A stretch of DNA of 64,000 bases, taken from positions 310,001 through 374,000 of the forward strand of contig NZ_VCNM01000001.1 in assembly GCF_007671725.1 (NCBI RefSeq). The letters run 5' to 3'. Source of the DNA: Halorubrum depositum (GTDB lineage: Archaea; Halobacteriota; Halobacteria; Halobacteriales; Haloferacaceae). Positions 1 to 64,000 of this stretch are shown piece after piece; position 1 is the first letter of the stretch; each line of letters begins with the position of its first letter. Below the pieces are notes generated by a model that was not told the DNA's origin, made no database searches, and saw nothing but the letters and a program-made list of their open reading frames with translations. The translations under genes and the position numbers were made by a program.

Positions 1-2
1 TG

Positions 3-371
3 CGCGCGATGTCAGACAACGAGGACCTCGCGCGGATCACCGGGATCCCGACAGAGCGGGTCATCCGCACGACGTGGATCGTCGGCGCCGGGCTGACGGG
101 CGTCGCGGGCTACATGTTCGTCCTCTGGAAGGGGACGCTCGGCTTCAACGACGGCTGGCTCCTGTTGCTGCTCGTGTTCGCCGCGGTCATCCTCGGCGGG
201 ATCGGATCGATCTACGGCGCGATCGGCGGCGGGATCGTCATCGGCCTGACGGCCTCCGTCTCCGTGATCTGGATCCCCTCCGAGTTCGGTCGCGCGGCCG
301 CGTTCCTCGTGATGATCGTAATCTTACTGTTCAAACCTGAAGGCATCTTCAGCGGGAGGACCACGGCATGA
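3..371 (+). CDS. livH: LivH-type branched-chain amino acid ABC permease, C-terminal part
   Basis: This is the end of an inner-membrane permease of a branched-chain amino-acid ABC importer; its beginning lies left of the window and the frame is open at the edge. About 120 residues remain. The stretch RAMSDNEDLA matches the conserved cytoplasmic loop of LivH proteins that contacts the ATPases, and several hydrophobic segments follow, ending with FKPEGIFSG, the usual LivH C-terminus. The stop overlaps the start of livM by four bases (ATGA), so the operon is translationally coupled. Family and role are known; substrate (Leu/Ile/Val or a related amide) is inferred. Confidence 0.9.
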   Translation, partial: RAMSDNEDLARITGIPTERVIRTTWIVGAGLTGVAGYMFVLWKGTLGFNDGWLLLLLVFAAVILGGIGSIYGAIGGGIVIGLTASVSVIWIPSEFGRAAAFLVMIVILLFKPEGIFSGRTTA

Positions 372-1759
372 GCGCCAGCGACCTCCGCGGACGGGTCGAA
401 GGGCTCTTCGAGCGGGACGTCACGCTCGTGCTCGCCGTCCTCGGCGTCATCTACCTGGCGTACATCCTCGCCGGAGTCGCGTTCGGGTACGGGCTCCGCG
501 GTCAGTTGAACTCGATCGCGAACCTCACGTTCTACATCGGCGTGTTCGGTATGCTCGCGCTGGCGTTGAACCTCCACTGGGGGTACACCGGGCTGTTCAA
601 CATCGGTATCGTCGGCTTCATGGGCATCGGCATCTACGTGACCGCGCTGGTCTCGAAGCCGCCGGTCGCGGAGGGCGGCGCGGCGCAGGTCGGTGGGTTC
701 GGCCTCCCGCTGTTCGTCGGCGTCGTCGCCGGCGTGCTCGTGGCAGGGCTGTTCGGACTGCTGGTCGCGTTACCCGCCCTCCGGCTCCGGGCGGACTACC
801 TCGCCATCGTCACGGTGGCGTTCTCGGAGATCGTTCGGTTCACGATGATGTCCCGGACGTTTCAGGAGTTCACGGTGCCGGACACGATCAGCTTCTCCGT
901 CCTCGGTAACGAGGTGCTCACGCTGAACCCGGCGGCCGACACCGTCGGCCTCGGCGGCGGGGGCGGGCTCATCCTGAACTACACGGATCCGCTCGAAGCG
1001 CTGCTTCGGGCACTGTTCCTCTGGGAGCCGTACCTCGGGTTCGTCGCGTTCGTCCAGCGGAACTTCATCCCGAACAACCCCAAGCCGGTGATCGACGGGA
1101 TCGTGTACGGAATCGTCCTCCTCGTAGGCGTCGGACTGTTCTACCTCCTGCTCTCCAGGACCGGAAAGTCCCCGTTCGGACGCGTCCTGAAGGCGATCCG
1201 CGAGGACGAGGACGTCGCGAACGCCCTCGGGAAGGACACCGACCGCTTCAAGCTCACCGCGTTCGTGCTCGGCGCCGCGCTGATGGGACTCGGCGGGATC
1301 CTCTGGTACTCCGGCCGCGGGAGCATCACGCCGCCGTCGTTCCGCCCGAACATCACGTTCTTCGTCTGGATCGCGCTGATCATCGGCGGCGCGGGCTCGA
1401 ACACCGGGAGCTTCCTCGGCGGCGCGATATTCGCCGGGCTGTTGTACGAGGGACCGCGCTACTTCAAGAACCTCGTCGAGGCCGCCTTCAATCTCGGGAG
1501 GGCGCCGCGGAACTTCGGCGAGGCGATGGCCGGGTTCGCCTCGCTCGACCCGATGCCGTTCGTGCTGTACACGCTCGACAGCGTCAGCCAGTTGCGGCTG
1601 GTGATCATGGGCGTGGTGCTGATCTGGCTGATGCACAACCGGCCCGAGGGGCTGCTCGGACACCGCAAGGAGACCGCGTCGAGCGTCGACCTCGCGCGTC
1701 CGAGAAGCGACGGGTCGGCCGGAACGCCGGCGGCCGCCGACGGGGGTGAAGAGCGATGA
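368..1759 (+). CDS. livM: LivM-type branched-chain amino acid ABC permease
   Basis: Second permease of the importer, 463 residues with about ten hydrophobic segments. The family loop is visible at about residues 260-290 (SPFGRVLKAIREDEDVANAL), which docks on the ATP-binding subunits. A 40-residue hydrophilic tail rich in Ser, Arg and Ala follows the last membrane segment. It starts inside the livH stop codon and its own stop overlaps the livG start (ATGA), so the four genes form one tightly packed operon. A periplasmic-type loop around residues 175-210 is Gly-rich, common in haloarchaeal members. Assignment to the LivM family is firm; the exact amino-acid substrate is not visible. Confidence 0.93.
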   Translation: MSASDLRGRVEGLFERDVTLVLAVLGVIYLAYILAGVAFGYGLRGQLNSIANLTFYIGVFGMLALALNLHWGYTGLFNIGIVGFMGIGIYVTALVSKPPVAEGGAAQVGGFGLPLFVGVVAGVLVAGLFGLLVALPALRLRADYLAIVTVAFSEIVRFTMMSRTFQEFTVPDTISFSVLGNEVLTLNPAADTVGLGGGGGLILNYTDPLEALLRALFLWEPYLGFVAFVQRNFIPNNPKPVIDGIVYGIVLLVGVGLFYLLLSRTGKSPFGRVLKAIREDEDVANALGKDTDRFKLTAFVLGAALMGLGGILWYSGRGSITPPSFRPNITFFVWIALIIGGAGSNTGSFLGGAIFAGLLYEGPRYFKNLVEAAFNLGRAPRNFGEAMAGFASLDPMPFVLYTLDSVSQLRLVIMGVVLIWLMHNRPEGLLGHRKETASSVDLARPRSDGSAGTPAAADGGEER

Positions 1760-2616
1760 GCGAGACCGACGGGTCGTCGCCCGAGACCGACCTGACCGAG
1801 GTGATGGGTTCCGAGGCCGACCTCCCGAGCGGGGACGACGGGGACCGATACGCGCCCCTGGAAGTCGAGGGGCTCCGGAAGGAGTTCGGGGGGATCGTCG
1901 CCGTCGACGACGTCAGCTTCGACGTCGAGGAAGGGACGCTGACGGGTCTCATCGGCCCGAACGGAGCGGGGAAGTCGACGACGTTCAACCTCATCACCGG
2001 GATGCTCGACCCCGACGAGGGAACGGTCCGGTTCAACGGCGAGGACGTCACCGGGTTCGAACCTCACGAGATCGCGAACCAGGGGCTCGCTCGGACGTTC
2101 CAGATCGCCCGCGAGCTGGAGGAGATGACCGTCCTCGAGAACATGATGCTCGCGCCGAAGGGGCAGGTCGGCGAGTCGCTGTGGCGGTCGGTCATGCCGA
2201 TCACCCGCGAGTCGGTGCGCGAACAGGAGACCGAACAGCTCGAACGCGTCTGGGAGGTGCTCGACTTCTTCGAGATCGACCACCTCGCCGACGAGTACGC
2301 CGGGAACCTCTCCGGCGGCCAGCGGAAGCTGCTGGAGATGGCCCGGGCGCTCTTGACCGATCCCGACGTGATGCTTCTCGACGAGCCGTTCGCGGGCGTC
2401 AACCCCTCGTTGGAGAAGCGACTGCTCGAACACATCCACGAGCTCCGCGAGCAGGGGTACACGTTCCTCATCGTGGAACACGACATGGACCTCATCATGA
2501 ACAACTGCGAGCGGGTCATCGTCATGCACCAGGGCCGGATCCTGAAAGACGGAACCCCCGCGGAGATCAAGGAGAGCGAGGAAGTGATCGAGGCGTACCT
2601 CGGGGGTGAGGTATGA
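1756..2616 (+). CDS. livG: LivG-type ABC transporter ATP-binding protein
   Basis: First ATPase of the importer, 286 residues. After an acidic N-terminal extension of about 34 residues comes the ABC domain: Walker A GPNGAGKS at 67-74, signature LSGGQRKLLEM at about 188-198, Walker B VMLLDEPFAG just after, and the switch histidine in IVEHDMD. The LivG-specific Q-loop neighbourhood LARTFQIARELEEMTVLENM is present. It overlaps livM and livF by four bases on each side. It energises uptake through LivH/LivM together with LivF. The N-terminal extension is longer than in bacterial LivG and is probably just an acidic haloarchaeal addition. Confidence 0.94.
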   Translation: MSETDGSSPETDLTEVMGSEADLPSGDDGDRYAPLEVEGLRKEFGGIVAVDDVSFDVEEGTLTGLIGPNGAGKSTTFNLITGMLDPDEGTVRFNGEDVTGFEPHEIANQGLARTFQIARELEEMTVLENMMLAPKGQVGESLWRSVMPITRESVREQETEQLERVWEVLDFFEIDHLADEYAGNLSGGQRKLLEMARALLTDPDVMLLDEPFAGVNPSLEKRLLEHIHELREQGYTFLIVEHDMDLIMNNCERVIVMHQGRILKDGTPAEIKESEEVIEAYLGGEV

Positions 2617-3317
2617 GCCTGCTCGAGGTCCGCGACCTGGACGCCGGCTACGGCGACCTCCAGATCCTCACCGACGTCGACCTCGACGTCGACGACGAGG
2701 AGTACGTCACCATCGTCGGCCCGAACGGGGCCGGCAAGTCGACCGTCATGAAGTCGGTGTTCGGACTGACGACGCACATGGGCGGCACGGTGACGTTCGA
2801 CGGCGAGGACATCAGCGGGACGAAACCCGAGGACGTCATCCACAAGGGACTGGGGTACGTCCCGCAGAACGAGAACATCTTCGCGGAGCTCGACGTGGAG
2901 GAGAACCTCGAGATGGGCGCGTACATCCTCGACGAGGTCCCGCAGGAGGAGCTCCGCAAGGTGTACGACCGCTTCCCGATCTTAGAGGAGCGGAAACACC
3001 AGCAGGCGGGGACGATGAGCGGCGGTCAGCGCCAGATGCTCGCGATGGGGCGGGCGCTGATGCTCGATCCCGACCTCCTCCTGCTCGACGAGCCGAGCGC
3101 GGGGCTCGCGCCCGACCTCGTCGACGAGATGTTCGACAAGATCGACGAGATCAACGAGTCGGGGACGGCGGTTCTGATGGTCGAACAGAACGCCAAGGAG
3201 GCGCTCAGACGCTGCGACCGCGGATACGTGCTCGCGAACGGGCAGAACCGGTTCGAGGACGAGGGGACCGCGCTGTTGAACGACGAGGAGGTCCGCCGGG
3301 AGTTCCTCGGCGGGTAG
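2613..3317 (+). CDS. livF: LivF-type ABC transporter ATP-binding protein
   Basis: Second ATPase of the importer, 234 residues, normal for LivF. Walker A GPNGAGKS lies at 36-43, the signature MSGGQRQMLAMGRAL at about 135, Walker B LLLLDEPSAGLAP next, and MVEQNAKEAL carries the family's Glu-Gln in place of the usual H-loop context. It is the last gene of the operon. No binding-protein gene follows on this strand; instead the likely partner lies convergently on the other strand 189 bases away. The intergenic space contains only a T-run terminator for that opposite gene. Confidence 0.94.
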   Translation: MSLLEVRDLDAGYGDLQILTDVDLDVDDEEYVTIVGPNGAGKSTVMKSVFGLTTHMGGTVTFDGEDISGTKPEDVIHKGLGYVPQNENIFAELDVEENLEMGAYILDEVPQEELRKVYDRFPILEERKHQQAGTMSGGQRQMLAMGRALMLDPDLLLLDEPSAGLAPDLVDEMFDKIDEINESGTAVLMVEQNAKEALRRCDRGYVLANGQNRFEDEGTALLNDEEVRREFLGG

Positions 3318-3450
3318 TCGGTCGCGTCGCACACCGACCGCCGGCCCGCGGACCGATTTTCACGACACCGAGCGGAAGGCGTGAAAGCGACGCGTCGCTC
3401 GCAGGCGAGTCGCGCGTCCGAATCGCACCGCTTCTCGGTCGGATCGTCTG

Positions 3451-3457
3451 AAAAAAA
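3451..3457 (-). terminator. Oligo-T terminator of the binding-protein gene
   Basis: Seven consecutive A on the plus strand, so seven T on the minus strand, 50 bases past the stop of the convergent binding-protein gene. T-runs like this are the usual archaeal termination signal. No clear T-run is seen for livF in the same gap. Confidence 0.6.
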
Positions 3458-3506
3458 CGGGAGTGCTCGGCCGGCCGCCCGATAGGCGCGTCGGCTCCGA
3501 TCGCGG

Positions 3507-4895
3507 TCAGTTCCCGCTCGAGAGCGCCTGTTCGATGACGTTGGAGTACGACGACTCGCCGATGTTGAAGCTGATCTGGTCGTACACCTCGCCGTCGAAC
3601 GTGTCCTCGAACACGCTGCTGAACCGCTCGGAGAGCTGCTGCCCGTAGTCGTTGTTGACGTACAGCGTCGCGGCGGTCGACGCGCCGAGCCGCTCGGAGG
3701 CGACCTGCGCCATCACCCGGCCCTGGAGCTGGTCGCTCGGGGCGGTTCGGAAGATGTAGTCGTCGTCCTCCAGGTTCGTCACCGACAGCGCGGTGCTGGA
3801 CGGCGAGCAGCCGACGACCTCGTTCGGGATGAGCGCCTCCTGACAGACCGGGACGTTCACGCCGGAGGAGGCGGTCCCGCAGACCGCGGGGACCCCCGAG
3901 CTGATCAGCGATTGGGCGCCGCTGACCCCCTGGTCGGGCGAGGTGTTCGTGTCCTCGAACTGGGCGTTCACCGTCAGGTCGAGGTCGGAGTCGTTGATCT
4001 GCTGGGCCGGGAGCTCCGCCGCGCGGATCATCGGCTGCCCCGTCGACGCGAGGTCGCCGGTCTCGGGCAGCAGGATCCCGACGCTCACCTCGCGGCCGAG
4101 GCCGCCGGGCGACTCGTCGGCGGAGGGACCCGCTCCGTCGGGGTTCTCGCCCTCGAAGCTCTGCGTCTCCTGAACGTCGACGGAGTCGGCGTCCTGTCCC
4201 GCGAACTCCCAGATGGAGTAGGCCGCCGACGCCGGGTCGCCGTTCTGGTCGAAGTTGACGGCGCTCGACGCCCCCTGGTAGTTGATGTTCTCCCCGTTCG
4301 CGACCGCCTCGACGGCGTCGAGGAACTCGCCCGGCCCGTACGCGGTGCCGTCGGGGTTCGCGATGCGCCGGAGCTGGTCGCGAACCGCGGTCCCGTTGTT
4401 CTCGCCCGCCGCGACGTTCGCCAGGATGAGCGCCGCCGCCGAGTCGTACGACTGCGAGGTGAACACGCCCGGCGTCTCGTCGTACGCGTCCTGATACAGG
4501 CTCTCGAACGCGTCTTGGTTCGGACCGCCCGCCGCCGGTGCGGTCCCGGTGACGTTAGCCATCTCGTTCCCGACCTGTCCGGGTAACGACGGGTCCTGAA
4601 GCCCGTCCGGGATGAGGATGTCCTCCGCCCCGTCCGACGCCGCGTAGTAGTCGCGGAACAGCTGTATCCCGCTCTCGGGGTAGCCGATGACGGTGAGCAG
4701 GTCCGGACTGCCGCCGCCCGAGCCGCCGTCGCCGCCGTCGCCGCCGTCCATTCCGTCGTCGCCGCCGTCGTCGCCGTCGCCGCCATCGCTTCCGTCTCCG
4801 CCGTCGCCGGTTTCCGCCGAACACCCGGCGAGCCCGATCGCGCCCGCGACACCGACAGTCTTCAACACGTCACGCCGTCGTTTGTGGTATGACAT
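3507..4895 (-). CDS. Branched-chain amino acid-type substrate-binding lipoprotein, circularly permuted
   Basis: Extracellular solute-binding protein of the LivJ/LivK (type I periplasmic fold) family, 462 residues, but with the fold's halves in swapped order. Residues 1-25 are a Tat signal (KRRRDVLK) and lipobox (LAGC, Cys25). A Gly/Asp-rich linker runs to about 63. Residues 64-248 (starting PDLLTVIGYPES) correspond to what is normally the second half of the protein. A linker (about 249-268) leads to residues 269-462, starting VSVGILLPETGDLASTGQPM, which is the normal beginning of the mature protein, and ending ..YSNVIEQALSSGN exactly where PDLLTV would normally follow. The ATG at 4895 is preferred to the GTG at 4901 because a TATA-like box lies 25 bases upstream. 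It probably serves livHMGF, which is convergent with it. Confidence 0.9.
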   Translation of the reverse strand: MSYHKRRRDVLKTVGVAGAIGLAGCSAETGDGGDGSDGGDGDDGGDDGMDGGDGGDGGSGGGSPDLLTVIGYPESGIQLFRDYYAASDGAEDILIPDGLQDPSLPGQVGNEMANVTGTAPAAGGPNQDAFESLYQDAYDETPGVFTSQSYDSAAALILANVAAGENNGTAVRDQLRRIANPDGTAYGPGEFLDAVEAVANGENINYQGASSAVNFDQNGDPASAAYSIWEFAGQDADSVDVQETQSFEGENPDGAGPSADESPGGLGREVSVGILLPETGDLASTGQPMIRAAELPAQQINDSDLDLTVNAQFEDTNTSPDQGVSGAQSLISSGVPAVCGTASSGVNVPVCQEALIPNEVVGCSPSSTALSVTNLEDDDYIFRTAPSDQLQGRVMAQVASERLGASTAATLYVNNDYGQQLSERFSSVFEDTFDGEVYDQISFNIGESSYSNVIEQALSSGN

Positions 4896-4919
4896 ACCCA
4901 CTCATATAGACCCCTCTTT

Positions 4920-4928
4920 GATAAGTAT
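4920..4928 (-). promoter_or_regulatory. TATA-like box of the binding-protein gene
   Basis: Read on the minus strand this is ATACTTATC, about 25-33 bases before the ATG at 4895, the spacing expected for a leaderless haloarchaeal transcript. It shows that the binding-protein gene has its own promoter, separate from livHMGF, and it favours ATG 4895 over the upstream GTG. The 190 bases beyond it up to lipA are AT-rich, with no gene seen. Confidence 0.55.
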
Positions 4929-5167
4929 ATCCCTGTCAACTGCTACACAAGTATTGTCAATAACTCTCATATAAGGTATATTGCTTCCTTCGGGGATCGG
5001 GGTGCGTTTCGCGCCGATCGTACCGATTCTCAGATATGACCGCGCGGCGGCCTCGCGACCCCACAGACGGGTCAGCCGCCTTAGGGGTTCACCGCCGTTC
5101 GGTCGGGGTCGGACGGGGGGACAGCGACCGGCGGTTCAGGAGGGTCCCGGCGGCGGTGTCCGGGCTC

Positions 5168-6106
5168 TCAGTCACCGCCGGCCGCGCGCGCGTGGCGGCG
5201 TGCGTCCTCAGGCGAGCGGCCCTCGCGGAGCAGCGCCTCGACGAACAGCTCTCCGGCCTTGTACGACGAGCGGACCATCGGGCCCGAGGCGCAGTAGAGG
5301 AAGTCGAACTCCTCCTCGGCGACCGCGCGCCACGTCTCGAAGGCGTCGGGGTGGACGTAGTCGAACACGTCGAGGTGCGAGCGCGACGGCCGGAGGTACT
5401 GCCCGAAGGTGACGACGTCGACGCCGACCTCGCTGAGGTCGCCGAGCGTCCGATACACCTCGTGGGCGTACTCGCCGACGCCGAGCATGAGGCTCGTCTT
5501 CGTGTAGATGTCCGACTCGCGGTCCACGCGGTCGAGCACCCCGAGCGACTGCTCGTAGTCGGCCCGCCTGTCGCGCACGGGCCACTGGAGGCGCTCGACC
5601 GTCTCGACGTTGTGCGCGATCACGTCCGGGCCGGCGGCGACGATCCGGTCGATCGCCTCCGGATCCCCCTGGAAGTCGGGGACCAGCGTCTCCACGAGTA
5701 TCTCCGGATCGCGCCGCTTGATCTCGCGGATCGTCTCGGCGAAGTGCGCGGAGCCGCCGTCCGCGAGGTCGTCGCGGTCGACGGAAGTTAAGACGACGTA
5801 GTCGAGCCCGATCTCGACCACCGCCTCGGCGACGTTCGCGGGCTCGTCGGGGTCGAGCGGTTCCATCCCGCCGGTCTCCACGTCACAGAAGTTACAGCCG
5901 CGCGAGCAGCGGTCGCCCATGAGCATGAACGTCGCGGTGCCGGGGCCGTCCCGGCCGGACCAGCACTCGCCCATGTTCGGGCAGTTGGCCTCCTCGCAGA
6001 CGGTGTGGAGGTCGCGCTCGCGGAGGCGCTCCTTGATCTCCGTGAACCGGGAGCCGGACGGGGGTCGCGACTTCAGCCAGTCCGGCTTCCGACGACCGCG
6101 TTGCAT
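5168..6106 (-). CDS. lipA: Lipoyl synthase
   Basis: Radical-SAM enzyme that inserts two sulfurs into octanoyl groups on E2 or GcvH proteins to make the lipoyl cofactor. Length 312, normal. The auxiliary-cluster cysteines are C37, C42 and C48 (CEEANCPNMGEC) and the radical-SAM cluster cysteines are C67, C71, C74 (CSRGCNFC). VLTSVDRDDLADGG and VETLVPDFQGD are family signatures, and the C-terminal SSYKAGE carries the Arg-Ser-Ser-Tyr type motif (VRSSYKAGE) that closes over the auxiliary cluster. A T-rich box lies about 28 bases before the ATG. No lipoate ligase or octanoyltransferase gene is adjacent. Confidence 0.96.
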   Translation of the reverse strand: MQRGRRKPDWLKSRPPSGSRFTEIKERLRERDLHTVCEEANCPNMGECWSGRDGPGTATFMLMGDRCSRGCNFCDVETGGMEPLDPDEPANVAEAVVEIGLDYVVLTSVDRDDLADGGSAHFAETIREIKRRDPEILVETLVPDFQGDPEAIDRIVAAGPDVIAHNVETVERLQWPVRDRRADYEQSLGVLDRVDRESDIYTKTSLMLGVGEYAHEVYRTLGDLSEVGVDVVTFGQYLRPSRSHLDVFDYVHPDAFETWRAVAEEEFDFLYCASGPMVRSSYKAGELFVEALLREGRSPEDARRHARAAGGD

Positions 6107-6204
6107 ACCCGAACCACGGCGGCCGGGTGCAAAAACGTGAGGATCGCACGGGGTCGTCGTAGCGGACCGGTCGCACCCGGGGTCGCCACGCGACGGGCCG
6201 GCAC

Positions 6205-6798
6205 CTATCGGAGGTCGTTGGCCTCGACGACGGTCGCGAACTCGCCGTCGAGGTGCGCGAGCGCGACCCGGTGAGAGGTGTCGGCGTCGATCGCCTCGCC
6301 GTCATAGGTCTCGCGGGCGTGCGTCGCGGTGGCGTCGGCGACCACGCGAACGTCGTAGCCGCGGTTCTCGGCCTCGCGGGTCGTCGTGGAGACGCAGTGG
6401 TCGGTGGTGAGCCCGCAGACGACGAGCGACTCGTGGCCCGCCTCGCGGAGCCACGCGTCCAGTCCCGACTCGAGGAACGCGCCGTTGACCGACTTCTCGA
6501 AGGTCGCCTCGCCGTCGACGGGCGCCGTCTCCGGCTTCCACCCGAACCCCGGCGCGTCCGGGCGGAGCGGGGAGTCCGGCTCCGTCGAGGCGTGTCGGAC
6601 GTGCGCGATCGGGCGGTCGGCCGCGCGCCATCGGTCGAGGAGGGCGCTCGCGACCGCCTCCGCGTCGGGGTTGTTGCGCTCGCCCCACCCCGGCTCGTCG
6701 AAGCCGACCTGGAAGTCGATCAGGACGAGGACCGCGTCGTCGTGGGGCGCGGAACCGCCCTCCGAGCGGACCGAACCGGCGCCGTCGCGCTCAGTCAT
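6205..6798 (-). CDS. Isochorismatase-family cysteine hydrolase
   Basis: Cytoplasmic hydrolase of the isochorismatase-like alpha/beta family, 197 residues. The catalytic triad is visible as D28 (VLIDFQVGF), K102 (FEKSVNGAF) and C135 (TTDHCVSTT). The cis-peptide neighbourhood [11 protein letters not shown] is typical. Family members hydrolyse amides or enol ethers such as nicotinamide, N-carbamoyl compounds or isochorismate; the present substrate cannot be told from sequence. Its start overlaps the end of the upstream YqcI/YcgG gene by eight bases, so the two are probably co-transcribed and may act on related nitrogen compounds, which is inference. Confidence 0.88.
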
Positions 6799-7675
6799 CG
6801 CCGAGCCCCGAGGTGACGGCCGCGTCCGCGTCGGGCCCGGACGCGCTGCCCGAGTGGCGCGACTCCGCGAACCGTCGCCAGGCGCCCGGTTCCAGCAGCC
6901 CCTCCGGCGCCTTGGGATGCTCGCGGGTCGGCCGCAGGGGACAGGCGTCGGGGCTCGCGTCCCCGTCCTCGCGGAACAGGTACTGCGTCCACTCGCGGTC
7001 GCCCTCGACGCCCCAGTCGCCGAGGTCGGCGTGGGGACAGACGCCGTCGTACTCCGCCATGCGCCCGCGGATCGCCTCCCGCGCCCCCTCGCCGGCCTCC
7101 GTGTCGGCGGTGAGCCCCTCGAACACCGCCCGCGGTTGGAAGGTGACCTCCAGCCCGACGGGCGAGTACCGGCTCCGGCGCTCGTCGTAGAAGGGCGCTC
7201 GCGAAGTCGGGAACAGCGGCTCGCCGCCGAAGCAGAACTCCCACCGCGCGGTGTCGGGGTCGGTCGGAATCCCCTCTGGCCACGGCGCCGGGTCGTGGAC
7301 GTGGAGGAACTCGAGGACGTTCCACAGTCGCTCGTGGTAGTGGGCCTCGCCTCGGTCGCCCTCGGGTCGGAAGAACACCGCCAGCGGGGCGCGGTCGGCG
7401 TGGTCGTCGTACGTGTCGAGGTACTCGACTAGGACGTCGCGAAGGCGGAGGAGCGCGGCGGGGTCGGTCGTCGACTCGCAGGCGGCGTAGAGGAGGTCGC
7501 CCTCCCGTTCGGCCTCGATGCCGAAGTAACAGGGGAACGGCGAGCCGTCGCGCTCGCCGAGCATCGACTCGCGGAAGGTGCGGTAGTGCTCGCGCAGCCA
7601 GGCGGGGGCGTCGTCGAGCCGACCGCGGAGCGCCCCTTGATCCAACAGCACGCCCTCGGTGCCGGGCTCGTTCAT
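6791..7675 (-). CDS. YqcI/YcgG family protein
   Basis: Soluble protein of about 294 residues matching the YqcI/YcgG family. Recognisable parts are SPFPCYFG near the N-terminus, a central [17 protein letters not shown] stretch, and [12 protein letters not shown]. Some members of this family have been reported as heme-dependent N-hydroxylases; I rely on memory for that and cannot confirm the heme ligands here. The ATG at 7675 is chosen because a TATA-like box (GTCAAAAGA on the minus strand, about 7700-7708) sits about 28 bases upstream; an in-frame TTG at 7693 would be the alternative. It is followed by, and overlaps, the isochorismatase-family gene. Confidence 0.75.
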
Positions 7676-7742
7676 GCCGGCAGTCGGTGGCAAGCGGTCT
7701 TTTGACTTTCGGCGCCGGCGGCGAACGTACCGGAGACCGGAC

Positions 7743-8399
7743 TCACCGGCCCTCGTCGCCGACCGGGAGCGTGTACGTGACGAGCGCCACGATGGCGCGT
7801 CGGAGGCGTTCGGTGACGGCCTGGTCGGAGACGCCGAGCTCGTCGGCGAGCTCCTTCGTCGTGCACCCGCGGGGAATGTCGTAGTACCCCATCTCGATCG
7901 CGAGCGTGAGCGCCTCGAACTGCGGCTCGGTGAGGCCGTACCACGGCTGGACGTCCGGCTCCGAGGGGTTGTACACGCGGGTCACTTCCAGGTTGATCCC
8001 GGCGTCCCCGCAGCTGGTCGAGAACGCGCTGAGCGACTCGTGGGTCGGAAACCGGACCTCGAACGTCCACGACGTGGCCGACCCGACGGCGCTCAACATC
8101 TGCCCGTCGTTCGCCTGCACGGCGTCGACGAGGTGGTCCCGGTTCGCGTCCCAGTCGAGCGTGAACAGCGTCCGGTCCTCGAAGGCGTCGATCGCCGTGG
8201 CCTGCTCGACCGCCGAGTGGCGCTGAACGCGCTCGACGAACGACTCGCGGGTGGAGTCGTGGATCCAGAACAGCGGAACGGAGGCCTCGCCGAGCGGAAC
8301 GAGCGTCTCGAGCTCGACGGTGGAGTTCCCTTCGACGGGAAGGATCTGACCGAGTTCAAAATCGCTTGACAGGACGCGGAACTCCACGATTACACTCAT
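7743..8399 (-). CDS. Bacterio-opsin activator-like HTH-10 transcription regulator
   Basis: Predicted DNA-binding regulator, 218 residues. The first 150 residues form the Bat-type N-terminal sensing region common in haloarchaea (MSVIVEFRVLSSDFELG opening). The C-terminal 55 residues are the HTH-10 domain: LTEPQFEALTLAIEMGYYDI, PRGCTTKELADELGVSDQAV, TERLRRAIVAL. Haloarchaea carry many paralogues controlling metabolic genes, and the target of this one is unknown. It is monocistronic, with a TATA-like box about 35 bases upstream. It is divergent from the two small genes that begin at 8619. Confidence 0.88.
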   Translation of the reverse strand: MSVIVEFRVLSSDFELGQILPVEGNSTVELETLVPLGEASVPLFWIHDSTRESFVERVQRHSAVEQATAIDAFEDRTLFTLDWDANRDHLVDAVQANDGQMLSAVGSATSWTFEVRFPTHESLSAFSTSCGDAGINLEVTRVYNPSEPDVQPWYGLTEPQFEALTLAIEMGYYDIPRGCTTKELADELGVSDQAVTERLRRAIVALVTYTLPVGDEGR

Positions 8400-8431
8400 C
8401 AGTTGGCCTCTGTGATCCGTTTTCGATTGCC

Positions 8432-8440
8432 CCTTATAGA
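8432..8440 (-). promoter_or_regulatory. TATA-like box of the HTH-10 regulator
   Basis: TCTATAAGG on the minus strand, centred about 37 bases before the regulator's ATG, so a leader of roughly 10 bases is expected. The rest of 8441-8550 is GC-rich and holds no gene I can support. Confidence 0.5.
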
Positions 8441-8555
8441 GGGCGAGCTTGGTATATCAGGGTTTGGGCGATGGCGGGGACGCAGCGGAACGGGTCGAGC
8501 CGCGATCGCGCGAAGGATTGACTCGCGACCGCGCACCGGCGGTGGCGGCCCGTCA

Positions 8556-8563
8556 TTATAAAT
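8556..8563 (+). promoter_or_regulatory. TATA box TTATAAAT, probably for the small genes at 8619
   Basis: A perfect haloarchaeal TATA-type box between divergent genes. Transcription rightward would start near 8585, giving a leader of about 34 bases to the ATG at 8619. The box is nearly symmetric, so the direction is inferred from the genes downstream. Confidence 0.5.
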
Positions 8564-8618
8564 AGCCACTGTACTATCAGTAGTGTAGTTGAACCATTTC
8601 GGCAGGTTCGATCTACGC

Positions 8619-8747
8619 ATGTATGTTAGTGAGAGCGGCGCTACCCTCGATCCGGTTGCTTTCGGTCCGAGCTCGGAGGCGTCTCCGACGCGGTCCGATC
8701 GGGCGGAGACGTCGGGCGGCGGCATCGACGGGACGCGGTTCGAATGA
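8619..8747 (+). CDS. Small protein of 42 residues, translationally coupled leader gene
   Basis: Short frame starting MYVSESGATLDPVAFGPSSE and ending GTRFE. Its TGA overlaps the ATG of the next small gene (ATGA), and a good TATA box lies at the right distance upstream, so it is the first start codon of the transcript. I do not recognise the product. It has no membrane segment or metal motif and is rich in Ser, Gly and Thr. It may be a genuine small protein or a leader whose translation feeds the following gene. Confidence 0.4.
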   Translation: MYVSESGATLDPVAFGPSSEASPTRSDRAETSGGGIDGTRFE

Positions 8748-8929
8748 ACCCCGGCGACGACTCGCCGACGGCCGAGGCGGAGTTCCGCGACGAGCTGCGG
8801 GCGCTGCTCCGCCGCGCGCACGAGGAGGGCGTCGACGTCGAGGGCGGGTGGGACTGCCGGAACGGCTCCGAACACCCCGACTGGGACGTCGTCGTCTCAG
8901 AGGTGCGGAAGTCGCCGGCTTCGGAGTAG
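8744..8929 (+). CDS. Small conserved-type haloarchaeal protein, unknown function
   Basis: A 61-residue acidic protein with one predicted helix (AEAEFRDELRALLRRAHEEG) followed by a short beta-type segment (GGWDCRNGSEHPDWDVVVSE). This helix-plus-WDCRN...PDWDV layout resembles small unannotated haloarchaeal proteins, from memory only. It starts within the stop codon of the preceding 42-residue frame. It is convergent with the symporter gene. No function can be assigned. Confidence 0.6.
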   Translation: MNPGDDSPTAEAEFRDELRALLRRAHEEGVDVEGGWDCRNGSEHPDWDVVVSEVRKSPASE

Positions 8930-8974
8930 CCGGTCGCCGCTCGCGCTCGGACCCCGGGCCCGGTCCGTCCGATC

Positions 8975-10459
8975 TCAGTCCCCGGCGACGGCGAACCGAG
9001 AGGCGTCGCCCTCGGCGGTCGGCGCGGTGAGCAGGGAGACGCCGACGGTGAGGAGCGCCGACAGCGCCATCAGCCCGAGCGCGACGTCCCAGCCGCCGGC
9101 GACGGCGCGGGGCAGCGTCGGGACGAAGCCGACGACGGCCGACAGCACCACCGCGAGGTACGCGAGCTGCGGAACGAGCACGCCGGCGATCATCCCGGTC
9201 CGGGTGGTCCGGTCCCAATAGAGCGCGCAGATCACGGGGAGCGCCAGCAGCGCGAACCCGGAGAAGGCGGTGCTGCCGACCTCGATCAGCGTCCCCGGCC
9301 GGAACAGGCTCGCGGCGAACGCGAGCAGCGCGAACGCGGCGACGCCGATCCGCGCGACCCACGCCTCCCGGCGCTCGGAGGCGTCGGCGTTGACCACGGG
9401 CCGGTAGAGGTCGCGGGTGAAGTAAGACGATCCGGAGAGCAGCATCGAGTCCGACGAGGACATCATCGCGGCCATCGCCCCGGCGATCACGAGCGCGGCG
9501 AACCACGCCGGCGTGTACTCGTTCAGCACGACCGGGAGCACGTTCGCGCCCTCGGGCACGTCGACCGGCATCCCGGCCGCCCACGCGCCGAGCATGAACG
9601 CGGGGACAAAGAGGAGGAGGACGAGCACGGGCCACAGCGCGAACGACCGCTTCAGCGTCTCGCCCGACTTCGCGACGAAGAACCGCTGGTTGATCTGCGG
9701 GAACATCGTCACGCCGAACGCGATGGTGATCGCCGTCGAGACGATGAAGCCGACCGAGTAGGTGCCGCCGCCGAAGCTCCCGAAGTCGGGGCGGGCGTCG
9801 AGCATCGCACCCGTCGCCGCGCCGACGCCGCCGACGGCCGACACCACCCAGACCGCGGCGAGCCAGACGACGGAGAGCATGAACAGCCCCTGGATCGTGT
9901 CCGTCCACGCGACCCCGCGCATCCCCGCGAGGACGACGTAGAGGATCATGAACGCGGTGATCAGCGCCGCGCCGCCCCAGTAGGGGACGACGCCGTCGGT
10001 CAGCCCCACCAAGGCCTCGCCGGCGCCCATCTGCTGGAGCATGACGTACGGGAACAGCCAGAGGAGGCTCACGCCGGCGACGAGCGCCCGAAGTCCGGTC
10101 GAGCCGAACCGGTCGCCGAGCATCTCTCCGAGCGTCACGTAGCCGTTCCGGTTGCCGATCAGCCACTGCTTGTAGCCGATGACGTACCACAGCACCGCGA
10201 ACAGCACGCCGTCGAGCGTCCCCATCACGATCAGCCACTCGGGGCCGGCGGCGAACGCGAGGTTCGGGCCGCCGAAGAAGGTGAACGCCGACAGCAGCGT
10301 GGCGAAGGTGGTGAACAGCAGGACGACCGTCCCGATCGACCGGCTGGCGAGGTAGTAGTCCTCGGCGGTCGTCTCGGAGACGCGGTAGGCGACGAGTCCG
10401 ACGGCGAGCGCGAGGAACAGGTAGCCGACGACGATCCCGAGCGAGAGCCCGAGCGTCAC
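8975..10459 (-). CDS. Sodium:solute symporter (SSS family)
   Basis: Inner-membrane secondary transporter of the SSS family, 494 residues with about 13 hydrophobic segments. Family hallmarks include EDYYLASRSIGTVVLLFTTF near residue 35-55, GGPNLAFAAGPEW, and the AGAMAAMMSSSDSMLLSGSS stretch with the conserved Ser run of the sodium site. It overlaps the upstream DUF3311 gene by four bases. This pair (small DUF3311 protein followed by an SSS permease) recurs in archaea and bacteria; substrates of relatives include pantothenate, proline and carboxylates, so the substrate here is open. Confidence 0.9.
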   Translation of the reverse strand: MTLGLSLGIVVGYLFLALAVGLVAYRVSETTAEDYYLASRSIGTVVLLFTTFATLLSAFTFFGGPNLAFAAGPEWLIVMGTLDGVLFAVLWYVIGYKQWLIGNRNGYVTLGEMLGDRFGSTGLRALVAGVSLLWLFPYVMLQQMGAGEALVGLTDGVVPYWGGAALITAFMILYVVLAGMRGVAWTDTIQGLFMLSVVWLAAVWVVSAVGGVGAATGAMLDARPDFGSFGGGTYSVGFIVSTAITIAFGVTMFPQINQRFFVAKSGETLKRSFALWPVLVLLLFVPAFMLGAWAAGMPVDVPEGANVLPVVLNEYTPAWFAALVIAGAMAAMMSSSDSMLLSGSSYFTRDLYRPVVNADASERREAWVARIGVAAFALLAFAASLFRPGTLIEVGSTAFSGFALLALPVICALYWDRTTRTGMIAGVLVPQLAYLAVVLSAVVGFVPTLPRAVAGGWDVALGLMALSALLTVGVSLLTAPTAEGDASRFAVAGD

Positions 10460-10740
10460 GGTCGGTCACCCCCGGCGGCGGGACCCCTCGCGTCGCCCCC
10501 CGCGCCGCGGTCCTCCCCGTTCGCCTCGGGGCGCAGGCCCATCCCGCGCTCCCACGCGCCGCTTCGGGCGAACCGCGAGAACAGGACCGCGCACAGCCCG
10601 AGCCACGCGACGTGCCACCAGATCCAGACCGGAAGTCCGGCGACGACGCGGTCGACGCCCCACAGCGGCCACGGAACCGCGAACGCGACGAGCAGCGCGA
10701 ACGTCGGAATCCACACGATATCTCTCCGAGGTCGTCTCAT
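10456..10740 (-). CDS. DUF3311-type small membrane protein
   Basis: A 94-residue protein with two hydrophobic segments (IVWIPTFALLVAFAVPWPLW and VWIWWHVAWLGLCAVLFS) and a hydrophilic tail. This matches the DUF3311 family, almost always encoded directly before an SSS symporter, as here, with a four-base overlap. It probably acts as a small accessory subunit of the symporter, which is inference from linkage. A TATA-like GATTTATGC on the minus strand at about 10763-10772 gives a leaderless start at 10740. Confidence 0.8.
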   Translation of the reverse strand: MRRPRRDIVWIPTFALLVAFAVPWPLWGVDRVVAGLPVWIWWHVAWLGLCAVLFSRFARSGAWERGMGLRPEANGEDRGAGGDARGPAAGGDRP

Positions 10741-10877
10741 GTCGAACGAATACGACTATGAACGCATAAATCTTACCGAAACAGTTCGATATGGGTTTTT
10801 GTAGAATATATTTCTTCAAAGGGCCCCGACGGAGGCGGGTGCGATAACTATTTTCGGCGACGCGCACAACAGCGCAC

Positions 10878-10895
10878 GGGCGGCGAACGCCGCCC
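10878..10895 (+). promoter_or_regulatory. Perfect GC hairpin before dnaG
   Basis: GGGCGGC, loop GAAC, GCCGCCC: a seven-pair GC-only stem ending 21 bases before the dnaG ATG. If the transcript starts at the upstream T-rich stretch (about 10850), the hairpin lies in the 5' leader and could tune translation. It has no T-run, so a terminator is unlikely. Confidence 0.45.
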
Positions 10896-10916
10896 GATCA
10901 TCACCATTCACCCATC

Positions 10917-12530
10917 ATGAACGACACAGAGAAATACCTGATACACGCCACCATCGCGGCGGACGGCGTCGTCGAGCGGAGCGACGTCGTCGGCGCGGTG
11001 TTCGGCCAGACGGAGGGGCTCCTCGGCGACGAGTTGGACCTCCGCGACCTCCAGGAGTCGTCGCGGGTCGGCCGGATCGACGTCTCCGTCCAATCGGAGA
11101 ACGGGCAGTCGTTCGGCGAGGTCACCGTCGCGTCGAGCCTCGACAAGGTCGAGACCGCGATCCTCGGGGCGGCCCTCGAGACGATCGACCGCATCGGCCC
11201 CTGCCAGGCCTCCGTGGAGGTGACGAGCATCGAGGACGTGCGGGCGGCGAAGCGCCGCGAGGTCGTCGAGCGCGCTAAGGAGCTGATCGCCGGCGGCTTC
11301 GAGGAGACGAGCCTCGCGAGCGACGACATCCTCGAAGAGGTCCGCGAAGCGGCTCGCGTCGAGGGGATCGTCGAGTACGAGGGGCTCCCGGCCGGCCCGC
11401 GCGTCGGCGACTCCGACGCCGTCATCGTCGTCGAGGGACGCTCGGACGTGCTCACGCTGCTCGAGTGCGGGATCAAGAACGCGGTCGCCGTCGAGGGGAC
11501 GAACGTCCCCGACGCGGTCGCCGATCTCACCGCCGACCGGACGGTCACCGCGTTCCTCGACGGCGACCGCGGCGGCGAGCTCATCCTCCGCGAGCTCGCG
11601 CAGGTGGGCGACGTCGACTACGTCGCGTTCGCGCCGCCCGGCGAGTCGGTGGAGGACCTCGACCGCAACGCCGTCTTCGAGGCGCTCCGCGGGAAGGTCC
11701 CGTACGGTACCCTCGCCGACGAACCCAACCTCCGCGAGGCGGCCGCGGACGACGAAGGCGCCGGAAGCGCCGGGAGCGAGAGGGAGGCCGACGACCGAGA
11801 GCCCGAGGGAGAAGCCGGGGACACCGAGTCCGGGGCGCCGGCTCCCGACACGCCCGACGCGTCCGACTCCGACGCGTCCGACCCCGACGCGTCCGACCCC
11901 GACGCGTCCGACCCCGACGCGTCCGACCCCGACGCGTCCGACCCCGACGATCCGGGGACCGACGGCGTCGTCGCCGGCGCGGCCCGAGACGAGACCGAGA
12001 GCGGCCTCGTGGAGGCCGTCGAGAAGGCGCCCGCGACCGCCGCAGAAGACGGGGTCGCCGAGGACGAGGGCGGTCCCGAGTCGGTCGAAGTCGACGTCGT
12101 CGACGCCGAGTCGACGCCTGCCGAACCGACGGACGAGGGGTCCTCTGAGGCGGTCGACGCGGAATCGGGAGTGGAAGCCGACGAGGGGTCGGCCGACCCG
12201 TCCGACGACGTCCCCGTCGACGACGAGCCGCGGTCGATCGAAGAGCACGTCCAGGAGGTCGTCGACTCGGGGAGCGACCGCGCCCGCCTGCTCGGCGACG
12301 ACCGCGGCGTCCTCGCGGAGGTCGCCGCCGCCGACGCGTTCGACGCGATCGAGGCCGCGGAGACGGCGCCGCACACGGTCGTCGTCGACGACCGGATCGA
12401 TCAGCGCTTACTCGACGTGGCGGCCCAGCGCGGAGTCAGCGAGCTGCTCGGGCGCGAGGTCGGCGAGTTCGTGAAACGGCCCGTGGGGACTCGCGTGCTC
12501 ACGGTCGGCGACCTCCGCGCCGGGAGCTGA
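10917..12530 (+). CDS. dnaG: Archaeal DnaG (TOPRIM primase-like)
   Basis: Archaeal DnaG homologue, 537 residues. Archaeal DnaG has primase-like TOPRIM chemistry and is found with the exosome, where it binds poly(A)-rich RNA. The N-terminal region (1-165) is the archaeal-specific part. The TOPRIM domain starts at about 168 with VIVVEGRSDV (catalytic E173) and contains AFLDGDRGGEL with the metal-binding Asp pair near 214-216. A long acidic low-complexity linker (about 275-440) includes the pentapeptide repeat DASDP encoded by the 15-base repeat at 11856. A conserved C-terminal domain (about 440-537) ends the protein. Total length exceeds non-halophilic archaeal DnaG because of the linker. Confidence 0.95.
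   Translation: MNDTEKYLIHATIAADGVVERSDVVGAVFGQTEGLLGDELDLRDLQESSRVGRIDVSVQSENGQSFGEVTVASSLDKVETAILGAALETIDRIGPCQASVEVTSIEDVRAAKRREVVERAKELIAGGFEETSLASDDILEEVREAARVEGIVEYEGLPAGPRVGDSDAVIVVEGRSDVLTLLECGIKNAVAVEGTNVPDAVADLTADRTVTAFLDGDRGGELILRELAQVGDVDYVAFAPPGESVEDLDRNAVFEALRGKVPYGTLADEPNLREAAADDEGAGSAGSEREADDREPEGEAGDTESGAPAPDTPDASDSDASDPDASDPDASDPDASDPDASDPDDPGTDGVVAGAARDETESGLVEAVEKAPATAAEDGVAEDEGGPESVEVDVVDAESTPAEPTDEGSSEAVDAESGVEADEGSADPSDDVPVDDEPRSIEEHVQEVVDSGSDRARLLGDDRGVLAEVAAADAFDAIEAAETAPHTVVVDDRIDQRLLDVAAQRGVSELLGREVGEFVKRPVGTRVLTVGDLRAGS
11856..11945 (+). repeat. Six 15-base tandem repeats within dnaG
   Basis: The unit GACGCGTCCGACCCC occurs six times head to tail; only the first copy differs, with T in place of C at one position. 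Because the unit is five codons the frame is preserved, and it encodes DASDP repeats in the disordered acidic linker of DnaG. Copy number is likely to vary between strains by slippage. Confidence 0.95.
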
Positions 12531-12569
12531 GACCCGCGGCGGCCGGCGACCGCCTCCCGTTCCGCCGGC

Positions 12570-13574
12570 TCAGACCAGTCCGACGACGCCGAGCAGCGCG
12601 AACAGCGCGTCGCCGAACGTCAGCGAGACGACGAGCCCGACCGCCATCGGGACGACGAACGGCATCCCGGGCGACACCAGCACGCTCTCCTTCTTGGCGA
12701 CGACCGCCAGCCCGCCGCGGAGCGTCTCGACGTCGGTGCCGTACGCCCCGCGATCGATCTCCGCGAGGAACCGCTCCGCGGCCCACGGGTCGTCGAACGC
12801 CGCCGGTCCGGAGTTCGGTTGAGCGGCCTCGCCCTCCGGTTGCGCCGCGGTCCCGCCGTCGGTCCGCGGGCCGACGTGGGTGCCGCCGTCGGTCGGATCG
12901 AACGTCTCGCCGACGCTTTCCGGGTCGCGGAGCCGGTCCGGGTCGGCGCGCAGGTCCGCGAGCGTCAGCCCGCGCCACCGCAGGTACATCCGGAGCGCGT
13001 CGAGGTCCAGCCCGCTCCGCGTCTCCCCCGCGTCGTCCTCGAAGAGCCGACCGTGGCGGTCCGGCAGCGACTCCGTCGCCACCGGGCGCGCGAGGAACGT
13101 GTTCGCCGAGAGCTCGCCGCGGAGGAGATTGAGTCCGGCGAGCCCGAGGGGATAGGCCAACCCGAGCAGCACCGCGTTCGTGAGGACCGTGAGCGAGAAG
13201 ACGCCGATCTGGGTCTCGACGAGCGGGAGCTCCGCGCCGGCGACGGCGTACTCCGGGAAGGTGGGGAAGAGGAGCGCGAGCGCGATCAGCGCCTTCGCGT
13301 CCGCCCCGCCGAACGCGCCGAGGTACCAGAACGCGTAGCCGAGCGGCGCGACGAACAGCAGGCTGATCGCGGCCTGCACGAGGAACAGGCGCCCCGCGAC
13401 TCCCGCGAACGGCCACATCGACGCCGCCTCCCAGACCAGCAGCAGCGCGCCGAAGGCGTACAGCGGCGGCCAGATCCGGTTCGGGAGGCGTCGGGTCCGG
13501 ACGTCCCGTAGCGCCGCCCACGCGAAGACGGGAACGACGAGCAGGCGCAGGAGGTCCGGCAGCGTGGCGACCAT
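12570..13574 (-). CDS. pibD: Prepilin/prearchaellin peptidase (A24 family)
   Basis: Membrane aspartyl peptidase that cleaves type III signal peptides of pilins and archaellins. Length 334. The two catalytic aspartates are visible: D24 in DVRTRRLPN near the N-terminus and the GxGD-type Asp in FGGADAKALIALA at about residue 91. Hydrophobic segments cover residues 5-20, 35-60, 65-85, 90-110 and 120-150 and the C-terminal VVPMAVGLVVSL. A long hydrophilic insertion (about 165-285), typical of haloarchaeal PibD, separates the last segments. It stands convergent with dnaG and no pilin genes are adjacent, so it is the housekeeping processing enzyme. Confidence 0.88.
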   Translation of the reverse strand: MVATLPDLLRLLVVPVFAWAALRDVRTRRLPNRIWPPLYAFGALLLVWEAASMWPFAGVAGRLFLVQAAISLLFVAPLGYAFWYLGAFGGADAKALIALALLFPTFPEYAVAGAELPLVETQIGVFSLTVLTNAVLLGLAYPLGLAGLNLLRGELSANTFLARPVATESLPDRHGRLFEDDAGETRSGLDLDALRMYLRWRGLTLADLRADPDRLRDPESVGETFDPTDGGTHVGPRTDGGTAAQPEGEAAQPNSGPAAFDDPWAAERFLAEIDRGAYGTDVETLRGGLAVVAKKESVLVSPGMPFVVPMAVGLVVSLTFGDALFALLGVVGLV

Positions 13575-13670
13575 GTCCCCACGGCCGCCGCGGGCGTAAT
13601 TAGGCGTTCGGGTTCGGGTATCGCGATCGATAGCGCCGGCCGAGCCGGGGCGTCGCTCGGGAGGCCCCCG

Positions 13671-14948
13671 TCAGTCGTCCGGCCGGTCGGGTCGCCTGTC
13701 GAAGACGTCGAGGATCGGGTCCGGGTCCGCCACCCCGGGGATCCGGTACTCGTCGTCGCGGAGTTCGATCGCGACCGTCTCTGTGTCGAGCCGCCGGTCG
13801 AGCCGGTTTCGTTCCACGCGCAAGCCGGTCTCGTCCCACGGTTCGACGCGCCACAGCGTCGCACCGATCAGGCGGTCGCGGGCGACGAGCGCGTCGTCCC
13901 CGGCCCGGTACGACACGAGCCCGTACCGGAACTCGTGGTCGAGCGCGCCGAGGAGCAGCGGGACGCCGACCGCGACCGCGACGAGGGCGGTCGCGGTTGC
14001 CAAGTCGCCGCCGACCGCGAACAGCGCCGCACCGAGCGCCGGGACCGCGGCGAGGTACCACAGCCCCGGACGCCCGAGCGGCGTCACCGCCGCGCCCGCG
14101 AGCCGAGAGCGAACGGGCTGCCGGACCGTCTCGACCGGCCCCGCGACCGACCCGTCGGGCGACTCGGGCGAGGGGGGCTCGTGCGAGAGCCCGAGATCCA
14201 GCGCCGCCGACTCGTCGAACGCCGCCAGCCGGTCGCCGTACAGCCCGGCGAGGTCGAACGCGGCCTTCACCGCGATGATTCCGAGCAGGAGCGGGAGCCC
14301 GACCGCGTCGGGATCGATCGCCGATATCGGGTCGTCGCCGTCGAGCGTCGCCGCGCCGACGAGCGTGACGGTGATCAGCGCGCCGACGAAGATCGCCGCG
14401 CCGCGTGCGAAGATCCCTCGGATCGCCGTCTGCGCGCTGTGCTCCCGGTACTCGCCGCGGCCGAAGTACTCGACGAGAGTCGTCGCCCCCTCGCCGAGAA
14501 AGACGCCGAGCGTCGCGAGCGCCACGGTGTCGAGCGTCGCGGCCGGCGGTCCACCGTCGGCGACGACCCCGACCGTGAGACCCCCGACGACCAGCCAGAC
14601 GACGCAGAGCACCGGCGCGGCGATCGGGAGGACGAGCAGCGAGGAGAGACGTACTCGGAGCCCCGTGCGGGGGACCGGCAGCGCGGCCCGTCGCTGCGCG
14701 AGCGGGCCGGCGATCAGCGCGTCGCGCTCGATCTCGGAGGGGCGCCCGGCGAACAGGCCGCGGACGACCGCCCAGCCGGAGACGATCCCGAGCTCGAACC
14801 AGTAGAGCGTCATCAGCGCGGCCGCGTTCCAGCCGAGGGCGACGACGCCGATCAGGGGGACGACGTTCGAGACGAGGAGCGAGAGCGCTCGGGGGCGGCG
14901 CCCGCGAGCGAGGGCTCGCAGGGGGGCGAAGCGAACGGCGGAGGGCAT
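13671..14948 (-). CDS. DUF6498-type multi-pass membrane protein
   Basis: A 425-residue protein with about eight hydrophobic segments in the first 340 residues and a soluble C-terminal part of about 85 residues. The segment AALMTLYWFELGIVSGW near residue 45 is characteristic of the haloarchaeal DUF6498 group. The C-terminal portion (YGLVSYRAGDDALVARDRLI...) looks like a small beta-rich PH-type domain, by pattern only. Function is unknown. A TATA box at 14974-14982 gives a leaderless start. It reads on the same strand as the small membrane gene upstream but has its own promoter. Confidence 0.7.
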   Translation of the reverse strand: MPSAVRFAPLRALARGRRPRALSLLVSNVVPLIGVVALGWNAAALMTLYWFELGIVSGWAVVRGLFAGRPSEIERDALIAGPLAQRRAALPVPRTGLRVRLSSLLVLPIAAPVLCVVWLVVGGLTVGVVADGGPPAATLDTVALATLGVFLGEGATTLVEYFGRGEYREHSAQTAIRGIFARGAAIFVGALITVTLVGAATLDGDDPISAIDPDAVGLPLLLGIIAVKAAFDLAGLYGDRLAAFDESAALDLGLSHEPPSPESPDGSVAGPVETVRQPVRSRLAGAAVTPLGRPGLWYLAAVPALGAALFAVGGDLATATALVAVAVGVPLLLGALDHEFRYGLVSYRAGDDALVARDRLIGATLWRVEPWDETGLRVERNRLDRRLDTETVAIELRDDEYRIPGVADPDPILDVFDRRPDRPDD

Positions 14949-14973
14949 TCGTTCGGTCGGTGCGCGGCCGCGC

Positions 14974-14982
14974 TTATAAATA
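14974..14982 (-). promoter_or_regulatory. TATA box of the DUF6498-type gene
   Basis: TATTTATAA on the minus strand, centred 30 bases before the ATG at 14948, as expected for a leaderless transcript. Confidence 0.6.
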
Positions 14983-14993
14983 GTCGGCGCCGC

Positions 14994-15209
14994 TCACGGC
15001 GCCGGTCCCGCGTCGCGATGGAGGTAGAGGTACGCGAGCACGGGCAGGATGGTGAACGCGAGGGTCGCGACCGCCCAGAGGGGCGCGTAGCGGCTCCCGC
15101 GCGCCCTCGCGTCGCGGTAGATCCACGCCGCGGCGACGACGACGACCCCGTAGACCACGAGCGTGAGCGGGAGCGACCACGGCAGGGCGACTCCGGAGAG
15201 GAGCGTCAT
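14994..15209 (-). CDS. Small two-segment membrane protein
   Basis: A 71-residue protein with two hydrophobic segments (about 8-30 and 43-62) separated by the basic loop YRDARARGSRYAPLW, ending YLYLHRDAG. The pattern resembles small haloarchaeal membrane proteins with a phospholipase-D-nuclease-like N-terminal topology, but I do not recognise a function. A TATA-like CTTATAAG at about 15230-15238, overlapping the stop of the upstream GNAT gene, is correctly placed for a leaderless start. Confidence 0.65.
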   Translation of the reverse strand: MTLLSGVALPWSLPLTLVVYGVVVVAAAWIYRDARARGSRYAPLWAVATLAFTILPVLAYLYLHRDAGPAP

Positions 15210-15233
15210 GGTACCGCCTTCGGCGGGCGCTGC

Positions 15234-16301
15234 TTATAAGTCGCCCGTGAGGTCGGCCCGCATGACGAAGTCGGGCTCGCCGGCGACCGGCACGCGGTTC
15301 GCGCCGGTGTCGCTCACGTGCTCGACGGTCTCGGGGATCAGGACCCGCGTGGCGTCGGCGTCGACCGCGGCCGCGTCGGCGGCGATTTCCGGATACAGAG
15401 CGCCCGCCGCGTCGACGTCGCGCCACGCGACGGCGCCGTACACGGCGACGCGCTCGGGGGCGTCTCCCGCGTCGTCGCCCGGGCGCTCCGAGACGCGGGT
15501 GCGGACCGCGAAGCCGGCGAGCGCGTCCGCGTCGGCAACGGCCAGCAGTCGGCCCTCGTCGGCCGCGACGCGGAGGCGATCGCGGGTGAGCTCGGAGCAG
15601 GCCCACGACTCCCCGTCGTCGAGCGCGAGGCCGCCGAGGTGGTCGCGGGCGTCGCTGTCGGTCCAGAACGCCCACGCCGCGTTCGGGTCGGGGTCGTCGA
15701 CGGCGCGGAGCGCGACCGAGTCACCGGTCGAATCCGCGGCCGGCTCCGGCTCCGCGAACCGGAACTCCGTCGTCGGCTCGAAGCCGACCGCGCGAGACTG
15801 GCCGAGCCCCGCGACGTTCCACGAGAAGACCATGTTCCGGCAGACGGTCGCGCCGCGCTCGCGCGCCCAGTCGAGCGCGGCGGTCGAGAGGGCGGTCCCG
15901 ACGCCGAAGCCGCGGGCGGCCGGGTCGACGCGGATACCCTGTCCCCACGCCTCCCACTCGCTGAGCAGGGCGCCCTGGATGCAGCCGACGACGGCCTCCG
16001 GTTCGCCCGGGGCGGCGGCGCCCGCGCCGTCGCCCTCGACGAGCGTGTCGCCCTCGCTCCGGTCGTCGCGCTCCGCGACCGCTTCGCTCCCGGCGACCGC
16101 CTCGGGCGGGAGCGTCGCGACGAAGGTGCCGCGGTCCGAGTCGTCGGACGCGGCCCACTCGGGGAACACGCGCGGGATGTAGTCGGCGTGGCGCTCGCCC
16201 CACGTGTCCCGCGTGAACGCGGCGACCGCGTCGGCGTCGGCGGGGCGGGCCTCGCGGACGACGACGGTCGGTTCGGCGGGCGCCGAGTCGAGGGGCGTCA
16301 T
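15234..16301 (-). CDS. GNAT-family N-acetyltransferase
   Basis: Predicted acetyltransferase of 355 residues. The first half is a GNAT domain: [20 protein letters not shown] opens it, and the acetyl-CoA loop is in [20 protein letters not shown] at about residues 120-140. The second half (about 180-355) is a degenerate repeat of the fold lacking a clear acetyl-CoA loop. The ATG at 16301 overlaps the stop of gatD by four bases, so the gene is co-transcribed with gatD. The substrate is unknown; relatives acetylate small molecules or protein N-termini. Confidence 0.78.
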
Positions 16302-17608
16302 CTCCAGGGCTGCGACTCCTCGGTGAGCTCGCCGGCGAGGTCGCGCCCCATCGCCTCGGCGGGGTCGGACAGGTTCGCGAGCGCCCACATCAGCTTCACC
16401 TTCGCGGTGCCGGGGAGGGTGTCGCCCGCCTCCACGACGCCCGCGTCGAGCAGGTCGCGCCCGGTGTCGTACACGCGGTCGCAGACGCGGCCGTCGAGGC
16501 ACTGGCTCGTCATCGCGACGACGGCCCCGCCCTCGACCAGCTCCTCGATCCGCGGAATGAGGTCGGTGTGGACGTGGCCGAGCCCGGTCCCCTCGATGAC
16601 GACGCCGTCCTTGTCGTCGAGGTAGTCCCACGCGGCGGGGTCCATGCCGGGCGTGAACTTCGCCAGCTCCACGTCGCCGTCGAGGTCGGGGGCGAGGTCG
16701 GCGTCGGCGTCTTCGCTATCCGCGTCAGGCCCGCTCCCCCGCGGGAGCGGCTCGCGGTGCCACTCGATGGCGGCGTCGGCCGCGTCGCCCTCGGCGCCCG
16801 CCTCGGCCGCGGCCTCGTAGTCGACGACGCCGAGGGGTCGGGCCCCAACCGTCTCGAAGGCGTCGCGGCGGGAGGTGTGATTCTTCCGGACGCGGGTGCC
16901 GCGGTGGAGCGCGCAGGCGTCGTCGGACTGGGTCGCGTGCATGCAGACGAGCGTCTCGGCGTGGTCGGCCTTCGCGGCCTCGACCGCGCACACCGCGTTC
17001 ATCACGTTGTCCGAGGAGGGGCGGTCCGCGGAGCGCTGGCTCCCGGTGAACACGACCGGGACGGGCGAATCGAGCATGAAGGAGAGCGCGGAGGCGGAGT
17101 ACTGCATCGTGTCGGTGCCGTGCATCACGACGACGCCGTCGGCGCCGGCCTCGATCTCCTCGGCGACGGCCTCGGCGAGCTCCCGCCAGATGGCCGGCTC
17201 CATGTTCTCCGAGAGGATGTTGGCGACGACGCGCCCGCGGTAGTTCGCGCGGCCGGCCAGGTCGGGGACCGCTCGCAGCACGTCCTCGGCGTCGAACTGG
17301 GCGGTGACCGCGCCGGTCCGGTAGTCGACGGTGGAGGCGATCGTCCCGCCGGTCGAGATGAGCGAGATCGTCGGCAGGTCGTCGTCGAAGGTGATCTCGG
17401 AGGCCTCGCCCCCGCCCGCGTCGGCCCCCTCGTCGACGTCGCGGGCGCCCGATTCGAGCACCTCGGCGTCGGCCGCGTCGCGGTCGACGCCGACGTTGTA
17501 CCCCCCGTCGAGCTTGACGACAAGGTGGTCGCGAGTCGTCGAGGGGAGCAGTACGCCCTCGTTCGTGACGTCCCCGCGCTCGACGCGGACGCGATCTCCC
17601 GGTTGCAT
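16298..17608 (-). CDS. gatD: Glu-tRNA(Gln) amidotransferase subunit D
   Basis: Asparaginase-like subunit of the archaeal GatDE enzyme, which turns Glu-tRNA(Gln) into Gln-tRNA(Gln) using ammonia from glutamine or asparagine. Length 436, normal. The N-terminal SH3-like part ([20 protein letters not shown]) is followed by the asparaginase fold: [10 protein letters not shown] with the nucleophilic Thr, and [16 protein letters not shown] with the second Thr-Asp pair. The start at 17608 is supported by a TATA-like GATTCAAGT about 25-30 bases upstream on the minus strand. gatE is not in this window, which is common in archaea. Confidence 0.95.
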
Positions 17609-17722
17609 ACCACCCGCTTCCCCTGCGGCGGACTTGAATCCAACCGTTCGGCGGCGGGGCCGCCCCGGGTCGGCGCGCGTCTCGGTCGGTACGTCTTTTA
17701 CCGGTCGCGCAGACCTGAGCCC

Positions 17723-18361
17723 ATGGACCGCGACGCGTTCGCCGCCAGCATCGACCACACCGTGCTCGGCCCGGAGACGACGTGGGGCGACGTCGAGACC
17801 GTCCTCGCTGAGGCGGCCGACCACGGGATGAACGCCTGTATCCCGCCCTGCTACGTCGCCGAGGCGGCCGACTACGAGGACGCCCCCGAGACGGTCGCGA
17901 CCGTGGTCGGGTTCCCGCACGGGCAGCACGCGCCGGAGGCGAAGCGGGACGAGGCCGTCGGCGCGTGGAACGACGGCGCCGACGAGATCGATCTGGTGAT
18001 CAACGTCGGCCGGCTGAAGGCCGGCGAGGACGACGTCGTCGCCGCCGAGATCGCGGACGTGGTCGCCGCGGTACCGGTCCCCGTGAAGGTGATCATCGAG
18101 ACCGCGCTCCTGACCGACGCCGAGAAGCGTCGCGCCTGCGAGGCCGCCGTCGATGCCGACGCCGACATGGTGAAGACCTCCACCGGGTTCGCCGACGGCG
18201 GCGCCACGGTCCCCGACGTGGAGCTCATGAGCGACTACCTCCCGGTGAAGGCCTCCGGCGGCGTCGGCTCCTACGAGGAGGCGCTGGCGATGCTCGACGC
18301 CGGCGCGGTCCGGATCGGCGCCTCCTCCGGCGTCGAGATCGTCGAGGGACACCCCGAGTGA
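17723..18361 (+). CDS. deoC: Deoxyribose-phosphate aldolase
   Basis: Cytoplasmic class I aldolase cleaving 2-deoxyribose 5-phosphate to glyceraldehyde 3-phosphate and acetaldehyde, part of deoxynucleoside breakdown. Length 212, normal for the short archaeal form. Visible elements are [12 protein letters not shown] at the N-terminus, [12 protein letters not shown] with the catalytic Asp, [10 protein letters not shown], and the Schiff-base Lys in [14 protein letters not shown]. The phosphate site [14 protein letters not shown] follows. A CTTTTA box at about 17695 is 25-28 bases before the ATG. It diverges from gatD. Confidence 0.95.
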
Positions 18362-18397
18362 CGGCGGTCGGTCCCGTTCTGGTGCGCTCCGATCGCC

Positions 18398-18477
18398 CCC
18401 GTCCCGTCCGCTTCCCTTCGTTCCCGTCCCGTCCGCTTCCCTTCGTTCCCGTTCCGTCCCGTCCACTCCCCTGCGTT
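18398..18477. repeat. Pyrimidine-rich 25-base tandem repeat downstream of deoC
   Basis: Two identical 25-base copies (18398-18422 and 18423-18447), each starting CCCGTCCCGTCCGCTTCCC, plus a degenerate third copy to about 18477. The plus strand is almost pure pyrimidine. It is non-coding, lying between deoC and the next small gene, and may end deoC transcription or be inert slippage-prone sequence. Confidence 0.8.
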
Positions 18478-18565
18478 ATGTCTCGCTCCGTTCCGCCCGC
18501 CTCCCGTTCCCTCGCCGTGGGAATCCCGTCGTGAGCATTTATTCACGGAACACCTACGGAGGGGT

Positions 18566-18790
18566 ATGAGTCATTCCCGCGGATCACCGCGTCTGGACCT
18601 CGACACGGCGTTCAAGGCGTTCGGTGCGATCGGGGTCGCGATCTCGGTCGCGCTGGTCGTCCTCGTGCTCGCGCTGACGAACCCGTTCGGCGGGTACGTG
18701 GACGTCTCGCCGGCCGCGTACGGCAGCCTGCTGTCGGCGGGCCTGCTCGCCGCCGTCGGCTTCGCGGCGTACGCGCTGCGACGCCGCTGA
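18566..18790 (+). CDS. Small two-segment membrane protein
   Basis: A 74-residue protein with hydrophobic segments at about 20-42 and 52-70 and a basic end (YALRRR). It resembles the many short haloarchaeal DUF membrane proteins of the form aspartate-rich start, helix, Asn-Pro-Phe turn, helix. No function can be assigned. Start ATG follows ACGGAGGGGT, a possible ribosome binding site, and TTTATTC is found about 25-30 bases upstream. Confidence 0.6.
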   Translation: MSHSRGSPRLDLDTAFKAFGAIGVAISVALVVLVLALTNPFGGYVDVSPAAYGSLLSAGLLAAVGFAAYALRRR

Positions 18791-18856
18791 GTCGCGCCCC
18801 GGCGACGGGGGCGACGTCTCCGAGGGTATAACAGAGCGGAGGGCGAACCGACGCCC

Positions 18857-19024
18857 ATGAGCGACGAGTCGGTCGAGGCCGCAGTCGAGCGGTTCCTCGA
18901 CGAGACCGAGTCCGCGCTGGACGACTACGACCAGGGGTACGCCGACGCCGACGCGACGCTGTCGGTGGTGCGGACCCACATCGACGAACTGGCCGTCGCC
19001 GTCGACGAGGCGGACGAGGAGTAG
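18857..19024 (+). CDS. Small acidic helical protein, 55 residues
   Basis: Reads MSDESVEAAVERFLDETESA to ...AVAVDEADEE, a 55-residue highly acidic protein (about one third Asp/Glu) predicted to be two helices with heptad-like hydrophobic spacing. The GTATAAC box at about 18826-18832 is 25-30 bases upstream of the ATG, which supports real expression. I do not recognise a function; such small acidic helical proteins are common and conserved in haloarchaea. It is convergent with the ABC ATPase gene that ends at 19034. Confidence 0.6.
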   Translation: MSDESVEAAVERFLDETESALDDYDQGYADADATLSVVRTHIDELAVAVDEADEE

Positions 19025-19033
19025 GACCGAGAT

Positions 19034-19864
19034 TTACGGCCGCGCTCCGATCAGTTCCCGTACCCGAGCCACGTGCTCCCCGAACGCCGGGTCGCCGCGC
19101 TCGCGGGGCCGGTCGACGTCGACGTCGACGACCTCGGCGACGCGGCCGGGGTCGGCCGCCATCACGACGATCCGGTCGGCGAGCGTCACCGCCTCGGCGA
19201 CGTCGTGGGTGACGAAGAGCACGGTCTTCCCGGTCGACGCCCACACGTCGAGGAGCTCCCGCTGGAGCATCTCCCGCGTCTGCGCGTCGACCGCGCCGAA
19301 CGGCTCGTCCATCAAGAGTAGTTCGGGGTCCACGGCGAGCGCCCGCGCGATGGCGACGCGCTGTTTCATGCCGCCCGAGAGCGACTTCGGGTACGACTCC
19401 CGGAACTCCGAGAGTCCGACGAGACCGAGCATCTCGTCGACCCGCTCCGCGCGCTCCGCCTCGGACCGGTCGCTCCGTTCGAGCCCGAACCCGACGTTCT
19501 CCTCGACCGTGAGCCACGGGAACAGGTGGTACTCCTGGAAGACGACGCCCATGTCGGTCGTCGGGCCGGTGACCGGGGCGCCGGCGAGTCGGACCTCCCC
19601 GTCGGTGGCGTCGGTGAGACCGGCGATGATCCGGAAGAGCGTCGTCTTCCCGCAGCCGGACGGGCCGACGAGACAGACGAACTCGCCGTCGTCGACCCCG
19701 AAGGAGACGTCGTCGAGCGCGCGGACCGGACTCCCCTCGCCGTCGTACGTCTTCCCGACGCCGTCGACGGCGACACCGGACGCCTCGGTGGTTCCGCCCG
19801 CTGCGGCGCCTCTCTCGGCCGCGCTGCGGTCGTCCTCGGTCGTCGCCGAATCCCCGTCCGACAT
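19034..19864 (-). CDS. NitT/TauT-type ABC transporter ATP-binding protein
   Basis: ATPase of an ABC importer of the nitrate/sulfonate/taurine class, 276 residues. An acidic extension (1-30) precedes the ABC domain: Walker A GPSGCGKT at 67-74, Q-loop VVFQEYHLFPW, signature LSGGMKQRVAIARAL, Walker B LLLMDEPFGAVD, switch His in FVTHDVAEAV. LFPWLTVEENV and DEPFGAVDAQTR are typical of SsuB/TauB/NrtD. It lies 11 bases after the permease stop. The ATG at 19864 is chosen over an upstream in-frame GTG because the ABC core and spacing fit. Confidence 0.92.
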   Translation of the reverse strand: MSDGDSATTEDDRSAAERGAAAGGTTEASGVAVDGVGKTYDGEGSPVRALDDVSFGVDDGEFVCLVGPSGCGKTTLFRIIAGLTDATDGEVRLAGAPVTGPTTDMGVVFQEYHLFPWLTVEENVGFGLERSDRSEAERAERVDEMLGLVGLSEFRESYPKSLSGGMKQRVAIARALAVDPELLLMDEPFGAVDAQTREMLQRELLDVWASTGKTVLFVTHDVAEAVTLADRIVVMAADPGRVAEVVDVDVDRPRERGDPAFGEHVARVRELIGARP

Positions 19865-19875
19865 CGATCCCTCGT

Positions 19876-20679
19876 TCACGCCCGCCACACTAACACCCTC
19901 CGTTGGACGGCGCGGAACGCAACGTCGACGAGGAGGTACATCAGGCTCAACACGAGGATGTACGCGATCACCGTGTCGACGAGGAGGTTGTTGCTCGCGC
20001 GCAGGATCTCGCGGCCGACGCCCGGAACCCCGAAGATCTCGGAGGCGACCACGAGCATCCAGCAGCGCCCGAGACCGGTCCGGACGCCGGTGAGGATGCC
20101 CGGCAGGGACGCCGGGAGGACGATCGACCGGACCGCGTCGAGGTCGCCGCGGACCCCGAGCGTGCGACCCACGTCGAGCAGGTCCTCGGAGATGCCCTCG
20201 ACGGCCTCGTACGCCGCGTAGTAGTTGATCCAGAAGGCGCCCACGGCGATGATGAAGGCCGCGCCGGCGTCGTTGATCCCGAACCACGCGATCGCGAAAC
20301 CGATCAGCGCGAGCGGCGGGACCGGCCGGAGCGTCCTGACGAGCGGCGCCGTCACGTCGTCGAGCAGCCCGCTCCACGAGAACGCGACGCCCGCGGCGAC
20401 GCCGAGCCCGGTGCCGACGACCGTTCCCGGGACCCAGTGCCGGATACTCGACCACAGCGCGGTCGTCATCGTCCCGGAGGCGAGTTCCTCGGCGAAGGCG
20501 CCGCCGACCGCCGCCGGCGACGGCAGCACGTACGCCGGCTGCGTGAGCGAGGCGAGGTACCAGACGACCACGAACCCGACGACGCCGGCGGCGCCGCGGA
20601 GGAGCCGCCGCGGGTCGTCGAGGCCGAGGCCGGCGCGCAGTTCGTCCCCGTCGAACCGGCTGCCGGTGTCGGTCGCCAT
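19876..20679 (-). CDS. NitT/TauT-type ABC transporter permease
   Basis: Membrane subunit of the importer, 267 residues, six predicted hydrophobic segments. The EAA loop typical of SsuC/TauC is visible as DLLDVGRTLGVRGDLDAVRS at about residues 165-185, which contacts the ATPase. It starts one base inside the stop codon of the binding-protein gene (TGATG), so expression is coupled. Together with its neighbours it forms the order binding protein, permease, ATPase. Substrate class: small organic or inorganic anions or thiamine precursors; not decidable here. Confidence 0.9.
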   Translation of the reverse strand: MATDTGSRFDGDELRAGLGLDDPRRLLRGAAGVVGFVVVWYLASLTQPAYVLPSPAAVGGAFAEELASGTMTTALWSSIRHWVPGTVVGTGLGVAAGVAFSWSGLLDDVTAPLVRTLRPVPPLALIGFAIAWFGINDAGAAFIIAVGAFWINYYAAYEAVEGISEDLLDVGRTLGVRGDLDAVRSIVLPASLPGILTGVRTGLGRCWMLVVASEIFGVPGVGREILRASNNLLVDTVIAYILVLSLMYLLVDVAFRAVQRRVLVWRA

Positions 20680-21701
20680 CAGAGTGAGTCGTACGCCTCG
20701 AAGTCGAATATCGCCTCGTTCGACAGCCGCTCGTCGATCTGCCCGTTGTTCGCCGCGAACTCCGAGAACACCGGGGTCGCTTCGGTGATCGACCGGGGGT
20801 CGGTGACGAAGTTCGACAGCGGCGAGTCGAGCGCCCGACGGGCGCGGTCCGCCGGCATCCCGATCCCCGACTCGACGTGCCCGGCGGTCGCCTCCGGGTT
20901 CTCGTCGATGAACTCGGTGGCGCGGACGTGCTGTTCGAGGAACTGCGCTGCCAGCGGCGACTCGCGGACCGCGTCGCTCATCAGCGTGACCGCGGCGGGC
21001 TGGCCCGGGAGGATCTGCGCGGCCGTCCGCAGCATCGCGACGGACGAGCCCTCCTCCTGTGCGATCGTCGGCACCGGCTCCATGATCGAGGTGCCGTCGA
21101 TCTCTCCGTTAGCGATCGCCTGCCAGACGGCGCTGGCGCCGTTGATCTCGACGATCTCGACGTCCTCGTTCGATTCGGGGTCGACGCCGGTCTCCTGGAG
21201 CCAGTAGCGGAGCAGCACGTCCGGGACGCTCCCCTGCGGGAAGGTACCGAAGCGGAACGGCCCGCCGTTCTCCTCGGCCCACGTCGCGAACGCGTCGCCG
21301 CCCTCCGCCTCGAAGGCGTCGTGGAACGACTCATCGGCCATGATCCCCATCGGCTCGCGGATGTTGGCCGCGGTCACCTTGGCGGGGATGTCGCGGTCGA
21401 TGACGATCATCGCCGGCACGATCCCGAACATGGCGACGTCGATGTCGCCGCTGCCGAAGGCCCGGACGATCGCCGGCCCGTCGGTGAACTCCTTCCCGGT
21501 GACCTCGGCGTCGACCTCGGAGAAGTACCCCTCTCCCTCCATCACGTACCACTGGAGGTCGGGGTAGATCGGCATGTGCGCGACCGTCACCTCGTCGAGT
21601 CCGCCGCCCCCGCCGAGACAGCCGGCGAGTCCGAGCGTCGCGGAGCCGCCGGCGGCGGCGAGGAAGGACCGACGCGAGGTCGGCGCGCGTGTGTCGTGCA
21701 T
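20679..21701 (-). CDS. NitT/TauT-type substrate-binding lipoprotein
   Basis: Extracellular binding protein, 340 residues. A Tat signal with SRRSFLAAAGG and a lipobox LAGC give an anchored lipoprotein after export in folded form. The mature part shows the SsuA/TauA/NMT1-like pattern: VAHMPIYPDLQWYVMEGEGY, then FGSGDIDVAMFGIVPAMIV and RFGTFPQGSVPDVLLRYWL. It heads the three-gene ABC operon. The type-II binding fold is intact and not permuted, in contrast to the Liv-type binding protein at 3507-4895. The ligand is unknown. Confidence 0.9.
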   Translation of the reverse strand: MHDTRAPTSRRSFLAAAGGSATLGLAGCLGGGGGLDEVTVAHMPIYPDLQWYVMEGEGYFSEVDAEVTGKEFTDGPAIVRAFGSGDIDVAMFGIVPAMIVIDRDIPAKVTAANIREPMGIMADESFHDAFEAEGGDAFATWAEENGGPFRFGTFPQGSVPDVLLRYWLQETGVDPESNEDVEIVEINGASAVWQAIANGEIDGTSIMEPVPTIAQEEGSSVAMLRTAAQILPGQPAAVTLMSDAVRESPLAAQFLEQHVRATEFIDENPEATAGHVESGIGMPADRARRALDSPLSNFVTDPRSITEATPVFSEFAANNGQIDERLSNEAIFDFEAYDSL

Positions 21702-21927
21702 AAGTTACGAACGGTCTCCGCGGCCAACACCCCCGCGCCACCAGCAACGAAGGCACGTTCCGATGACGCCGGAGACGCGTGGTATCGGGCGTTTCAGGCC
21801 CGTTATATGCAGTAGGAATACGCTCGGCGGTGGCTCGACAGTCACAGATCGGTGCAATATTTGCGGCAGCCGCGCGACCACGCGACCCATCCGCCGCCGT
21901 TTATGCGGTCGGTCGCCAACGGGCCGT

Positions 21928-22839
21928 ATGGTCTCGGAAATCTTCGACCCCGACGCGTGGGAACGGGTGACCGACGAGTTCGACGACATCACCTATCACC
22001 GCGGCGTCGACGTCCCAGCGGTCCGGATCGCGTTCGACCGTCCCGAGGTCCGGAACGCGTTCCGACCGGGCACCGTCGACGAGCTGTACGCCGCGCTGGA
22101 CCACGCCCGCAAGCAGGCGGACGTGGGCTGCGTCCTCCTCACGGGCAACGGGCCCTCCGAGAAGGACGGCGGCTGGGCGTTCTGTTCCGGCGGCGACCAA
22201 TCGGTCCGGGGCGGCTCCGGCTACGAGTACCGCGACGGCGACGAGGCGGGCGACGAGGACGACCCGCTCGTCAAGGAGGCGCGCGCTGGGCGGCTCCACA
22301 TCCTGGAGGTCCAGCGGCTGATCCGGTTCATGCCGAAACCCGTCGTCGCGGTCGTCCCCGGCTGGGCGGTCGGCGGCGGCCACTCGTTACACGTCGTCTG
22401 CGACCTCACCCTCGCCAGCGACGAGCACGCGAAGTTCCTCCAGACCGATCCCGACGTCGCCTCCTTCGACGGCGGGTTCGGTTCCGCCTACCTCGCCAAG
22501 CAGATCGGCCAGAAGAAGGCCCGCGAGGTGTTCTTCCGCGGCAAGACCTACTCCGCCGAGGAGGCCGCGGACATGGGGATGGTCAACGAGGCGATCCCGC
22601 ACGGGGAGTTGGAGACGGTCGCGCTGGAGTGGGCCGACGAGATGACGCGGAAGTCGCCGACCGCGATGCGCATGCTGAAGTACGCGTTCAACATGACCGA
22701 CGACGGGATGGTCGGCCAGCAGGTGTTCGCCGGCGAGGCGACCCGCCTCGCGTACATGACCGACGAGGCCCAGGAGGGGAGAGACGCCTTCTTAGAGAAG
22801 CGCGAGCCGGAGTTCCGCGAGCACCCCTGGCACTACTGA
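21928..22839 (+). CDS. menB: 1,4-dihydroxy-2-naphthoyl-CoA synthase
   Basis: Crotonase-fold enzyme closing the naphthoquinone ring in menaquinone synthesis; haloarchaea use menaquinone as respiratory quinone. Length 303. The MenB motifs WAFCSGGDQSVRGGSGY, VVPGWAVGGGHSLHVVCDLT and SFDGGFGSAYLAKQIG are present. In the QTDPDVAS stretch D174 stands where the bicarbonate-dependent E. coli type has Gly, so this is the Asp-bearing (bicarbonate-independent) class, like the mycobacterial enzyme. A TATA-like GTTTATGC at 21899-21907 is 25 bases upstream of the ATG, so the transcript is leaderless. No other men gene is in the window. Confidence 0.95.
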   Translation: MVSEIFDPDAWERVTDEFDDITYHRGVDVPAVRIAFDRPEVRNAFRPGTVDELYAALDHARKQADVGCVLLTGNGPSEKDGGWAFCSGGDQSVRGGSGYEYRDGDEAGDEDDPLVKEARAGRLHILEVQRLIRFMPKPVVAVVPGWAVGGGHSLHVVCDLTLASDEHAKFLQTDPDVASFDGGFGSAYLAKQIGQKKAREVFFRGKTYSAEEAADMGMVNEAIPHGELETVALEWADEMTRKSPTAMRMLKYAFNMTDDGMVGQQVFAGEATRLAYMTDEAQEGRDAFLEKREPEFREHPWHY

Positions 22840-22909
22840 GGCGGCGTCGACCCCCGGCGAACGAGGCCGACGCGGCACGGTTTAACAGCCGGCCCGCCAA
22901 CGGGCGTGC

Positions 22910-23278
22910 ATGGAGAAAGTGACCCTCTCGGACGCGTTCGAGTCCATCGACGAGCAGTGGGACCCCCACCTCGCCGGCGAACTGAACGGGCAGGCCGTGA
23001 AGCTCGCGAAGGCCGAGGGAGAGTTCGTCTGGCACAGCCACGCCGACGCCGACGAGCTATTCTTCGTCACCGACGGTCGCCTCCGGATCGAGTTCCGCGG
23101 CCGCGACGACGTCGTCCTGGAGGCGGGCGAACTGCTCGTCGTCCCCCGCGGGATCGAACACCGACCGGTCGCCGAACCGGAGGCGAACATCCTCCTGTTC
23201 GAGCCCGCCGGCACGCGGAACACGGGCGATGTGGAGAACGAGCTGACAAAGGAGGAGCCGGAGCGCGTCGACGGGTGA
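22910..23278 (+). CDS. Cupin-domain protein
   Basis: A single-domain cupin of 122 residues. The first metal motif is seen in FVWHSHADADELFFVTDG (His-x-His and Glu) and the second in LVVPRGIEHRPVA (His), so the metal site looks complete. Proteins of this size include sugar isomerases, small dioxygenases and storage or sensing proteins; nothing points to one of them. TTTAACAG at 22881-22888, 25 bases before the ATG, is a fitting TATA element. It follows menB by 70 bases but has its own promoter. Confidence 0.85.
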   Translation: MEKVTLSDAFESIDEQWDPHLAGELNGQAVKLAKAEGEFVWHSHADADELFFVTDGRLRIEFRGRDDVVLEAGELLVVPRGIEHRPVAEPEANILLFEPAGTRNTGDVENELTKEEPERVDG

Positions 23279-23306
23279 TTGGGCCGGGCGGTGCTACGGA
23301 AATTTC

Positions 23307-23371
23307 CAATAGGTGACGAGGGCTACTTCGGGTTCGCTTGGTAAGCGAACCCGCTACCGATAGGCCTATTG
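23307..23371. repeat. Nested inverted repeat between cupin and beta-helix genes
   Basis: Inner stem CGGGTTCGCTT (23329-23339), loop GGT, AAGCGAACCCG (23343-23353): eleven perfect pairs. Outer pair CAATAGG (23307-23313) and CCTATTG (23365-23371) is also perfect, with GGGCTAC/GCTACCG spacer sequences between. It sits exactly at the change from GC-rich core to AT-rich DNA. It could be a strong terminator for the cupin gene or the end of an old mobile element. Confidence 0.6.
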
Positions 23372-23544
23372 AGTCAGTTTTATCCTTTCGAGAATCTTCT
23401 CAGACGGAGGTATGTCTAATAGTTATAAACCTGTGTCTCCCTCTTCCGTCGAATAATTCGGATGATGTCCGGTGTCTGTCTTAACGCAGCATTATTATTG
23501 TTATTTTTATAATAGCAATTAGACTGTAGAATAACACGTTCGGC

Positions 23545-24873
23545 ATGGCGAACAACTCGAGTGGAAAGACATCGCGTCGATCAGCGCTTCAAAAAGGAGG
23601 CGTCGTGCTGACGGGTGCGGTCCTCGGACTTTCGTCCACATCGACGCCGGTGGCCGCCGAGCCGACCGAAATCGATGAGTGTATGACCATCTCCGAATCG
23701 GGTGAGTACGTTCTTTCCGATGATCTCGATGCAGAAGGCGATTGTTTTCGGCTCGATAGCTCAGACATCATCTTAGATGGTAACGGCCATACAATTTCCG
23801 GCGATGGAAATGGTGCCGGAATAACTGGAGAAAAAAACCCTGTAATTCGTAATCTAACGATAGAGAATTTCGGAACTGGTTGTTATGTTTCCGGAAATGA
23901 AGTCGGCGAAATGACACTTAAAAATGTCATTGTGTCAGACACGTTCGCAGGGATCGCTGGAGACATACAGGTAGATGTGAATATCGGAAATTCTACAATA
24001 AAAAACAACAGGGTAGGTATCGCTCCTACAGAGGCCTTTGGAATCACGATAACTGAGAGTATCTTAAGCGGAAATGAGGTCGCAGTGTATGCTACCCAGG
24101 AAGGAAATGTCATGGAAGTAAAGAATAGCACTATCACAGAGAATGCCACGGGAATTGAGGCTGGTATTGGCACATTCGTCAACAATACCATCGCCAACAA
24201 CAATGGGTACGGTCTCCAATTAGGCGGCCTAGTGGCGGATACATCCGTCGGCCCCATCACGATCTCCGGAAACGATATTCGAAACAATGCTGGTCCTGGA
24301 ATCAAGTTCACTGCCGGCGTTGGGGAGGTTCGAGAAAACGAGATTAGGGAGAATCAGATCGGCATTGAGATGACAGGTGAGTTCTTCGATGGCGGCATCC
24401 CACCCGATTACGAGATTACGAAAAACATTATCGAAGATAATGTCGAGTTTGGAATAAAGAACAACGCAGATACGCAATTCGACGGTCAGGTAGATACTCA
24501 TGCGCCCTGCAACTACTGGGGCGACCCGACCGGACCCGTCCACCCGGAGAACCCATTCGAAGACCCGGAGGGTGACGAGATCGACGGCGACGTAGAGTTC
24601 ATCCCGTGGTCGGTCGAGCCGATACGCGACGGGGAAGCCACCTGTATCGGCGGACAGCCGATCGGTGACTTCCAGAGCCCTCCGACCGATCCGGACGGAG
24701 ACGGTCTCTACGAGGACATCAACGGTGACAGCAAATCCGACATCGTTGACGTGCAGGCGCTGTTCAAGAATCAGGAGAACGAGACCATTCAGAACAACGC
24801 GAACGCGTTCGATTTCAACGGAGATGGCACGGTCAACGTCGTCGACGTTCAGAAGCTGTTCAGCGAAATGTGA
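23545..24873 (+). CDS. Secreted right-handed beta-helix protein with dockerin-like C-terminus
   Basis: Exported 442-residue protein. The N-terminus has a Tat-type signal (SRRSALQKGGVVLTG, cleavage near VAAEP at about 36-39). Residues about 45-330 are NosD/pectate-lyase-like parallel beta-helix repeats (ILDGNGHTISG, ITGEKNPVIRNLTIENF, and many Asn-Asn turns), followed by CNYWGDPTGPVHPENPF, a common ending of such helices. Residues about 383-442 carry two EF-hand-like Ca2+ loops, DINGDSKSDIVDVQALF and DFNGDGTVNVVDVQKLF, the two-repeat layout of a type I dockerin. The first two thirds are AT-richer than the surroundings. Role: probably a surface or secreted polysaccharide-related protein; substrate unknown. 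Confidence 0.85.
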   Translation: MANNSSGKTSRRSALQKGGVVLTGAVLGLSSTSTPVAAEPTEIDECMTISESGEYVLSDDLDAEGDCFRLDSSDIILDGNGHTISGDGNGAGITGEKNPVIRNLTIENFGTGCYVSGNEVGEMTLKNVIVSDTFAGIAGDIQVDVNIGNSTIKNNRVGIAPTEAFGITITESILSGNEVAVYATQEGNVMEVKNSTITENATGIEAGIGTFVNNTIANNNGYGLQLGGLVADTSVGPITISGNDIRNNAGPGIKFTAGVGEVRENEIRENQIGIEMTGEFFDGGIPPDYEITKNIIEDNVEFGIKNNADTQFDGQVDTHAPCNYWGDPTGPVHPENPFEDPEGDEIDGDVEFIPWSVEPIRDGEATCIGGQPIGDFQSPPTDPDGDGLYEDINGDSKSDIVDVQALFKNQENETIQNNANAFDFNGDGTVNVVDVQKLFSEM

Positions 24874-25208
24874 TCTCCGCCTCGTCGAGACCGCGTTATG
24901 CAGTTAACGGGGATCAGACTGTTTCGTATTCTCGTTTGTCTGGACGCAAGGAGCGAGATCGTCCGGCGTGAGCAGGCCATCGAATCACGGGACGCTATAT
25001 CGATACTACGGTCTGTACGCCGTGGGCATCCCGTGTTAATTGAACCCGATACTGTCAGGTCTGCCGATCACGGACGATAAACGCGGGGGATCTGCTGGCG
25101 TAATCGTGAGCTGCGTAATTAGCCATTAACGTCGGCTGATACACTCATAACAAATTGCGGTTGGTTTCTTAATATATCTGATCCCGCCGAATCAGAGCAT
25201 CCCGAGAC
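24874..25208. other. Gene-poor lower-GC stretch
   Basis: About 335 bases without a supportable gene. A 60-codon frame at 24898-25080 has no recognisable features, and its composition fits chance. An AT-rich block at about 25125-25180 ends in TTAATATATC (25167-25176), which is well placed as a promoter for the short frame beginning at 25209. Confidence 0.5.
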
Positions 25209-25478
25209 GTGTGGCGCGCTCTCGTTCGCGCGAACGCGCACCTCGAGGGTCAGAACAGCGACGGAGGGACGTTAGAGACGAAGAGCGTGGTCGCTATCGC
25301 GGTGATAGTGCTGATCGCGACCGTCGGTATCAGCGGCGCCGCGCTGGGAGTCGGCCCGGACGCAGCCCCGGAGACGGGAGCGGCACATCAGGAGAATCCG
25401 CTCGAGACGGCGGTGAGTCGCGAGACGACGATCGAGATACAGAACGACTACGACGCGCAGTTCGAGGCGGAGAGTTAG
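25209..25478 (+). CDS. Short exported or membrane-anchored protein, possibly a truncated gene
   Basis: An 89-residue frame from GTG with one hydrophobic segment (SVVAIAVIVLIATVGISGAAL, about residues 27-46) followed by an Ala/Pro/Glu-rich stretch and DYDAQFEAES. The pattern is a signal or anchor followed by the first few dozen residues of a secreted protein, so it may be the remaining start of a longer surface-protein gene. TTAATATATC lies about 35 bases upstream. A run of five T follows at 25506-25510. No function is recognised and the true start is uncertain. Confidence 0.4.
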   Translation: MWRALVRANAHLEGQNSDGGTLETKSVVAIAVIVLIATVGISGAALGVGPDAAPETGAAHQENPLETAVSRETTIEIQNDYDAQFEAES

Positions 25479-25615
25479 CTCAAAAAACCAGCATTTCGAC
25501 TCCTCTTTTTATATACAATTTCCGTTGAACAGCCGGTCGCCGAGGATGACACGCTGATTGTTCGTCGTTTTCGGAGAGTGTAGAATAACCGAGACCGAAA
25601 TCAAGGACGTCTTGC

Positions 25616-26167
25616 TCAGTGAAACCCGCGGTCGACGTCGTCCTCGTCGATCAGGTCCTCCAGCTCCGAGGAGAGGAGTTCCTCGGCCTCGTCGAACGTA
25701 TCGGAGAGCTCGTCGAGCTCGTCGGGCCGCCCGTCGAACCGGTAGTCCATGGGGCCGAAGGCGGGCGAGTCGACCGCTTCCATCACGTCCTCGAACAGGT
25801 GATCGGCGCTCGTCGGCGCCTCGGCGTGGACCTTCAGCGTCTCGCGGAGCCGCGTCGCCACGTCCTTCGCCTGCTCCTCGTCCTCGGGCGGCGACCGCAC
25901 CGCGAACCGACCGTCCGACTCCTCGTTCGGGAGCAGGGGATCGAGCTCGTCGTCGACCTTGCGAGCCACCCGCGCGCCGACGCCGCGGAGGTCACGCGGG
26001 TTCTTCGCGTACGTCTTCAGGTGATAGACGCCGACGTTCGGGTGGCCGAAGTAGAGGTCCTCGCCGAGCCCCTCGCGCCGGGAGCCGGCGACGGCCCGCC
26101 AGCCGTCCGGGTCGGTCGAGTCGCTCGCGACGTCCGCGAGGATGTCGTCCCAGTCTCGTACGCGCAT
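25616..26167 (-). CDS. Haloarchaeal conserved-type protein, unknown function
   Basis: An acidic soluble protein of 183 residues beginning MRVRDWDDILADV. It has a central FGHPNVGVYHLKTYAKNPRDL segment that reads like a conserved core, and a long acidic helical C-terminus (EAEELLSSELEDLIDEDD) ending in DRGFH. No catalytic or metal motif is evident. TATAATAC at about 26174-26181 is too close to the ATG for a normal leaderless start, so the promoter is uncertain. A six-A run at 25482-25487 gives an oligo-T terminator on this strand. Confidence 0.65.
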   Translation of the reverse strand: MRVRDWDDILADVASDSTDPDGWRAVAGSRREGLGEDLYFGHPNVGVYHLKTYAKNPRDLRGVGARVARKVDDELDPLLPNEESDGRFAVRSPPEDEEQAKDVATRLRETLKVHAEAPTSADHLFEDVMEAVDSPAFGPMDYRFDGRPDELDELSDTFDEAEELLSSELEDLIDEDDVDRGFH

Positions 26168-26251
26168 CTCGACGTATTATAGCGGGGAGAGCCGCATGAG
26201 CGTGTCGGTCGCGGCGGGGCGGAGCGAGCTGACCGCGGCGGGGCGACGCGG

Positions 26252-26596
26252 TCAGTCCCGCGTGCGGCGGTGCCCCGTCCGCGCGAGCAGCGCCGTCCCG
26301 GCGACGAGGAAGACGACGCTGAAGGGCGTGACGGCGCCGACCGCGACGTCGACGACGCCCCACAGCACGAACCCGGCGTACAGCGCGGTCCGGAACCGGT
26401 CCGTGTCGAACCCCTCGACCGCGGCGCCCCAGACGACGATCAGCGCGATGTAGGCGTTGACGGCGACGTCGCCGAGGGCGGCGATCCCCTGCGTCTCCAG
26501 TCGGGCGTAGCCGCTGACCGCGGACAGGACCGCCATCGAGAGGACGAAGACGACGACCGCCGGGCGCCCGTAGCGGTAGAGGGTCGAGTCGGTCAT
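26252..26596 (-). CDS. Four-segment membrane protein, unknown function
   Basis: A 114-residue integral membrane protein starting MTDSTLYRYGRPAVVVFVLS with four hydrophobic segments (about 11-30, 38-58, 70-92, 93-108) and a basic end GHRRTRD. Start ATG at 26596 is preferred because it places the first hydrophobic helix at the N-terminus. Divergent from the Dna2-like gene by about 80 bases. Nothing in the sequence indicates a transported substrate or partner. Confidence 0.65.
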   Translation of the reverse strand: MTDSTLYRYGRPAVVVFVLSMAVLSAVSGYARLETQGIAALGDVAVNAYIALIVVWGAAVEGFDTDRFRTALYAGFVLWGVVDVAVGAVTPFSVVFLVAGTALLARTGHRRTRD

Positions 26597-26679
26597 GAGG
26601 CCACGTCGCGGCCGCAGTCGCAAGTCGATTTCGGCTCCGCGGTGACGCCCACCGACAGCGTTTTTCGAGCCCGCCGCCG

Positions 26680-29406
26680 ATGACGGCCGTGAACGTTCGG
26701 GGGCCGATCCTCTCCGTCGGAGAGTCGCGAACGGTGTCGACGTCGTACGGGGACCGGGAGCTCCGCGAGCTCCGGATCCGGCCCGAGCGCGGCGCGGCCG
26801 ACCCGGTCGACGTGACGCTGTGGGGGAAGTGGACGGAGACCGCCGAGCACGCCGAGCCGGGCATGGAGCTGGTCGTCACCGACGCCGAGGAGGACGAGTT
26901 CGGCGGCGAGGTCGGGTACGCGACCACGGGCGACTCGTGGGTCGTGCTCGAGCCCGACTTCCTCGTCGACGTGACCGGGATCCGGTCGTGGGTGCAGTGC
27001 CCGCGGATGTACTACCTGAACAAGCTCTCGGGGATCCCGCTCAACTACCCGGTGGTCAAGGGAACGATCGTCCACGAGGTGTTCGGCGACCTGCTCCGCG
27101 GGATGGACCTCGAGGAATCGGTCGCGGACCGCGTCGAGGAGGCCGGTCTCGAACTCGGGCTGCTGGGGTACGAACCGGAGGAGGTCGCCGACGAGGTACG
27201 CCGCAACGCGGCCGCGATCGAGGGATGGCTCGCGCAGGGGACGCTCTCCGACGAGGACACGTGGCGGTCGGAGTTCACCCTCGTCTCGCCGACGTTCGGC
27301 CTGAAGGGTCGCGCCGACGCGCTCCGCCGCGGGACCCCCGTCGAACTGAAGACCGGGAAGAACACCAAGCGGGAGCCGCGCTTCCACGACAAGATCCAGG
27401 CGGCCTGCTACGCCCTGATGCTGGACGAGCGCGGCGTCGACCCCGACATCGGGACGCTGCTGTACACGAAGAACACCGCCCTGGACCGCAACGAGGAGTC
27501 GGGGGACCTCGCGCCAGCCAAGGAGTTCTCGGTCGGTCGGGGCCTGCTGGAGTTCGTCGTCCGCGAGCGAAACGCCCTCGCGGCGATGGAGTGGCGCGCG
27601 CTCAACGACCCCGGCGAGCGCCCCACGGTCCCGACGGGGTACGAGGCCGACGCGAAGTGCCAGTACTGCTTCGAGCAGGACACCTGCATGGTCGTCTCCG
27701 GCCGTCTCGACCAGGAGTCGAAGGCGGGGTCGGTCGGGACCCCCGTCCCCGACGAGGAGCGCGACTACTTCGACCGCTTCTACGTCGCCTTGGAGGAGGA
27801 GCGCCGCGAGACCCACGCCGAGTACCGGAAGCTGTGGGAGCAGACCCCCGCGGAGCGCGCCGACGACGACCGCGCGCTGATCGACCTCGAACCGGTCTCG
27901 CAGACCGAGATCGACGACGCGCGGTGGGAGCTCCGCGCCCGCAAGCCCGGCGACGCCGTCTCCAAGCTCCGCGAGGGCGACGTGGCGCTCGCCAGCGACG
28001 GCGACCCGATAGGGGGACACGCCGAGCTCGGCCGCATCACCGAACTGGGCGACGAGGTCGTCGTCGAGACCGACGAACCCGTGGAGCTCCGGCGGCTCGA
28101 CGTCTACCCCTCCGAGATCTCCGTCGACCGCTCGCTCACCGCGCTCCACGACGCGATCCTGAAGGGGAGCGATCGGCGCAAGGACGTGCTGTTCGGGCGG
28201 CGCGAGCCCGGGTTCCGGGACGCCTCCGACCGCCCGGCGGGAGCGCCCGGGAGCGACGACCCGGACGCCCCCGACGCCTACATCGGTAACAACGCGTCCC
28301 AGAACGAGGCCGTCGCGCTCGCGGTCGACGCCGAGGACTGCGCGCTGATCCACGGCCCGCCGGGGACCGGGAAGACGTACACCATCGCCCGGACGATTCG
28401 GGCCTTGGTCGAGGAAGGGAACCGTGTGCTGCTCTCCGCGTTCACCAACCGCGCGGTCGACAACGCCCTCGAAGCGCTTCGGGACCAGGGCTTCGACGAG
28501 GTGCTGCGCGTGGGGAGCGAGACCGGAGTCCGCGGCGACATGCAGGACGTGCGGCTCGTCCAGCGCGGCGACCCGAACGCGAAGGCCGCCGAGCTCCGGG
28601 ACGCCCCCGTCGTCGCCGCCACCACCGCGGCCTGCGGCTCCCGCGTGATGCGCGAGTGCGAGTTCGACGTGGCGCTCGTCGACGAGGCCTCGCAGCTCAC
28701 GGAGCCAGGGACCCACGCCGCGATCAACCTCGCGGACCGGTTCGTGCTCGTCGGCGACCACGAGCAGCTCCCGCCCGTCGTCCGCGCCGAGAACGACCTC
28801 AAGACCTCCCTTTTCCAGCGGCTCATCGAGGCGTACCCGGACGCGAGCGTCATGCTCGACCGCCAGTACCGGATGAGCCAGCGCATCCAGGCGTTCGCCT
28901 CCGCGGAGTTCTACGACGGCGCGCTCCGCCCGGCGACGCCCGAGGTGGCGGGACAGACCCTCCGCGACCTCGGCGTCGACCCCGCCGACCTCCCCGACGG
29001 GCTCGCGGGCGGCGTCGACTTCGTCGACCCCGACGGGACCCGCGACGGCAACCGGAACGTCAGGGAGGCCGAGCGCGTCGCGGAGGTCGTCGACGCCTAC
29101 CTCGGGGCCGGCGTCGACCCCGACGACGTCGGCGTCATCGCGCCGTTCCGCGCGCAGGTCGCGGAGATCGGTCGGCGCACGCCCGTTACCGTCGACACCG
29201 TCGACCGGTTCCAGGGCTCCTCGAAGGAGGTGATCGTCGTCTCGCTGGTCGCGACCGGCGACCTCGACGGGCCGATCTTCGAGGACCACCGCCGGATGAA
29301 CGTCGCGCTCACGCGGGCGAAAAAGCAGCTGACGCTGGTCGGCGACGCCGACGCGCTCGGCTCGGAGCCGTTCTACGAGCGCATGTTGAACTGGGCGCGG
29401 CGGTGA
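26680..29406 (+). CDS. Dna2-like nuclease-helicase
   Basis: A 908-residue protein joining three parts. Residues 1-95 look like an OB-fold (VRGPILSVGESRTVSTSYGD). Residues about 100-340 are a Cas4/Dna2-type nuclease: C107 (WVQCPRMYYL), the His in VVKGTIVHEVF, Glu-Lys in PVELKTGKNTK, and the FeS cysteines C327, C330 and C336 (CQYCFEQDTC). Residues about 540-908 are a superfamily 1B helicase with Walker A GPPGTGKT at 559-566, LVDEASQLTEPG at about 667, VGDHEQLPPV, and the later motifs DRQYRM, TVDTVDRFQGSSKEV and NVALTRAKKQ. It probably processes DNA ends or flaps in replication and repair, as eukaryotic Dna2 does. A GTTTTTC box lies just upstream. Confidence 0.92.
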   Translation: MTAVNVRGPILSVGESRTVSTSYGDRELRELRIRPERGAADPVDVTLWGKWTETAEHAEPGMELVVTDAEEDEFGGEVGYATTGDSWVVLEPDFLVDVTGIRSWVQCPRMYYLNKLSGIPLNYPVVKGTIVHEVFGDLLRGMDLEESVADRVEEAGLELGLLGYEPEEVADEVRRNAAAIEGWLAQGTLSDEDTWRSEFTLVSPTFGLKGRADALRRGTPVELKTGKNTKREPRFHDKIQAACYALMLDERGVDPDIGTLLYTKNTALDRNEESGDLAPAKEFSVGRGLLEFVVRERNALAAMEWRALNDPGERPTVPTGYEADAKCQYCFEQDTCMVVSGRLDQESKAGSVGTPVPDEERDYFDRFYVALEEERRETHAEYRKLWEQTPAERADDDRALIDLEPVSQTEIDDARWELRARKPGDAVSKLREGDVALASDGDPIGGHAELGRITELGDEVVVETDEPVELRRLDVYPSEISVDRSLTALHDAILKGSDRRKDVLFGRREPGFRDASDRPAGAPGSDDPDAPDAYIGNNASQNEAVALAVDAEDCALIHGPPGTGKTYTIARTIRALVEEGNRVLLSAFTNRAVDNALEALRDQGFDEVLRVGSETGVRGDMQDVRLVQRGDPNAKAAELRDAPVVAATTAACGSRVMRECEFDVALVDEASQLTEPGTHAAINLADRFVLVGDHEQLPPVVRAENDLKTSLFQRLIEAYPDASVMLDRQYRMSQRIQAFASAEFYDGALRPATPEVAGQTLRDLGVDPADLPDGLAGGVDFVDPDGTRDGNRNVREAERVAEVVDAYLGAGVDPDDVGVIAPFRAQVAEIGRRTPVTVDTVDRFQGSSKEVIVVSLVATGDLDGPIFEDHRRMNVALTRAKKQLTLVGDADALGSEPFYERMLNWARR

Positions 29407-29456
29407 GACGGGTATCGCACCGATTCGTTTACACCGGCGAGCGACAGCGCAGATCG

Positions 29457-29750
29457 GTTATAAATCGGTGCAGTGGCGCGTGCCTGCGAGGCCGCCCCGC
29501 GGCCGAGCAGCACGCGCGAGGGACGCCGCGAACGCCCGTAGGGCGTGAGCGGCGAGGCTGGGGAGGCGTGAGGTTGTCGTGCTGTGCGGTGCGGGGCGGG
29601 ACTCAAAGGGGCAGTCGCGAGGACGACGCAGGCGACGTAAGCACCGCAACGAAGGAGCGTAGGCGACTGAGTGAGGAGCACAGCGAGCGTGCGCCGTCCT
29701 CGCGGCTGGGGCTTTGGAGGTGTTCACCGCGACGTCAACGATTTATAAAT
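29457..29750. repeat. Structured non-coding block flanked by TATA boxes
   Basis: Between the helicase and purC lies a 420-base gap; about 294 bases of it form a distinct block. TTATAAAT at 29458-29465 and TTTATAAAT at about 29742-29750 bound it. Inside are a hairpin GCGCGTGC (29476-29483)/GCACGCGC (29510-29517) with inner stem GGCCGC/GCGGCC (29490-29495/29499-29504), and a long-range pair GCGAGGACG (29617-29625)/CGTCCTCGC (29695-29703). No frame in it looks like a real protein. From memory, very similar GC-rich intergenic blocks recur in many copies in Halorubrum genomes; I cannot confirm this here. Both genes beside it point toward it (convergent), so it may contain a non-coding RNA or a mobile repeat. 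Confidence 0.5.
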
Positions 29751-29826
29751 AAAGAGGCACGTTCGCGTCCCGTCAATCGTGATGATTCCGCCGACCGTTC
29801 TCCGCGGAGACTGCAGTCGCGTTATC

Positions 29827-30942
29827 TTATAGATCGTCGACCGCGTCGAGCGCCGCCTCGATGTCGGGGACGTCGAACCACTGCCGGCCGGTGTAGGCGT
29901 TCGTCCCGGCCGCGTACATCTCCGAGACCGCCTCGACGACCGCCGCGGGGAGCGGGTCGGGGTCGCGCTCGCAGAGCTCGCGCCAGTCGTCGATGTCGCG
30001 GCCCGCGACCGCCGCCTTCGCCTCTTTTACCGCCTCGACCCACTCGGGGTCGTTCGCCCGGTACCACTGGCGGACGACCTCCTTCGAGATCCCGCGCCCG
30101 CCGTAGGAGAAGCGGTTCTCGTCGAACGTGCCGACCACGTCGGCGACGCGCAGTTCGCCGTCGGCGTACAGGCACTCGATCTTCCCGTCCTCGTGGGCGA
30201 AGCCGGCGGCCTCGGCGCGCTCGGTGACGACCCGGTTCACTTCTCGCGCGAGCGACTCCAGGGCGTCGACGTCGGCGGCGCCCGCGATCCGGTCGGCCTC
30301 CTCGCGGGTCAGGTACCGGTCCTGCTCCTCGTACTTCGTGGAGAACTCCACGATCGGCTCCGGGAGGTCGACGGGCTCGTCGGGCCACTCGTCGGCGGTG
30401 ACACCGGAGTCTGCCTTGGGGCCGGAGTCCGCGTCGAGACCGAAGTCGGCGGGGTCGGCGCGCCGGCGCAGGCTGGAGCCGACCGGGACGCGGTTCCGGA
30501 AGACGACCTCCAGCGGGACGAGGTAGTTGTCCCGGCCCGCGGCGTGGAAGGCGTCGTAGTCGTAGCCGGCCTCGGGCCCCTCGTACGGCAGGTCTGGGAC
30601 CTGCGTCAGGTCGATGGCCATCTCCGTCGGCGGGGCGGTCGCGTCGGCGAGGGGGACGGCTTCGGGCTCGTTCCCGTCGCTCGCTCCCGGCTCGCTTCCG
30701 GCCTCGGCGCCCGCCTCACCCGGGTCGACGACCCCGCGATAGTGAGTCGGGACGCCCTCGTCTTCCAGCAGCTCGAAGTTGAACGCGCCCATCGCGCAGA
30801 GGCTCGCGCCCTTCCGCGGGATCGCGTCGGGCATCTGCCCCCAGTCGAACACCGAGTACGCGTCCGTGAAGATGAACCGACCGCGGCCGAGCGCGTCGGC
30901 GGTCGCGGGCTCGTCGACGCGGAACTCCTTGACGCTCGTCAT
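29827..30942 (-). CDS. purC: Phosphoribosylaminoimidazole-succinocarboxamide synthase
   Basis: Purine-synthesis enzyme joining CAIR and aspartate with ATP to form SAICAR. Length 371, longer than bacterial PurC because of acidic insertions (about residues 70-110 and 170-195). PurC signatures include [20 protein letters not shown] near the N-terminus, the [20 protein letters not shown] core, [23 protein letters not shown] and [10 protein letters not shown] with the ATP/metal-binding acidic residues, and [10 protein letters not shown]. Monocistronic; no other pur gene is in the window. Confidence 0.93.
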
Positions 30943-31101
30943 ACCTCACCCGGCGACCGCCTCCCCCATGAATCTTTCACTTACGTGGTCACCTCTCGTC
31001 TTCGGTCTCGCTGATGATCCATGAACGTGGTACAAATCGGAGCGAAGCGGCGACGCAGTCGCATCGAAAGGACCACACTCGTCGCGGGCGCATCGCCGTC
31101 C

Positions 31102-31689
31102 ATGCACGAGGCGCGCGAGGTCGTCGTCCTCCGGTACGGCCATCGGCCCGGACGCGACGACCGCATGACGACGCACGTCGGGCTCACGGCCCGGGCGCTC
31201 GGGGCGGACCGCGTGATCCTCCCCGACAACGCCGGCCAGTCCGCGGAGACGGTTCGAGACATCACCGACCGGTTCGGCGGCCCCTTCGCGGTTGAACTCC
31301 GGGAGGACCAGAAGGCGATCGTCCGGGGATTCGAGGGCGTCGTGGTCCACCTCACGATGTACGGCGAGCGCGTACAGGACGTCGAGGGGGAGATCCGGGA
31401 GGCGGTCGGGCTCCCGGATACGAGCGAGGATCCGGCGGCCCCCCGCGACCTCCTCGTCGTCGTCGGCGGCGAGAAGGTGCCGTGGGCGCTGTACGAGCGC
31501 GCCGACTTCAACGTGGGCGTGACGAACCAGCCGCACTCGGAGGTCGCCGGGCTCGCGGTGTTCTTGGACCGGCTGTTCGACGGCGAAGAACTGGAGCGCG
31601 AGTGGGTCGACGCCGACCGCGAAGTGGTTCCGGAGGCGACCGGGAAGACGGTCGTCGACGCCGACGAGGGCGAGGACGAGTCGGACTGA
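31102..31689 (+). CDS. tRNA (cytidine(56)-2'-O)-methyltransferase
   Basis: Archaeal SPOUT-class enzyme (aTrm56) that 2'-O-methylates C56 in the T-loop of tRNAs. Length 195, normal. Visible are VVLRYGHRPGRDDRMTTHVG at the N-terminus, the Arg-rich motif typical of the family, VILPDNAGQSAETV, VVHLTMYGERVQDV, and the knot motif LLVVVGGEKVPWALYERADF, NVGVTNQPHSEVAGLAVFLD. The ATG at 31102 is taken as start because the preceding in-frame 27 residues (from 31021) lack similarity and are basic. It faces the KaiC-like gene, whose end lies 24 bases away. Confidence 0.93.
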   Translation: MHEAREVVVLRYGHRPGRDDRMTTHVGLTARALGADRVILPDNAGQSAETVRDITDRFGGPFAVELREDQKAIVRGFEGVVVHLTMYGERVQDVEGEIREAVGLPDTSEDPAAPRDLLVVVGGEKVPWALYERADFNVGVTNQPHSEVAGLAVFLDRLFDGEELEREWVDADREVVPEATGKTVVDADEGEDESD

Positions 31690-31713
31690 GGGCCGGGGTC
31701 TCGTCGCCGCGGC

Positions 31714-33195
31714 TCACTCCTCGTCGGCCCGCTCCAACCCCGACGCGTCGTCGACGACCTCCGGCGTTCCGCTCAGGATGCCGCGCAGCCCCGTCATCGG
31801 CTCGCCGACCGAGACGCCCTCCTCGGTGATGCGGAACTCGCGGATCGTCCGCTCGAAGTCGCTCGTCCGCTTCTTCAGGACGCCGATCGCCTTCCGCATC
31901 TCGCCTTGGACCTCCAGGTGCCGGAGGAAGACGATGTTGTCGGCGAGGTAACTGATGTTCTCGACGGTCGCCTTGAACTGACCGGTGATGTTCCGCGTCT
32001 CGTCGATGAAGATGGCGGTCACCCCCATGTTCTTGAGGTACCGTCCCAGCGCGTGCATCTGCTGGAGCATCATCCCCTCCTCGCCGCGGAGCGTGAGCCG
32101 GTAGCCCGCGATGCCGTCGACCATCACGATGTCAGCGCCGCGCTCCTCGACCTCCTCGCGGACCATGCGGGCGAACTCCTGTGGCGACCGCTCCAGCGCC
32201 TCCACCTCGTTCACCTGGAGCGTCCCCCGCTCGATCATCTCGTCGACCGGGATCCCGACGGCGCGGGAGCGCGTGAGGAACGTCTGCCGGTTCTCCTCGA
32301 ACAGGTAGATGACGGAGCGCTCGCCGCGTCCGGCGGCCTCCTTCATGAACTGCGTGCTCAGCGTCGTCTTGCCGACACCCGTCGGCCCGCTGACGATGCT
32401 GACCGTCCCGCGTTCGAGCCCGCCGTGGAGCAGGTCGTCGACCCCCTCGATCCCCGAGGATATCTGTTCGAAGTCGAACTCACCGGTGTGCTTCCCGGGC
32501 TGGAGCGCCGGGTACACCTCGATGCCGGCGTCTGTCACCCGATAGGCGTGGTCGCCGCTCTGCGTCGACGAGCCGCGGAACTTCGGCACGTCGATCGTCT
32601 TCCCGTACTCCTCCGCGCCCAGCCGGATCGTCCCGTCCGTGATGAACTCCAGGTCGTCGGTCGGCAGCGAGGCGGTGTTCTGGACGGTGAAGGCCACGGT
32701 CACGTCGCGTTCTTTCAGGAATCGCATGAATCCGACGACCTGCTTGCGGAACTGGTAGTCGTCGGACAACAGGAATCGGAGCTGGGTCAGCGGGTCGACG
32801 ACGACGCGGTCGGGATCGACCGCGGTGACGCCCTCCACGATCTGCTCGGTGAGCGGTTCGCTCTCGACCTCCGACGGCGCGAACACCTCGTACGACTGCT
32901 CCTCGGTGAACACGTCGGCACCCGGACTGAGGTCGAGAAACTCGATCGCGTCCGTGTCGAAGCCGAGCGCGGCCGCGTTCGCCTCGAGGTCGCGGACGTC
33001 CTCCTCTAAGTTGATGAACAGCGAGGTCTCGCCCTCGTCGACGCCCCGCTGGAGGAAGTGGAGGCTGAGGATCGTCTTCCCGCTGCCCGCCCGACCGCGG
33101 ATCATGTAGCTTCGCTCCGGGATCAGCCCCCCGGACAGTATCTCGTCGAGGCCAGGGACGCCGGTCGACACGCGATCGGGCAGTGACGCAGCCAT
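31714..33195 (-). CDS. KaiC-like double-domain RecA-type ATPase
   Basis: A 493-residue protein with two KaiC/RadA-type ATPase domains. Domain 1 has Walker A GRAGSGKT at 34-41, NLEED near 62-66 as the catalytic-Glu region, and VVVDPLTQL as Walker B. Domain 2 has GPTGVGKT at 270-277, YLFEENRQTF, and IVMVDGIAG. A C-terminal tail of about 50 residues follows (ERTIREFRITEEGVSVGEP). The second domain retains both Glu in FEEN. There is no KaiA or KaiB gene nearby. GATTTAAC on the minus strand at about 33219-33228 gives a leaderless start at ATG 33195. It is divergent from a LOV-domain histidine kinase, suggesting joint function in signal transduction. Confidence 0.88.
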   Translation of the reverse strand: MAASLPDRVSTGVPGLDEILSGGLIPERSYMIRGRAGSGKTILSLHFLQRGVDEGETSLFINLEEDVRDLEANAAALGFDTDAIEFLDLSPGADVFTEEQSYEVFAPSEVESEPLTEQIVEGVTAVDPDRVVVDPLTQLRFLLSDDYQFRKQVVGFMRFLKERDVTVAFTVQNTASLPTDDLEFITDGTIRLGAEEYGKTIDVPKFRGSSTQSGDHAYRVTDAGIEVYPALQPGKHTGEFDFEQISSGIEGVDDLLHGGLERGTVSIVSGPTGVGKTTLSTQFMKEAAGRGERSVIYLFEENRQTFLTRSRAVGIPVDEMIERGTLQVNEVEALERSPQEFARMVREEVEERGADIVMVDGIAGYRLTLRGEEGMMLQQMHALGRYLKNMGVTAIFIDETRNITGQFKATVENISYLADNIVFLRHLEVQGEMRKAIGVLKKRTSDFERTIREFRITEEGVSVGEPMTGLRGILSGTPEVVDDASGLERADEE

Positions 33196-33344
33196 GTCGT
33201 CGGCTCCGTGCGCCGGGTAGTTAAATCTGGATAGGTTCGAGCTCCATGTTGTCAATTATTGAACGGTAAACGGCCTGAGCGAGCGGTATAGGAGTTTGCT
33301 AAATGGGTAACTCTTAGTGGCAGTGCGTTCACCGTTCACGGAAG

Positions 33345-34937
33345 ATGGACACGGGCCCCGAGGGGCTCGCCGACGGTGCGCCCTCCGGAAGCGGCGGCGT
33401 CGACGCGCCCGCCGAGGAGGCCGCCGACGCCGGACCCGCGGACCGGATCGACGACGCCCCGGACGGAGGCGCGCCTGAACCCGACCGGGAGCCGCGGGTG
33501 TTGCTGTTCATGCGGCCGGGTCGCGACCGAGATCTGGTGTCCGAGGTGCTGAGCGGTCGGTTCGAAACCCACGCGACGACCGACGTGGAGTCGCTCGAAT
33601 CGACGTTCGACTGCTGCGTCTTCGACGCCCACGAGTTCAACCGCGTCGCCGGGTCGATCCAGCGACGGCGGGAGCTGGCCGCGCCCGTCTTCCTCCCGTT
33701 CGTCCTGCTCGTGAGCGACGACGCGGGCGGGCCGACGGCGGAGAACACGTGGGACTACGTCGACGACGTCATCGAGCTGCCGGTGCGGAAGCGGGCCCTC
33801 CGAATCAGGGTCGGCAACCTCGTCGAGCGGCGGCGCACCTCGCTCCGGCTCGCGGCCCGCGAACGGCGGCTCGAAGAGACCGTCGAGGACCTCCGGCTGA
33901 AGGAGCGCGCGATGGACGAGGCGCCGGTCGGGATCACGATCGCCGACGTCGACGGGAGCGGCGAGGGAGACAACCCGGTCGTGTACGCGAACGACGAGTT
34001 CGAGGCGCTCACCGGCTACGGCTCCGAGATGTTCGGCGCGGACTGCCGGTTCCTGCAGGGGGAGGACACGGATCCGGAGACGGTCGCGACGCTCCGGGAA
34101 GCGATCGACGAGGAGCGGCCGATCGCGGTCGACGTCCTGAACTACCGCCGCAACGGTCAGAAGTTCTGGAACCGACTCACGATCGCCCCGATCCGCGACG
34201 AGGAGGGGGCGGTCACGCACTACGTCGGCTTCCAGACGGACATCACGGAGCGGAAGATCCGGGAACGACGGCTGGAGGTGATGAAACGCGTGCTCAGCCA
34301 CAACCTCCGGAACAAGATGAACCTCATCACGGGGTACACCGAACTGCTGCGGCGGGACATCGACGACGAGGAGGCGCTCGACTCGCTGGCGGTCATCGAC
34401 CGCACGGCTGACGACCTGATGGGGATCGCCGGGGCGGTCCAGAAGCTCGATCACACCCTCTCCGACTCCGCGTCGGATGGGGAGGAAATCGGGCTCCGCG
34501 ACCGCCTGATCGAGCTGCGGTCGCGGGTCCAAGACCGGTACCCCGAGGCGACGGTCTCCCTCTCGGTGCCCCCCGACGACCCGCTGGAGACGACCATCGT
34601 CGGCCTGGCGACGGCGATCGAGGAGGGGATGGAGAACGCCGTCAAACACAACGACGACCCGAACCCGTCGGTCGAGGTCCGCGTCGAACGGGAGTCGACG
34701 GGGTGGCTCGCGGTCGAGATCGCCGACGACGGGCCCGGCATCCCGGACCACGAGACGCGCGTGCTCGAGCGGGGCGAGACGTCGCTGACGCACGCCGACC
34801 GGCTCGGGATCTGGCTGATGTACTGGGTCGTGAGCAAGGCGGGCGGGGACTTCTCGGTCGACACGTCGAGCGAGGGGACCACGCTTCGGATGGTCGTGCC
34901 GGCGCGCCCCCGCGACGGGACGCTGAGCACGGGGTGA
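33345..34937 (+). CDS. LOV-domain histidine kinase (predicted blue-light sensor)
   Basis: A 530-residue soluble kinase. Residues 1-48 are an acidic linker; 50-165 form a receiver-like domain without a clear phospho-acceptor pattern; a coiled linker follows (165-190). Residues about 191-303 are a PAS/LOV domain: GADCRFLQGEDT places the flavin-reactive Cys at C234, and NYRRNGQKFWNRLTIAPI gives the flavin-binding N266 and N276, with Q297 in GFQTDIT. Canonical LOV has Asn where D233 stands. HisKA follows with H319 in VLSHNLRNKMN, then HATPase with N431 (GMENAVKHND), DDGPGI at 461-466, and GIWLMYWVV. No response regulator is adjacent; a KaiC-like gene is divergent. Confidence 0.9.
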   Translation: MDTGPEGLADGAPSGSGGVDAPAEEAADAGPADRIDDAPDGGAPEPDREPRVLLFMRPGRDRDLVSEVLSGRFETHATTDVESLESTFDCCVFDAHEFNRVAGSIQRRRELAAPVFLPFVLLVSDDAGGPTAENTWDYVDDVIELPVRKRALRIRVGNLVERRRTSLRLAARERRLEETVEDLRLKERAMDEAPVGITIADVDGSGEGDNPVVYANDEFEALTGYGSEMFGADCRFLQGEDTDPETVATLREAIDEERPIAVDVLNYRRNGQKFWNRLTIAPIRDEEGAVTHYVGFQTDITERKIRERRLEVMKRVLSHNLRNKMNLITGYTELLRRDIDDEEALDSLAVIDRTADDLMGIAGAVQKLDHTLSDSASDGEEIGLRDRLIELRSRVQDRYPEATVSLSVPPDDPLETTIVGLATAIEEGMENAVKHNDDPNPSVEVRVERESTGWLAVEIADDGPGIPDHETRVLERGETSLTHADRLGIWLMYWVVSKAGGDFSVDTSSEGTTLRMVVPARPRDGTLSTG

Positions 34938-34967
34938 GACGGCCGCGAATCCCCGAGTGGTCCGGAC

Positions 34968-35966
34968 TCAGAGCGACCGCTTCGACCGCAGCAGCGCGAG
35001 CCGGAAGCGCGCCTCCTGGCGGCTCGTCCCGCGCACGCGGCCCGTCTCGGCGTCCGCCATCGACGCGAGCGACAGCCGATCGAGCAGGGGCGGCCAGTCG
35101 GCGGCGCCCGCCGCCTCGCCGGCGAACGCGACCGCGTTCCCGAGCCCGTCGCGCTCGGCGCTCCCGAGCCGCGCCACCGCGGCGTCGGCGTCGCGGCGAC
35201 CGCCGCCGACGTAGAGCCGGTCGCCGACCGCGGCGGGGAGCCACGCCGGCAGCAGGAGCAGCCACAACAGCACGCCGGCGACGGTGTACGCCCGCGGCGG
35301 GACCCGGTTCCCCTCGGGCTCGTACCCGTGGATCCGGTTGACGCGCCGGTCGGCGGCGGTCCGGTCGGCCCGGCGCCCGACGAGCAGCGTCGCCAGCAGC
35401 GCGACCGTCTCGACGAGCCCCAGCGCCGGCAGCAGGGCCGTGGTGACCGCCGCCTCCCGGCTCCGGAGTCGCACGAGCGCGTGGCGGAGCGCGGCGTCGC
35501 GGTCGGCCGCCGGGAGGGAGAGCAGCCGCGTCGAGACGATCAGCCGCGCGCCTCGGTAGCCGTCCGCCACGGCGACGTTGGCCGCGTCGGCGCGGACGAC
35601 CGTCACCGCCGGGGCGTCGACGCCGACCTCCCCGGCGAGGGTCGCGACGCGGTCGGCGACGAAGTCGGCGGGGCGGTCGTCGAGCTCGGCCTCGGGGAGC
35701 CGCGCGATCCGCCGGTCGACGACTACCGGACCGACGAGCGCCGAACCGCCGAGGCCGAGGATGACCGCGGCCAGCGCGCCGGCGGCCACCGGGGGAACCC
35801 CGCCGAGGGCGGCCGGGTCGACGACGCCGAGGCCGGCGGGACCGAGCGCGACGGCGAGGGGGATCAGCGGCGCCGCGGCGAGCAGCGCGGGGACCGTCGC
35901 GAGCGCGAGCGCGCCGACCGCTCGCCTGAGACGCACTCGGCCGCGCCGGGCCTCGGACTCGCTCAT
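34968..35966 (-). CDS. M48-like membrane protein lacking the zinc-protease motif
   Basis: A 332-residue membrane protein laid out like haloarchaeal M48 (HtpX/Ste24-type) peptidases: two N-terminal hydrophobic segments (about 18-45, 55-82), a cytosolic part with VTVVRADAANVAVADGYRGA and RLIVSTRLLSLPAADRDAAL, then further membrane segments (173-195, 230-250). The expected HExxH is replaced: at 162-166 the sequence is HALVR, so both the Glu and the second His are missing, while E171 in LRSREAAV remains. It is therefore predicted to be a non-catalytic relative, perhaps a regulator or partner of a real M48 peptidase. Convergent with the LOV kinase gene. Confidence 0.75.
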   Translation of the reverse strand: MSESEARRGRVRLRRAVGALALATVPALLAAAPLIPLAVALGPAGLGVVDPAALGGVPPVAAGALAAVILGLGGSALVGPVVVDRRIARLPEAELDDRPADFVADRVATLAGEVGVDAPAVTVVRADAANVAVADGYRGARLIVSTRLLSLPAADRDAALRHALVRLRSREAAVTTALLPALGLVETVALLATLLVGRRADRTAADRRVNRIHGYEPEGNRVPPRAYTVAGVLLWLLLLPAWLPAAVGDRLYVGGGRRDADAAVARLGSAERDGLGNAVAFAGEAAGAADWPPLLDRLSLASMADAETGRVRGTSRQEARFRLALLRSKRSL

Positions 35967-36143
35967 TACGCACGAGTGGTGCGAGGGGCGGCGTAAAGCT
36001 CTGCCGGAGCCCGCGGCGGCGGTCGGTTCCGAGACGGAGAGGTCCGGGCCACCGGGAGCGGCCAGATCCCGGACCGGCGGCGGTGCCCGACGACGGTGGC
36101 CCTTTCGGAGCTTTTAACCCGATTCCACCACCAAATTCGGGTA

Positions 36144-36668
36144 ATGGCTTTTGAGGATCTACTGAACGACCCCGTCATCCAGAAGTACCTCCACGAGCTG
36201 GTGGGGCCGACGGGGATGCCGGTCGCGGCCGCGCCGCCCGACGGCGAGGTCACCGACGAGGAGCTGGCGGAGGAGCTCGGACTGGAGCTCAACGACGTCC
36301 GACGCGCGCTGTTCATCCTCTACGAGAACGACCTCGCGACGTACCGCCGGGTGCGCGACGAGGACTCGGGGTGGCTCACGTACCTCTGGACGTTCCACTA
36401 CGACAACATCCCGGAGAACCTCGAAGAGGAGATGTACCGCCTGCTCGACGCCTTAGAGGAGCGCGAGGAGTACGAGCGCACCCACGAGTTCTACCTCTGT
36501 GAGGTGTGTTCGATCCGCTTCGAGTTCGGCGAGGCGATGGACTTCGGCTTCGAGTGCCCCGAGTGCGGCTCCCCGGTCGAGGCGATGGACAACGACCGCC
36601 TCCGCGAGGCGATGGACCGGCGCGTCGAGGAGCTCCGCGACGAACTCAACGTGGACGTGACCGGCTGA
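36144..36668 (+). CDS. tfe: Transcription initiation factor E (TFE alpha)
   Basis: Archaeal TFE, the homologue of eukaryotic TFIIE-alpha, which helps RNA polymerase open promoters. Length 174, normal. The N-terminal winged helix (about 1-90) has GEVTDEELAEELGLELNDVR and ALFILYENDLATYRRVRDED. The C-terminal zinc ribbon shows CEVC (about residue 117-120) and CPEC (about 136-139). TTTTAACC at 36113-36120 is 25 bases before the ATG at 36144, so an earlier in-frame start at 36096 is not used. Its TGA overlaps the next ATG (TGATG), making it co-translated with the DUF2110 gene. Confidence 0.95.
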   Translation: MAFEDLLNDPVIQKYLHELVGPTGMPVAAAPPDGEVTDEELAEELGLELNDVRRALFILYENDLATYRRVRDEDSGWLTYLWTFHYDNIPENLEEEMYRLLDALEEREEYERTHEFYLCEVCSIRFEFGEAMDFGFECPECGSPVEAMDNDRLREAMDRRVEELRDELNVDVTG

Positions 36669-37363
36669 TGGTCGTCCTCGCAACCAAGTGCTACGTCGAC
36701 GGGGACGCCCGCGACCGCGCGCTCGACGGCATGGGATCGCTCGTCGCCAACGACGTCGGCGAGCTGAGCGTCGACTGGCAGGTCGGCGTCCGCGACGATG
36801 GCTTCGTGCAGGTGGACGTGACCGGCGAGGACGCCGAAGTGGCCCGGAACGTGCTCGCGGAGACGTGGGGCGAGATCGTCGCCCACGACGGCGGCCTCGA
36901 GGCTGGCGAGGAGTACGTCGGCACCCTCGAGTCGTGGGACGACGACGGGTTCGTCCTCGACGCGGGCGTCGACGTGCGGATCCCCGCCGACGAGATCGGG
37001 CTCGGCAGGGGGTCGCCGGCGCAGGTCGTCGAGCGGTTCGGGCTGGTCCAACACCTCTCGCTGCGGTTCGTCTACGGCGGCGACGTCGGCGACCCGGACG
37101 CGGAGCCGAGCCGCCTCGCCGACGCCGAGCGCGACCGCCTGTACGACTGGCAGCGCGGGGACGGCCGGGTCAACGTCAACTCGGCGACCCGCGGCGAGGT
37201 GCGCGCGACGGTGAATCGCGCGGGCCACGCGCAGGACATCATCACCGTGGAGCGACTCGGCCTCTTAGAGCAGAGCATCGTCTGCACCGAGAACACCGAC
37301 CCGCCGGGGCTGCTCGCCGCGATCGGTTCGTACCTCCCGGCGGAGATGCGCTGCGTCGTCTGA
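36668..37363 (+). CDS. DUF2110 family protein
   Basis: A 231-residue soluble archaeal protein of the DUF2110 family, usually linked to tfe, as here (the start shares a base with the tfe stop). It begins MVVLATKCYVDGDARDRALD, has a middle part with VGTLESWDDDGFVLDAGVDV, a bet-like small barrel, and a C-terminal segment RVNVNSATRGEVRATVNRAG. The tfe linkage suggests a role in transcription or RNA metabolism, but no function is established to my knowledge. No catalytic motif is seen. Confidence 0.82.
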   Translation: MVVLATKCYVDGDARDRALDGMGSLVANDVGELSVDWQVGVRDDGFVQVDVTGEDAEVARNVLAETWGEIVAHDGGLEAGEEYVGTLESWDDDGFVLDAGVDVRIPADEIGLGRGSPAQVVERFGLVQHLSLRFVYGGDVGDPDAEPSRLADAERDRLYDWQRGDGRVNVNSATRGEVRATVNRAGHAQDIITVERLGLLEQSIVCTENTDPPGLLAAIGSYLPAEMRCVV

Positions 37364-37367
37364 GCCC

Positions 37368-38132
37368 GTGAACCGACGATTCGCCCTCGCTGTCGCCGTC
37401 GTCGCGCTGCTCGCCGTCAGCGCGGGCTGTCTCACCTACGTCAACGACGGGGGCGAGGTCGCGAACGAGACGCTCGACGCGGAGCCGCCGCACGAGTACG
37501 AGTTCGACGCGGAGCGCGACGCCGCGTTCAACCTCTCGACCGGGAATCAGTACACGACGGTGTACGACGTCTCCGATATCGAGGAGCTCCGGCTGTACAG
37601 GCAGACGCCGTACGCCGGCGACCAGCCGCTGGAGTTCGAGGCGTTCCGGTACCGGACCGCCGACGGCGAGGTGCTCAACGGCACCGAGTTCCGCGCCCGC
37701 GGCGGTGAGGTCGATCGGACGCCGGACGAGACGTGGATCCGCTTCCCCGAGGAGATGGGCGAGGGGAAGGTCGCCTTCTCCGCGGCCGGGTCGCCCCGCC
37801 GGTTCACCACGCTGGCGTACGTCGACGGGTCGTACGCGGTGACGCTCCCGCCCGGGTTCAGCACCGACTTCCCGGTCGTCGGTCACGTCGCGCCGCGCGA
37901 CTACGAAGTCGAGACGGTCGACGGCCGCGACCGGATCACCTGGGAGTCGGTGGAGGGCGGGTCGGTCGTGGTCCAGTCGTACCGCGAGACCGATCTGCTC
38001 GTCTTCGGCGTGATCCTCGCCGTCGCGCTCGTCGCGGCGGTCGTCGGGACCGCCTACTTCCGGCGCCAGCTGGAGGCGCTCCGAGAGCGCCGCCGGGAGC
38101 TGGGGCTCGGCGTGTACGACGACGAGGAGTAG
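37368..38132 (+). CDS. Haloarchaeal membrane-anchored lipoprotein (DUF5803-type)
   Basis: A 254-residue protein from a GTG start four bases after the DUF2110 stop. The N-terminus has a Sec-type signal and lipobox (AVVALLAVSAGC, Cys21). An extracellular beta-rich domain of about 190 residues follows, with ERDAAFNLSTGNQYTTVYDV. A single membrane segment at about 208-228 (LLVFGVILAVALVAAVVGTA) precedes a basic cytoplasmic tail (LEALRERRRELGLG). It closes the tfe-DUF2110 operon. The layout matches the haloarchaeal DUF5803 family; the function is unknown. Confidence 0.75.
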   Translation: MNRRFALAVAVVALLAVSAGCLTYVNDGGEVANETLDAEPPHEYEFDAERDAAFNLSTGNQYTTVYDVSDIEELRLYRQTPYAGDQPLEFEAFRYRTADGEVLNGTEFRARGGEVDRTPDETWIRFPEEMGEGKVAFSAAGSPRRFTTLAYVDGSYAVTLPPGFSTDFPVVGHVAPRDYEVETVDGRDRITWESVEGGSVVVQSYRETDLLVFGVILAVALVAAVVGTAYFRRQLEALRERRRELGLGVYDDEE

Positions 38133-38216
38133 CCGGCGGCGGGCCCTCCCTCAGACAGGGACGGCGGGACCCGCCGAACGCGGGTGCTTTTGAGTGCGCG
38201 TCGCCTTGAGAGCGGT

Positions 38217-38909
38217 ATGAACGCCGCCGTCGTCACCGTCGGGGACGAGCTCCTCGTCGGCGACACCGAGAACACGAACGCGACGTGGCTCTGCGACCGG
38301 CTCGACGAACGCGGGGTCGTCGTCCGACGCGTGACCGTCGTGCCCGACGAGGTCGGCGAGATCGCGCGCGTCGTCAACGAGTACCACGCCGAGTACGACG
38401 CCGTGGTCGTCACCGGCGGGCTCGGTCCGACCCACGACGACGTGACGATGGACGGGGTCGCGGCCGCCTTCGGCCGGGGGCTCGAGCGGAACGAGGAGGC
38501 CGCGGCGTGGCTCGCCGAGCGCGGGTACAGCGCCGACGACCTCGCCGCGGAGACGACGCACCTGCCGGCCGACTGCCGCCCGCTCGCCAACGAGGCCGGC
38601 GTCGCGCCAGGCGCCGTCGTCGAGTCGGTGTACGTCCTCCCCGGCGTCCCGACGGAGATGGAGGCGATGTTCGAGTCGGTCGCCGACGAGTTCGACGGGA
38701 CGCCGACCCACACCGTCACGGTCGACGTCGACGAGCCGGAGAGCGCCCTGCTCGACCGGTTCACGGAACTGCAAGCGGAGTTCGACGTCAGCGTCGGCTC
38801 CTACCCCGGCGAGAGCGTCCGGGTGAAGATCACGGCGACGAGCGCGGCCGAGGCCGAGCGCGCCGCCGAGTGGGTCCGGGAGCGGTCGACGCTGGTCGAG
38901 TCGCGCTGA
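38217..38909 (+). CDS. CinA N-terminal/molybdopterin-binding-like protein
   Basis: A 230-residue protein of the MoCF/CinA-N family. NAAVVTVGDELLVGDTENTN at the N-terminus, VVVTGGLGPTHDDVTMDGVA at about 60-80 and VLPGVPTEMEAMF at about 142-154 are family hallmarks. Relatives act in nicotinamide nucleotide repair (ADP-ribose pyrophosphatase activity of bacterial CinA) or bind molybdopterin; archaeal single-domain members lack the C-terminal deamidase. The ATG at 38217 is placed 25 bases after a GCTTTTGAG box. Confidence 0.88.
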   Translation: MNAAVVTVGDELLVGDTENTNATWLCDRLDERGVVVRRVTVVPDEVGEIARVVNEYHAEYDAVVVTGGLGPTHDDVTMDGVAAAFGRGLERNEEAAAWLAERGYSADDLAAETTHLPADCRPLANEAGVAPGAVVESVYVLPGVPTEMEAMFESVADEFDGTPTHTVTVDVDEPESALLDRFTELQAEFDVSVGSYPGESVRVKITATSAAEAERAAEWVRERSTLVESR

Positions 38910-38959
38910 GCGGACCGGGCGTGGTTCGGAGGAGAAGGGAACCGGACTCGGTGGGGCGA

Positions 38960-39073
38960 CTACCGGTACAGATACGCGAGCCACACGGCGGTGACGCCGA
39001 GGCTCGCGAGGAGCACGGCGGTCGCGGTCGCGTCGATCGGGAGCGGCTCGGTCACGGCGGCTTCGAGGAGCAT
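38960..39073 (-). CDS. Mini membrane protein of 37 residues
   Basis: Reads MLLEAAVTEPLPIDATATAV then LLASLGVTAVWLAYLYR: a short acidic start, a single hydrophobic helix, and a terminal Tyr-Arg. A TTCAATACTTAAG stretch lies about 25-35 bases upstream on this strand, suitable as a promoter. Similar one-helix proteins are frequent in haloarchaea, and the ending resembles small subunits of respiratory complexes or CcmD-type proteins by pattern only. Function is unknown. Confidence 0.55.
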   Translation of the reverse strand: MLLEAAVTEPLPIDATATAVLLASLGVTAVWLAYLYR

Positions 39074-39215
39074 GGACGACGGTTGCTCCGGGGGCGTCTT
39101 AAGTATTGAACTTCCGGGCTCGGCGGCGGTCGGAGCTCCTCCACAGCCCGCGGGCCCCGGGCGGGCGCGGCGCCGAGACGCGCCCGCTTAAGTTTCCGCC
39201 GCCGTAGGTCGGACC

Positions 39216-40364
39216 ATGCACGTCGGCTTCGTGATGAATCCGGTGGCCGGGATGGGAGGCCGCGTCGGCCTCAAGGGCACCGACGGGAAGGTCGCGGAGG
39301 CGATCGCTCGGGGCGCGGAGCCGCGCGCTCCCGACCGCGCGCGGCGGGCGCTAGCGCGGCTCGCGACGGTCGCGCCGGACGCCAGCGTCTCGACCGCAGC
39401 AGACCCGATGGGCGAGCGGCTGGTCAGGGAGGCCGGGTTCGACCCGGTCCGCGTCGTCGACCCGTTCGGCGACGACCGAAACGAAGACCGCGAGCCGCCC
39501 GGCCCCACGGAGACGACTGCGGCCCACACCGCGCGCGTCGTCGAGGCGTTCGTCGCGAGCGGCGGGGACGACAGCGAGGGGGACGGCACCGCCGATCCGG
39601 TCGACCTCGTGCTGTTCGTCGGCGGCGACGGCACCGCGACCGACGTGGCGGCGGCGCTGGAGGCGGCGGACAGCGAGGTCCCGATGCTCGGCGTCCCCGC
39701 CGGGGTGAAGGTGTACTCCTCCGTGTTCGCCGTCTCGCCGGAGGACGCGGCCGAGGTCGCGGCGACGTTCTCTCGCACCGAGCGCCGCGAGGTGATGGAC
39801 ATCGACGAGGACGCCTACCGCGAGGGAGAGGTCCACCCGGAGCTCCGGGCGGTCGCGCGCGTCCCCGTCGCCGACGACCTCCAGTCGTCGAAACAGACAG
39901 CGAGCGGGACCGTGGAGTCGCTCGCCGAGGGGGTCGCCGACGACATCCGCGAGCGCGACGGGGAGGGCGTCGCCTTCGTGCTCGGTCCGGGCTCGACCGT
40001 CGGCGCGATCAAGGCCGAGCTGGGGTTCGAGCCGTCGCCGATCGGCGTCGACGTGTGGCGCGACGGCGAGGTGGTGCTGCGGGACGGGACGGAGCGCGAG
40101 ATCCTCGACGCGCTCGGCGAGGAGAACGTGATCGTGGTCTCGCCGATCGGCGGGCAGGGGTTCGTCTTCGGCCGCGGGAACCCGCAGCTGTCGCCGGCGG
40201 TGATCCGGCGGTGCGACCTGCGGATCGTCGCCTCGCGGGCGAAGCTCGACGACGTGCGCGCGCTCCGGGTCGACACCGACGACCCCGACCTCAACGAGGA
40301 GCTGGCGGGGTGGGTCCGGGTCCGCGTCGGGAAGTTCGAGACGCGGATGATGAAGATCGTCTGA
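39216..40364 (+). CDS. ATP-NAD kinase family protein (AcoX-like)
   Basis: A 382-residue protein of the NAD-kinase/diacylglycerol-kinase superfamily. It opens with [20 protein letters not shown], carries the GGDGT motif in [12 protein letters not shown] (at about 130-138), [38 protein letters not shown], and [20 protein letters not shown]. This long form occurs in archaea and in acetoin-operon AcoX; NADP formation is plausible but unproven for this branch. A CTTAAGTTT box about 28 bases upstream gives a leaderless start. Confidence 0.88.
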
Positions 40365-40446
40365 GAGCCCGGTCGGCCGCGAGCGAAGGCCGCGCGGCCC
40401 CCTCCGCCGCGGAAGGTACAAGCCGCTCGTCGCACAAGGGTGGTGC

Positions 40447-40797
40447 ATGCCATCATCGCTCGCGGACCAGCCGGTCGAACCGTCGGAGGAGGGCGACGAG
40501 CCGCTGACCGACGACGAGTACGCCGACTACCTCGCCGAGCTCGGGGACGCGTGGGAGGTCGTCGACGACCACCATCTGGAAGCGTCCTACGAGTTCGACG
40601 ACTTCGCGACCGCGCTGGCGTTCACCAACGACGTCGGCGAGCTCGCCGAGGAGGAGTGGCACCACCCGGACCTGCACCTGTCGTGGGGCGAGGTCGGCGT
40701 CGAGATGTGGAGCCACGACATCGGCGGGCTCCACGAGTCCGACTTCGTGATGGCCGCGCGGATGGATCGGATCTACGAGGAGTACGGCGACGACTGA
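40447..40797 (+). CDS. Pterin-4a-carbinolamine dehydratase
   Basis: Small enzyme of the PCD/DCoH family, 116 residues. The N-terminal 20 residues are an acidic extension. The active-site motif is seen in [20 protein letters not shown] (the His-His...His cluster and Trp), and [19 protein letters not shown] closes the fold. It dehydrates 4a-hydroxytetrahydrobiopterin; in archaea the partner pterin-dependent hydroxylase is often unclear, and it may act in molybdopterin or folate-like metabolism. No hydroxylase gene is near. Confidence 0.88.
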
Positions 40798-40863
40798 CCT
40801 CCCGCCCTCCCGGACGCTCGCGCCCGCCGCCGACCCGCGAGGGGCGCCGACGCGACAACGGAC

Positions 40864-40876
40864 GGGTTTAAAACCC
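40864..40876 (+). promoter_or_regulatory. Palindromic TATA element
   Basis: GGGTTTAAAACCC, a 13-base palindrome (GGGTTT, A, AAACCC) centred on the TATA-like TTTAAAA, 27 bases before the ATG at 40897. The spacing makes that ATG leaderless and disfavours the GTG at 40888. A protein binding the palindrome would block TBP. Confidence 0.55.
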
Positions 40877-40896
40877 TCCCGGCGAAAGTGCCGGCA

Positions 40897-41379
40897 ATGA
40901 GCGCGAACGTCTTCCTGGTCCCGATAGACCCGGAGAACTTCGACCGAACGGTCCGGTCCGCGGTCGATCTCACCGAGTACGACGACCGTCCGGAACCCCT
41001 CGCGGACCTCGACGAGGCCCGCCTGTGGGCCGTCGACGACGAGAGCGGCAACGGCTCCACGTTCGAGAAGATGGAAGAGGGCGACCTCCTGCTGTTCTAC
41101 CACGACGGCGAGTACCTCGCGACCGGCCGCGTCGGGACGACCTTCGAGGACGGGGACCGCTGGGTCTCCAGCACGTTCTGGACCGCGTTCCCGACGACTC
41201 GCGTGTACACGGTCACCGACTTCGCGGCCGTCTCCGCGCCGAAGCGCGCCGTCAACGCCATCTTCGACTACTCCGCCTCCTACACCCCCGGCTTCATGCG
41301 CGTCGCCGACTCGCGGGTAAACGCCGAGCTCTCCTCGATCGAGTCCGCGATCGACCACTACACGAAGCGGAACGCCTGA
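40897..41379 (+). CDS. PUA/EVE-like small protein, unknown function
   Basis: A 160-residue protein starting MSANVFLVPIDPENFDRTV. The central part, LWAVDDESGNGSTFEKMEEG, DLLLFYHDGEYLATGRVGTT, and the Trp-rich DRWVSSTFWTAFP, fits the EVE/PUA-like barrel that reads modified bases or RNA, a pattern-based suggestion. The C-terminal VNAIFDYSASYTPGFMRVAD is unusually rich in aromatics for a haloarchaeal protein. Conserved-looking single gene with its own palindromic TATA box. No adjacent nuclease or methylase was seen, so a defence role has no support. Confidence 0.65.
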   Translation: MSANVFLVPIDPENFDRTVRSAVDLTEYDDRPEPLADLDEARLWAVDDESGNGSTFEKMEEGDLLLFYHDGEYLATGRVGTTFEDGDRWVSSTFWTAFPTTRVYTVTDFAAVSAPKRAVNAIFDYSASYTPGFMRVADSRVNAELSSIESAIDHYTKRNA

Positions 41380-41438
41380 GCGCGCCGTCGCCTTTTAAAT
41401 AGCCGGCGAGCCGCTTCTCCTCTCCCTCTCCAGAGCCG

Positions 41439-42347
41439 TCAGACCGCCTCGAACAGCGCCTCGTACGCGGTCTCGTAGCGCTCCGCGACCCGCTTCGGGT
41501 CCCCGCGTGCCTCGCCGCCGAGGGCCGGGAGGCCGACCGTCGTCAGCGGCTCGATCATGTCGGTCACCGTCCCCGTGTGCTCCTCCATCGTCCCCTCGCG
41601 GGGGCTCCCGGAGGCGACCGCGCGGGCCTTCGCGTACCGGTCGCCCGCGTAGATCCGCGCCCGTCCGGGGTCGACGACGGCGACCGCGTCGGGCGTCACG
41701 GGCCCGTCTCGCGGGAGCGGGCCGGCGACGTCCGCGTACGACTCGACGGCGACGGGGACCGCCGTCGCCGCGACCCGCTCCGCGAGCCGGTCGAACGCCG
41801 GGAGGTAGTCGGCAGTCATCACGTCGTTGAACGCCGCCACGTCGTCCACGCGGGTCGCGTCGGAGAGCGGGAGCCGCTCGGCGAGGTCGTCGGGCAGGAG
41901 CCCCGCCGCCTCGGCCGCGCCGTTGACGACGAACCGGCTCCCGTCCGCCCCGGTGACGCGGTCGCAGAGGAACGTGCGGTCCGCGTCGCCGAGCATCCCG
42001 GTCCGTCCGGGCGTCGGCCGCCAGAGCCGGTGGAGGGGGTTGATCGACTCGGGCATGACCGCCTCGGGGCGGCGCTCGCCGCCGACCGCCCCGAGCGGTC
42101 GCGTGCTCGCGGCCGCGAGTCGCCGCGCGTCCTTCCCGTAGAGGCGTCCGGAGTCGGTCGCGATCCGGTAGTCGTCGTGGTCGAACCAGCGGTCGTTGCC
42201 GGCGCGGGGTTTGACGCCGACCGCGTCGCCGGCCCGGTCGGCGAGGCTCGACACCAGCCCCGTCGAGAACGTCGTCTTGCCGGCGTCGACGCGGGCGCCG
42301 CCCGCGACGAGCAGGACCGGCGGGTCGTCGGATCGGCTCCCGCTCAC
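41439..42347 (-). CDS. P-loop NTPase, BioD/MobB-like
   Basis: A 302-residue cytoplasmic ATPase or GTPase from a GTG start. The P-loop is VLLVAGGARVDAGKTTFSTG (residues 11-30), close in style to dethiobiotin synthetase and cobyric-acid-synthase-type enzymes. AVGVKPRAGNDRWFDHDDYR follows as a probable substrate loop, and PVAVESYADVAGPLPRDG as a later conserved piece. It overlaps the upstream small gene by four bases (GTGA), so the two form an operon. The reaction is not known; the family of haloarchaeal homologues is unassigned. Confidence 0.7.
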   Translation of the reverse strand: MSGSRSDDPPVLLVAGGARVDAGKTTFSTGLVSSLADRAGDAVGVKPRAGNDRWFDHDDYRIATDSGRLYGKDARRLAAASTRPLGAVGGERRPEAVMPESINPLHRLWRPTPGRTGMLGDADRTFLCDRVTGADGSRFVVNGAAEAAGLLPDDLAERLPLSDATRVDDVAAFNDVMTADYLPAFDRLAERVAATAVPVAVESYADVAGPLPRDGPVTPDAVAVVDPGRARIYAGDRYAKARAVASGSPREGTMEEHTGTVTDMIEPLTTVGLPALGGEARGDPKRVAERYETAYEALFEAV

Positions 42348-42652
42348 GCGTCCTCGTCGCCCGCGTCGGTGTCCTCCTCGACCGCGTGCTCGGCGACCCC
42401 GTAGTAGCCGGGACCGTCCTCCTCCAGCGGCTCCGCGATGACCATGTCCTCGGCGTGGCTCATCACCCACGGGATCGCCCAGTCGATGAGCACCGCCTCG
42501 GTGTCGGCGTCGACCTGCGCGTCCGGCTCTAACCCCTGTAGGAGCCGGGCGATCTCGGGAACGGTGTACATCAGGTCCGGCTCGAACAGCTCCGCCGGCT
42601 CGTAGAACTCGCACGGGTAGGTCGCGTCGAACGTCGACTTCGGCTCGGGCAT
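42344..42652 (-). CDS. Small acidic haloarchaeal protein (DUF5827-like)
   Basis: A 102-residue acidic protein beginning MPEPKSTFDATYPCEFYEPA, with LMYTVPEIARLLQGLEPDAQ and AVLIDWAIPWVMSHAEDMVI. No metal or nucleotide motif is visible beyond one Cys. The overlap with the P-loop NTPase start suggests they act together. GTTTACGG at about 42676-42683 on the minus strand is the likely promoter. I match it to the haloarchaeal DUF5827 group from memory only. Confidence 0.6.
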   Translation of the reverse strand: MPEPKSTFDATYPCEFYEPAELFEPDLMYTVPEIARLLQGLEPDAQVDADTEAVLIDWAIPWVMSHAEDMVIAEPLEEDGPGYYGVAEHAVEEDTDAGDEDA

Positions 42653-42761
42653 GGCCGGCGGTACGGCGGCGGCTCCGTAAACGCTGCCGATACGGCGGTC
42701 GGCGATCGCTGACCGACGACCTCCGAGGCGCGGCCTCGCGGCTCACGGCGCGAAGCGGTCG

Positions 42762-42768
42762 AAAAAAA
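42762..42768 (-). terminator. Oligo-T terminator of the superoxide dismutase gene
   Basis: Seven A on the plus strand, seven T on the minus strand, 43 bases past the sod stop codon. Confidence 0.6.
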
Positions 42769-42811
42769 CGTCGGGGTTCGACGCGCGTCTCGGACGCGTC
42801 GGCGCGGACCG

Positions 42812-43411
42812 TTACTCGAAGAGCTCGACGGCCTGCTCGTAGCGGGCGGCGGGCTCGTTCCAGTCGACGACCTCGAAGAAGTTGTCGACGAACTCGCCGC
42901 GAGCCGGACCGTAGTCGTGGTAGTAGGAGTGTTCCCAGACGTCGAGCGCGAGGATGGGGTGACCGCCCCAGATGGCGCCCTGGTCGTGCTTGTCGACCAC
43001 GACGTTGCGGAGCTGGTTCGAGAACGTGTCGTACACCAAGAGCGCCCAGCCGGAGGCGCCGGAGGCGGCGGCCTCGAACTCGCCCTTCCAGGCCTCGTAG
43101 GAGCCGAAGTCCTCTTCGATCCGGTCTGCCAGAGCGCCCGAGGGTTCGTCGCCGCCCTCGGGTGACATGTTCTGCCAGAACAGGTCGTGGAGGATGTGGC
43201 CCGACGAGTTGTGGGTCACGTTCCGAATCGCGCCCGCGGACGAGGAGAAGTCGTGCTCCTCGCGGTTGGCTTCGAGCGTCTCCTCGGCCGAGTTCCAGCC
43301 GTTCACGTACCCCTGATGGTGGGTGTCGTGATGCCATTCGAGCACCTGCTCGGAGATGTGCGGTTCCAGCGCGTCGTAATCGTACGGTAACGGATCGAGT
43401 TCGTAGCTCAT
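42812..43411 (-). CDS. sod: Superoxide dismutase (Mn/Fe family)
   Basis: Converts superoxide to oxygen and peroxide in the cytoplasm. Length 199, normal. Metal ligands are recognisable: His in LEWHHDTHHQGYV (about residue 27), His in SSGHILHDLFWQN (about 79), and Asp/His in ALDVWEHSYYHDYG (about 159-163). Haloarchaeal enzymes of this family are usually Mn type; the ligands do not separate Mn from Fe. The ATG at 43411 has AGGTGAT nearby upstream as a ribosome binding site, and TTTAACAG about 45 bases upstream as a TATA element; an in-frame start at 43477 is not needed. Confidence 0.95.
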   Translation of the reverse strand: MSYELDPLPYDYDALEPHISEQVLEWHHDTHHQGYVNGWNSAEETLEANREEHDFSSSAGAIRNVTHNSSGHILHDLFWQNMSPEGGDEPSGALADRIEEDFGSYEAWKGEFEAAASGASGWALLVYDTFSNQLRNVVVDKHDQGAIWGGHPILALDVWEHSYYHDYGPARGEFVDNFFEVVDWNEPAARYEQAVELFE

Positions 43412-43704
43412 CGTTGTATCACCTACAGCTAACATGTGTTGGAAACCTGTTAAAGATAATGAGGCAGATGATACCACACGTCACCGGACGTGAGTGTCAC
43501 CCGGAAATTCGGTACGAGGGCGGTACGATTGCGGTTCAGGCCGATCGGCGACGGTACGTGTCTCCCGGGGTCGCCGGCGTCCCTCGATCGGGCGTAACTG
43601 GAAAGGGTTTCACCTCGAAGTCAGACGGGAATCGGAATCACGCGTCCTCTCTGCTTCGAATCCCTGCACGAAACGCGCGCAGCGCGGAGTGCGCCGCGCG
43701 CTCA

Positions 43705-43788
43705 CGGTGGGACTGGGATTCGAACCCAGGAAGCCGTGAGGCTACCGGTTTTCAAGACCGGCGCAATGGGCCGCTCTGCCATCCCACC
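43705..43788 (-). tRNA. tRNA-Ser (anticodon UGA)
   Basis: An 84-base tRNA on the minus strand. Acceptor stem GGTGGGA/TCCCACC pairs fully, discriminator G73 fits a serine tRNA, the anticodon stem-loop CCGGTCTTGAAAACCGG places TGA in the anticodon position, and a class II long variable arm (about 43730-43745) and T-arm GGGTTCGAATCCC are visible. No CCA is encoded and no intron is seen. It reads UCA and, by wobble, other UCN serine codons. Confidence 0.95.
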
Positions 43789-43836
43789 ACGTCCCGACGC
43801 TCGGGGTCGTTCGACTAAGTGGTGTCGGTCCGCGAG

Positions 43837-44592
43837 TCAGTCCCGCACCACGCGCTCCTCGCCGTCCTCGACGACCACGTCCAGCCCGTGCTGGTGGACG
43901 AACGCAGCGGTGTAGTCGGGGACGACGCGCTCGGCGGCGAACCGTGCGCGCAGCAGCGGGACGGCGTCGAGCAGGTCGTCGCCGTCGATCATCGACGGCG
44001 AGGACGCCAGGAACTCCACGTCGCGGTCGGCGTCGCGGCCGCGCGCCGCCAGCGTCGGGAGGCTCGGCGCCTCGAAGGCGCCGTCGAAGTCGATCGGCGC
44101 GGTGAAGCCGGCGTAGTAGGTGCGCCCGCGGGTGGAGGGACCGAGCACGACCTCGTTCGTCCGGAGCTTCATCGCGGCCGAGTCGATGACGGTGCGCGAG
44201 AGCAGCGGCGCCTGCGGCGTGACGACGGCGACGGAGTCGGCGCCCTCCTCGCGGAGCAGGTGCGTGACGGTGTTGCCGGCGCGCGCGCCGAACGACGACC
44301 CGACCTGCCGCTCGAAGCGGGCGTCCTCGGTGCCGCCGAGGGTGTCGGCGACGAGCGTGCGCAGCTCGGCCTCGGGGGCGGTGTCGGTGCGGTGCTCCGC
44401 GGGCAGGTCGTCGTCGACCGGGTAGTTGACGAGGAGCTCGCCGCCGGAGCGGTCGACCGCGAGGACGGCGTCGCGGAACAGGGCCTCGTAGAGGTCGGCG
44501 GCCTCGGCGGTCGAAAGCGGCGTCGACTCCGCGATCCCGGTCGCGACGAGCCCCTCGCGGGGCGGCTGCGCCATGACGACGACGACGGTCAT
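43837..44592 (-). CDS. DUF2064-type glycosyl/nucleotidyltransferase-like protein
   Basis: A 251-residue protein of the TIGR04282/DUF2064-like group with a GT-A-type fold. It begins MTVVVVMAQPPREGLVATGI, has HLLREEGADSVAVVTPQAPL in the position of the nucleotide-sugar binding strand and NEVVLGPSTRGRTYYAGF where the family normally reads a GPA.DGGYYLIG-like segment, so the typical Asp is altered. A transferase role is inferred. The gene lies between tRNA-Ser and idi with no overlap. The predicted donor and acceptor are unknown. Confidence 0.7.
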   Translation of the reverse strand: MTVVVVMAQPPREGLVATGIAESTPLSTAEAADLYEALFRDAVLAVDRSGGELLVNYPVDDDLPAEHRTDTAPEAELRTLVADTLGGTEDARFERQVGSSFGARAGNTVTHLLREEGADSVAVVTPQAPLLSRTVIDSAAMKLRTNEVVLGPSTRGRTYYAGFTAPIDFDGAFEAPSLPTLAARGRDADRDVEFLASSPSMIDGDDLLDAVPLLRARFAAERVVPDYTAAFVHQHGLDVVVEDGEERVVRD

Positions 44593-44694
44593 ACCGGACC
44601 GAGTCGCCCGCGCGCCTTCAACTCGCCGTTTCGGGGCGGACCCGGCGGGCGGGGCGAGAGCAGCGGGCCCTCCGGGGGCGGCGCGGCGGACCGC

Positions 44695-45291
44695 TCAGGA
44701 GAAGTCGCGCCGCATCGCGATCTCGAACCACGGGCAGAGCCGGAGCTGGCGGTACAGCGCGGGGTTCTCGTGGAGGTGATCGTAGTCGACCCACAGCATG
44801 CCGCCGATCTCCGCCTCGTCCGGGTCGAGCGAGGTGTCGTCGAGGGTGACCTTCAGCACCGAGCAGACCTCCCACTCGACGCCCTCGTTGGGGTAGTACC
44901 GCTTGTACTCGAACTTGTCCGTCACCCGGAGGTCGTCGTACTGGTCCGGCGTGATCCCGAGCTCCTCCTCGAGGCGCTGTTCCGTGGCGTCCTCCTGCGT
45001 CTGCCCCTCGACCGGGTGCGAGGCGACGGTGCCGTCCCAGTGGCCGTCCCACAGCCGCTTCGTCGGGGCGCGCTGCGCCAGCAGGATCCGCCCCTCGGCG
45101 TCGTACACGAGGCAGGTGAACGCCCGGTGGCGGATCCCGTCACCGGTGTGCGCGTCGAGGCGGTTCACCGTCCCCTGTTCGGTGTCGTCGGGGTCGACGG
45201 CGATCACGTCCTGGAGCGCGTTCTCGTGGTCCGCGTCGGCGTCGGCCTCCCCGGAGGGGTCGCCGGGGGCGGTCGCGTCCTCTGAGCTCAT
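44695..45291 (-). CDS. idi: Isopentenyl-diphosphate isomerase type I homologue
   Basis: Nudix-fold protein of 198 residues matching type I IPP isomerase, which interconverts IPP and DMAPP for archaeal lipids and carotenoids. Matching parts are HTGDGIRHRAFTCLVYDAEG, LLAQRAPTKRLWDGHWD, the Nudix-derived helix DATEQRLEEELGI, RYYPNEGVEWEVCSVL with the catalytic-Glu region, and LRLCPWFEIAMR. The usual NxxCxHP motif reads GTVASHP, so the catalytic Cys is Ala (A90). From memory the GTVASHP sequence also occurs in other haloarchaeal members. TATA-like GCTTATTAG about 27 bases upstream fixes the start at 45291, not 45309. Confidence 0.85.
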   Translation of the reverse strand: MSSEDATAPGDPSGEADADADHENALQDVIAVDPDDTEQGTVNRLDAHTGDGIRHRAFTCLVYDAEGRILLAQRAPTKRLWDGHWDGTVASHPVEGQTQEDATEQRLEEELGITPDQYDDLRVTDKFEYKRYYPNEGVEWEVCSVLKVTLDDTSLDPDEAEIGGMLWVDYDHLHENPALYRQLRLCPWFEIAMRRDFS

Positions 45292-45432
45292 GCCAGGTAG
45301 GTCGAACACCAGGGCTAATAAGCGTTCGATACGTCGGCAGCGGTTCGTCGCCGCCCTCGCCGGAGGCGGAACACCCCCGACGACGGACGCGGTTCGACGC
45401 GCTTAACCGCGTCCCGCGGCTACGTCGCGCGG

Positions 45433-46839
45433 ATGAGTGACCCGGCGCTCGACGTCGTCGAGTTCGTGCTGACGACGCACCTCTACACGGAGAACCGCGA
45501 CCTCGACGAGAACGATCTGCCCCCGCGCTTCCGCCAGGTGTTCTGGTCGGACGACGCCGCCGAGGACGCGCCGGGCGGCGTCGAGCGACCCCTCAAGGCG
45601 ACGAGCGAGACGACCCGAACCGCCACCGGCGTCGAACACCCGTGGGACGCCGTCTCGGAGCTCCTCTTCACCCAGCGCACCGAGTTCTCCGGCGAGATAT
45701 CGCTGACACAACCGGCGATGGCGCTGGAGTGGTACCGCGACCACGCCGACGCCGACCGGATCGCCGAGAACCCGACGATCGTCGCCGCGCTCGAGCTCGC
45801 CGAGGACCTCGACGCGCCCGTGACCCACGAGGAGGCGCGCGACAGCGTCCGGCCGATCCAGGCCGACCGCGTCTGGATCGACGCCCTGCTGGAGGAGTAC
45901 TTCGACGAGGACGAGGACGGCGAGATGCTCGACCTCGTCAACGTGCGGGCCCCCGAGGAGATCGAGACGACGCTCGCCGACCTCGTGCTCACCGGCGACC
46001 AGGAGGGCGAGATCCAGAAGATCGTGAAGGCGATCGAACACCGCGAGTACCTCGCGAGCATCGGGCTCCGGGAGATCGGGAAGCTGCTGTTCGTCGGCCC
46101 GCCGGGGACCGGGAAAACGACCGTCTCGCGGGCGCTCGCCCACGAGCTCGGCATTCCGCTCGTCGAGGTGAAGATGTCGATGATCACGAGCCAGTACCTC
46201 GGCGAGACGGCCAAGAACGTCGAGAAGACGTTCGAGGTGGCCAAGCGGCTCTCCCCCTGTATCCTCTTCATCGACGAGTTCGACTCCGTCGCGAAGACCC
46301 GTCGTTCCGACGAGCACGCCGCCCTGAAGCGCGCGGTCAACACCCTGCTCAAGTCGATCGACGAGGTGTCGCTCGTGCGCGACGAGGTCCTCCTCATCGG
46401 TGCGACGAACCACCCCGACCAGCTCGACGCGGCCGCGTGGCGCCGCTTCGACGAGATCGTCAACTTCCCCAAGCCGGACCGGGACATGCGCGCCGACATC
46501 CTCCGGGTCGTCACCCGCGAGATGCAGATCGCCGACTTCGACCCCGACGAGGTCGCCGACCGGACGAGCGGGCTCACGGGCTCGGACCTCCGGATGGTGC
46601 TGCGCGAGGCCGTCCTCGGCGCGCTCACGGAAGACCGGATGACGATCACCCAGGAGGACGTGATGGAGGCCGTCGAGGACTTCGAGGAGCGCGACAACCT
46701 GAAAAATATGGACATGATCGACGGCGAGGGCGCGGAGGTGCTCGGCGAGACGGACTCCGGCGAGCAGGACCACACCCACGACGACGAGGGCGAGAGCGCC
46801 GCCCACGACCACGGCGCGCACAGCCACTCGCACGACTGA
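45433..46839 (+). CDS. AAA ATPase with His-rich tail
   Basis: A 468-residue soluble ATPase. Residues 1-150 form an uncharacterised N-terminal domain. The AAA core has Walker A GPPGTGKT at about 222-229, Walker B CILFIDEFDSVA at about 277, sensor 1 IGATNHPDQLD and an arginine finger in AAAWRRFDEIV, with the small lid domain ending LGALTEDRMTITQEDV. The last 25 residues contain seven His among acidic residues (QDHTHDDEGESAAHDHGAHS), a probable metal-binding tail. It resembles proteasome-regulatory/CDC48-like AAA proteins with a single module. GCTTAACCG about 30 bases upstream is the promoter element. Partner and substrate unknown. Confidence 0.85.
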   Translation: MSDPALDVVEFVLTTHLYTENRDLDENDLPPRFRQVFWSDDAAEDAPGGVERPLKATSETTRTATGVEHPWDAVSELLFTQRTEFSGEISLTQPAMALEWYRDHADADRIAENPTIVAALELAEDLDAPVTHEEARDSVRPIQADRVWIDALLEEYFDEDEDGEMLDLVNVRAPEEIETTLADLVLTGDQEGEIQKIVKAIEHREYLASIGLREIGKLLFVGPPGTGKTTVSRALAHELGIPLVEVKMSMITSQYLGETAKNVEKTFEVAKRLSPCILFIDEFDSVAKTRRSDEHAALKRAVNTLLKSIDEVSLVRDEVLLIGATNHPDQLDAAAWRRFDEIVNFPKPDRDMRADILRVVTREMQIADFDPDEVADRTSGLTGSDLRMVLREAVLGALTEDRMTITQEDVMEAVEDFEERDNLKNMDMIDGEGAEVLGETDSGEQDHTHDDEGESAAHDHGAHSHSHD

Positions 46840-46857
46840 GGCGCCGTTGAGCGGTGC

Positions 46858-46862
46858 TTTTT
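46858..46862 (+). terminator. Oligo-T terminator of the AAA ATPase gene
   Basis: Five T following GGTGC, 19 bases past the stop codon. Confidence 0.5.
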
Positions 46863-46904
46863 GCGGGAAGGTTAGGAGGTGATTCAGTCTGTCCCGGCTG
46901 CGGT

Positions 46905-46979
46905 CAATACAGGGGACTCGGGAATCACTCAGTACAGGTGACTCACGAATCACTCAGTACAGGTGACTCATACATCGGC
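46905..46979. repeat. Three 25-base imperfect tandem repeats
   Basis: Copies at 46905-46929, 46930-46954 and 46955-46979 share CAGTACAGGTGACTCA-like sequence (the first reads CAATACAGGGGACTCG). They sit in the 233-base gap between two convergent genes, at the border to a lower-GC patch. Function is unknown; direct repeats here could be the trace of an inserted or lost element. Confidence 0.75.
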
Positions 46980-47072
46980 GAGAGCACCAGTCAGTCCACA
47001 TCGTAACGGATGCTGGATGCGGGATACAGAAGTCCAGCGGAGCAATACACGAGTTCCCGCTCGAACGGACCG

Positions 47073-48236
47073 TCACTCGGCGGTAAGTGCATGGATAGCC
47101 CCGTCGGCAGTGCCAGCGTAGACGGTCCCGTGGACGACCACCACAGACGACACCCAACTACTCGCTGTCTCGAAGCGCCACCGTTCGGTGCCATCGCTCG
47201 GTGCAAGTGCGTAGACCGTACCGCCGTTCCCACCGAGGTACACGGCATCAGTGGTCACAGCGGGTAGGGACCCGACGTCATCAGCCACTCCGAAAGACCA
47301 CTGCTTGGTACCCTCGTCCGCAGTGAGCGCATAAACGGTATCGGAACCCCTGATATAGACGGTCTCGTTCAGTACCGCTGGCGGTCCCATGCCAACTGTC
47401 TCCATGAGGTCTTCCGGCTCGAATGACCACTGTTCGGTCCCATCGGCGGCGTTCAGTGCCCAGTCTCGTTTGCCGTGTTTGAGGTAGACGGTGCCGTCGG
47501 CCACCGCCGGCGTCGCGCTGTCCGCATAGTTGAGCTCGTGGGTCCACTGTTCAGTGCCGTCGACGGCGTCTATCGCATAGGCGCTGTTCCCACCGATGTA
47601 AACGGTGCCGTCGACGACCGCCGGAGACGCGTACGCGTTGAACTCCATCTCGAAAGACCACCGCTCGGTGCCGTCGGTGGCGTCCAGCGCGTAGAGCTGC
47701 CCCTCGCCGTCCCCGACACCCCCGACGTAAACGGTGCCGTCGACGACCGCCGGAGCCGGAGCCACCTGTTTGCCGGTCTCGAAGCGCCAGTGTTCGGTCC
47801 CGTCGCTGGCAGCCAGCGCACAGATCGTTCCGTCGCCACAGCCAACGTAGACGGTGTCGTCGACGACTGCCGGTGGCCAGCCGATCTGCTCGTCGACCTC
47901 GACTGACCACCGTTCAGTACCATCGCTCGTAGCGAAAGCGGAAACCACCCCGTCGTTGCTCCCGGCGTAAACGGTGTTATCGAAGACCGCAAGGGAATAC
48001 CCGATTCCCCCCTGAGTCTGGACGACCCACTGTTCGGTAACCGAGTCAGTCGGGCCGGTTACACCCCGTGGTCCGCCCGTCCGGGCGGGGTTGTATCGGA
48101 ACATCGGGACGCCGGAGGGAGCCGATCCCTCCGTTCCTATCCCCCCTTTGCCGGTACGTGAACACCCTGTGAGGCTCGCTGCTCCGGCGACACCGGCCAT
48201 TCGGAGGTATCTGCGTCGTGATATGGGGACATTCAC
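47073..48236 (-). CDS. PQQ-type beta-propeller lipoprotein
   Basis: A 387-residue exported protein. A GTG start gives MNVPISRRRYLRMAGVAGAA with a Tat motif and a lipobox SLTGC (Cys about 26). The mature part has eight repeats of about 40 residues with the pattern DGTERW..., PAVVDGTVYVG..., GTVYAL, typical of PQQ-binding-like propellers of the BamB/quinoprotein type. There is no metal or catalytic motif, so it is likely a scaffold or surface protein. Base composition is clearly lower in GC than the flanks. A TTTATTTAC element lies about 15-25 bases upstream. Repeats between blades are close enough to suggest recent internal duplication. Confidence 0.82.
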   Translation of the reverse strand: MNVPISRRRYLRMAGVAGAASLTGCSRTGKGGIGTEGSAPSGVPMFRYNPARTGGPRGVTGPTDSVTEQWVVQTQGGIGYSLAVFDNTVYAGSNDGVVSAFATSDGTERWSVEVDEQIGWPPAVVDDTVYVGCGDGTICALAASDGTEHWRFETGKQVAPAPAVVDGTVYVGGVGDGEGQLYALDATDGTERWSFEMEFNAYASPAVVDGTVYIGGNSAYAIDAVDGTEQWTHELNYADSATPAVADGTVYLKHGKRDWALNAADGTEQWSFEPEDLMETVGMGPPAVLNETVYIRGSDTVYALTADEGTKQWSFGVADDVGSLPAVTTDAVYLGGNGGTVYALAPSDGTERWRFETASSWVSSVVVVHGTVYAGTADGAIHALTAE

Positions 48237-48436
48237 AAATGTAATTTGTAAGTAATGTAAATAAAGCCGGTGAAAAATAGGCCGTCGTAGACTCGTGGTT
48301 GTATCCCGCACCGGTATCAGAACGTCTTGTTGAATTGTCAGAGTCCCAGTAGTCAACATGCAGTCTTCTTCGGCCCGGCTGTTTCGGTCCACTGCTAGCT
48401 ACAGAATAGGGCTCCAACACTGCCGACGAACCCGAC

Positions 48437-49438
48437 TTACGAGAACGTGTCGACGACCGTCCCGGTGTCCTCGCCGGTGGTGTAGTAGTAGCCGTTCTCC
48501 TCCGAGAGGCTCCCCCAGTCGGCCCAGCTCCCCTCGTAGTTGCGGACGTCGTCCCAGCCGAGCTGGTCGAGGACGAACCAGCCGACCGACGCGCGGATGG
48601 CGGTCTGGCAGTAGGCGACGGCGGTCTCGTCCCGCGAGAGGCCGGCGTCGTCGACCCACAGCGTCTCCAACTCCTCGGGCGTCCGGAGCCGGCCCGCCTC
48701 GTCGTCGATGCTCTGGACGAAGTTGAGGTTGGTCGCGCCGGTGACGTGGCCGAAGCGGTCGAGGTCGCCCCGCTCGTCGACGCCCCAGTACTCCTCGGGC
48801 GAGCGCATGTCGAGAATCTGGACCGCCGCCCCGTCCTCGTCGACGTTGTCGGCGAGGAACTCGCGGGTCGCGACGACGTCGAGGTTCAGCTCCGGCTCGT
48901 AGGTCGCCTCCTGCGGCTCGGGCGCCTCCGAGACCGTCTCCCCGCCGGCCGCGTCCCAGACGGTGAACCCGCCGTCGAGCAGGCTGACCTGCCCCTCGTG
49001 GCCGAGCGCGTTGAGCGTGTAGATGGCGTACGTCTCCCAGAGGTTCGAGTCGGCGCCGTACACCACCACGTCGTCGCCGCGCTCGATCCCCGCCTGCGAG
49101 AGCGTCCACGCCATCACGTCGGGGGAGACCTCGAAGCCCTCGGGAGTCTCCTCGGCGTAGCTGTCCAGCATCTCGGAGTCCGGGAAGTGGTGCGCGCCCG
49201 GGATCCGCGCGTCGAGGAACGCCTCCTCGTCGCGGACGTCCAGCAGGCGCACGTCGTCGAGGTTCTCGTCGAGCCACTGGCCGTCGACGACGGCGTCGAA
49301 CTCGGCCGCCGCGGGCGTCGTGTACGCCGCCGGCGGCTCGCTCTCGGTCGAGCCGAGGCAGCCGGCCGTCGCCGCGAGCGCCGCGCCTGCCGAGGCCAAC
49401 ACCGATCGTCTGGAGATCCGCGTCTGTCGGTCTTGCAT
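48437..49438 (-). CDS. Exported tandem-rhodanese sulfurtransferase
   Basis: A 333-residue lipoprotein with a Tat signal (SRRSVLASAGAA) and lipobox ATAGC. Two rhodanese domains follow. The first (about 45-160) has Asp in place of the catalytic Cys (VVYGADSN). The second (about 170-325) holds the active Cys at C277 in AVAYCQTAIRAS. It probably transfers sulfane sulfur from thiosulfate or 3-mercaptopyruvate outside the membrane. Upstream TATA-like GGGTTATC lies about 32 bases before the ATG. Inactive first and active second domains are normal for this enzyme family. Confidence 0.9.
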   Translation of the reverse strand: MQDRQTRISRRSVLASAGAALAATAGCLGSTESEPPAAYTTPAAAEFDAVVDGQWLDENLDDVRLLDVRDEEAFLDARIPGAHHFPDSEMLDSYAEETPEGFEVSPDVMAWTLSQAGIERGDDVVVYGADSNLWETYAIYTLNALGHEGQVSLLDGGFTVWDAAGGETVSEAPEPQEATYEPELNLDVVATREFLADNVDEDGAAVQILDMRSPEEYWGVDERGDLDRFGHVTGATNLNFVQSIDDEAGRLRTPEELETLWVDDAGLSRDETAVAYCQTAIRASVGWFVLDQLGWDDVRNYEGSWADWGSLSEENGYYYTTGEDTGTVVDTFS

Positions 49439-49474
49439 CCGACCCGGCGTTGTCGCCCGCCCGCGATAACCCTG

Positions 49475-50113
49475 TTACCCGAGGTCGGTTTTACCGTCGG
49501 CTCCGACGGCAGCGCCGTTGGCGTCGTCGGCACCGGACAGATTTGCGACGCCGGCGACCGTGTAGCCGAAGCCCCGGTCGACGATCCGGGGGTCGAGCCC
49601 GGCGTTGTCGAACGCGGCGGCGAGATCCGACGGCGTCCGGAACCGCGACGCCATCCCGATCGCGTGCTCGGCCGCGACGACGGCGCGCCCCAGCGGGTGC
49701 TCGGGGTCGAACTCCCGGATCACGAGCGCGCCGCCCGGAGCGAGCATCCGCGCGGCCTCCCGGATCGCGGCCTCCTGGTCGGGCAGATGGTGGAACGCGT
49801 CGACGATCGTGACCGCGTCGACCGTCCCGTCCCGGAACGGGAGCCGCCCTGCGTCGCCGGCGACGCCCGAGAGCCCGCGGGCGTCGCGGGCGCGAGCGAG
49901 CATTTCGAGCGAGACGTCGACGACGGTGATGTCGGGACCCGTCAGCGCGGCCGCGGCGCGTCCGGACCCGCCGCCCACGTCGAGCAGGCGGTCGATCGGC
50001 CGCGTCGCGTGGTCGAGCCCCGCGGCCAACGCCTCGCCGTTCGCCGGCGGCATGACGCGGTCGTACAGGGGCGCCGTCAGGTCGAAGAAGCGGACGTCGC
50101 CGAGGCCGTGCAT
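49475..50113 (-). CDS. SAM-dependent methyltransferase (UbiE/MenG-like)
   Basis: A 212-residue class I methyltransferase. SAM-binding motif I is LLDVGGGSGRAAAAL at about 40-53, motif II VDVSLEMLARARDA near 70-83, and the post-motif GDAGRLPFRDGTVDAVTIVD at about 91-108 followed by FHHLPDQEAAIREAARMLAP. The FFDLTAPLYDRVM opening resembles menaquinone/ubiquinone methyltransferases, so a quinone-related acceptor is possible, consistent with menB elsewhere in the window, but the acceptor is not proven. GGTTTTTAAC on the minus strand lies about 30 bases upstream. Confidence 0.85.
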   Translation of the reverse strand: MHGLGDVRFFDLTAPLYDRVMPPANGEALAAGLDHATRPIDRLLDVGGGSGRAAAALTGPDITVVDVSLEMLARARDARGLSGVAGDAGRLPFRDGTVDAVTIVDAFHHLPDQEAAIREAARMLAPGGALVIREFDPEHPLGRAVVAAEHAIGMASRFRTPSDLAAAFDNAGLDPRIVDRGFGYTVAGVANLSGADDANGAAVGADGKTDLG

Positions 50114-50221
50114 GGTCGCTCTCGGCGGCGACGGTAGTTAAAAACCGGTCCCGGCGAGCCCTCGTTCACGTATCCGCGCGAGCCCCCCGTTCATTTATCG
50201 GCGCGAGCCGTACCGGTCTGT

Positions 50222-50836
50222 ATGGAGTACGCGCTCGTCGGCGACCCGGGCTCGGGAGCGACCCTGCGGCTCGACTACCGAGCGTTCGCCTACGCCGGCA
50301 AGTTCGTCGTCGGCGCGCCGGGCAAGGCCGTCCTCCGGACGCCCGACGGCTCGCCGGCGGTCCCGGAGTGGGAGCCGGACGAGTCCCTCCCCCCGACCGT
50401 CGAGGCGAGCGAGTTCGACGACGACGTGGTCGCGGCGATCTCCTTCTCGCCCGACCGGACCGACCCCGCCTGCTGCCGCCTCCGGTACGTCACCGTCCAC
50501 GTCGCGTGCCGCGGCGAGGGGCTCGGTCCGCGGCTCGTCGACCGGACCGTCGAGCGGCTCGCCGACGACGGCTACGACCGCGTGCGGATCGCCGTGAACA
50601 ACCCGTTCGCCTACGCGGCCCTGTACAAGTGCGGCTTCGCGTACACCGGCGAGCGGACCGGGATCGCCGAGCTGGAGCTGGAGCGACCGGCGGCCGAGCC
50701 GGCCTCGGAGGGGGAGTCGGGCGGAGAGCGGTACCGCGCCGGGCTCCGAGCGTTCCGCGAGGAGGACCGCGACCTCGACCCGCGCGAGCGCCGGTTTATA
50801 AATGATCGGCTCGGGGAGGGGTCTGAGTCCGACTGA
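50222..50836 (+). CDS. GNAT-family N-acetyltransferase
   Basis: A 204-residue acetyltransferase. The GNAT core has LRYVTVHVACRGEGLGPRLV (residues about 86-105, with the acetyl-CoA loop RGEGLG) and IAVNNPFAYAALYKCGFAYT as the C-terminal strand-helix unit. The acceptor substrate is unknown. A 50-residue basic-acidic tail follows the core. TTTATCGG at about 50191-50199 is 25 bases upstream of the ATG. It is convergent with the TspO gene (stop codons 10 bases apart). Confidence 0.82.
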   Translation: MEYALVGDPGSGATLRLDYRAFAYAGKFVVGAPGKAVLRTPDGSPAVPEWEPDESLPPTVEASEFDDDVVAAISFSPDRTDPACCRLRYVTVHVACRGEGLGPRLVDRTVERLADDGYDRVRIAVNNPFAYAALYKCGFAYTGERTGIAELELERPAAEPASEGESGGERYRAGLRAFREEDRDLDPRERRFINDRLGEGSESD

Positions 50837-50845
50837 TCGAAGGGA

Positions 50846-51394
50846 TCAGTTCAGCGCCCAGATCCCGTAGTTGAGCGCCGTCGCGAAACAGACCCACGCG
50901 AGGTAGGGGACCAGCAGGAGGGCGGCCCGGCGGTCGACGCGGTCGAAGGCGCGGATCGTCGCGACGACGAGGGGGAGGAGCGCGGCGAGCACGGCGAGAC
51001 CGAGGTCAGCGCGTTCGAGTCCCCAGAAGACGGGCGACCACGCGACGTTGACGCCGAGCTGGACCGCGAACAGCCCGAGCGCGACCCGGGCGTCGCGGGC
51101 GGTCCGGGCGTCCCGGTCGCTCCCCGGTCCGTCCCCGACGCCGCCCGCGTCGCGGCCGCGGACGTACACGAGCGCCGCGGCGATCCCGAGCAGCGCGTAC
51201 AGTATCGGCCAGACGACGCCGAACGCCCAGTTGGGCGGGTAGTACGCCGGCAGCTCTAGTCCGGCGAACCAGGCGCTCTCGGTCGCGGTGAAGGGGACGC
51301 CGACCGCGCCGATCAGGTTGACGGCGACAGCGGCGGCGACGATCAGGAGGGCGTCCCGGCGGTCGGGGAGCCGGGATCGGACGGCGGTTGCCAT
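50846..51394 (-). CDS. tspO: TspO/MBR-family membrane protein
   Basis: A five-helix membrane protein of 182 residues. The family signature YYPPNWAFGVVWPILYALLG is present, as are NVAWSPVFWGLERADLGLA and ALNYGIWAL at the end. TspO proteins bind tetrapyrroles and sterol-like ligands; bacterial ones respond to light and oxygen and speed porphyrin degradation. A hydrophilic loop (about residues 80-100) is longer than usual, with Gly and Asp. GATTTAAGC on the minus strand about 25 bases upstream overlaps the stop of the AI-2E gene and acts as its promoter. Confidence 0.92.
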   Translation of the reverse strand: MATAVRSRLPDRRDALLIVAAAVAVNLIGAVGVPFTATESAWFAGLELPAYYPPNWAFGVVWPILYALLGIAAALVYVRGRDAGGVGDGPGSDRDARTARDARVALGLFAVQLGVNVAWSPVFWGLERADLGLAVLAALLPLVVATIRAFDRVDRRAALLLVPYLAWVCFATALNYGIWALN

Positions 51395-51419
51395 GAGTTG
51401 CCGTAGGTGACTCTCCGGC

Positions 51420-52460
51420 TTAAATCGCGTCGTAGTCCTCCCGGAACGTCTCCAGCGTCGCCGCGAGCACGCCGATGACGATCGGGCCGACGAACAGCCC
51501 GGTGAACCCGACCGAGTAGATCCCGCCGAACACGCCGAGGAGGATCACCGCGGGGTTCAGGTGCGCCTGCTGGTCGATGACGATCGGTCGGGCGTAGTTG
51601 TCCACCATCGCGATGACGAACACGCCGTACAGCGCGAGCAACACGCCGGCCGTGACCTGGTCGACGGCGACGAGGTACGCCGCGGCCGGCCCCCAGACGA
51701 AGAACGCCCCGATCAGCGGCAGCAGCGCGAGCACGGCCATGACGAACGTCCAGAAGACGACGTTCGGAATGCCGACCGCCCAGAGCCCGACGCCCGCGAC
51801 CAGCGCCTGCAGCAGCGCGACGACGATGTGGCCGATCACCACGCCGCGGGTCATCGCGTCGACGCGGTCGACGAGGTCGGCCGTGACCTCGGAGGGAAGC
51901 GGGCTCGTCTCCCGGATCCATCCCACGAACGCCGGGCCGTCGAGCAGCGTGTAGTAGACGAGAAACAGCGCCAGCGAGAGGCCGACGGACGCCCGGAGGG
52001 CGGTGGTGACGACCCCGCTGACGCCGCCGAACAGGGTCTCGACGAGGAGCTGTCCGGCCATCGCCAGCACCTCGCCGACGTCGATCTCCTGACCGGTCAG
52101 CGCCGCGAGATCGGCCTCGACCGCGCTCACGTCGATGTCCGTGTTCCCGCGGGCGATCTCGGTCAGATCTCGGACGAACACCCACGAGATGTACGCGAGC
52201 GGGATGATGACGGCGACGACGGACGCGAGAATGAGCGAGACTCCCGAGAGCATGCGACCGAGCCGGCGCGACACCGACTCCCGAACGTGGCCCGCGAGGC
52301 GGTCCCGGAGCCACCGCGAGAGCCGCACGTGGAACGGGTAGAGGACGTACGCGAGGATCGCCGACGCGACGACGTACTCGACGAACGGGAGGATGACGAA
52401 CAGCGTCAACAGCGCGACGGTGCCGATGAGAAGGAGGAGAAACGATTGGCCGCGGTTCAT
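51420..52460 (-). CDS. AI-2E family transporter
   Basis: A 346-residue membrane protein of the AI-2E (PerM/TqsA) family with about eight hydrophobic segments. Paired helices at the N-terminus (FLLLLIGTVALLTLFVILPF, VEYVVASAILAYVLYPFHV), the middle region VGLSLALFLVYYTLLDGPAF, and the family loop FFVWGPAAAYLVAVDQVT are visible. Members export autoinducer-2 or act as Na+(Li+)/H+ antiporters; in halophiles an ion-transport role is the more plausible. CGTTTATACT at about 52479-52488 on the minus strand gives a leaderless start. No quorum-sensing gene is adjacent. Confidence 0.9.
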   Translation of the reverse strand: MNRGQSFLLLLIGTVALLTLFVILPFVEYVVASAILAYVLYPFHVRLSRWLRDRLAGHVRESVSRRLGRMLSGVSLILASVVAVIIPLAYISWVFVRDLTEIARGNTDIDVSAVEADLAALTGQEIDVGEVLAMAGQLLVETLFGGVSGVVTTALRASVGLSLALFLVYYTLLDGPAFVGWIRETSPLPSEVTADLVDRVDAMTRGVVIGHIVVALLQALVAGVGLWAVGIPNVVFWTFVMAVLALLPLIGAFFVWGPAAAYLVAVDQVTAGVLLALYGVFVIAMVDNYARPIVIDQQAHLNPAVILLGVFGGIYSVGFTGLFVGPIVIGVLAATLETFREDYDAI

Positions 52461-52526
52461 GTCGGCCGCTCTCGCCGCCGGAGTATAAACGTGGGCGGCT
52501 CCCGAGCGGATCGTCTCCGGGCTTCG

Positions 52527-53123
52527 TTACGCGCTCGCCTCGTCCTCGTCGAGCCCGGTCGCGGCCGACGGGTCGACGTCCTCGGGCTCCTCGGTCTCGC
52601 CGCCGACGACCGTCTCGCCCTCGTCGGTCTCGACGTACACGTCGTCGGCGAAGCCGGCGAGCGCGTTCTCGTACTCCGCGGTCTCCAGCCGCGCCGGCGT
52701 CTCGGGGGCGTCGGCGACGCCGTCGACGGGGCGGAACTCGCCGAGCGGGTCGTCGATGGTGATCCCGTGCGCCGAGAAGAACTCCTCGTAGCGGCGGTAA
52801 TGCTCCTCCAACTCGTCGCCCGGGATCTCCATCATCTCCGTCCAGCCGTGGTTGAAGAAGTCGAAGTTGGCCTGCACGTGGGTGATCTCGCGCGCCTCGG
52901 CCTCCGGGAAGCCGGCCTCCAAGGCCGCGACGTACGCGTCCATGGTCGCGTCGAAGAAGTCGTCGAGGTGTTCGCGGCGCTCCTCCCGGCGCTCCTCGTC
53001 GGCCTTGTTGAGGAAGATGCTCGTGTGGAGGTCCACCAGCTTGTCGTTCGCGACGTCGCCGACGACCGGCGTCGTCAACGCCTTCTTCGCGGCCCAGTGG
53101 CGGATGTTCTGCCGGATCTTCAT
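52527..53123 (-). CDS. Haloarchaeal DUF6149-type protein
   Basis: A 198-residue soluble protein starting MKIRQNIRHWAAKKALTTPV. The core HVQANFDFFNHGWTEMMEIP and EELEEHYRRYEEFFSAHGIT is conserved-looking and rich in aromatics and His. A C-terminal third is acidic and low-complexity. ATG 53123 is used; 38 in-frame residues upstream are basic and lack similarity. Matched to DUF6149 from memory; its function is unknown. It is divergent from the DUF1684 gene. Confidence 0.7.
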   Translation of the reverse strand: MKIRQNIRHWAAKKALTTPVVGDVANDKLVDLHTSIFLNKADEERREERREHLDDFFDATMDAYVAALEAGFPEAEAREITHVQANFDFFNHGWTEMMEIPGDELEEHYRRYEEFFSAHGITIDDPLGEFRPVDGVADAPETPARLETAEYENALAGFADDVYVETDEGETVVGGETEEPEDVDPSAATGLDEDEASA

Positions 53124-53222
53124 ACGCCTCGTTGCGTCGGCACGGCCTTGAATCTGTGGCGTTCCCGACGCGTGGGAGCCGGCGGGACGACGGCGGCCGC
53201 CCGCGAGAACCGACGCAAGTGT

Positions 53223-53243
53223 TATTGTATGGAACACACAATA
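53223..53243. promoter_or_regulatory. Inverted repeat TATTGT-N9-ACAATA in a divergent promoter
   Basis: TATTGT (53223-53228) and ACAATA (53238-53243) flank nine bases and overlap the TTATTGTAT box that would serve the DUF1684 gene at 53254. This is the form of a repressor operator. AAGGAG follows at about 53246-53251 as a ribosome binding site. The regulator is unknown. Confidence 0.5.
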
Positions 53244-53253
53244 CTAAGGAGTG

Positions 53254-53835
53254 ATGAACGCGACCGAGACCGGCGACTGGGCCGAGCGGATCGAACGAGA
53301 ACGTCGCGAGAAGGAAGCGCAGTTCCGCGAGTCGGCGCGGTCACCGATGCCGATCGAGATGCGCGGCGACGCGTTCCCCGGGCTCGCACACTACGATCCG
53401 GACCCGGCGTACCGGTTCGAGCTCCCGCTCCGCGAACACGACGAGAAGGAAGCGATACCCGTCGAAACCACCGCCGACGGGGAGCAGACGTACCGGCGGT
53501 GGGGGGAGTTCCGATTCGAGATCGACGGCGAGACGCACTCGCTGCAGGCGTACCGCCCGACGGACGGCTCGGACCGGTTCTGGGTGCCGTTCCGCGACCG
53601 GACCAACGGCGAGGAGACGTACGGCGCGGGGCGGTACCTCGATCTCATTCCCGATCGCGACCGCGTCGACGGCGAGTGGACCCTCGATTTCAACGTCGCG
53701 TACAATCCCACCTGCGCGTACAACCACGCCTACGAGTGCCCGCTGACCCCCGCGGAGAACTGGCTCGACGTCCGGATCGAGGCGGGCGAGCGCGACTTTC
53801 CCGCCGAGCCCGCCGGCGCCGGCGACCGCGACTGA
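53254..53835 (+). CDS. DUF1684 family protein
   Basis: A 193-residue soluble protein. DUF1684 parts are WAERIERERREKEAQFRESA at the start, FRFEIDGETHSLQAYRPTDG in the centre, DRFWVPFRDRTNGEETYGAG with the family's Arg/Tyr pattern, and FNVAYNPTCAYNHAYECPLT with the conserved CAY..CP region. The family is widespread in actinobacteria and haloarchaea and its biochemical role is not established. It has AGGAG near the start and the inverted repeat described above in its promoter, so it may be inducible. Confidence 0.85.
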   Translation: MNATETGDWAERIERERREKEAQFRESARSPMPIEMRGDAFPGLAHYDPDPAYRFELPLREHDEKEAIPVETTADGEQTYRRWGEFRFEIDGETHSLQAYRPTDGSDRFWVPFRDRTNGEETYGAGRYLDLIPDRDRVDGEWTLDFNVAYNPTCAYNHAYECPLTPAENWLDVRIEAGERDFPAEPAGAGDRD

Positions 53836-53946
53836 GCGTCTCGACCGCGGCGGGGAACGGGCCTGTCGGAGGGCCCGAGCGTGTGAATATCACAGTTGTC
53901 AACGCGGATGACAACCCGTATTAACCCCGAATCCGAACGCCCGCAC

Positions 53947-55185
53947 ATGAGCGATTCGTACGTGATCGTCGGGGACGGTATCGCGGGTGCGTCCGCGGCC
54001 GAGACGCTGCGCGAGCAAGCGCCTGACGCCGATATCACGGTTCTCACCGACGAGGGGGAGTCCCTCTACAATCGGATCCTGATCAAAGAGTACGCGAAGG
54101 GGAAGCTCCCCGAGGCGCCCATCTCGATCCACCAGGAGGAGTGGTACGACGAGCACGACGTCGATCTCCGTCTCAACACCGTCGTCGTCGACATCGACGT
54201 GGAGCACGACGCGGTCCACACCCACGAGGGGGAGACGTTCGAGTACGACTCCCTGCTGCTCGCGATCGGCGGCACGCCCCAGCAGCTCCCGGTCGAGAAC
54301 GCGGACGCGGACGGGATCCACCACTTCTGGACGTTCCAGGACGCCCGCCGGATCAAAGAGAGCGTCGAGGGCGCCGAGAAGGCCGTCATCGTCGGCGCCG
54401 GGCTCCTCGGCATCGACTTCGCGGCCATCTGCGGCGCGCAGGACGTGGAGGCGAAGTACCTGATGCGCGGCGACGCCTGGTGGCGCTACGCCCTCTCGAC
54501 GGAGGGCGCGGAGATCATGCACGAGGCGATGCGCGAGCGCGGCGTCGAGCCCGTCTTCGACTCCGGGGTCGACCACTTCGAGGTCGACGACGACGGCCAC
54601 GTCGAGGCCGCGGTCGACCCGAACGGCGAGCGCTACGAGTGCGACTTCGCGGGCGTCGCCATCGGCCTGAACTTCAACACCGAGCTCGTCGAGGACAGCC
54701 CGCTGGAGGTCGAGGACGGCATCGTCGTCGACGAGTACATGCGCACCAACGTCGACAACGTGTTCGCGGCCGGCGACATCACCACGTTCGACGACCTCGT
54801 CCTCGGCCAGCGGGCGAAGAACGGCTCGTGGGGCTCGGCGAAAGAGCAGGGGACGATCGCCGCCCGCAACATGCTGGAGTACGGCAGCGAGGAGTTCAGG
54901 TGGGTCTCCTCGTACTCGATCACCCACTTCGACTTCCCGTTCCTCTCGTTCGGCCACCCGACGCTCGGCGACGACTCGGTCGAGGCGACCACCGCCGACG
55001 GCGAGTGGCGCCGCGTGGCCCTGCAGGACGGCAAGGTCGTCGGCGGCGTCCTCATCGGCGACCTCTCGCCGCAGTCGGCGTTCAAACAGCTCATGCGCGA
55101 GGGCCGCGACGTGAGCGGTCAGACGGAGCTCCTCATGGAGCCCGGCTTCGCCGTCGACGACCTGGCGGCGACGACAGAGCAGTAA
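53947..55185 (+). CDS. FAD-dependent NAD(P)H oxidoreductase (rubredoxin reductase-like)
   Basis: A 412-residue pyridine-nucleotide-disulfide-type flavoprotein without a redox Cys pair. The FAD site is VIVGDGIAGASAAETLREQA at 5-24, SLLLAIGGTPQQLPVENADA with the second dinucleotide motif at about 100-120, VIVGAGLLGIDFAAICGAQD as the NAD(P)H site (about 140-160), and NVFAAGDITTFDD as the C-terminal FAD motif. It is closest in style to rubredoxin/nitrite-reductase NADH subunits. GTATTAACC at about 53918-53926 gives a leaderless start, so the longer frame from 53896 is not used. Electron acceptor unknown. Confidence 0.9.
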   Translation: MSDSYVIVGDGIAGASAAETLREQAPDADITVLTDEGESLYNRILIKEYAKGKLPEAPISIHQEEWYDEHDVDLRLNTVVVDIDVEHDAVHTHEGETFEYDSLLLAIGGTPQQLPVENADADGIHHFWTFQDARRIKESVEGAEKAVIVGAGLLGIDFAAICGAQDVEAKYLMRGDAWWRYALSTEGAEIMHEAMRERGVEPVFDSGVDHFEVDDDGHVEAAVDPNGERYECDFAGVAIGLNFNTELVEDSPLEVEDGIVVDEYMRTNVDNVFAAGDITTFDDLVLGQRAKNGSWGSAKEQGTIAARNMLEYGSEEFRWVSSYSITHFDFPFLSFGHPTLGDDSVEATTADGEWRRVALQDGKVVGGVLIGDLSPQSAFKQLMREGRDVSGQTELLMEPGFAVDDLAATTEQ

Positions 55186-55323
55186 CGCGGGTCGCTCGCT
55201 CCGTCTTCGACGATTCCGTTTCTCCGCGCTCCGTCCTCCGAATCGCCCGTTTCTCCGCCTCGCCCGTCTCATGCGCTCGAAATCGACGCAACGTTTATCA
55301 CGATCTATGATGTGTGTTACCGT

Positions 55324-55539
55324 ATGGCACTCAGAGAGACGGGGCGACGGCTTCGACTCCGCCGCACCGGCTGGATCCCTCCGGACACGCGGGTCCGCCA
55401 CTACGACGAGCTCGGCGAGGACGCCCAGATCCTCGTCAGAGAGCTCGCCGACGGACCGAAGACGGCGCCGGAGCACGCCGACCTCGAAGACGGCGACTTC
55501 GTGAAGTTCACCGACTACTACCAGGTCCGCACGCGCTGA
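55324..55539 (+). CDS. Small haloarchaeal protein, unknown function
   Basis: A 71-residue protein starting MALRETGRRLRLRRTGWIPP with a basic first third, then YDELGEDAQILVRELADGPK and FVKFTDYYQVRTR. No metal motif or membrane helix is seen; the basic start is notable in a haloarchaeon. TTTATCACG at about 55293-55301 is 25 bases upstream, so the ATG at 55324 is the leaderless start and the frame from 55312 is not used. Neighbours give no functional clue. Confidence 0.65.
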   Translation: MALRETGRRLRLRRTGWIPPDTRVRHYDELGEDAQILVRELADGPKTAPEHADLEDGDFVKFTDYYQVRTR

Positions 55540-55621
55540 GCGTCGCAGACGCGGCGTCGACCCCTCCCGAAGGCCACCCCGGAAGCGAAGTTGTTTTCGC
55601 CCGCCGCGAGAACACCGATCC

Positions 55622-56041
55622 ATGGACAGTGGCGGATCTACCGACATGACGCTCGCGTTCGAGCTGGAGGCGCTGAAGGCGCTCGCGGACCCCAACGACG
55701 TGTTCAACAACGCCCGTCAGTGGACGGAGTACGTCGGCGTCGTCAGCGAGAAGCCGACGTACGTCGTCACCAACTTCACCCGCAAACACCGCGTCCGTCA
55801 GGACTTCTTCTCGGGCCCGCGCGGCGTCGAGGAGAGCCTGGAGAACATCGCCGGCCAGTTCGACACGGACCGGCACGTCTTCGTCGGCGTCGACGACGGG
55901 GACGCGGCGGTCGCCGAGGCCACCGGCTGGGAGTTCCTCCACGTGGAGGACGCGGCCGAGGCCGCGGGATGGATCCTCGCGGCGGACGAGCCGGATGAGG
56001 AGGAGGCGCCCGAGGAGTCGTCGCGCGACGACTGGCCCTAG
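55622..56041 (+). CDS. Haloarchaeal conserved-type protein (DUF7124-like)
   Basis: A 139-residue acidic protein starting MDSGGSTDMTLAFELEALKA. The region LADPNDVFNNARQWTEYVGV and VVTNFTRKHRVRQDFFSGPR, with the following HVFVGVDDGDAAVAEATGW, looks conserved. The C-terminal 20 residues are acidic. No motif was recognised; I match it to DUF7124 from memory. GTTTTCG about 26 bases before 55622 supports this start over the Met at 55646. Confidence 0.65.
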   Translation: MDSGGSTDMTLAFELEALKALADPNDVFNNARQWTEYVGVVSEKPTYVVTNFTRKHRVRQDFFSGPRGVEESLENIAGQFDTDRHVFVGVDDGDAAVAEATGWEFLHVEDAAEAAGWILAADEPDEEEAPEESSRDDWP

Positions 56042-56130
56042 GCCGGTCCGATAGCGCGCGAACCGGGCGACCGCCGCGTCCGGGGGGCGGAGGTGGTGGT
56101 GTTTTCACCGTCGCCGGGAAACGTGGTGCC

Positions 56131-56877
56131 ATGAGCGACGCGCACGACCACGGCGAGGACGGAGCGGACCACGGACAGGACGGCGACAGCGGGGAGGACG
56201 GCGGCCACGGCCACGAGCACCATCACGACGACGGTGGCCACGACCACCACGGCGACCACGGCGACCACGGCGGCCACGACGGCCACGACCATCACCACCA
56301 CGACGCCGAGTCGGTCGCGATCGCGGTCGTGACGGTGTCGTCCTCGCGGTCGCTCGACGAGGACCCCTCCGGCGACCACGTCGCCGCCGCGTTCGAGGAC
56401 GCCGGCCACGAGGTGGCCGTCCGCGAGCTGGTCCCCGACGAGTACGACAGCGTGCAGGGGACCGTCGACCGGCTGGCGCGCCGCAAGGACACCGACGTCG
56501 TCGTGACCACCGGCGGCACCGGCGTGACGCCGGACGACGTGACGCCGGAGGCGGTCGACGGCCTCTTCGCGAAGCGGCTCCCCGGCTTCGGCGAGCTGTT
56601 CCGCCGGCGCTCGGAGGCCGAGATCGGGACCCGGACCATCGGATCGCGCGCGACCGCCGGGGTCGTCTCCGCCACGCCCGTCTTCTGTCTCCCCGGCTCC
56701 GAGAACGCGGTCCGGCTCGGCGTCGACGAGATCATCCTCCCGGAGGTCGGCCACCTCGTCGGGCTCGCCGGGCGCGGCGCGGACGAGACCGAGGAAGAGG
56801 AGACCGCGGAAGGAAAGGAAGCGGAGGACGGCGGCGAGTCGGCTGACGGCGACGAGACGGACGACACCCCTCGCTAG
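56131..56877 (+). CDS. moaB: MoaB-type molybdenum cofactor biosynthesis protein with His-rich N-terminus
   Basis: A 248-residue protein. Residues 1-58 hold about 19 His among Gly, Asp and Glu (HGHEHHHDDGGHDHHGD), a likely metal-binding extension. Residues about 60-220 are the MoaB/MogA fold: VAIAVVTVSSSRSLDEDPSG, VVVTTGGTGVTPDDVTPEAV, and VFCLPGSENAVRLGVDEIIL. It adenylylates molybdopterin or binds it during cofactor assembly. A C-terminal acidic tail follows. The stop codon TAG shares the palindrome CTAG with the stop of convergent trpG. GTTTTCACC about 28 bases upstream is the promoter box. Confidence 0.9.
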   Translation: MSDAHDHGEDGADHGQDGDSGEDGGHGHEHHHDDGGHDHHGDHGDHGGHDGHDHHHHDAESVAIAVVTVSSSRSLDEDPSGDHVAAAFEDAGHEVAVRELVPDEYDSVQGTVDRLARRKDTDVVVTTGGTGVTPDDVTPEAVDGLFAKRLPGFGELFRRRSEAEIGTRTIGSRATAGVVSATPVFCLPGSENAVRLGVDEIILPEVGHLVGLAGRGADETEEEETAEGKEAEDGGESADGDETDDTPR

Positions 56878-57491
56878 ACCGATTCGAGGAAGTTCCGGAT
56901 CAGGTCGTGGCCCGCCGCGGTCAACACGCTCTCCGGGTGGAACTGCACCGCCTCGATCGGGTGCTCGCGGTGGCGGATCCCCATCACGATCTCGTCGCCG
57001 TCGTGGTCCGTCGTCGCCGTCACGGCGAAGACGTCGGGGACCTCGGTGGCGGCGAGCGAGTGGTACCGGCCGGCGCGGAACCCCTGGTCGAGCCCGGCGA
57101 ACACGCCCTCGCCGTCGTGCTCGACCGGGAACGCCTTGCCGTGGATCGGCTCCGGCGCGTGGCCGACGGTCCCGCCGTACTCGTACACGGCGGCCTCCAG
57201 GCCGAGACAGACGCCGAGCGTCGGGACCTCGGGCGAGAGCTCCCGGAGCACGTCGGTCGTCACGCCCACGTCGCGCTCGTTCTTCGGGTGACCGGGGCCG
57301 GGGCTGATGATCACCGCGTCCGGGTCGGCGTCCCGGACCGCCGCCAGCGACGCCGTGTTCTTGAACACCTCGACGTCTATCGGCTCCGTCGCTCCGCTCG
57401 CGCCGCCCTCGCCGCCGAGCGTCTGGTCGGAGACGTACTCGACGAGGTTGTACGTGAACGAGTCGAAGTTGTCGACGACGACGACCCTCAT
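56874..57491 (-). CDS. trpG: Anthranilate synthase glutamine amidotransferase component II
   Basis: Glutaminase subunit of anthranilate synthase, 205 residues. VVVDNFDSFTYNLVEYV opens it, the catalytic Cys is in LGVCLGLEAAVYEYGG, and HPIEAVQFHPESVLTAAGHD supplies the His-Glu pair. TLGVCLGLEA differs from the usual LGVCLGHQA by Leu-Glu for His-Gln. It is the last gene of trpDFEG and its start overlaps trpE by four bases. Its TAG shares CTAG with the convergent moaB stop. The synthase turns chorismate into anthranilate with trpE. Confidence 0.95.
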   Translation of the reverse strand: MRVVVVDNFDSFTYNLVEYVSDQTLGGEGGASGATEPIDVEVFKNTASLAAVRDADPDAVIISPGPGHPKNERDVGVTTDVLRELSPEVPTLGVCLGLEAAVYEYGGTVGHAPEPIHGKAFPVEHDGEGVFAGLDQGFRAGRYHSLAATEVPDVFAVTATTDHDGDEIVMGIRHREHPIEAVQFHPESVLTAAGHDLIRNFLESV

Positions 57492-59140
57492 TCGTCGACC
57501 TCCGTGCCGGCGGGGAGGGGGTCGTCCGAGGGCGACTCCTCGTCCCGGATCCGGTCGATCGCGGCCAGGACCCCGTCCATCTTCTGTTCGGTCTCCTCGT
57601 ACTCGGCGGCGGGGTCGGAGTCGGCGACGAGGCCGGCGCCGGCCCGGACGGTCACCGCGGTCTCGTCCGGGTCGCTCGCGTCCGACGGCGACTCGTCGAG
57701 CGTCGCGGTCCGGATGACGATGGCGAAGTCGGCGTCGCCGGTCCACGCGTAGTAGCCGACGCCGCCGCCGTACGCCTCTCGGGGGGTCGTCTCCAGGTCC
57801 TCGATGATCTCCATCGCGCGCACCTTCGGCGCGCCCGTGAGCGTGCCCGCGGGGAACGTCGCGCGCGTCGCGTCGAACGCGTCGGCGTCGCCCGCCAGCG
57901 TCCCCGTCACGGTCGACTCGATGTGCTGGACGTGGCTGTACTTCAACACGTTCATGAACTCCTCGACGCGGACCGACCCCGCTTCCGAGACGCGCCGGAC
58001 GTCGTTGCGCGCGAGGTCGACGAGCATCGTGTGTTCGGCGCGCTCCTTCGCGTCGGCGAGCATCTCGCCGGCGAGCCGGCGGTCCTCGACCGGGCTCGTC
58101 CCCCGTGGACAGGTGCCCGCGATGGGGTTCGAGACGATCCGGTCGCCCTGCACCGACACGAGCGTTTCCGGGCTCGCGCCGACGATGCTCCGGTCGTCGT
58201 GGCGCAGCACGTACATGTACGGCGAGGGGTTCACCTCGCGGAGCGCCGCGTACAGCCCGAGCGAGTCGACCTCGCCGCGGAGCTCCCGGCTCCGCGAGAT
58301 CACGCCTTGGTAGATGTCGCCGTCGAGGACGTGGCGCTTGGCGGTCCGGACCGCCTCCTCGTACTCCTCTCGCGGCCCGGCCGACTCCGACTTGACCCGA
58401 ATCCCGTCGGTCTCCGGCGGCGCGGCCTCGCGCAGTTCGGCGCTCACCCGCTCCGCCTCGGCGACGAGGTCGTCGTAGACGGCCGCGGGGTCGTCGTCGA
58501 CGCCGATCACCGGGGTGAAGACGAGCTCGGCGCTGTCCTCCTTCTCGTCGAAGACGACCGTGCGGGTCGTCAGCGCGAACTCGGCGTCGGGGAACTCGGT
58601 CGCGGGGCGCTCGACGCCGACCTCCTCTAACCAGAGGTCGTAGACCGCCTCGTACGCGAGGAAACCGACGAACCCGCCCGAGAGGATCTGCCGGTCGGTG
58701 TCGGGGAACCCGCGCAGGCTCACGTCGGGGAACGCCGCCCGGATCCGGTCGACCGCGTCGCCCGCGTCGGGGCCGATCTCTCTCTCAGATCCGTCTCCGA
58801 CGAACTCCGCCGCGGGCCCGAGCCGGGTCACGTCGGTACGGTCGGGGTGGACCGAGACGATCGCCTCGGGGTCGTAGCCGACGAACGAGTAGCGGGCGTG
58901 CCGGTCCGCCTTGCCGCCCGACGTGAACGCGCCGTCCGGATCGCTGGAGGCGACCTTCTCGCCGGACTCCAGGAGGAAGCCGTACGGCCCCTCGCCGACG
59001 AGCGTCGCGTACGCCGCGAGCGGGGTCACGTCAGCGTCGAGCGTCGCGGACGCCCGGACGACGACCGGCTTCTCCGCGTCGGCCGCGAGCTCGACGAACG
59101 CGGCCTTCGAGCGGTCGAGCGGGGTTCCCTCGTCGCTCAT
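57488..59140 (-). CDS. trpE: Anthranilate synthase component I
   Basis: Chorismate-binding subunit, 550 residues, normal for haloarchaea. RHARYSFVGYDPEAIVSVHP is the region of the Trp feedback site. The catalytic half has SPYMYVLRHDDRSIVGASPE, the conserved IAGTCPRG (most TrpE read IAGTRPRG, so one residue differs), EHTMLVDLARNDVRRV, and FPAGTLTGAPKVRAMEIIED. It overlaps trpF and trpG by four bases each. It makes anthranilate from chorismate with TrpG; the trpCBA genes are elsewhere. Confidence 0.96.
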   Translation of the reverse strand: MSDEGTPLDRSKAAFVELAADAEKPVVVRASATLDADVTPLAAYATLVGEGPYGFLLESGEKVASSDPDGAFTSGGKADRHARYSFVGYDPEAIVSVHPDRTDVTRLGPAAEFVGDGSEREIGPDAGDAVDRIRAAFPDVSLRGFPDTDRQILSGGFVGFLAYEAVYDLWLEEVGVERPATEFPDAEFALTTRTVVFDEKEDSAELVFTPVIGVDDDPAAVYDDLVAEAERVSAELREAAPPETDGIRVKSESAGPREEYEEAVRTAKRHVLDGDIYQGVISRSRELRGEVDSLGLYAALREVNPSPYMYVLRHDDRSIVGASPETLVSVQGDRIVSNPIAGTCPRGTSPVEDRRLAGEMLADAKERAEHTMLVDLARNDVRRVSEAGSVRVEEFMNVLKYSHVQHIESTVTGTLAGDADAFDATRATFPAGTLTGAPKVRAMEIIEDLETTPREAYGGGVGYYAWTGDADFAIVIRTATLDESPSDASDPDETAVTVRAGAGLVADSDPAAEYEETEQKMDGVLAAIDRIRDEESPSDDPLPAGTEVDE

Positions 59141-59781
59141 GCGAGCTCCATCTCCCGGCCCGCGTTGGCGACGAAGCGGGCCACCGCGTTGTGGTCCTTC
59201 CGCCCGTCCGACAGTTCGACGCCGGAGGCGACGTCGACGGCGTACGGGTCGGCGACGCGGACCGCCTCGGCGACGTTGTCGGCCGTGAGCCCGCCCGCGA
59301 GGACGACCGGCGACGTGAGCCGGTCCGCCAGCTCCCCCGTCTTCGCCCAGTCGTGGGTCTCGCCGGTGCCGCCGGCGCCCGAGTCGTCGGTCGAGTCGAT
59401 CACGAGCGCGTCGGCGACCGCGTCGAACTCCTCCGCGCGGGCCGGGTCGTGGGCGTCGACCGCGAGCAGCACCTTCCGCTCGGTCTCGGCCCGGACGAAC
59501 CGGATCTCGTCGGCGGTCCACTCCCCGTGGAGCTGGAGCGCGTCGGGGCCGATCGTCCGGACCAGCTCGACCGCGCGCTCGGCCGAGTCGGGCATCGTGA
59601 CGAGCGTCGCGGTGACGAACGGCGGGACGTCCGCGAGCAGTTCCGCCGCCGTCGCGGGGTCGACCTCGCGCGCGGAGTCGACCGGCACCTCAGATATCAC
59701 GCCGACCGCGTCGGCGCCGGCGTCGATCGCGGCCCGGAGGTCCGCGCCGTCCGTGAGCCCGCAGATCTTCACCCGGGCCAT
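59137..59781 (-). CDS. trpF: Phosphoribosylanthranilate isomerase
   Basis: TIM-barrel enzyme of tryptophan synthesis, 214 residues. VKICGLTDGADLRAAIDAGA at the N-terminus holds the catalytic Cys7-region (KICGLT), DALQLHGEWTADEIRF the mid-barrel loop with the Asp pair, and VVLAGGLTADNVAEAVRVAD with AVDVASGVELSDGRKDH the phosphate-binding end. It converts phosphoribosylanthranilate to the carboxyphenylamino-deoxyribulose phosphate. Its start overlaps the trpD stop by one base and its end overlaps trpE. Confidence 0.95.
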   Translation of the reverse strand: MARVKICGLTDGADLRAAIDAGADAVGVISEVPVDSAREVDPATAAELLADVPPFVTATLVTMPDSAERAVELVRTIGPDALQLHGEWTADEIRFVRAETERKVLLAVDAHDPARAEEFDAVADALVIDSTDDSGAGGTGETHDWAKTGELADRLTSPVVLAGGLTADNVAEAVRVADPYAVDVASGVELSDGRKDHNAVARFVANAGREMELA

Positions 59782-60842
59782 CAGTCGTCGTCCTCCGGGT
59801 CCGCGGTCCGCGACGGGGCGGCCCTCTCCGCCGAGCCCTCGTCGTCCCCGCACAGCGCCGCGAACTTCTCGGCGGCGGCGCCGGAGTCGATCGCCTCGGC
59901 GGCGCGCTCGACGCCCGCCGCGAGCGTGTCGGCCTCGCCGGCGACGTAGATCGCCGCGCCGGCGTTCGCTAAGATCAGGTCGCGCTTCGGCCCCGTGACG
60001 GAGCCGTCGACGATCCCCCGCAGGTCGGCCGCGTTCTCCTCGGGCGTCCCGCCCGAGACGTCTTCGATCGGCGCGCGGTCGAGTCCGAGGTCCTCCGGCG
60101 TAATGGTGAACTCGGTCACCTCGTCGCCGACGACCTCCGCGGCGACCGTCTCGTCGTGGATCCCGATCTCGTCCATCCCCGCGCCGTGGACCACCAGCGC
60201 GTGCTCGACGGGCATGTGCGCGAGCGACCGGGCGATCGTGCCCACGAGCTCCGGGTCGTAGACGCCGAGCACCTGCGCGTCGGCGCCGGCGGGGTTGGTG
60301 AGCGGGCCGAGCACGTTGAAGATCGTCCGCATCCCGAGCTCCTTGCGCGGGCCGATGACGGCCTTCATCGCCGGGTGGAAGACGGGCGCGAGCATGAACC
60401 CGATCCCGTCGGCCTCGATGGCGTCCTCGACCGCCGGGGGCTCGGCCTCGACGTCGGCGCCAGCGACCTCCAGCACGTCGGCGCTCCCGGACGAGGAGGA
60501 GACGGAGTAGTTGCCGTGCTTGGCGATCGGGACGCCCGCGCCCGCGGCGACGATGGCGGCGGTCGTCGAGACGTTGATCGTGTCGTAGTCGTCGCCGCCC
60601 GTCCCGCAGGTGTCGACGAGCGGCTCGCGGTCCGGCTCGATCGTCCGGGCGGCGTCGCGCATCCCCTGCGCGAAGCCGGCGATCTCGGCCTCGGTCTCGC
60701 CCTTCGCCCGGAGGGCGGCGAGGAGGGCGCCGATCTGCGCCTCCGTGGCCTCCTCGAAGACCAGCCGCGCGGCCTCGCGCGACTCCTCGACAGTCAGATC
60801 CGCCCCGTCCGTCACGCGTTCGACCGTGTCGTTGATATCCAT
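59781..60842 (-). CDS. trpD: Anthranilate phosphoribosyltransferase
   Basis: First gene of the trpDFEG operon, 353 residues. Joins anthranilate to PRPP. Hallmarks: VDTCGTGGDDYDTINVSTTA with the PRPP-binding GTGGD at about 80, VPIAKHGNYSVSSSSGSADV, GIGFMLAPVFHPAMKAVIGP, and RTIFNVLGPLTNPAGADAQV. The ATG at 60842 (MDINDTVERVTDGADLT) is used; the frame from 60881 would run into the operator region. A TATA-like element and a TGTACA inverted repeat lie just upstream. Confidence 0.95.
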   Translation of the reverse strand: MDINDTVERVTDGADLTVEESREAARLVFEEATEAQIGALLAALRAKGETEAEIAGFAQGMRDAARTIEPDREPLVDTCGTGGDDYDTINVSTTAAIVAAGAGVPIAKHGNYSVSSSSGSADVLEVAGADVEAEPPAVEDAIEADGIGFMLAPVFHPAMKAVIGPRKELGMRTIFNVLGPLTNPAGADAQVLGVYDPELVGTIARSLAHMPVEHALVVHGAGMDEIGIHDETVAAEVVGDEVTEFTITPEDLGLDRAPIEDVSGGTPEENAADLRGIVDGSVTGPKRDLILANAGAAIYVAGEADTLAAGVERAAEAIDSGAAAEKFAALCGDDEGSAERAAPSRTADPEDDD

Positions 60843-60874
60843 AGTGTTCACCGATGTATTACTTCGCGTTGTGA

Positions 60875-60890
60875 TGTACAAGTCTGTACA
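60875..60890 (-). promoter_or_regulatory. Candidate trp operator, TGTACA-N4-TGTACA
   Basis: Two TGTACA hexamers separated by four bases form a perfect 16-base inverted repeat (the hexamer is itself palindromic). It lies between a TTAAAC TATA-like element at about 60893-60900 and the expected transcript start near 60870, 33-48 bases before the trpD ATG. A repressor here would block transcription start. Regulator unknown; a tryptophan-responsive Lrp- or TrpY-type protein is inference. Confidence 0.6.
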
Positions 60891-60966
60891 CCGGTTTAAC
60901 GCTGTCGGCGCGATGTCACTCGGTCACGCGGGGCACGGAAGGAACGGGGCGAGGCCGCTAAGCGGG

Positions 60967-63465
60967 TCAGTCGTCCGCGACGGTGGGAGCGACCCGCTCC
61001 TCCGGGTCGGCCGGCGTCTCCGGCTCGGTCGCGGTCGGCGTCTCCGGTTCGACCGGCGTCCCCGACTCGCTCGCGGTCGGTTCCGACGTCGATACCCAGC
61101 TCAGGTCGCGGTCGTACTCGAACGCGCGGTGCTCTTTGGTGGGGTCGACGACCGTCAGCGAGAGCCAGCCGTTGTCCAGCAGCTCGGTCACCTCGCCGTG
61201 GTCGGCGAGGACCTCGGTGACGCGGTCGACCGGCGCGTGGACGACCGTCGAGAGGCGGAGCGGCTGGTGGTACGGCTCGTCGGCGGCGGCCATGAGGGAC
61301 TGGCGGGGGAGCCCGGTCATCAGGTCGCCGCCGTTGCCCTGGTAGACGCCGACGTTGCCGACGGGGTTCTGCGTCGCCTTCGACCCGCTTCCGTACACCG
61401 CGTTGTCGACCGTCGAGAAGTAGTACTGGGCGTTGATCCACTGGGTAACGACCATCGGCCCCGCGAGGATCGCCTCGAGCGCGTCGCCGTCGGGGTCGGT
61501 CGACCAGTCGTACGAGTGAAGGAACGCGCGGCCGTCGAGGTCGAGGTCGCTCGTCAGCTCGCGCGGCCCGACGACGAAGCCGGCGTTGCCCGCCAGCCCC
61601 CACTCGGGACGCGTCTCGGCCCAGTCGCCGGCGCGGCGCTCGGTCTCGTCGACCCCCGCCGCGGGGTCGGCGCCCATCGATTCGGCGCGCTCGGCGGTCG
61701 CGCTCTCGCGGGCGGCGTCGAGGTCCGCGCGCAGTTCCGCGAGGTCCTCCGCGTGGCTCTCGGGGACGTCGCCGTAGATCTCGACCTCGTCGGTCGTCGT
61801 GTTGTGCTCGCCGGCGAGGAAGACGGTGTCGTCCGGGACCTCGAAGCCGCGCTCGCGCAGCTCCGCCTGCACGTCGGGGTCGGCGCAGATCGCCGCGAGG
61901 ACGCGGGCGTTCGGCCCGCCGGGGTTGCCGGCGCACGCGCCGCAGTCGAGGCTCGAGCCGTAGGGGTTGTTGGTCGTCTCGCTCGCGTGCCCGGTGAACA
62001 CCACGAGGCGGCCGAACTCCTCCCAGCCCATCAGCTCGAAGGCGGTCGCGGCGTACTCGACCTTCTCCTCGTGAGTCAGTCCGATCGGGAGGTCGCCGGC
62101 GTAGGCGTGCTGGTGGTGGACGGTCTGCTCGCAGAACTCGCGGTCGTCGGGCACCGCGTCGGCGGCGGCCCCCAGCAGGTCGCGGACGCGGCTCGGCACC
62201 AGCGTGCGGGCCGCGAGCGCCAGCCCGTACCCGCTTCCGGCGCTCTCGACGAAGCCGAAGGCGCTGGCGGGGTTCGTCTTCAGCTTCTTCGCGACCTCGC
62301 CCGCGACCTCGCGGACGCTCGACCGCCGGTCGCGGCGCGCCTGCGTCTCCACGTCCGTCGGGACCTCGCTGATGCGGTGCTGCGCGTCGAGGATGGGCGG
62401 GCAGGCGTCGGTCGAGACCTCGGCGTCGTACCCCTGATACTCCATCGGAACGCCGAAGAAGCCGGCGTACCCGTGGGTCTCGTACTCGCCCTCGTCCTCG
62501 ACGTGACGCCGGATCACCTCCGAGCGGGTGTCGATACAGAACACCAACTGCGCGTCGGGGCGGTCCGACGGGTCTCTCTCGCCCGACGAGTCGCCCCCGG
62601 CCGCCGACTCGCCCTCGGCCAGTGACTTGCTCTCGGCGGCGACGCGGTCGACGACCTCGGCGCGGTAGCTCGCCTCCCAGGCGCTCAGGAACGCCTCGGC
62701 GAGTTCGTCGGCCGGGTCGGTGCCGGCGCTCTCGGGGCCGGTGGACGGCTCGACGTCGACGCCGAACCCGTCGAGCAGCGCGAGGCGGACCGCGAGGTAG
62801 TCCGCGAGCGTGACCGGGTACGCCGACTGCCACGCCCCCTCGTCGTCCGCGCGCTGCTTGATGAACCCGGTCCACCCCGGGAGCGCGGCCAGCTGCTCCT
62901 CAAAGACGGGGACCCGCTGGCTCTCCGGGTACGGTTCCAGAACGGCCTCGATGGCTTCGGTCGGAGTCTCCGGGAGCGCCGCGAGGAGGCCCTCCTCCGG
63001 GACGTCGGCGTCGTGCGCGGCCATCTCGCGGAAGGCGGCGTAGAAGCCGTCGCCGCGGTTCGGCATCGGCCACGCGGCGCCGCCCTCGTCGAGGAACGCC
63101 GACAGCCACTTCGTCAGCACGTGGTCGACCCGCTCGGCATCGTCGTCCGGCGCCGGCGACTGGACCGACGTGTCCAGGCGTTCGAGCAGCGTCTCCGGGT
63201 CGGCGTCGTAGCCGCGGTCGGCGAGCTCCGACTCGAGCAGCTCGCGGTCGATCCGGCCGTCGTCGAGCGCCGCCCGGAAGATCTCCCGGCTCGGGTAGCC
63301 GCGTCCGCCGAACAGGTCGGCGGCCTGCGTCACCGCCTCGCCGAACGGCATTCCTTCGAACCCCGAGAGGGGGTTGGCCGTCACGAACGAGTGGATCGGC
63401 CAGACGGACCCGACCGTCGTCGCCGCGTCGTCGATGGCGTCGTGGATAGTGGATTCGGTACTCAT
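60967..63465 (-). CDS. dabA: DabA-type inorganic carbon uptake subunit (DUF2309)
   Basis: Large cytoplasmic subunit of the DAB CO2/bicarbonate accumulation pump, 832 residues. The carbonic-anhydrase-like metal and catalytic residues line up: C310 and D312 (VFCIDTRSE), H493 (GHASETTNNPYG) and C508 (SSLDCGACAGNPGG); the His-to-Cys spacing of 15 equals that remembered for the Halothiobacillus protein. Other landmarks are GNAGFVVGPREL, VTQWINAQYYFSTVDNAVYG and VYQGNGGDLMTGLPRQSLM. The last 60 residues are a low-complexity Glu/Pro/Thr tail. It overlaps dabB by four bases. The pair vectorially hydrates CO2 using the cation gradient. Confidence 0.92.
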   Translation of the reverse strand: MSTESTIHDAIDDAATTVGSVWPIHSFVTANPLSGFEGMPFGEAVTQAADLFGGRGYPSREIFRAALDDGRIDRELLESELADRGYDADPETLLERLDTSVQSPAPDDDAERVDHVLTKWLSAFLDEGGAAWPMPNRGDGFYAAFREMAAHDADVPEEGLLAALPETPTEAIEAVLEPYPESQRVPVFEEQLAALPGWTGFIKQRADDEGAWQSAYPVTLADYLAVRLALLDGFGVDVEPSTGPESAGTDPADELAEAFLSAWEASYRAEVVDRVAAESKSLAEGESAAGGDSSGERDPSDRPDAQLVFCIDTRSEVIRRHVEDEGEYETHGYAGFFGVPMEYQGYDAEVSTDACPPILDAQHRISEVPTDVETQARRDRRSSVREVAGEVAKKLKTNPASAFGFVESAGSGYGLALAARTLVPSRVRDLLGAAADAVPDDREFCEQTVHHQHAYAGDLPIGLTHEEKVEYAATAFELMGWEEFGRLVVFTGHASETTNNPYGSSLDCGACAGNPGGPNARVLAAICADPDVQAELRERGFEVPDDTVFLAGEHNTTTDEVEIYGDVPESHAEDLAELRADLDAARESATAERAESMGADPAAGVDETERRAGDWAETRPEWGLAGNAGFVVGPRELTSDLDLDGRAFLHSYDWSTDPDGDALEAILAGPMVVTQWINAQYYFSTVDNAVYGSGSKATQNPVGNVGVYQGNGGDLMTGLPRQSLMAAADEPYHQPLRLSTVVHAPVDRVTEVLADHGEVTELLDNGWLSLTVVDPTKEHRAFEYDRDLSWVSTSEPTASESGTPVEPETPTATEPETPADPEERVAPTVADD

Positions 63466-64000
63466 TGGACTCCTCCGCTGTCGTACTCCTCGGCGTTCGT
63501 CAGCACGGTTCCGGACCGCGGGTGCCCCCAGTTCAGGAGCGCGACGTAGAGGCGGTGGCTGCGCTCGTGGGCGCCGGTCTCGATCGCGGCGTACGCGCCG
63601 AGGAAGGCGGCGGCCACGAGCCAATGGAGCGCGGTCAGCTCGGTCGGCGCCGCGACGACCGGGAGCCCGGTCAGGAGCGCCGAGACGCCCCGGTAGACGA
63701 GCGCGTACAGGGCGATGGCCGGCAGGAAGACCAGCGGGACCGCCCCGTAGCGGACCGACGCCGGTAACGACGCGTGCCGGACCGCGCCGCGCGCCGCGTG
63801 GAGCGTGGTGACCACCACGAACAGGACGAGCAGGAGGCCGCTGTCGACGCTCGTCCCCTTCCCCGTCAGCAGCGCGAACGCCGCGCCCCCGGCCAGTCCG
63901 GTCGCCAGCGTCACGGCGGCGTCGACGACGCCGGAGCCGCCCGTTCCGCGTCCAGTCTTCCCGCCCGGGGCCGTCCGTTCGACCTCCCCGCCCGCGCCGA
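63462..64000 (-). CDS. dabB: DabB-type proton/cation-translocating membrane subunit, C-terminal part
   Basis: C-terminal end of a large membrane protein of the NuoL/MrpA-like family; the frame stays open to the right edge, so the start is outside. Four to five hydrophobic segments are visible. The ending SHRLYVALLNWGHPRSGTVL resembles that of DabB and related NADH-quinone oxidoreductase subunit L-like proteins. It overlaps the dabA start by four bases. DabB forms the membrane channel that powers DabA. Only about 180 residues are seen. Confidence 0.85.
   Translation of the reverse strand, partial: GAGGEVERTAPGGKTGRGTGGSGVVDAAVTLATGLAGGAAFALLTGKGTSVDSGLLLVLFVVVTTLHAARGAVRHASLPASVRYGAVPLVFLPAIALYALVYRGVSALLTGLPVVAAPTELTALHWLVAAAFLGAYAAIETGAHERSHRLYVALLNWGHPRSGTVLTNAEEYDSGGVQ

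Follow-up and report, generated by a model that had tools for sequence, protein, structure and literature searches.

A LOV histidine kinase encoded divergently from a double-domain KaiC-like ATPase in Halorubrum depositum, and a pseudo-receiver domain common to KaiC-partner kinases

In the stretch of Halorubrum depositum DNA analysed in this work (64,000 nucleotides, hereafter the window), a double-domain KaiC-like ATPase and a LOV histidine kinase are encoded by a divergent gene pair, and the kinase opens with a receiver-like domain which is shown here to be common to the partners of KaiC and nearly restricted to KaiC neighbours. We hold with moderate confidence that the pair represents a KaiC-linked sensor-kinase module of haloarchaea. 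In this module LOV would sense blue light, the pseudo-receiver would provide the coupling to KaiC and an unlinked response regulator would serve as the output.

A link between archaeal KaiC and light/dark expression has been known for more than ten years (PMC3941300), and Halobacterium is known to show diurnal transcription (PMC2675056). A survey of 11,264 genomes reported that the central output pathway of cyanobacteria is missing in Archaea and suggested other entrainment systems (PMC5520375). Haloarchaeal LOV kinases (PMC12202551) and the adjacency of KaiC and a kinase in one species (PMC3941300) are already known, and, as far as it is reported via PMC5847659, archaeal KaiC has also been described as a "signal transduction hub" linked with two-component proteins (Makarova et al. 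2017). No paper that brings archaeal KaiC and LOV together was found in the open-access literature, nor was any found there that describes the shared domain of the KaiC partners, although some of the neighbourhood facts may be held by Makarova et al. (2017).

The divergent gene pair

Both reading frames have the strands and coordinates that an earlier sequence-only reading of the window had assigned to them, and the 149-base gap which it described between the two start codons is exact. The features of this locus, in window positions, are as follows.

31714-33195, minus strand: KaiC-like double-domain ATPase, 493 aa (P0001)
31807-32475, minus strand: KaiC domain 2 (CII), residues 241-463; Walker A GPTGVGKT, catalytic glutamates E300/E301
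32506-33171, minus strand: KaiC domain 1 (CI), residues 9-230; Walker A GRAGSGKT, catalytic glutamate pair E64/E65
33196-33344, no strand: divergent intergenic region, 149 bp, between the KaiC ATG at 33195 (minus) and the kinase ATG at 33345 (plus)
33300-33319, plus strand: TAAATGGGTAACTCTTAGTG block, 20 bp
33345-34937, plus strand: LOV histidine kinase, 530 aa (P0002)
33492-33848, plus strand: N-terminal receiver-like (pseudo-receiver) domain, residues 50-168
33900-34250, plus strand: LOV domain, residues 186-302; C234 (codon 34044-34046), N266, N276, Q297
34299-34301, plus strand: predicted phosphoacceptor H319 (SHNLRN) in the dimerisation/phosphoacceptor helix
34599-34907, plus strand: HATPase_c kinase domain, residues 419-521

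The flanks were judged by sequence reading only. One flanking gene (31021-31689, plus strand) is tRNA methyltransferase-like (Trm56-like), the other (34968-35966, minus strand) is membrane-protein-like, and this reading revealed no response regulator next to the pair.

The KaiC-like protein

The minus-strand protein had been described as a two-domain KaiC-like ATPase, and this description is borne out by two matches to PF06745 (E 5e-81) and by a structure model (pLDDT 82) which resembles S. elongatus KaiC, matching the cyanobacterial protein over its whole length with a TM of ~0.80. Each of the two ATPase domains carries a Walker A motif and a catalytic glutamate pair, as expected for a double-domain KaiC. 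Sequence identity with S. elongatus KaiC is 25%, and in this alignment S415, Y416 and T410 correspond to S431, T432 and T426, respectively. The residues E65, E300, E301 and S415, together with the Walker residues, are invariant across 14 aligned KaiC sequences. The protein scored 179 bits against TIGR02655, the equivalog model of the cyanobacterial circadian KaiC, the cut-off of which is 546. It shares with cyanobacterial KaiC the fold, the two ATPase domains, the glutamate pairs and an equivalent of S431, whereas it stops short of the KaiA-binding tail, has a tyrosine in place of T432, so that only the serine of the two phosphosites is kept, and comes from a genome in which PF07689 (KaiB) had no match. 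A KaiB-based clock was rejected on the last of these grounds. Because of these three differences taken together, a cyanobacterial-type (KaiABC-like) oscillator is unlikely, and the term "clock-type", which had been applied to this ATPase, was an overstatement. The window KaiC may possibly act as an ATPase or kinase switch.

The LOV histidine kinase

The central part of the kinase is a LOV-type PAS domain (PF13426, E 1.7e-20) that matched solved LOV domains with E values down to 1e-32. The flavin-site residues assigned to it earlier are in place, positions 234, 266, 276 and 297 being C, N, N and Q with the spacing of known LOV domains. C234, within DCRFLQG, is the adduct cysteine of an NCRFLQ-type motif, and the residue before it is D, not N, throughout the aligned Halorubrum kinases; N266, N276 and Q297 stand at the canonical spacing for flavin contact and align with those of solved LOV domains. 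The NCBIfam YtvA/LOV-HK models matched with E values of 1e-40 to 1e-37, yet under their whole-protein cut-offs. The whole-kinase structure model is poor over LOV (pLDDT ~40, pTM 0.37) and only its N-terminal domain and kinase parts were used, so that our assignment of LOV rests on sequence; at this level the pocket is shown to be intact, and the predicted domain would be expected to sense blue light by flavin photochemistry at C234. One other LOV motif only is present in this genome (G000:C1:1125652).

The protein has the predicted phosphoacceptor histidine and, above cut-off, the HATPase domain (PF02518, E 1.6e-12) of a sensor histidine kinase. The HisKA match of 22.4 bits is under its cut-off; H319 is nonetheless invariant in the kinase alignment. 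The best structural matches of this protein are LOV histidine kinases, and it shares the same pocket residues and the LOV-then-kinase order with EL346, Brucella LOV-HK, YtvA-type proteins and the archaeal ALovD-1 (PMC12202551), but differs from the known LOV histidine kinases in its additional N-terminal pseudo-receiver and its conserved linkage to KaiC.

Conservation and arrangement of the pair

A total of 170 family genomes were searched and ~80 loci were fetched. The divergent KaiC/kinase pair was found in nearly all Halorubrum species examined and, in two other genera, in some of the species. In a quick KaiC tree (FastTree), the divergent KaiCs formed one clade and the orientation changed only ~2 times. 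In other haloarchaea the KaiC gene is followed in tandem by that of a kinase, which often bears LOV, and the frames often overlap or abut. The Salinigranum-type tandem kinase and the divergent kinase are homologous over their full length, with 37-40% identity and the same domain order, which indicates that the KaiC-kinase link survived the rearrangement. The sequence-only reading had proposed a search for this neighbourhood in other haloarchaea and had named lack of conservation as evidence against its interpretation; the opposite was observed, the pair being conserved in two arrangements. The light-responsive, KaiC-linked module that it suggested is therefore a good reading, with the correction that the constant element is the N-terminal domain and that LOV is only one of several sensors.

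Some other features of these loci were also noted. The C-termini of the Salinigranum-type kinases (L088, L089, L097, L102) have lost the N-box (ENAVKHND), and their sequence suggests that a KaiC partner of this kind may be a pseudokinase. Broken frames, which represent either frameshift decay or sequencing error, were seen in some Halorubrum genomes both for KaiC (L127, L128/L185, L126) and for the kinase (L140, L141). Weakly receiver-like ORFs of 123-133 aa abut KaiC at three loci (L176, 7462-7860; L172, 1661-2047; L159, 7470-7838), two of them between KaiC and the kinase. Lastly, at L118, L119 and L116 a further double KaiC is followed by two successive kinases, both with the N-terminal domain.

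The published example closest to the window pair is from Haloferax. In H. volcanii, cirC is the only double-domain KaiC gene, it is adjacent to "fixL", and the cir transcripts respond to light/dark (PMC3941300). The cirC primers published in PMC3941300 fit the KaiC of the pair in Haloferax genomes with 0-2 mismatches, and the gene after this cirC-type KaiC encodes a kinase of 858-870 aa with an intact CRFLQ/N/N/Q LOV. Judging from primer match and from gene order in relatives of H. volcanii, the Haloferax pair appears to correspond to the published cirC/"fixL". The name "fixL" may stem from a partial resemblance, as a curated FixL model matches a part of the kinase in these Haloferax genomes. 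As in the window, KaiC lies in these related genomes beside a LOV-bearing kinase with the same N-terminal domain; however, the genes are in tandem there and divergent here, and the kinase of Haloferax contains four PAS-type domains. The account of this pair in PMC3941300 leaves both LOV and the shared N-terminal domain of the kinase undescribed.

A pseudo-receiver domain in KaiC-partner kinases

The same 120-residue domain opens every KaiC-partner kinase that was inspected, whether LOV is present or absent. A Pfam search of this domain with E values up to 1 gave no match, and the curated NCBIfam matches shown for four homologues essentially begin downstream of it. Its profile matched receiver domains among the solved structures (PleD, 4e-15), and its model consists of receiver-like alternating strands and helices with a pLDDT of mostly ~70-90. 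The term pseudo-receiver has been defined as a receiver fold without at least one of DD, D, T and K (PMC12632262). As this receiver-like fold lacks the acidic pair (DD) and the lysine found in true receivers and mostly keeps the aspartate (D94 in the window kinase), the domain is a pseudo-receiver in this sense. A KaiB-like thioredoxin domain of the SasA type was not found at the N terminus of the kinase.

The domain occurs once in its own genome, in the window kinase. When 53 double KaiCs from bacteria and archaea were gathered by a KaiC-only search, an ORF with this domain was present within 3 kb of 48 of them. The domain was seen near KaiC in haloarchaea, cyanobacteria, Chloroflexi, Gemmatimonadetes, Armatimonadetes, Actinoplanes, Halomonas and others. 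KaiC and the domain were both present in 123 of 167 family genomes, with KaiC only in none, the domain only in 7 and neither in 37, a table on which the Fisher test ignores phylogeny. Among the listed matches to the domain, 129 of 150 have a listed KaiC within 6 kb. Most of the further stretches fetched around the domain contained KaiC or a KaiC remnant, and six had no KaiC in the stretch; some seemingly unlinked copies adjoin a KaiC that is intact, broken or reduced to remnants.

The distances among KaiCs and those among the N-terminal domains of their partners are correlated with r 0.76, a value which is inflated by shared descent and which none of 2000 permutations reached. A paralogue swap test is less exposed to this effect; it was applied to six genomes that have two pairs each, and of its 12 comparisons 11 favoured the true assignment of KaiC to partner over the swapped assignment. 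KaiC and the N-terminal domain are thus co-diverging, paralogue by paralogue.

LOV as a variable sensor

Among 96 distinct haloarchaeal pairs, the nearest partner ORF carried an intact LOV in 49, a LOV-like domain without the cysteine in 11 and neither in 36. The cysteine of these 11 is replaced by proline in nine (tandem) and by phenylalanine or histidine in two (divergent), with the flavin-contacting N and Q kept; the loci concerned are L085, L090-L092, L094-L096, L100, L194; L068; and L158. The LOV cysteine is kept in all Halorubrum pairs inspected, including that of the window. When any LOV ORF within 3 kb was counted, an intact LOV was present in 57 of 122 rows, bacteria and the window included, and none of the 25 bacterial partners had LOV. 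On the quick FastTree tree of KaiC the LOV state changes at least 12 times, which indicates that the N-terminal domain was retained through gains, losses or exchanges of sensors. LOV as a constant partner of KaiC was rejected in view of these changes and of its absence from many partners. Its proximity to KaiC is marked, since, of the 94 intact LOV motifs counted in 60 genomes of the family, 18 are no more than 6 kb from a double KaiC, where random placement would give ~0.24.

The intergenic region and loss of kaiC

Across Halorubrum the TAAATGGGTAACTCTTAGTG block is conserved at ~25-45 nt before the start of the kinase; it is unique in the window, and its 15-base core (33305-33319) has one exact copy only in the genome. 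A regulon operator was rejected, as the core has this single exact copy and its other matches were no better than a reversed-pattern control. In one genome (G142; L125, G142:C3, 6560-6660) kaiC is cleanly lost and the upstream gene runs into the promoter block and the LOV kinase, the block being kept with four mismatches between them. Its retention where kaiC is deleted indicates that it is part of the kinase promoter and not a shared operator. Decayed kaiC remnants were observed beside an intact divergent-type kinase in two genomes that hold other KaiC copies, G076 (L225, 5267-6346) and G072 (L226, 7462-7647). The survival of the LOV kinase after deletion or decay of kaiC in these three genomes indicates that the kinase does not need its neighbour to function, or to be retained.

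Proposed mechanism and alternative interpretations

In the proposed module, blue light would be read by the kinase through its flavin-binding LOV domain by means of a C234 adduct, and the N-terminal degenerate receiver would couple the kinase to the neighbouring double-domain KaiC ATPase. The states of LOV and KaiC would jointly set autophosphorylation at H319, from which the phosphate would be transferred to a response regulator encoded elsewhere. The adjacency of kaiC and the kinase gene does not by itself imply protein contact; the contact between pseudo-receiver and KaiC we infer, as we do the direction and output of signalling. Such a coupling, which is the most likely mechanism here, has analogues in the clock-connected pseudo-receivers carried by CikA and KaiA (PMC12632262) and in the N-terminal domain through which SasA reads KaiC (PMC5520375). 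The fold of the SasA domain is KaiB-like and differs from that of the window kinase, which is receiver-like, and CikA has GAF where the window kinase has LOV. A kinase is also genetically linked to KaiC, and has been proposed as its input, in the kaiBC-histidine kinase operon of Rhodobacter sphaeroides, as far as it is described via PMC5520375; this linkage is as here, but KaiB is present there.

That the two genes are merely chance neighbours of housekeeping genes is extremely improbable: the flanking genes are housekeeping-like and no regulator was noticed among them, but the conservation of the pair, the proximity statistics of LOV and KaiC, and the co-occurrence and co-inheritance of KaiC and the N-terminal domain all speak against it, and chance adjacency was rejected on account of the conserved pairing. 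The shared promoter region could serve co-expression alone, in which case the genes would share regulation (by light or stress), the proteins would not interact and the N-terminal domain would be a dimerisation domain or a phosphotransfer relic. This fits the retention of the LOV kinase and its promoter block after deletion of kaiC, and of the kinase beside decayed kaiC. However, the N-terminal domain tracks KaiC across phyla in spite of orientation changes and sensor swaps, and paralogous pairs stay matched; as co-expression leaves the retention of this one domain unexplained, we consider it unlikely to be the whole account.

A possible, though not favoured, alternative places KaiC upstream, with its ATPase or phosphorylation state as the main signal, the kinase as a SasA-like output and LOV as a gate or reset. 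It is a directional version of the sensor-kinase module, so that the probabilities assigned to the two overlap. The N-terminal position of the constant domain, as in the KaiC-reading domain of SasA, the existence of LOV-less partners and the invariance of S415 (S431 of KaiC) in the 14 aligned KaiCs are in its favour, whereas no timing activity is known for the window KaiC, T432 is changed, KaiB was not found and the N-terminal fold is receiver-like rather than KaiB-like. Another alternative, that LOV senses redox or oxygen instead of or besides light, draws on the 11 Cys-less partners, in which N and Q are kept, and on proline and phenylalanine variants known from Lake Diamante (PMC12202551); on the basis of their sequence, the Cys-less variants of KaiC partners are candidates for redox sensing. 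For the window kinase this is quite improbable, as the cysteine is kept in it and in all Halorubrum pairs inspected, and blue-light reception has been proven for an archaeal LOV that has the cysteine (PMC12202551).

An extension of the sensor-kinase module may tentatively be put forward, although we regard it as rather doubtful. The pseudo-receiver would be a dedicated KaiC-docking domain in both bacteria and archaea, and a single kinase would read light and the state of the KaiC ring without KaiA or KaiB; in Archaea the pair would then constitute a minimal KaiC timer or integrator set by light.

Significance

Since the N-terminal domain also adjoins KaiC in cyanobacteria, Chloroflexi and other groups, the KaiC-kinase module may be a general one. 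The pairing of KaiC with a LOV kinase provides a concrete candidate for how archaeal KaiC receives or passes on signals, and a partner kinase with a light sensor and a candidate docking domain offers defined proteins and residues for its study, including those in the genetically tractable Haloferax.
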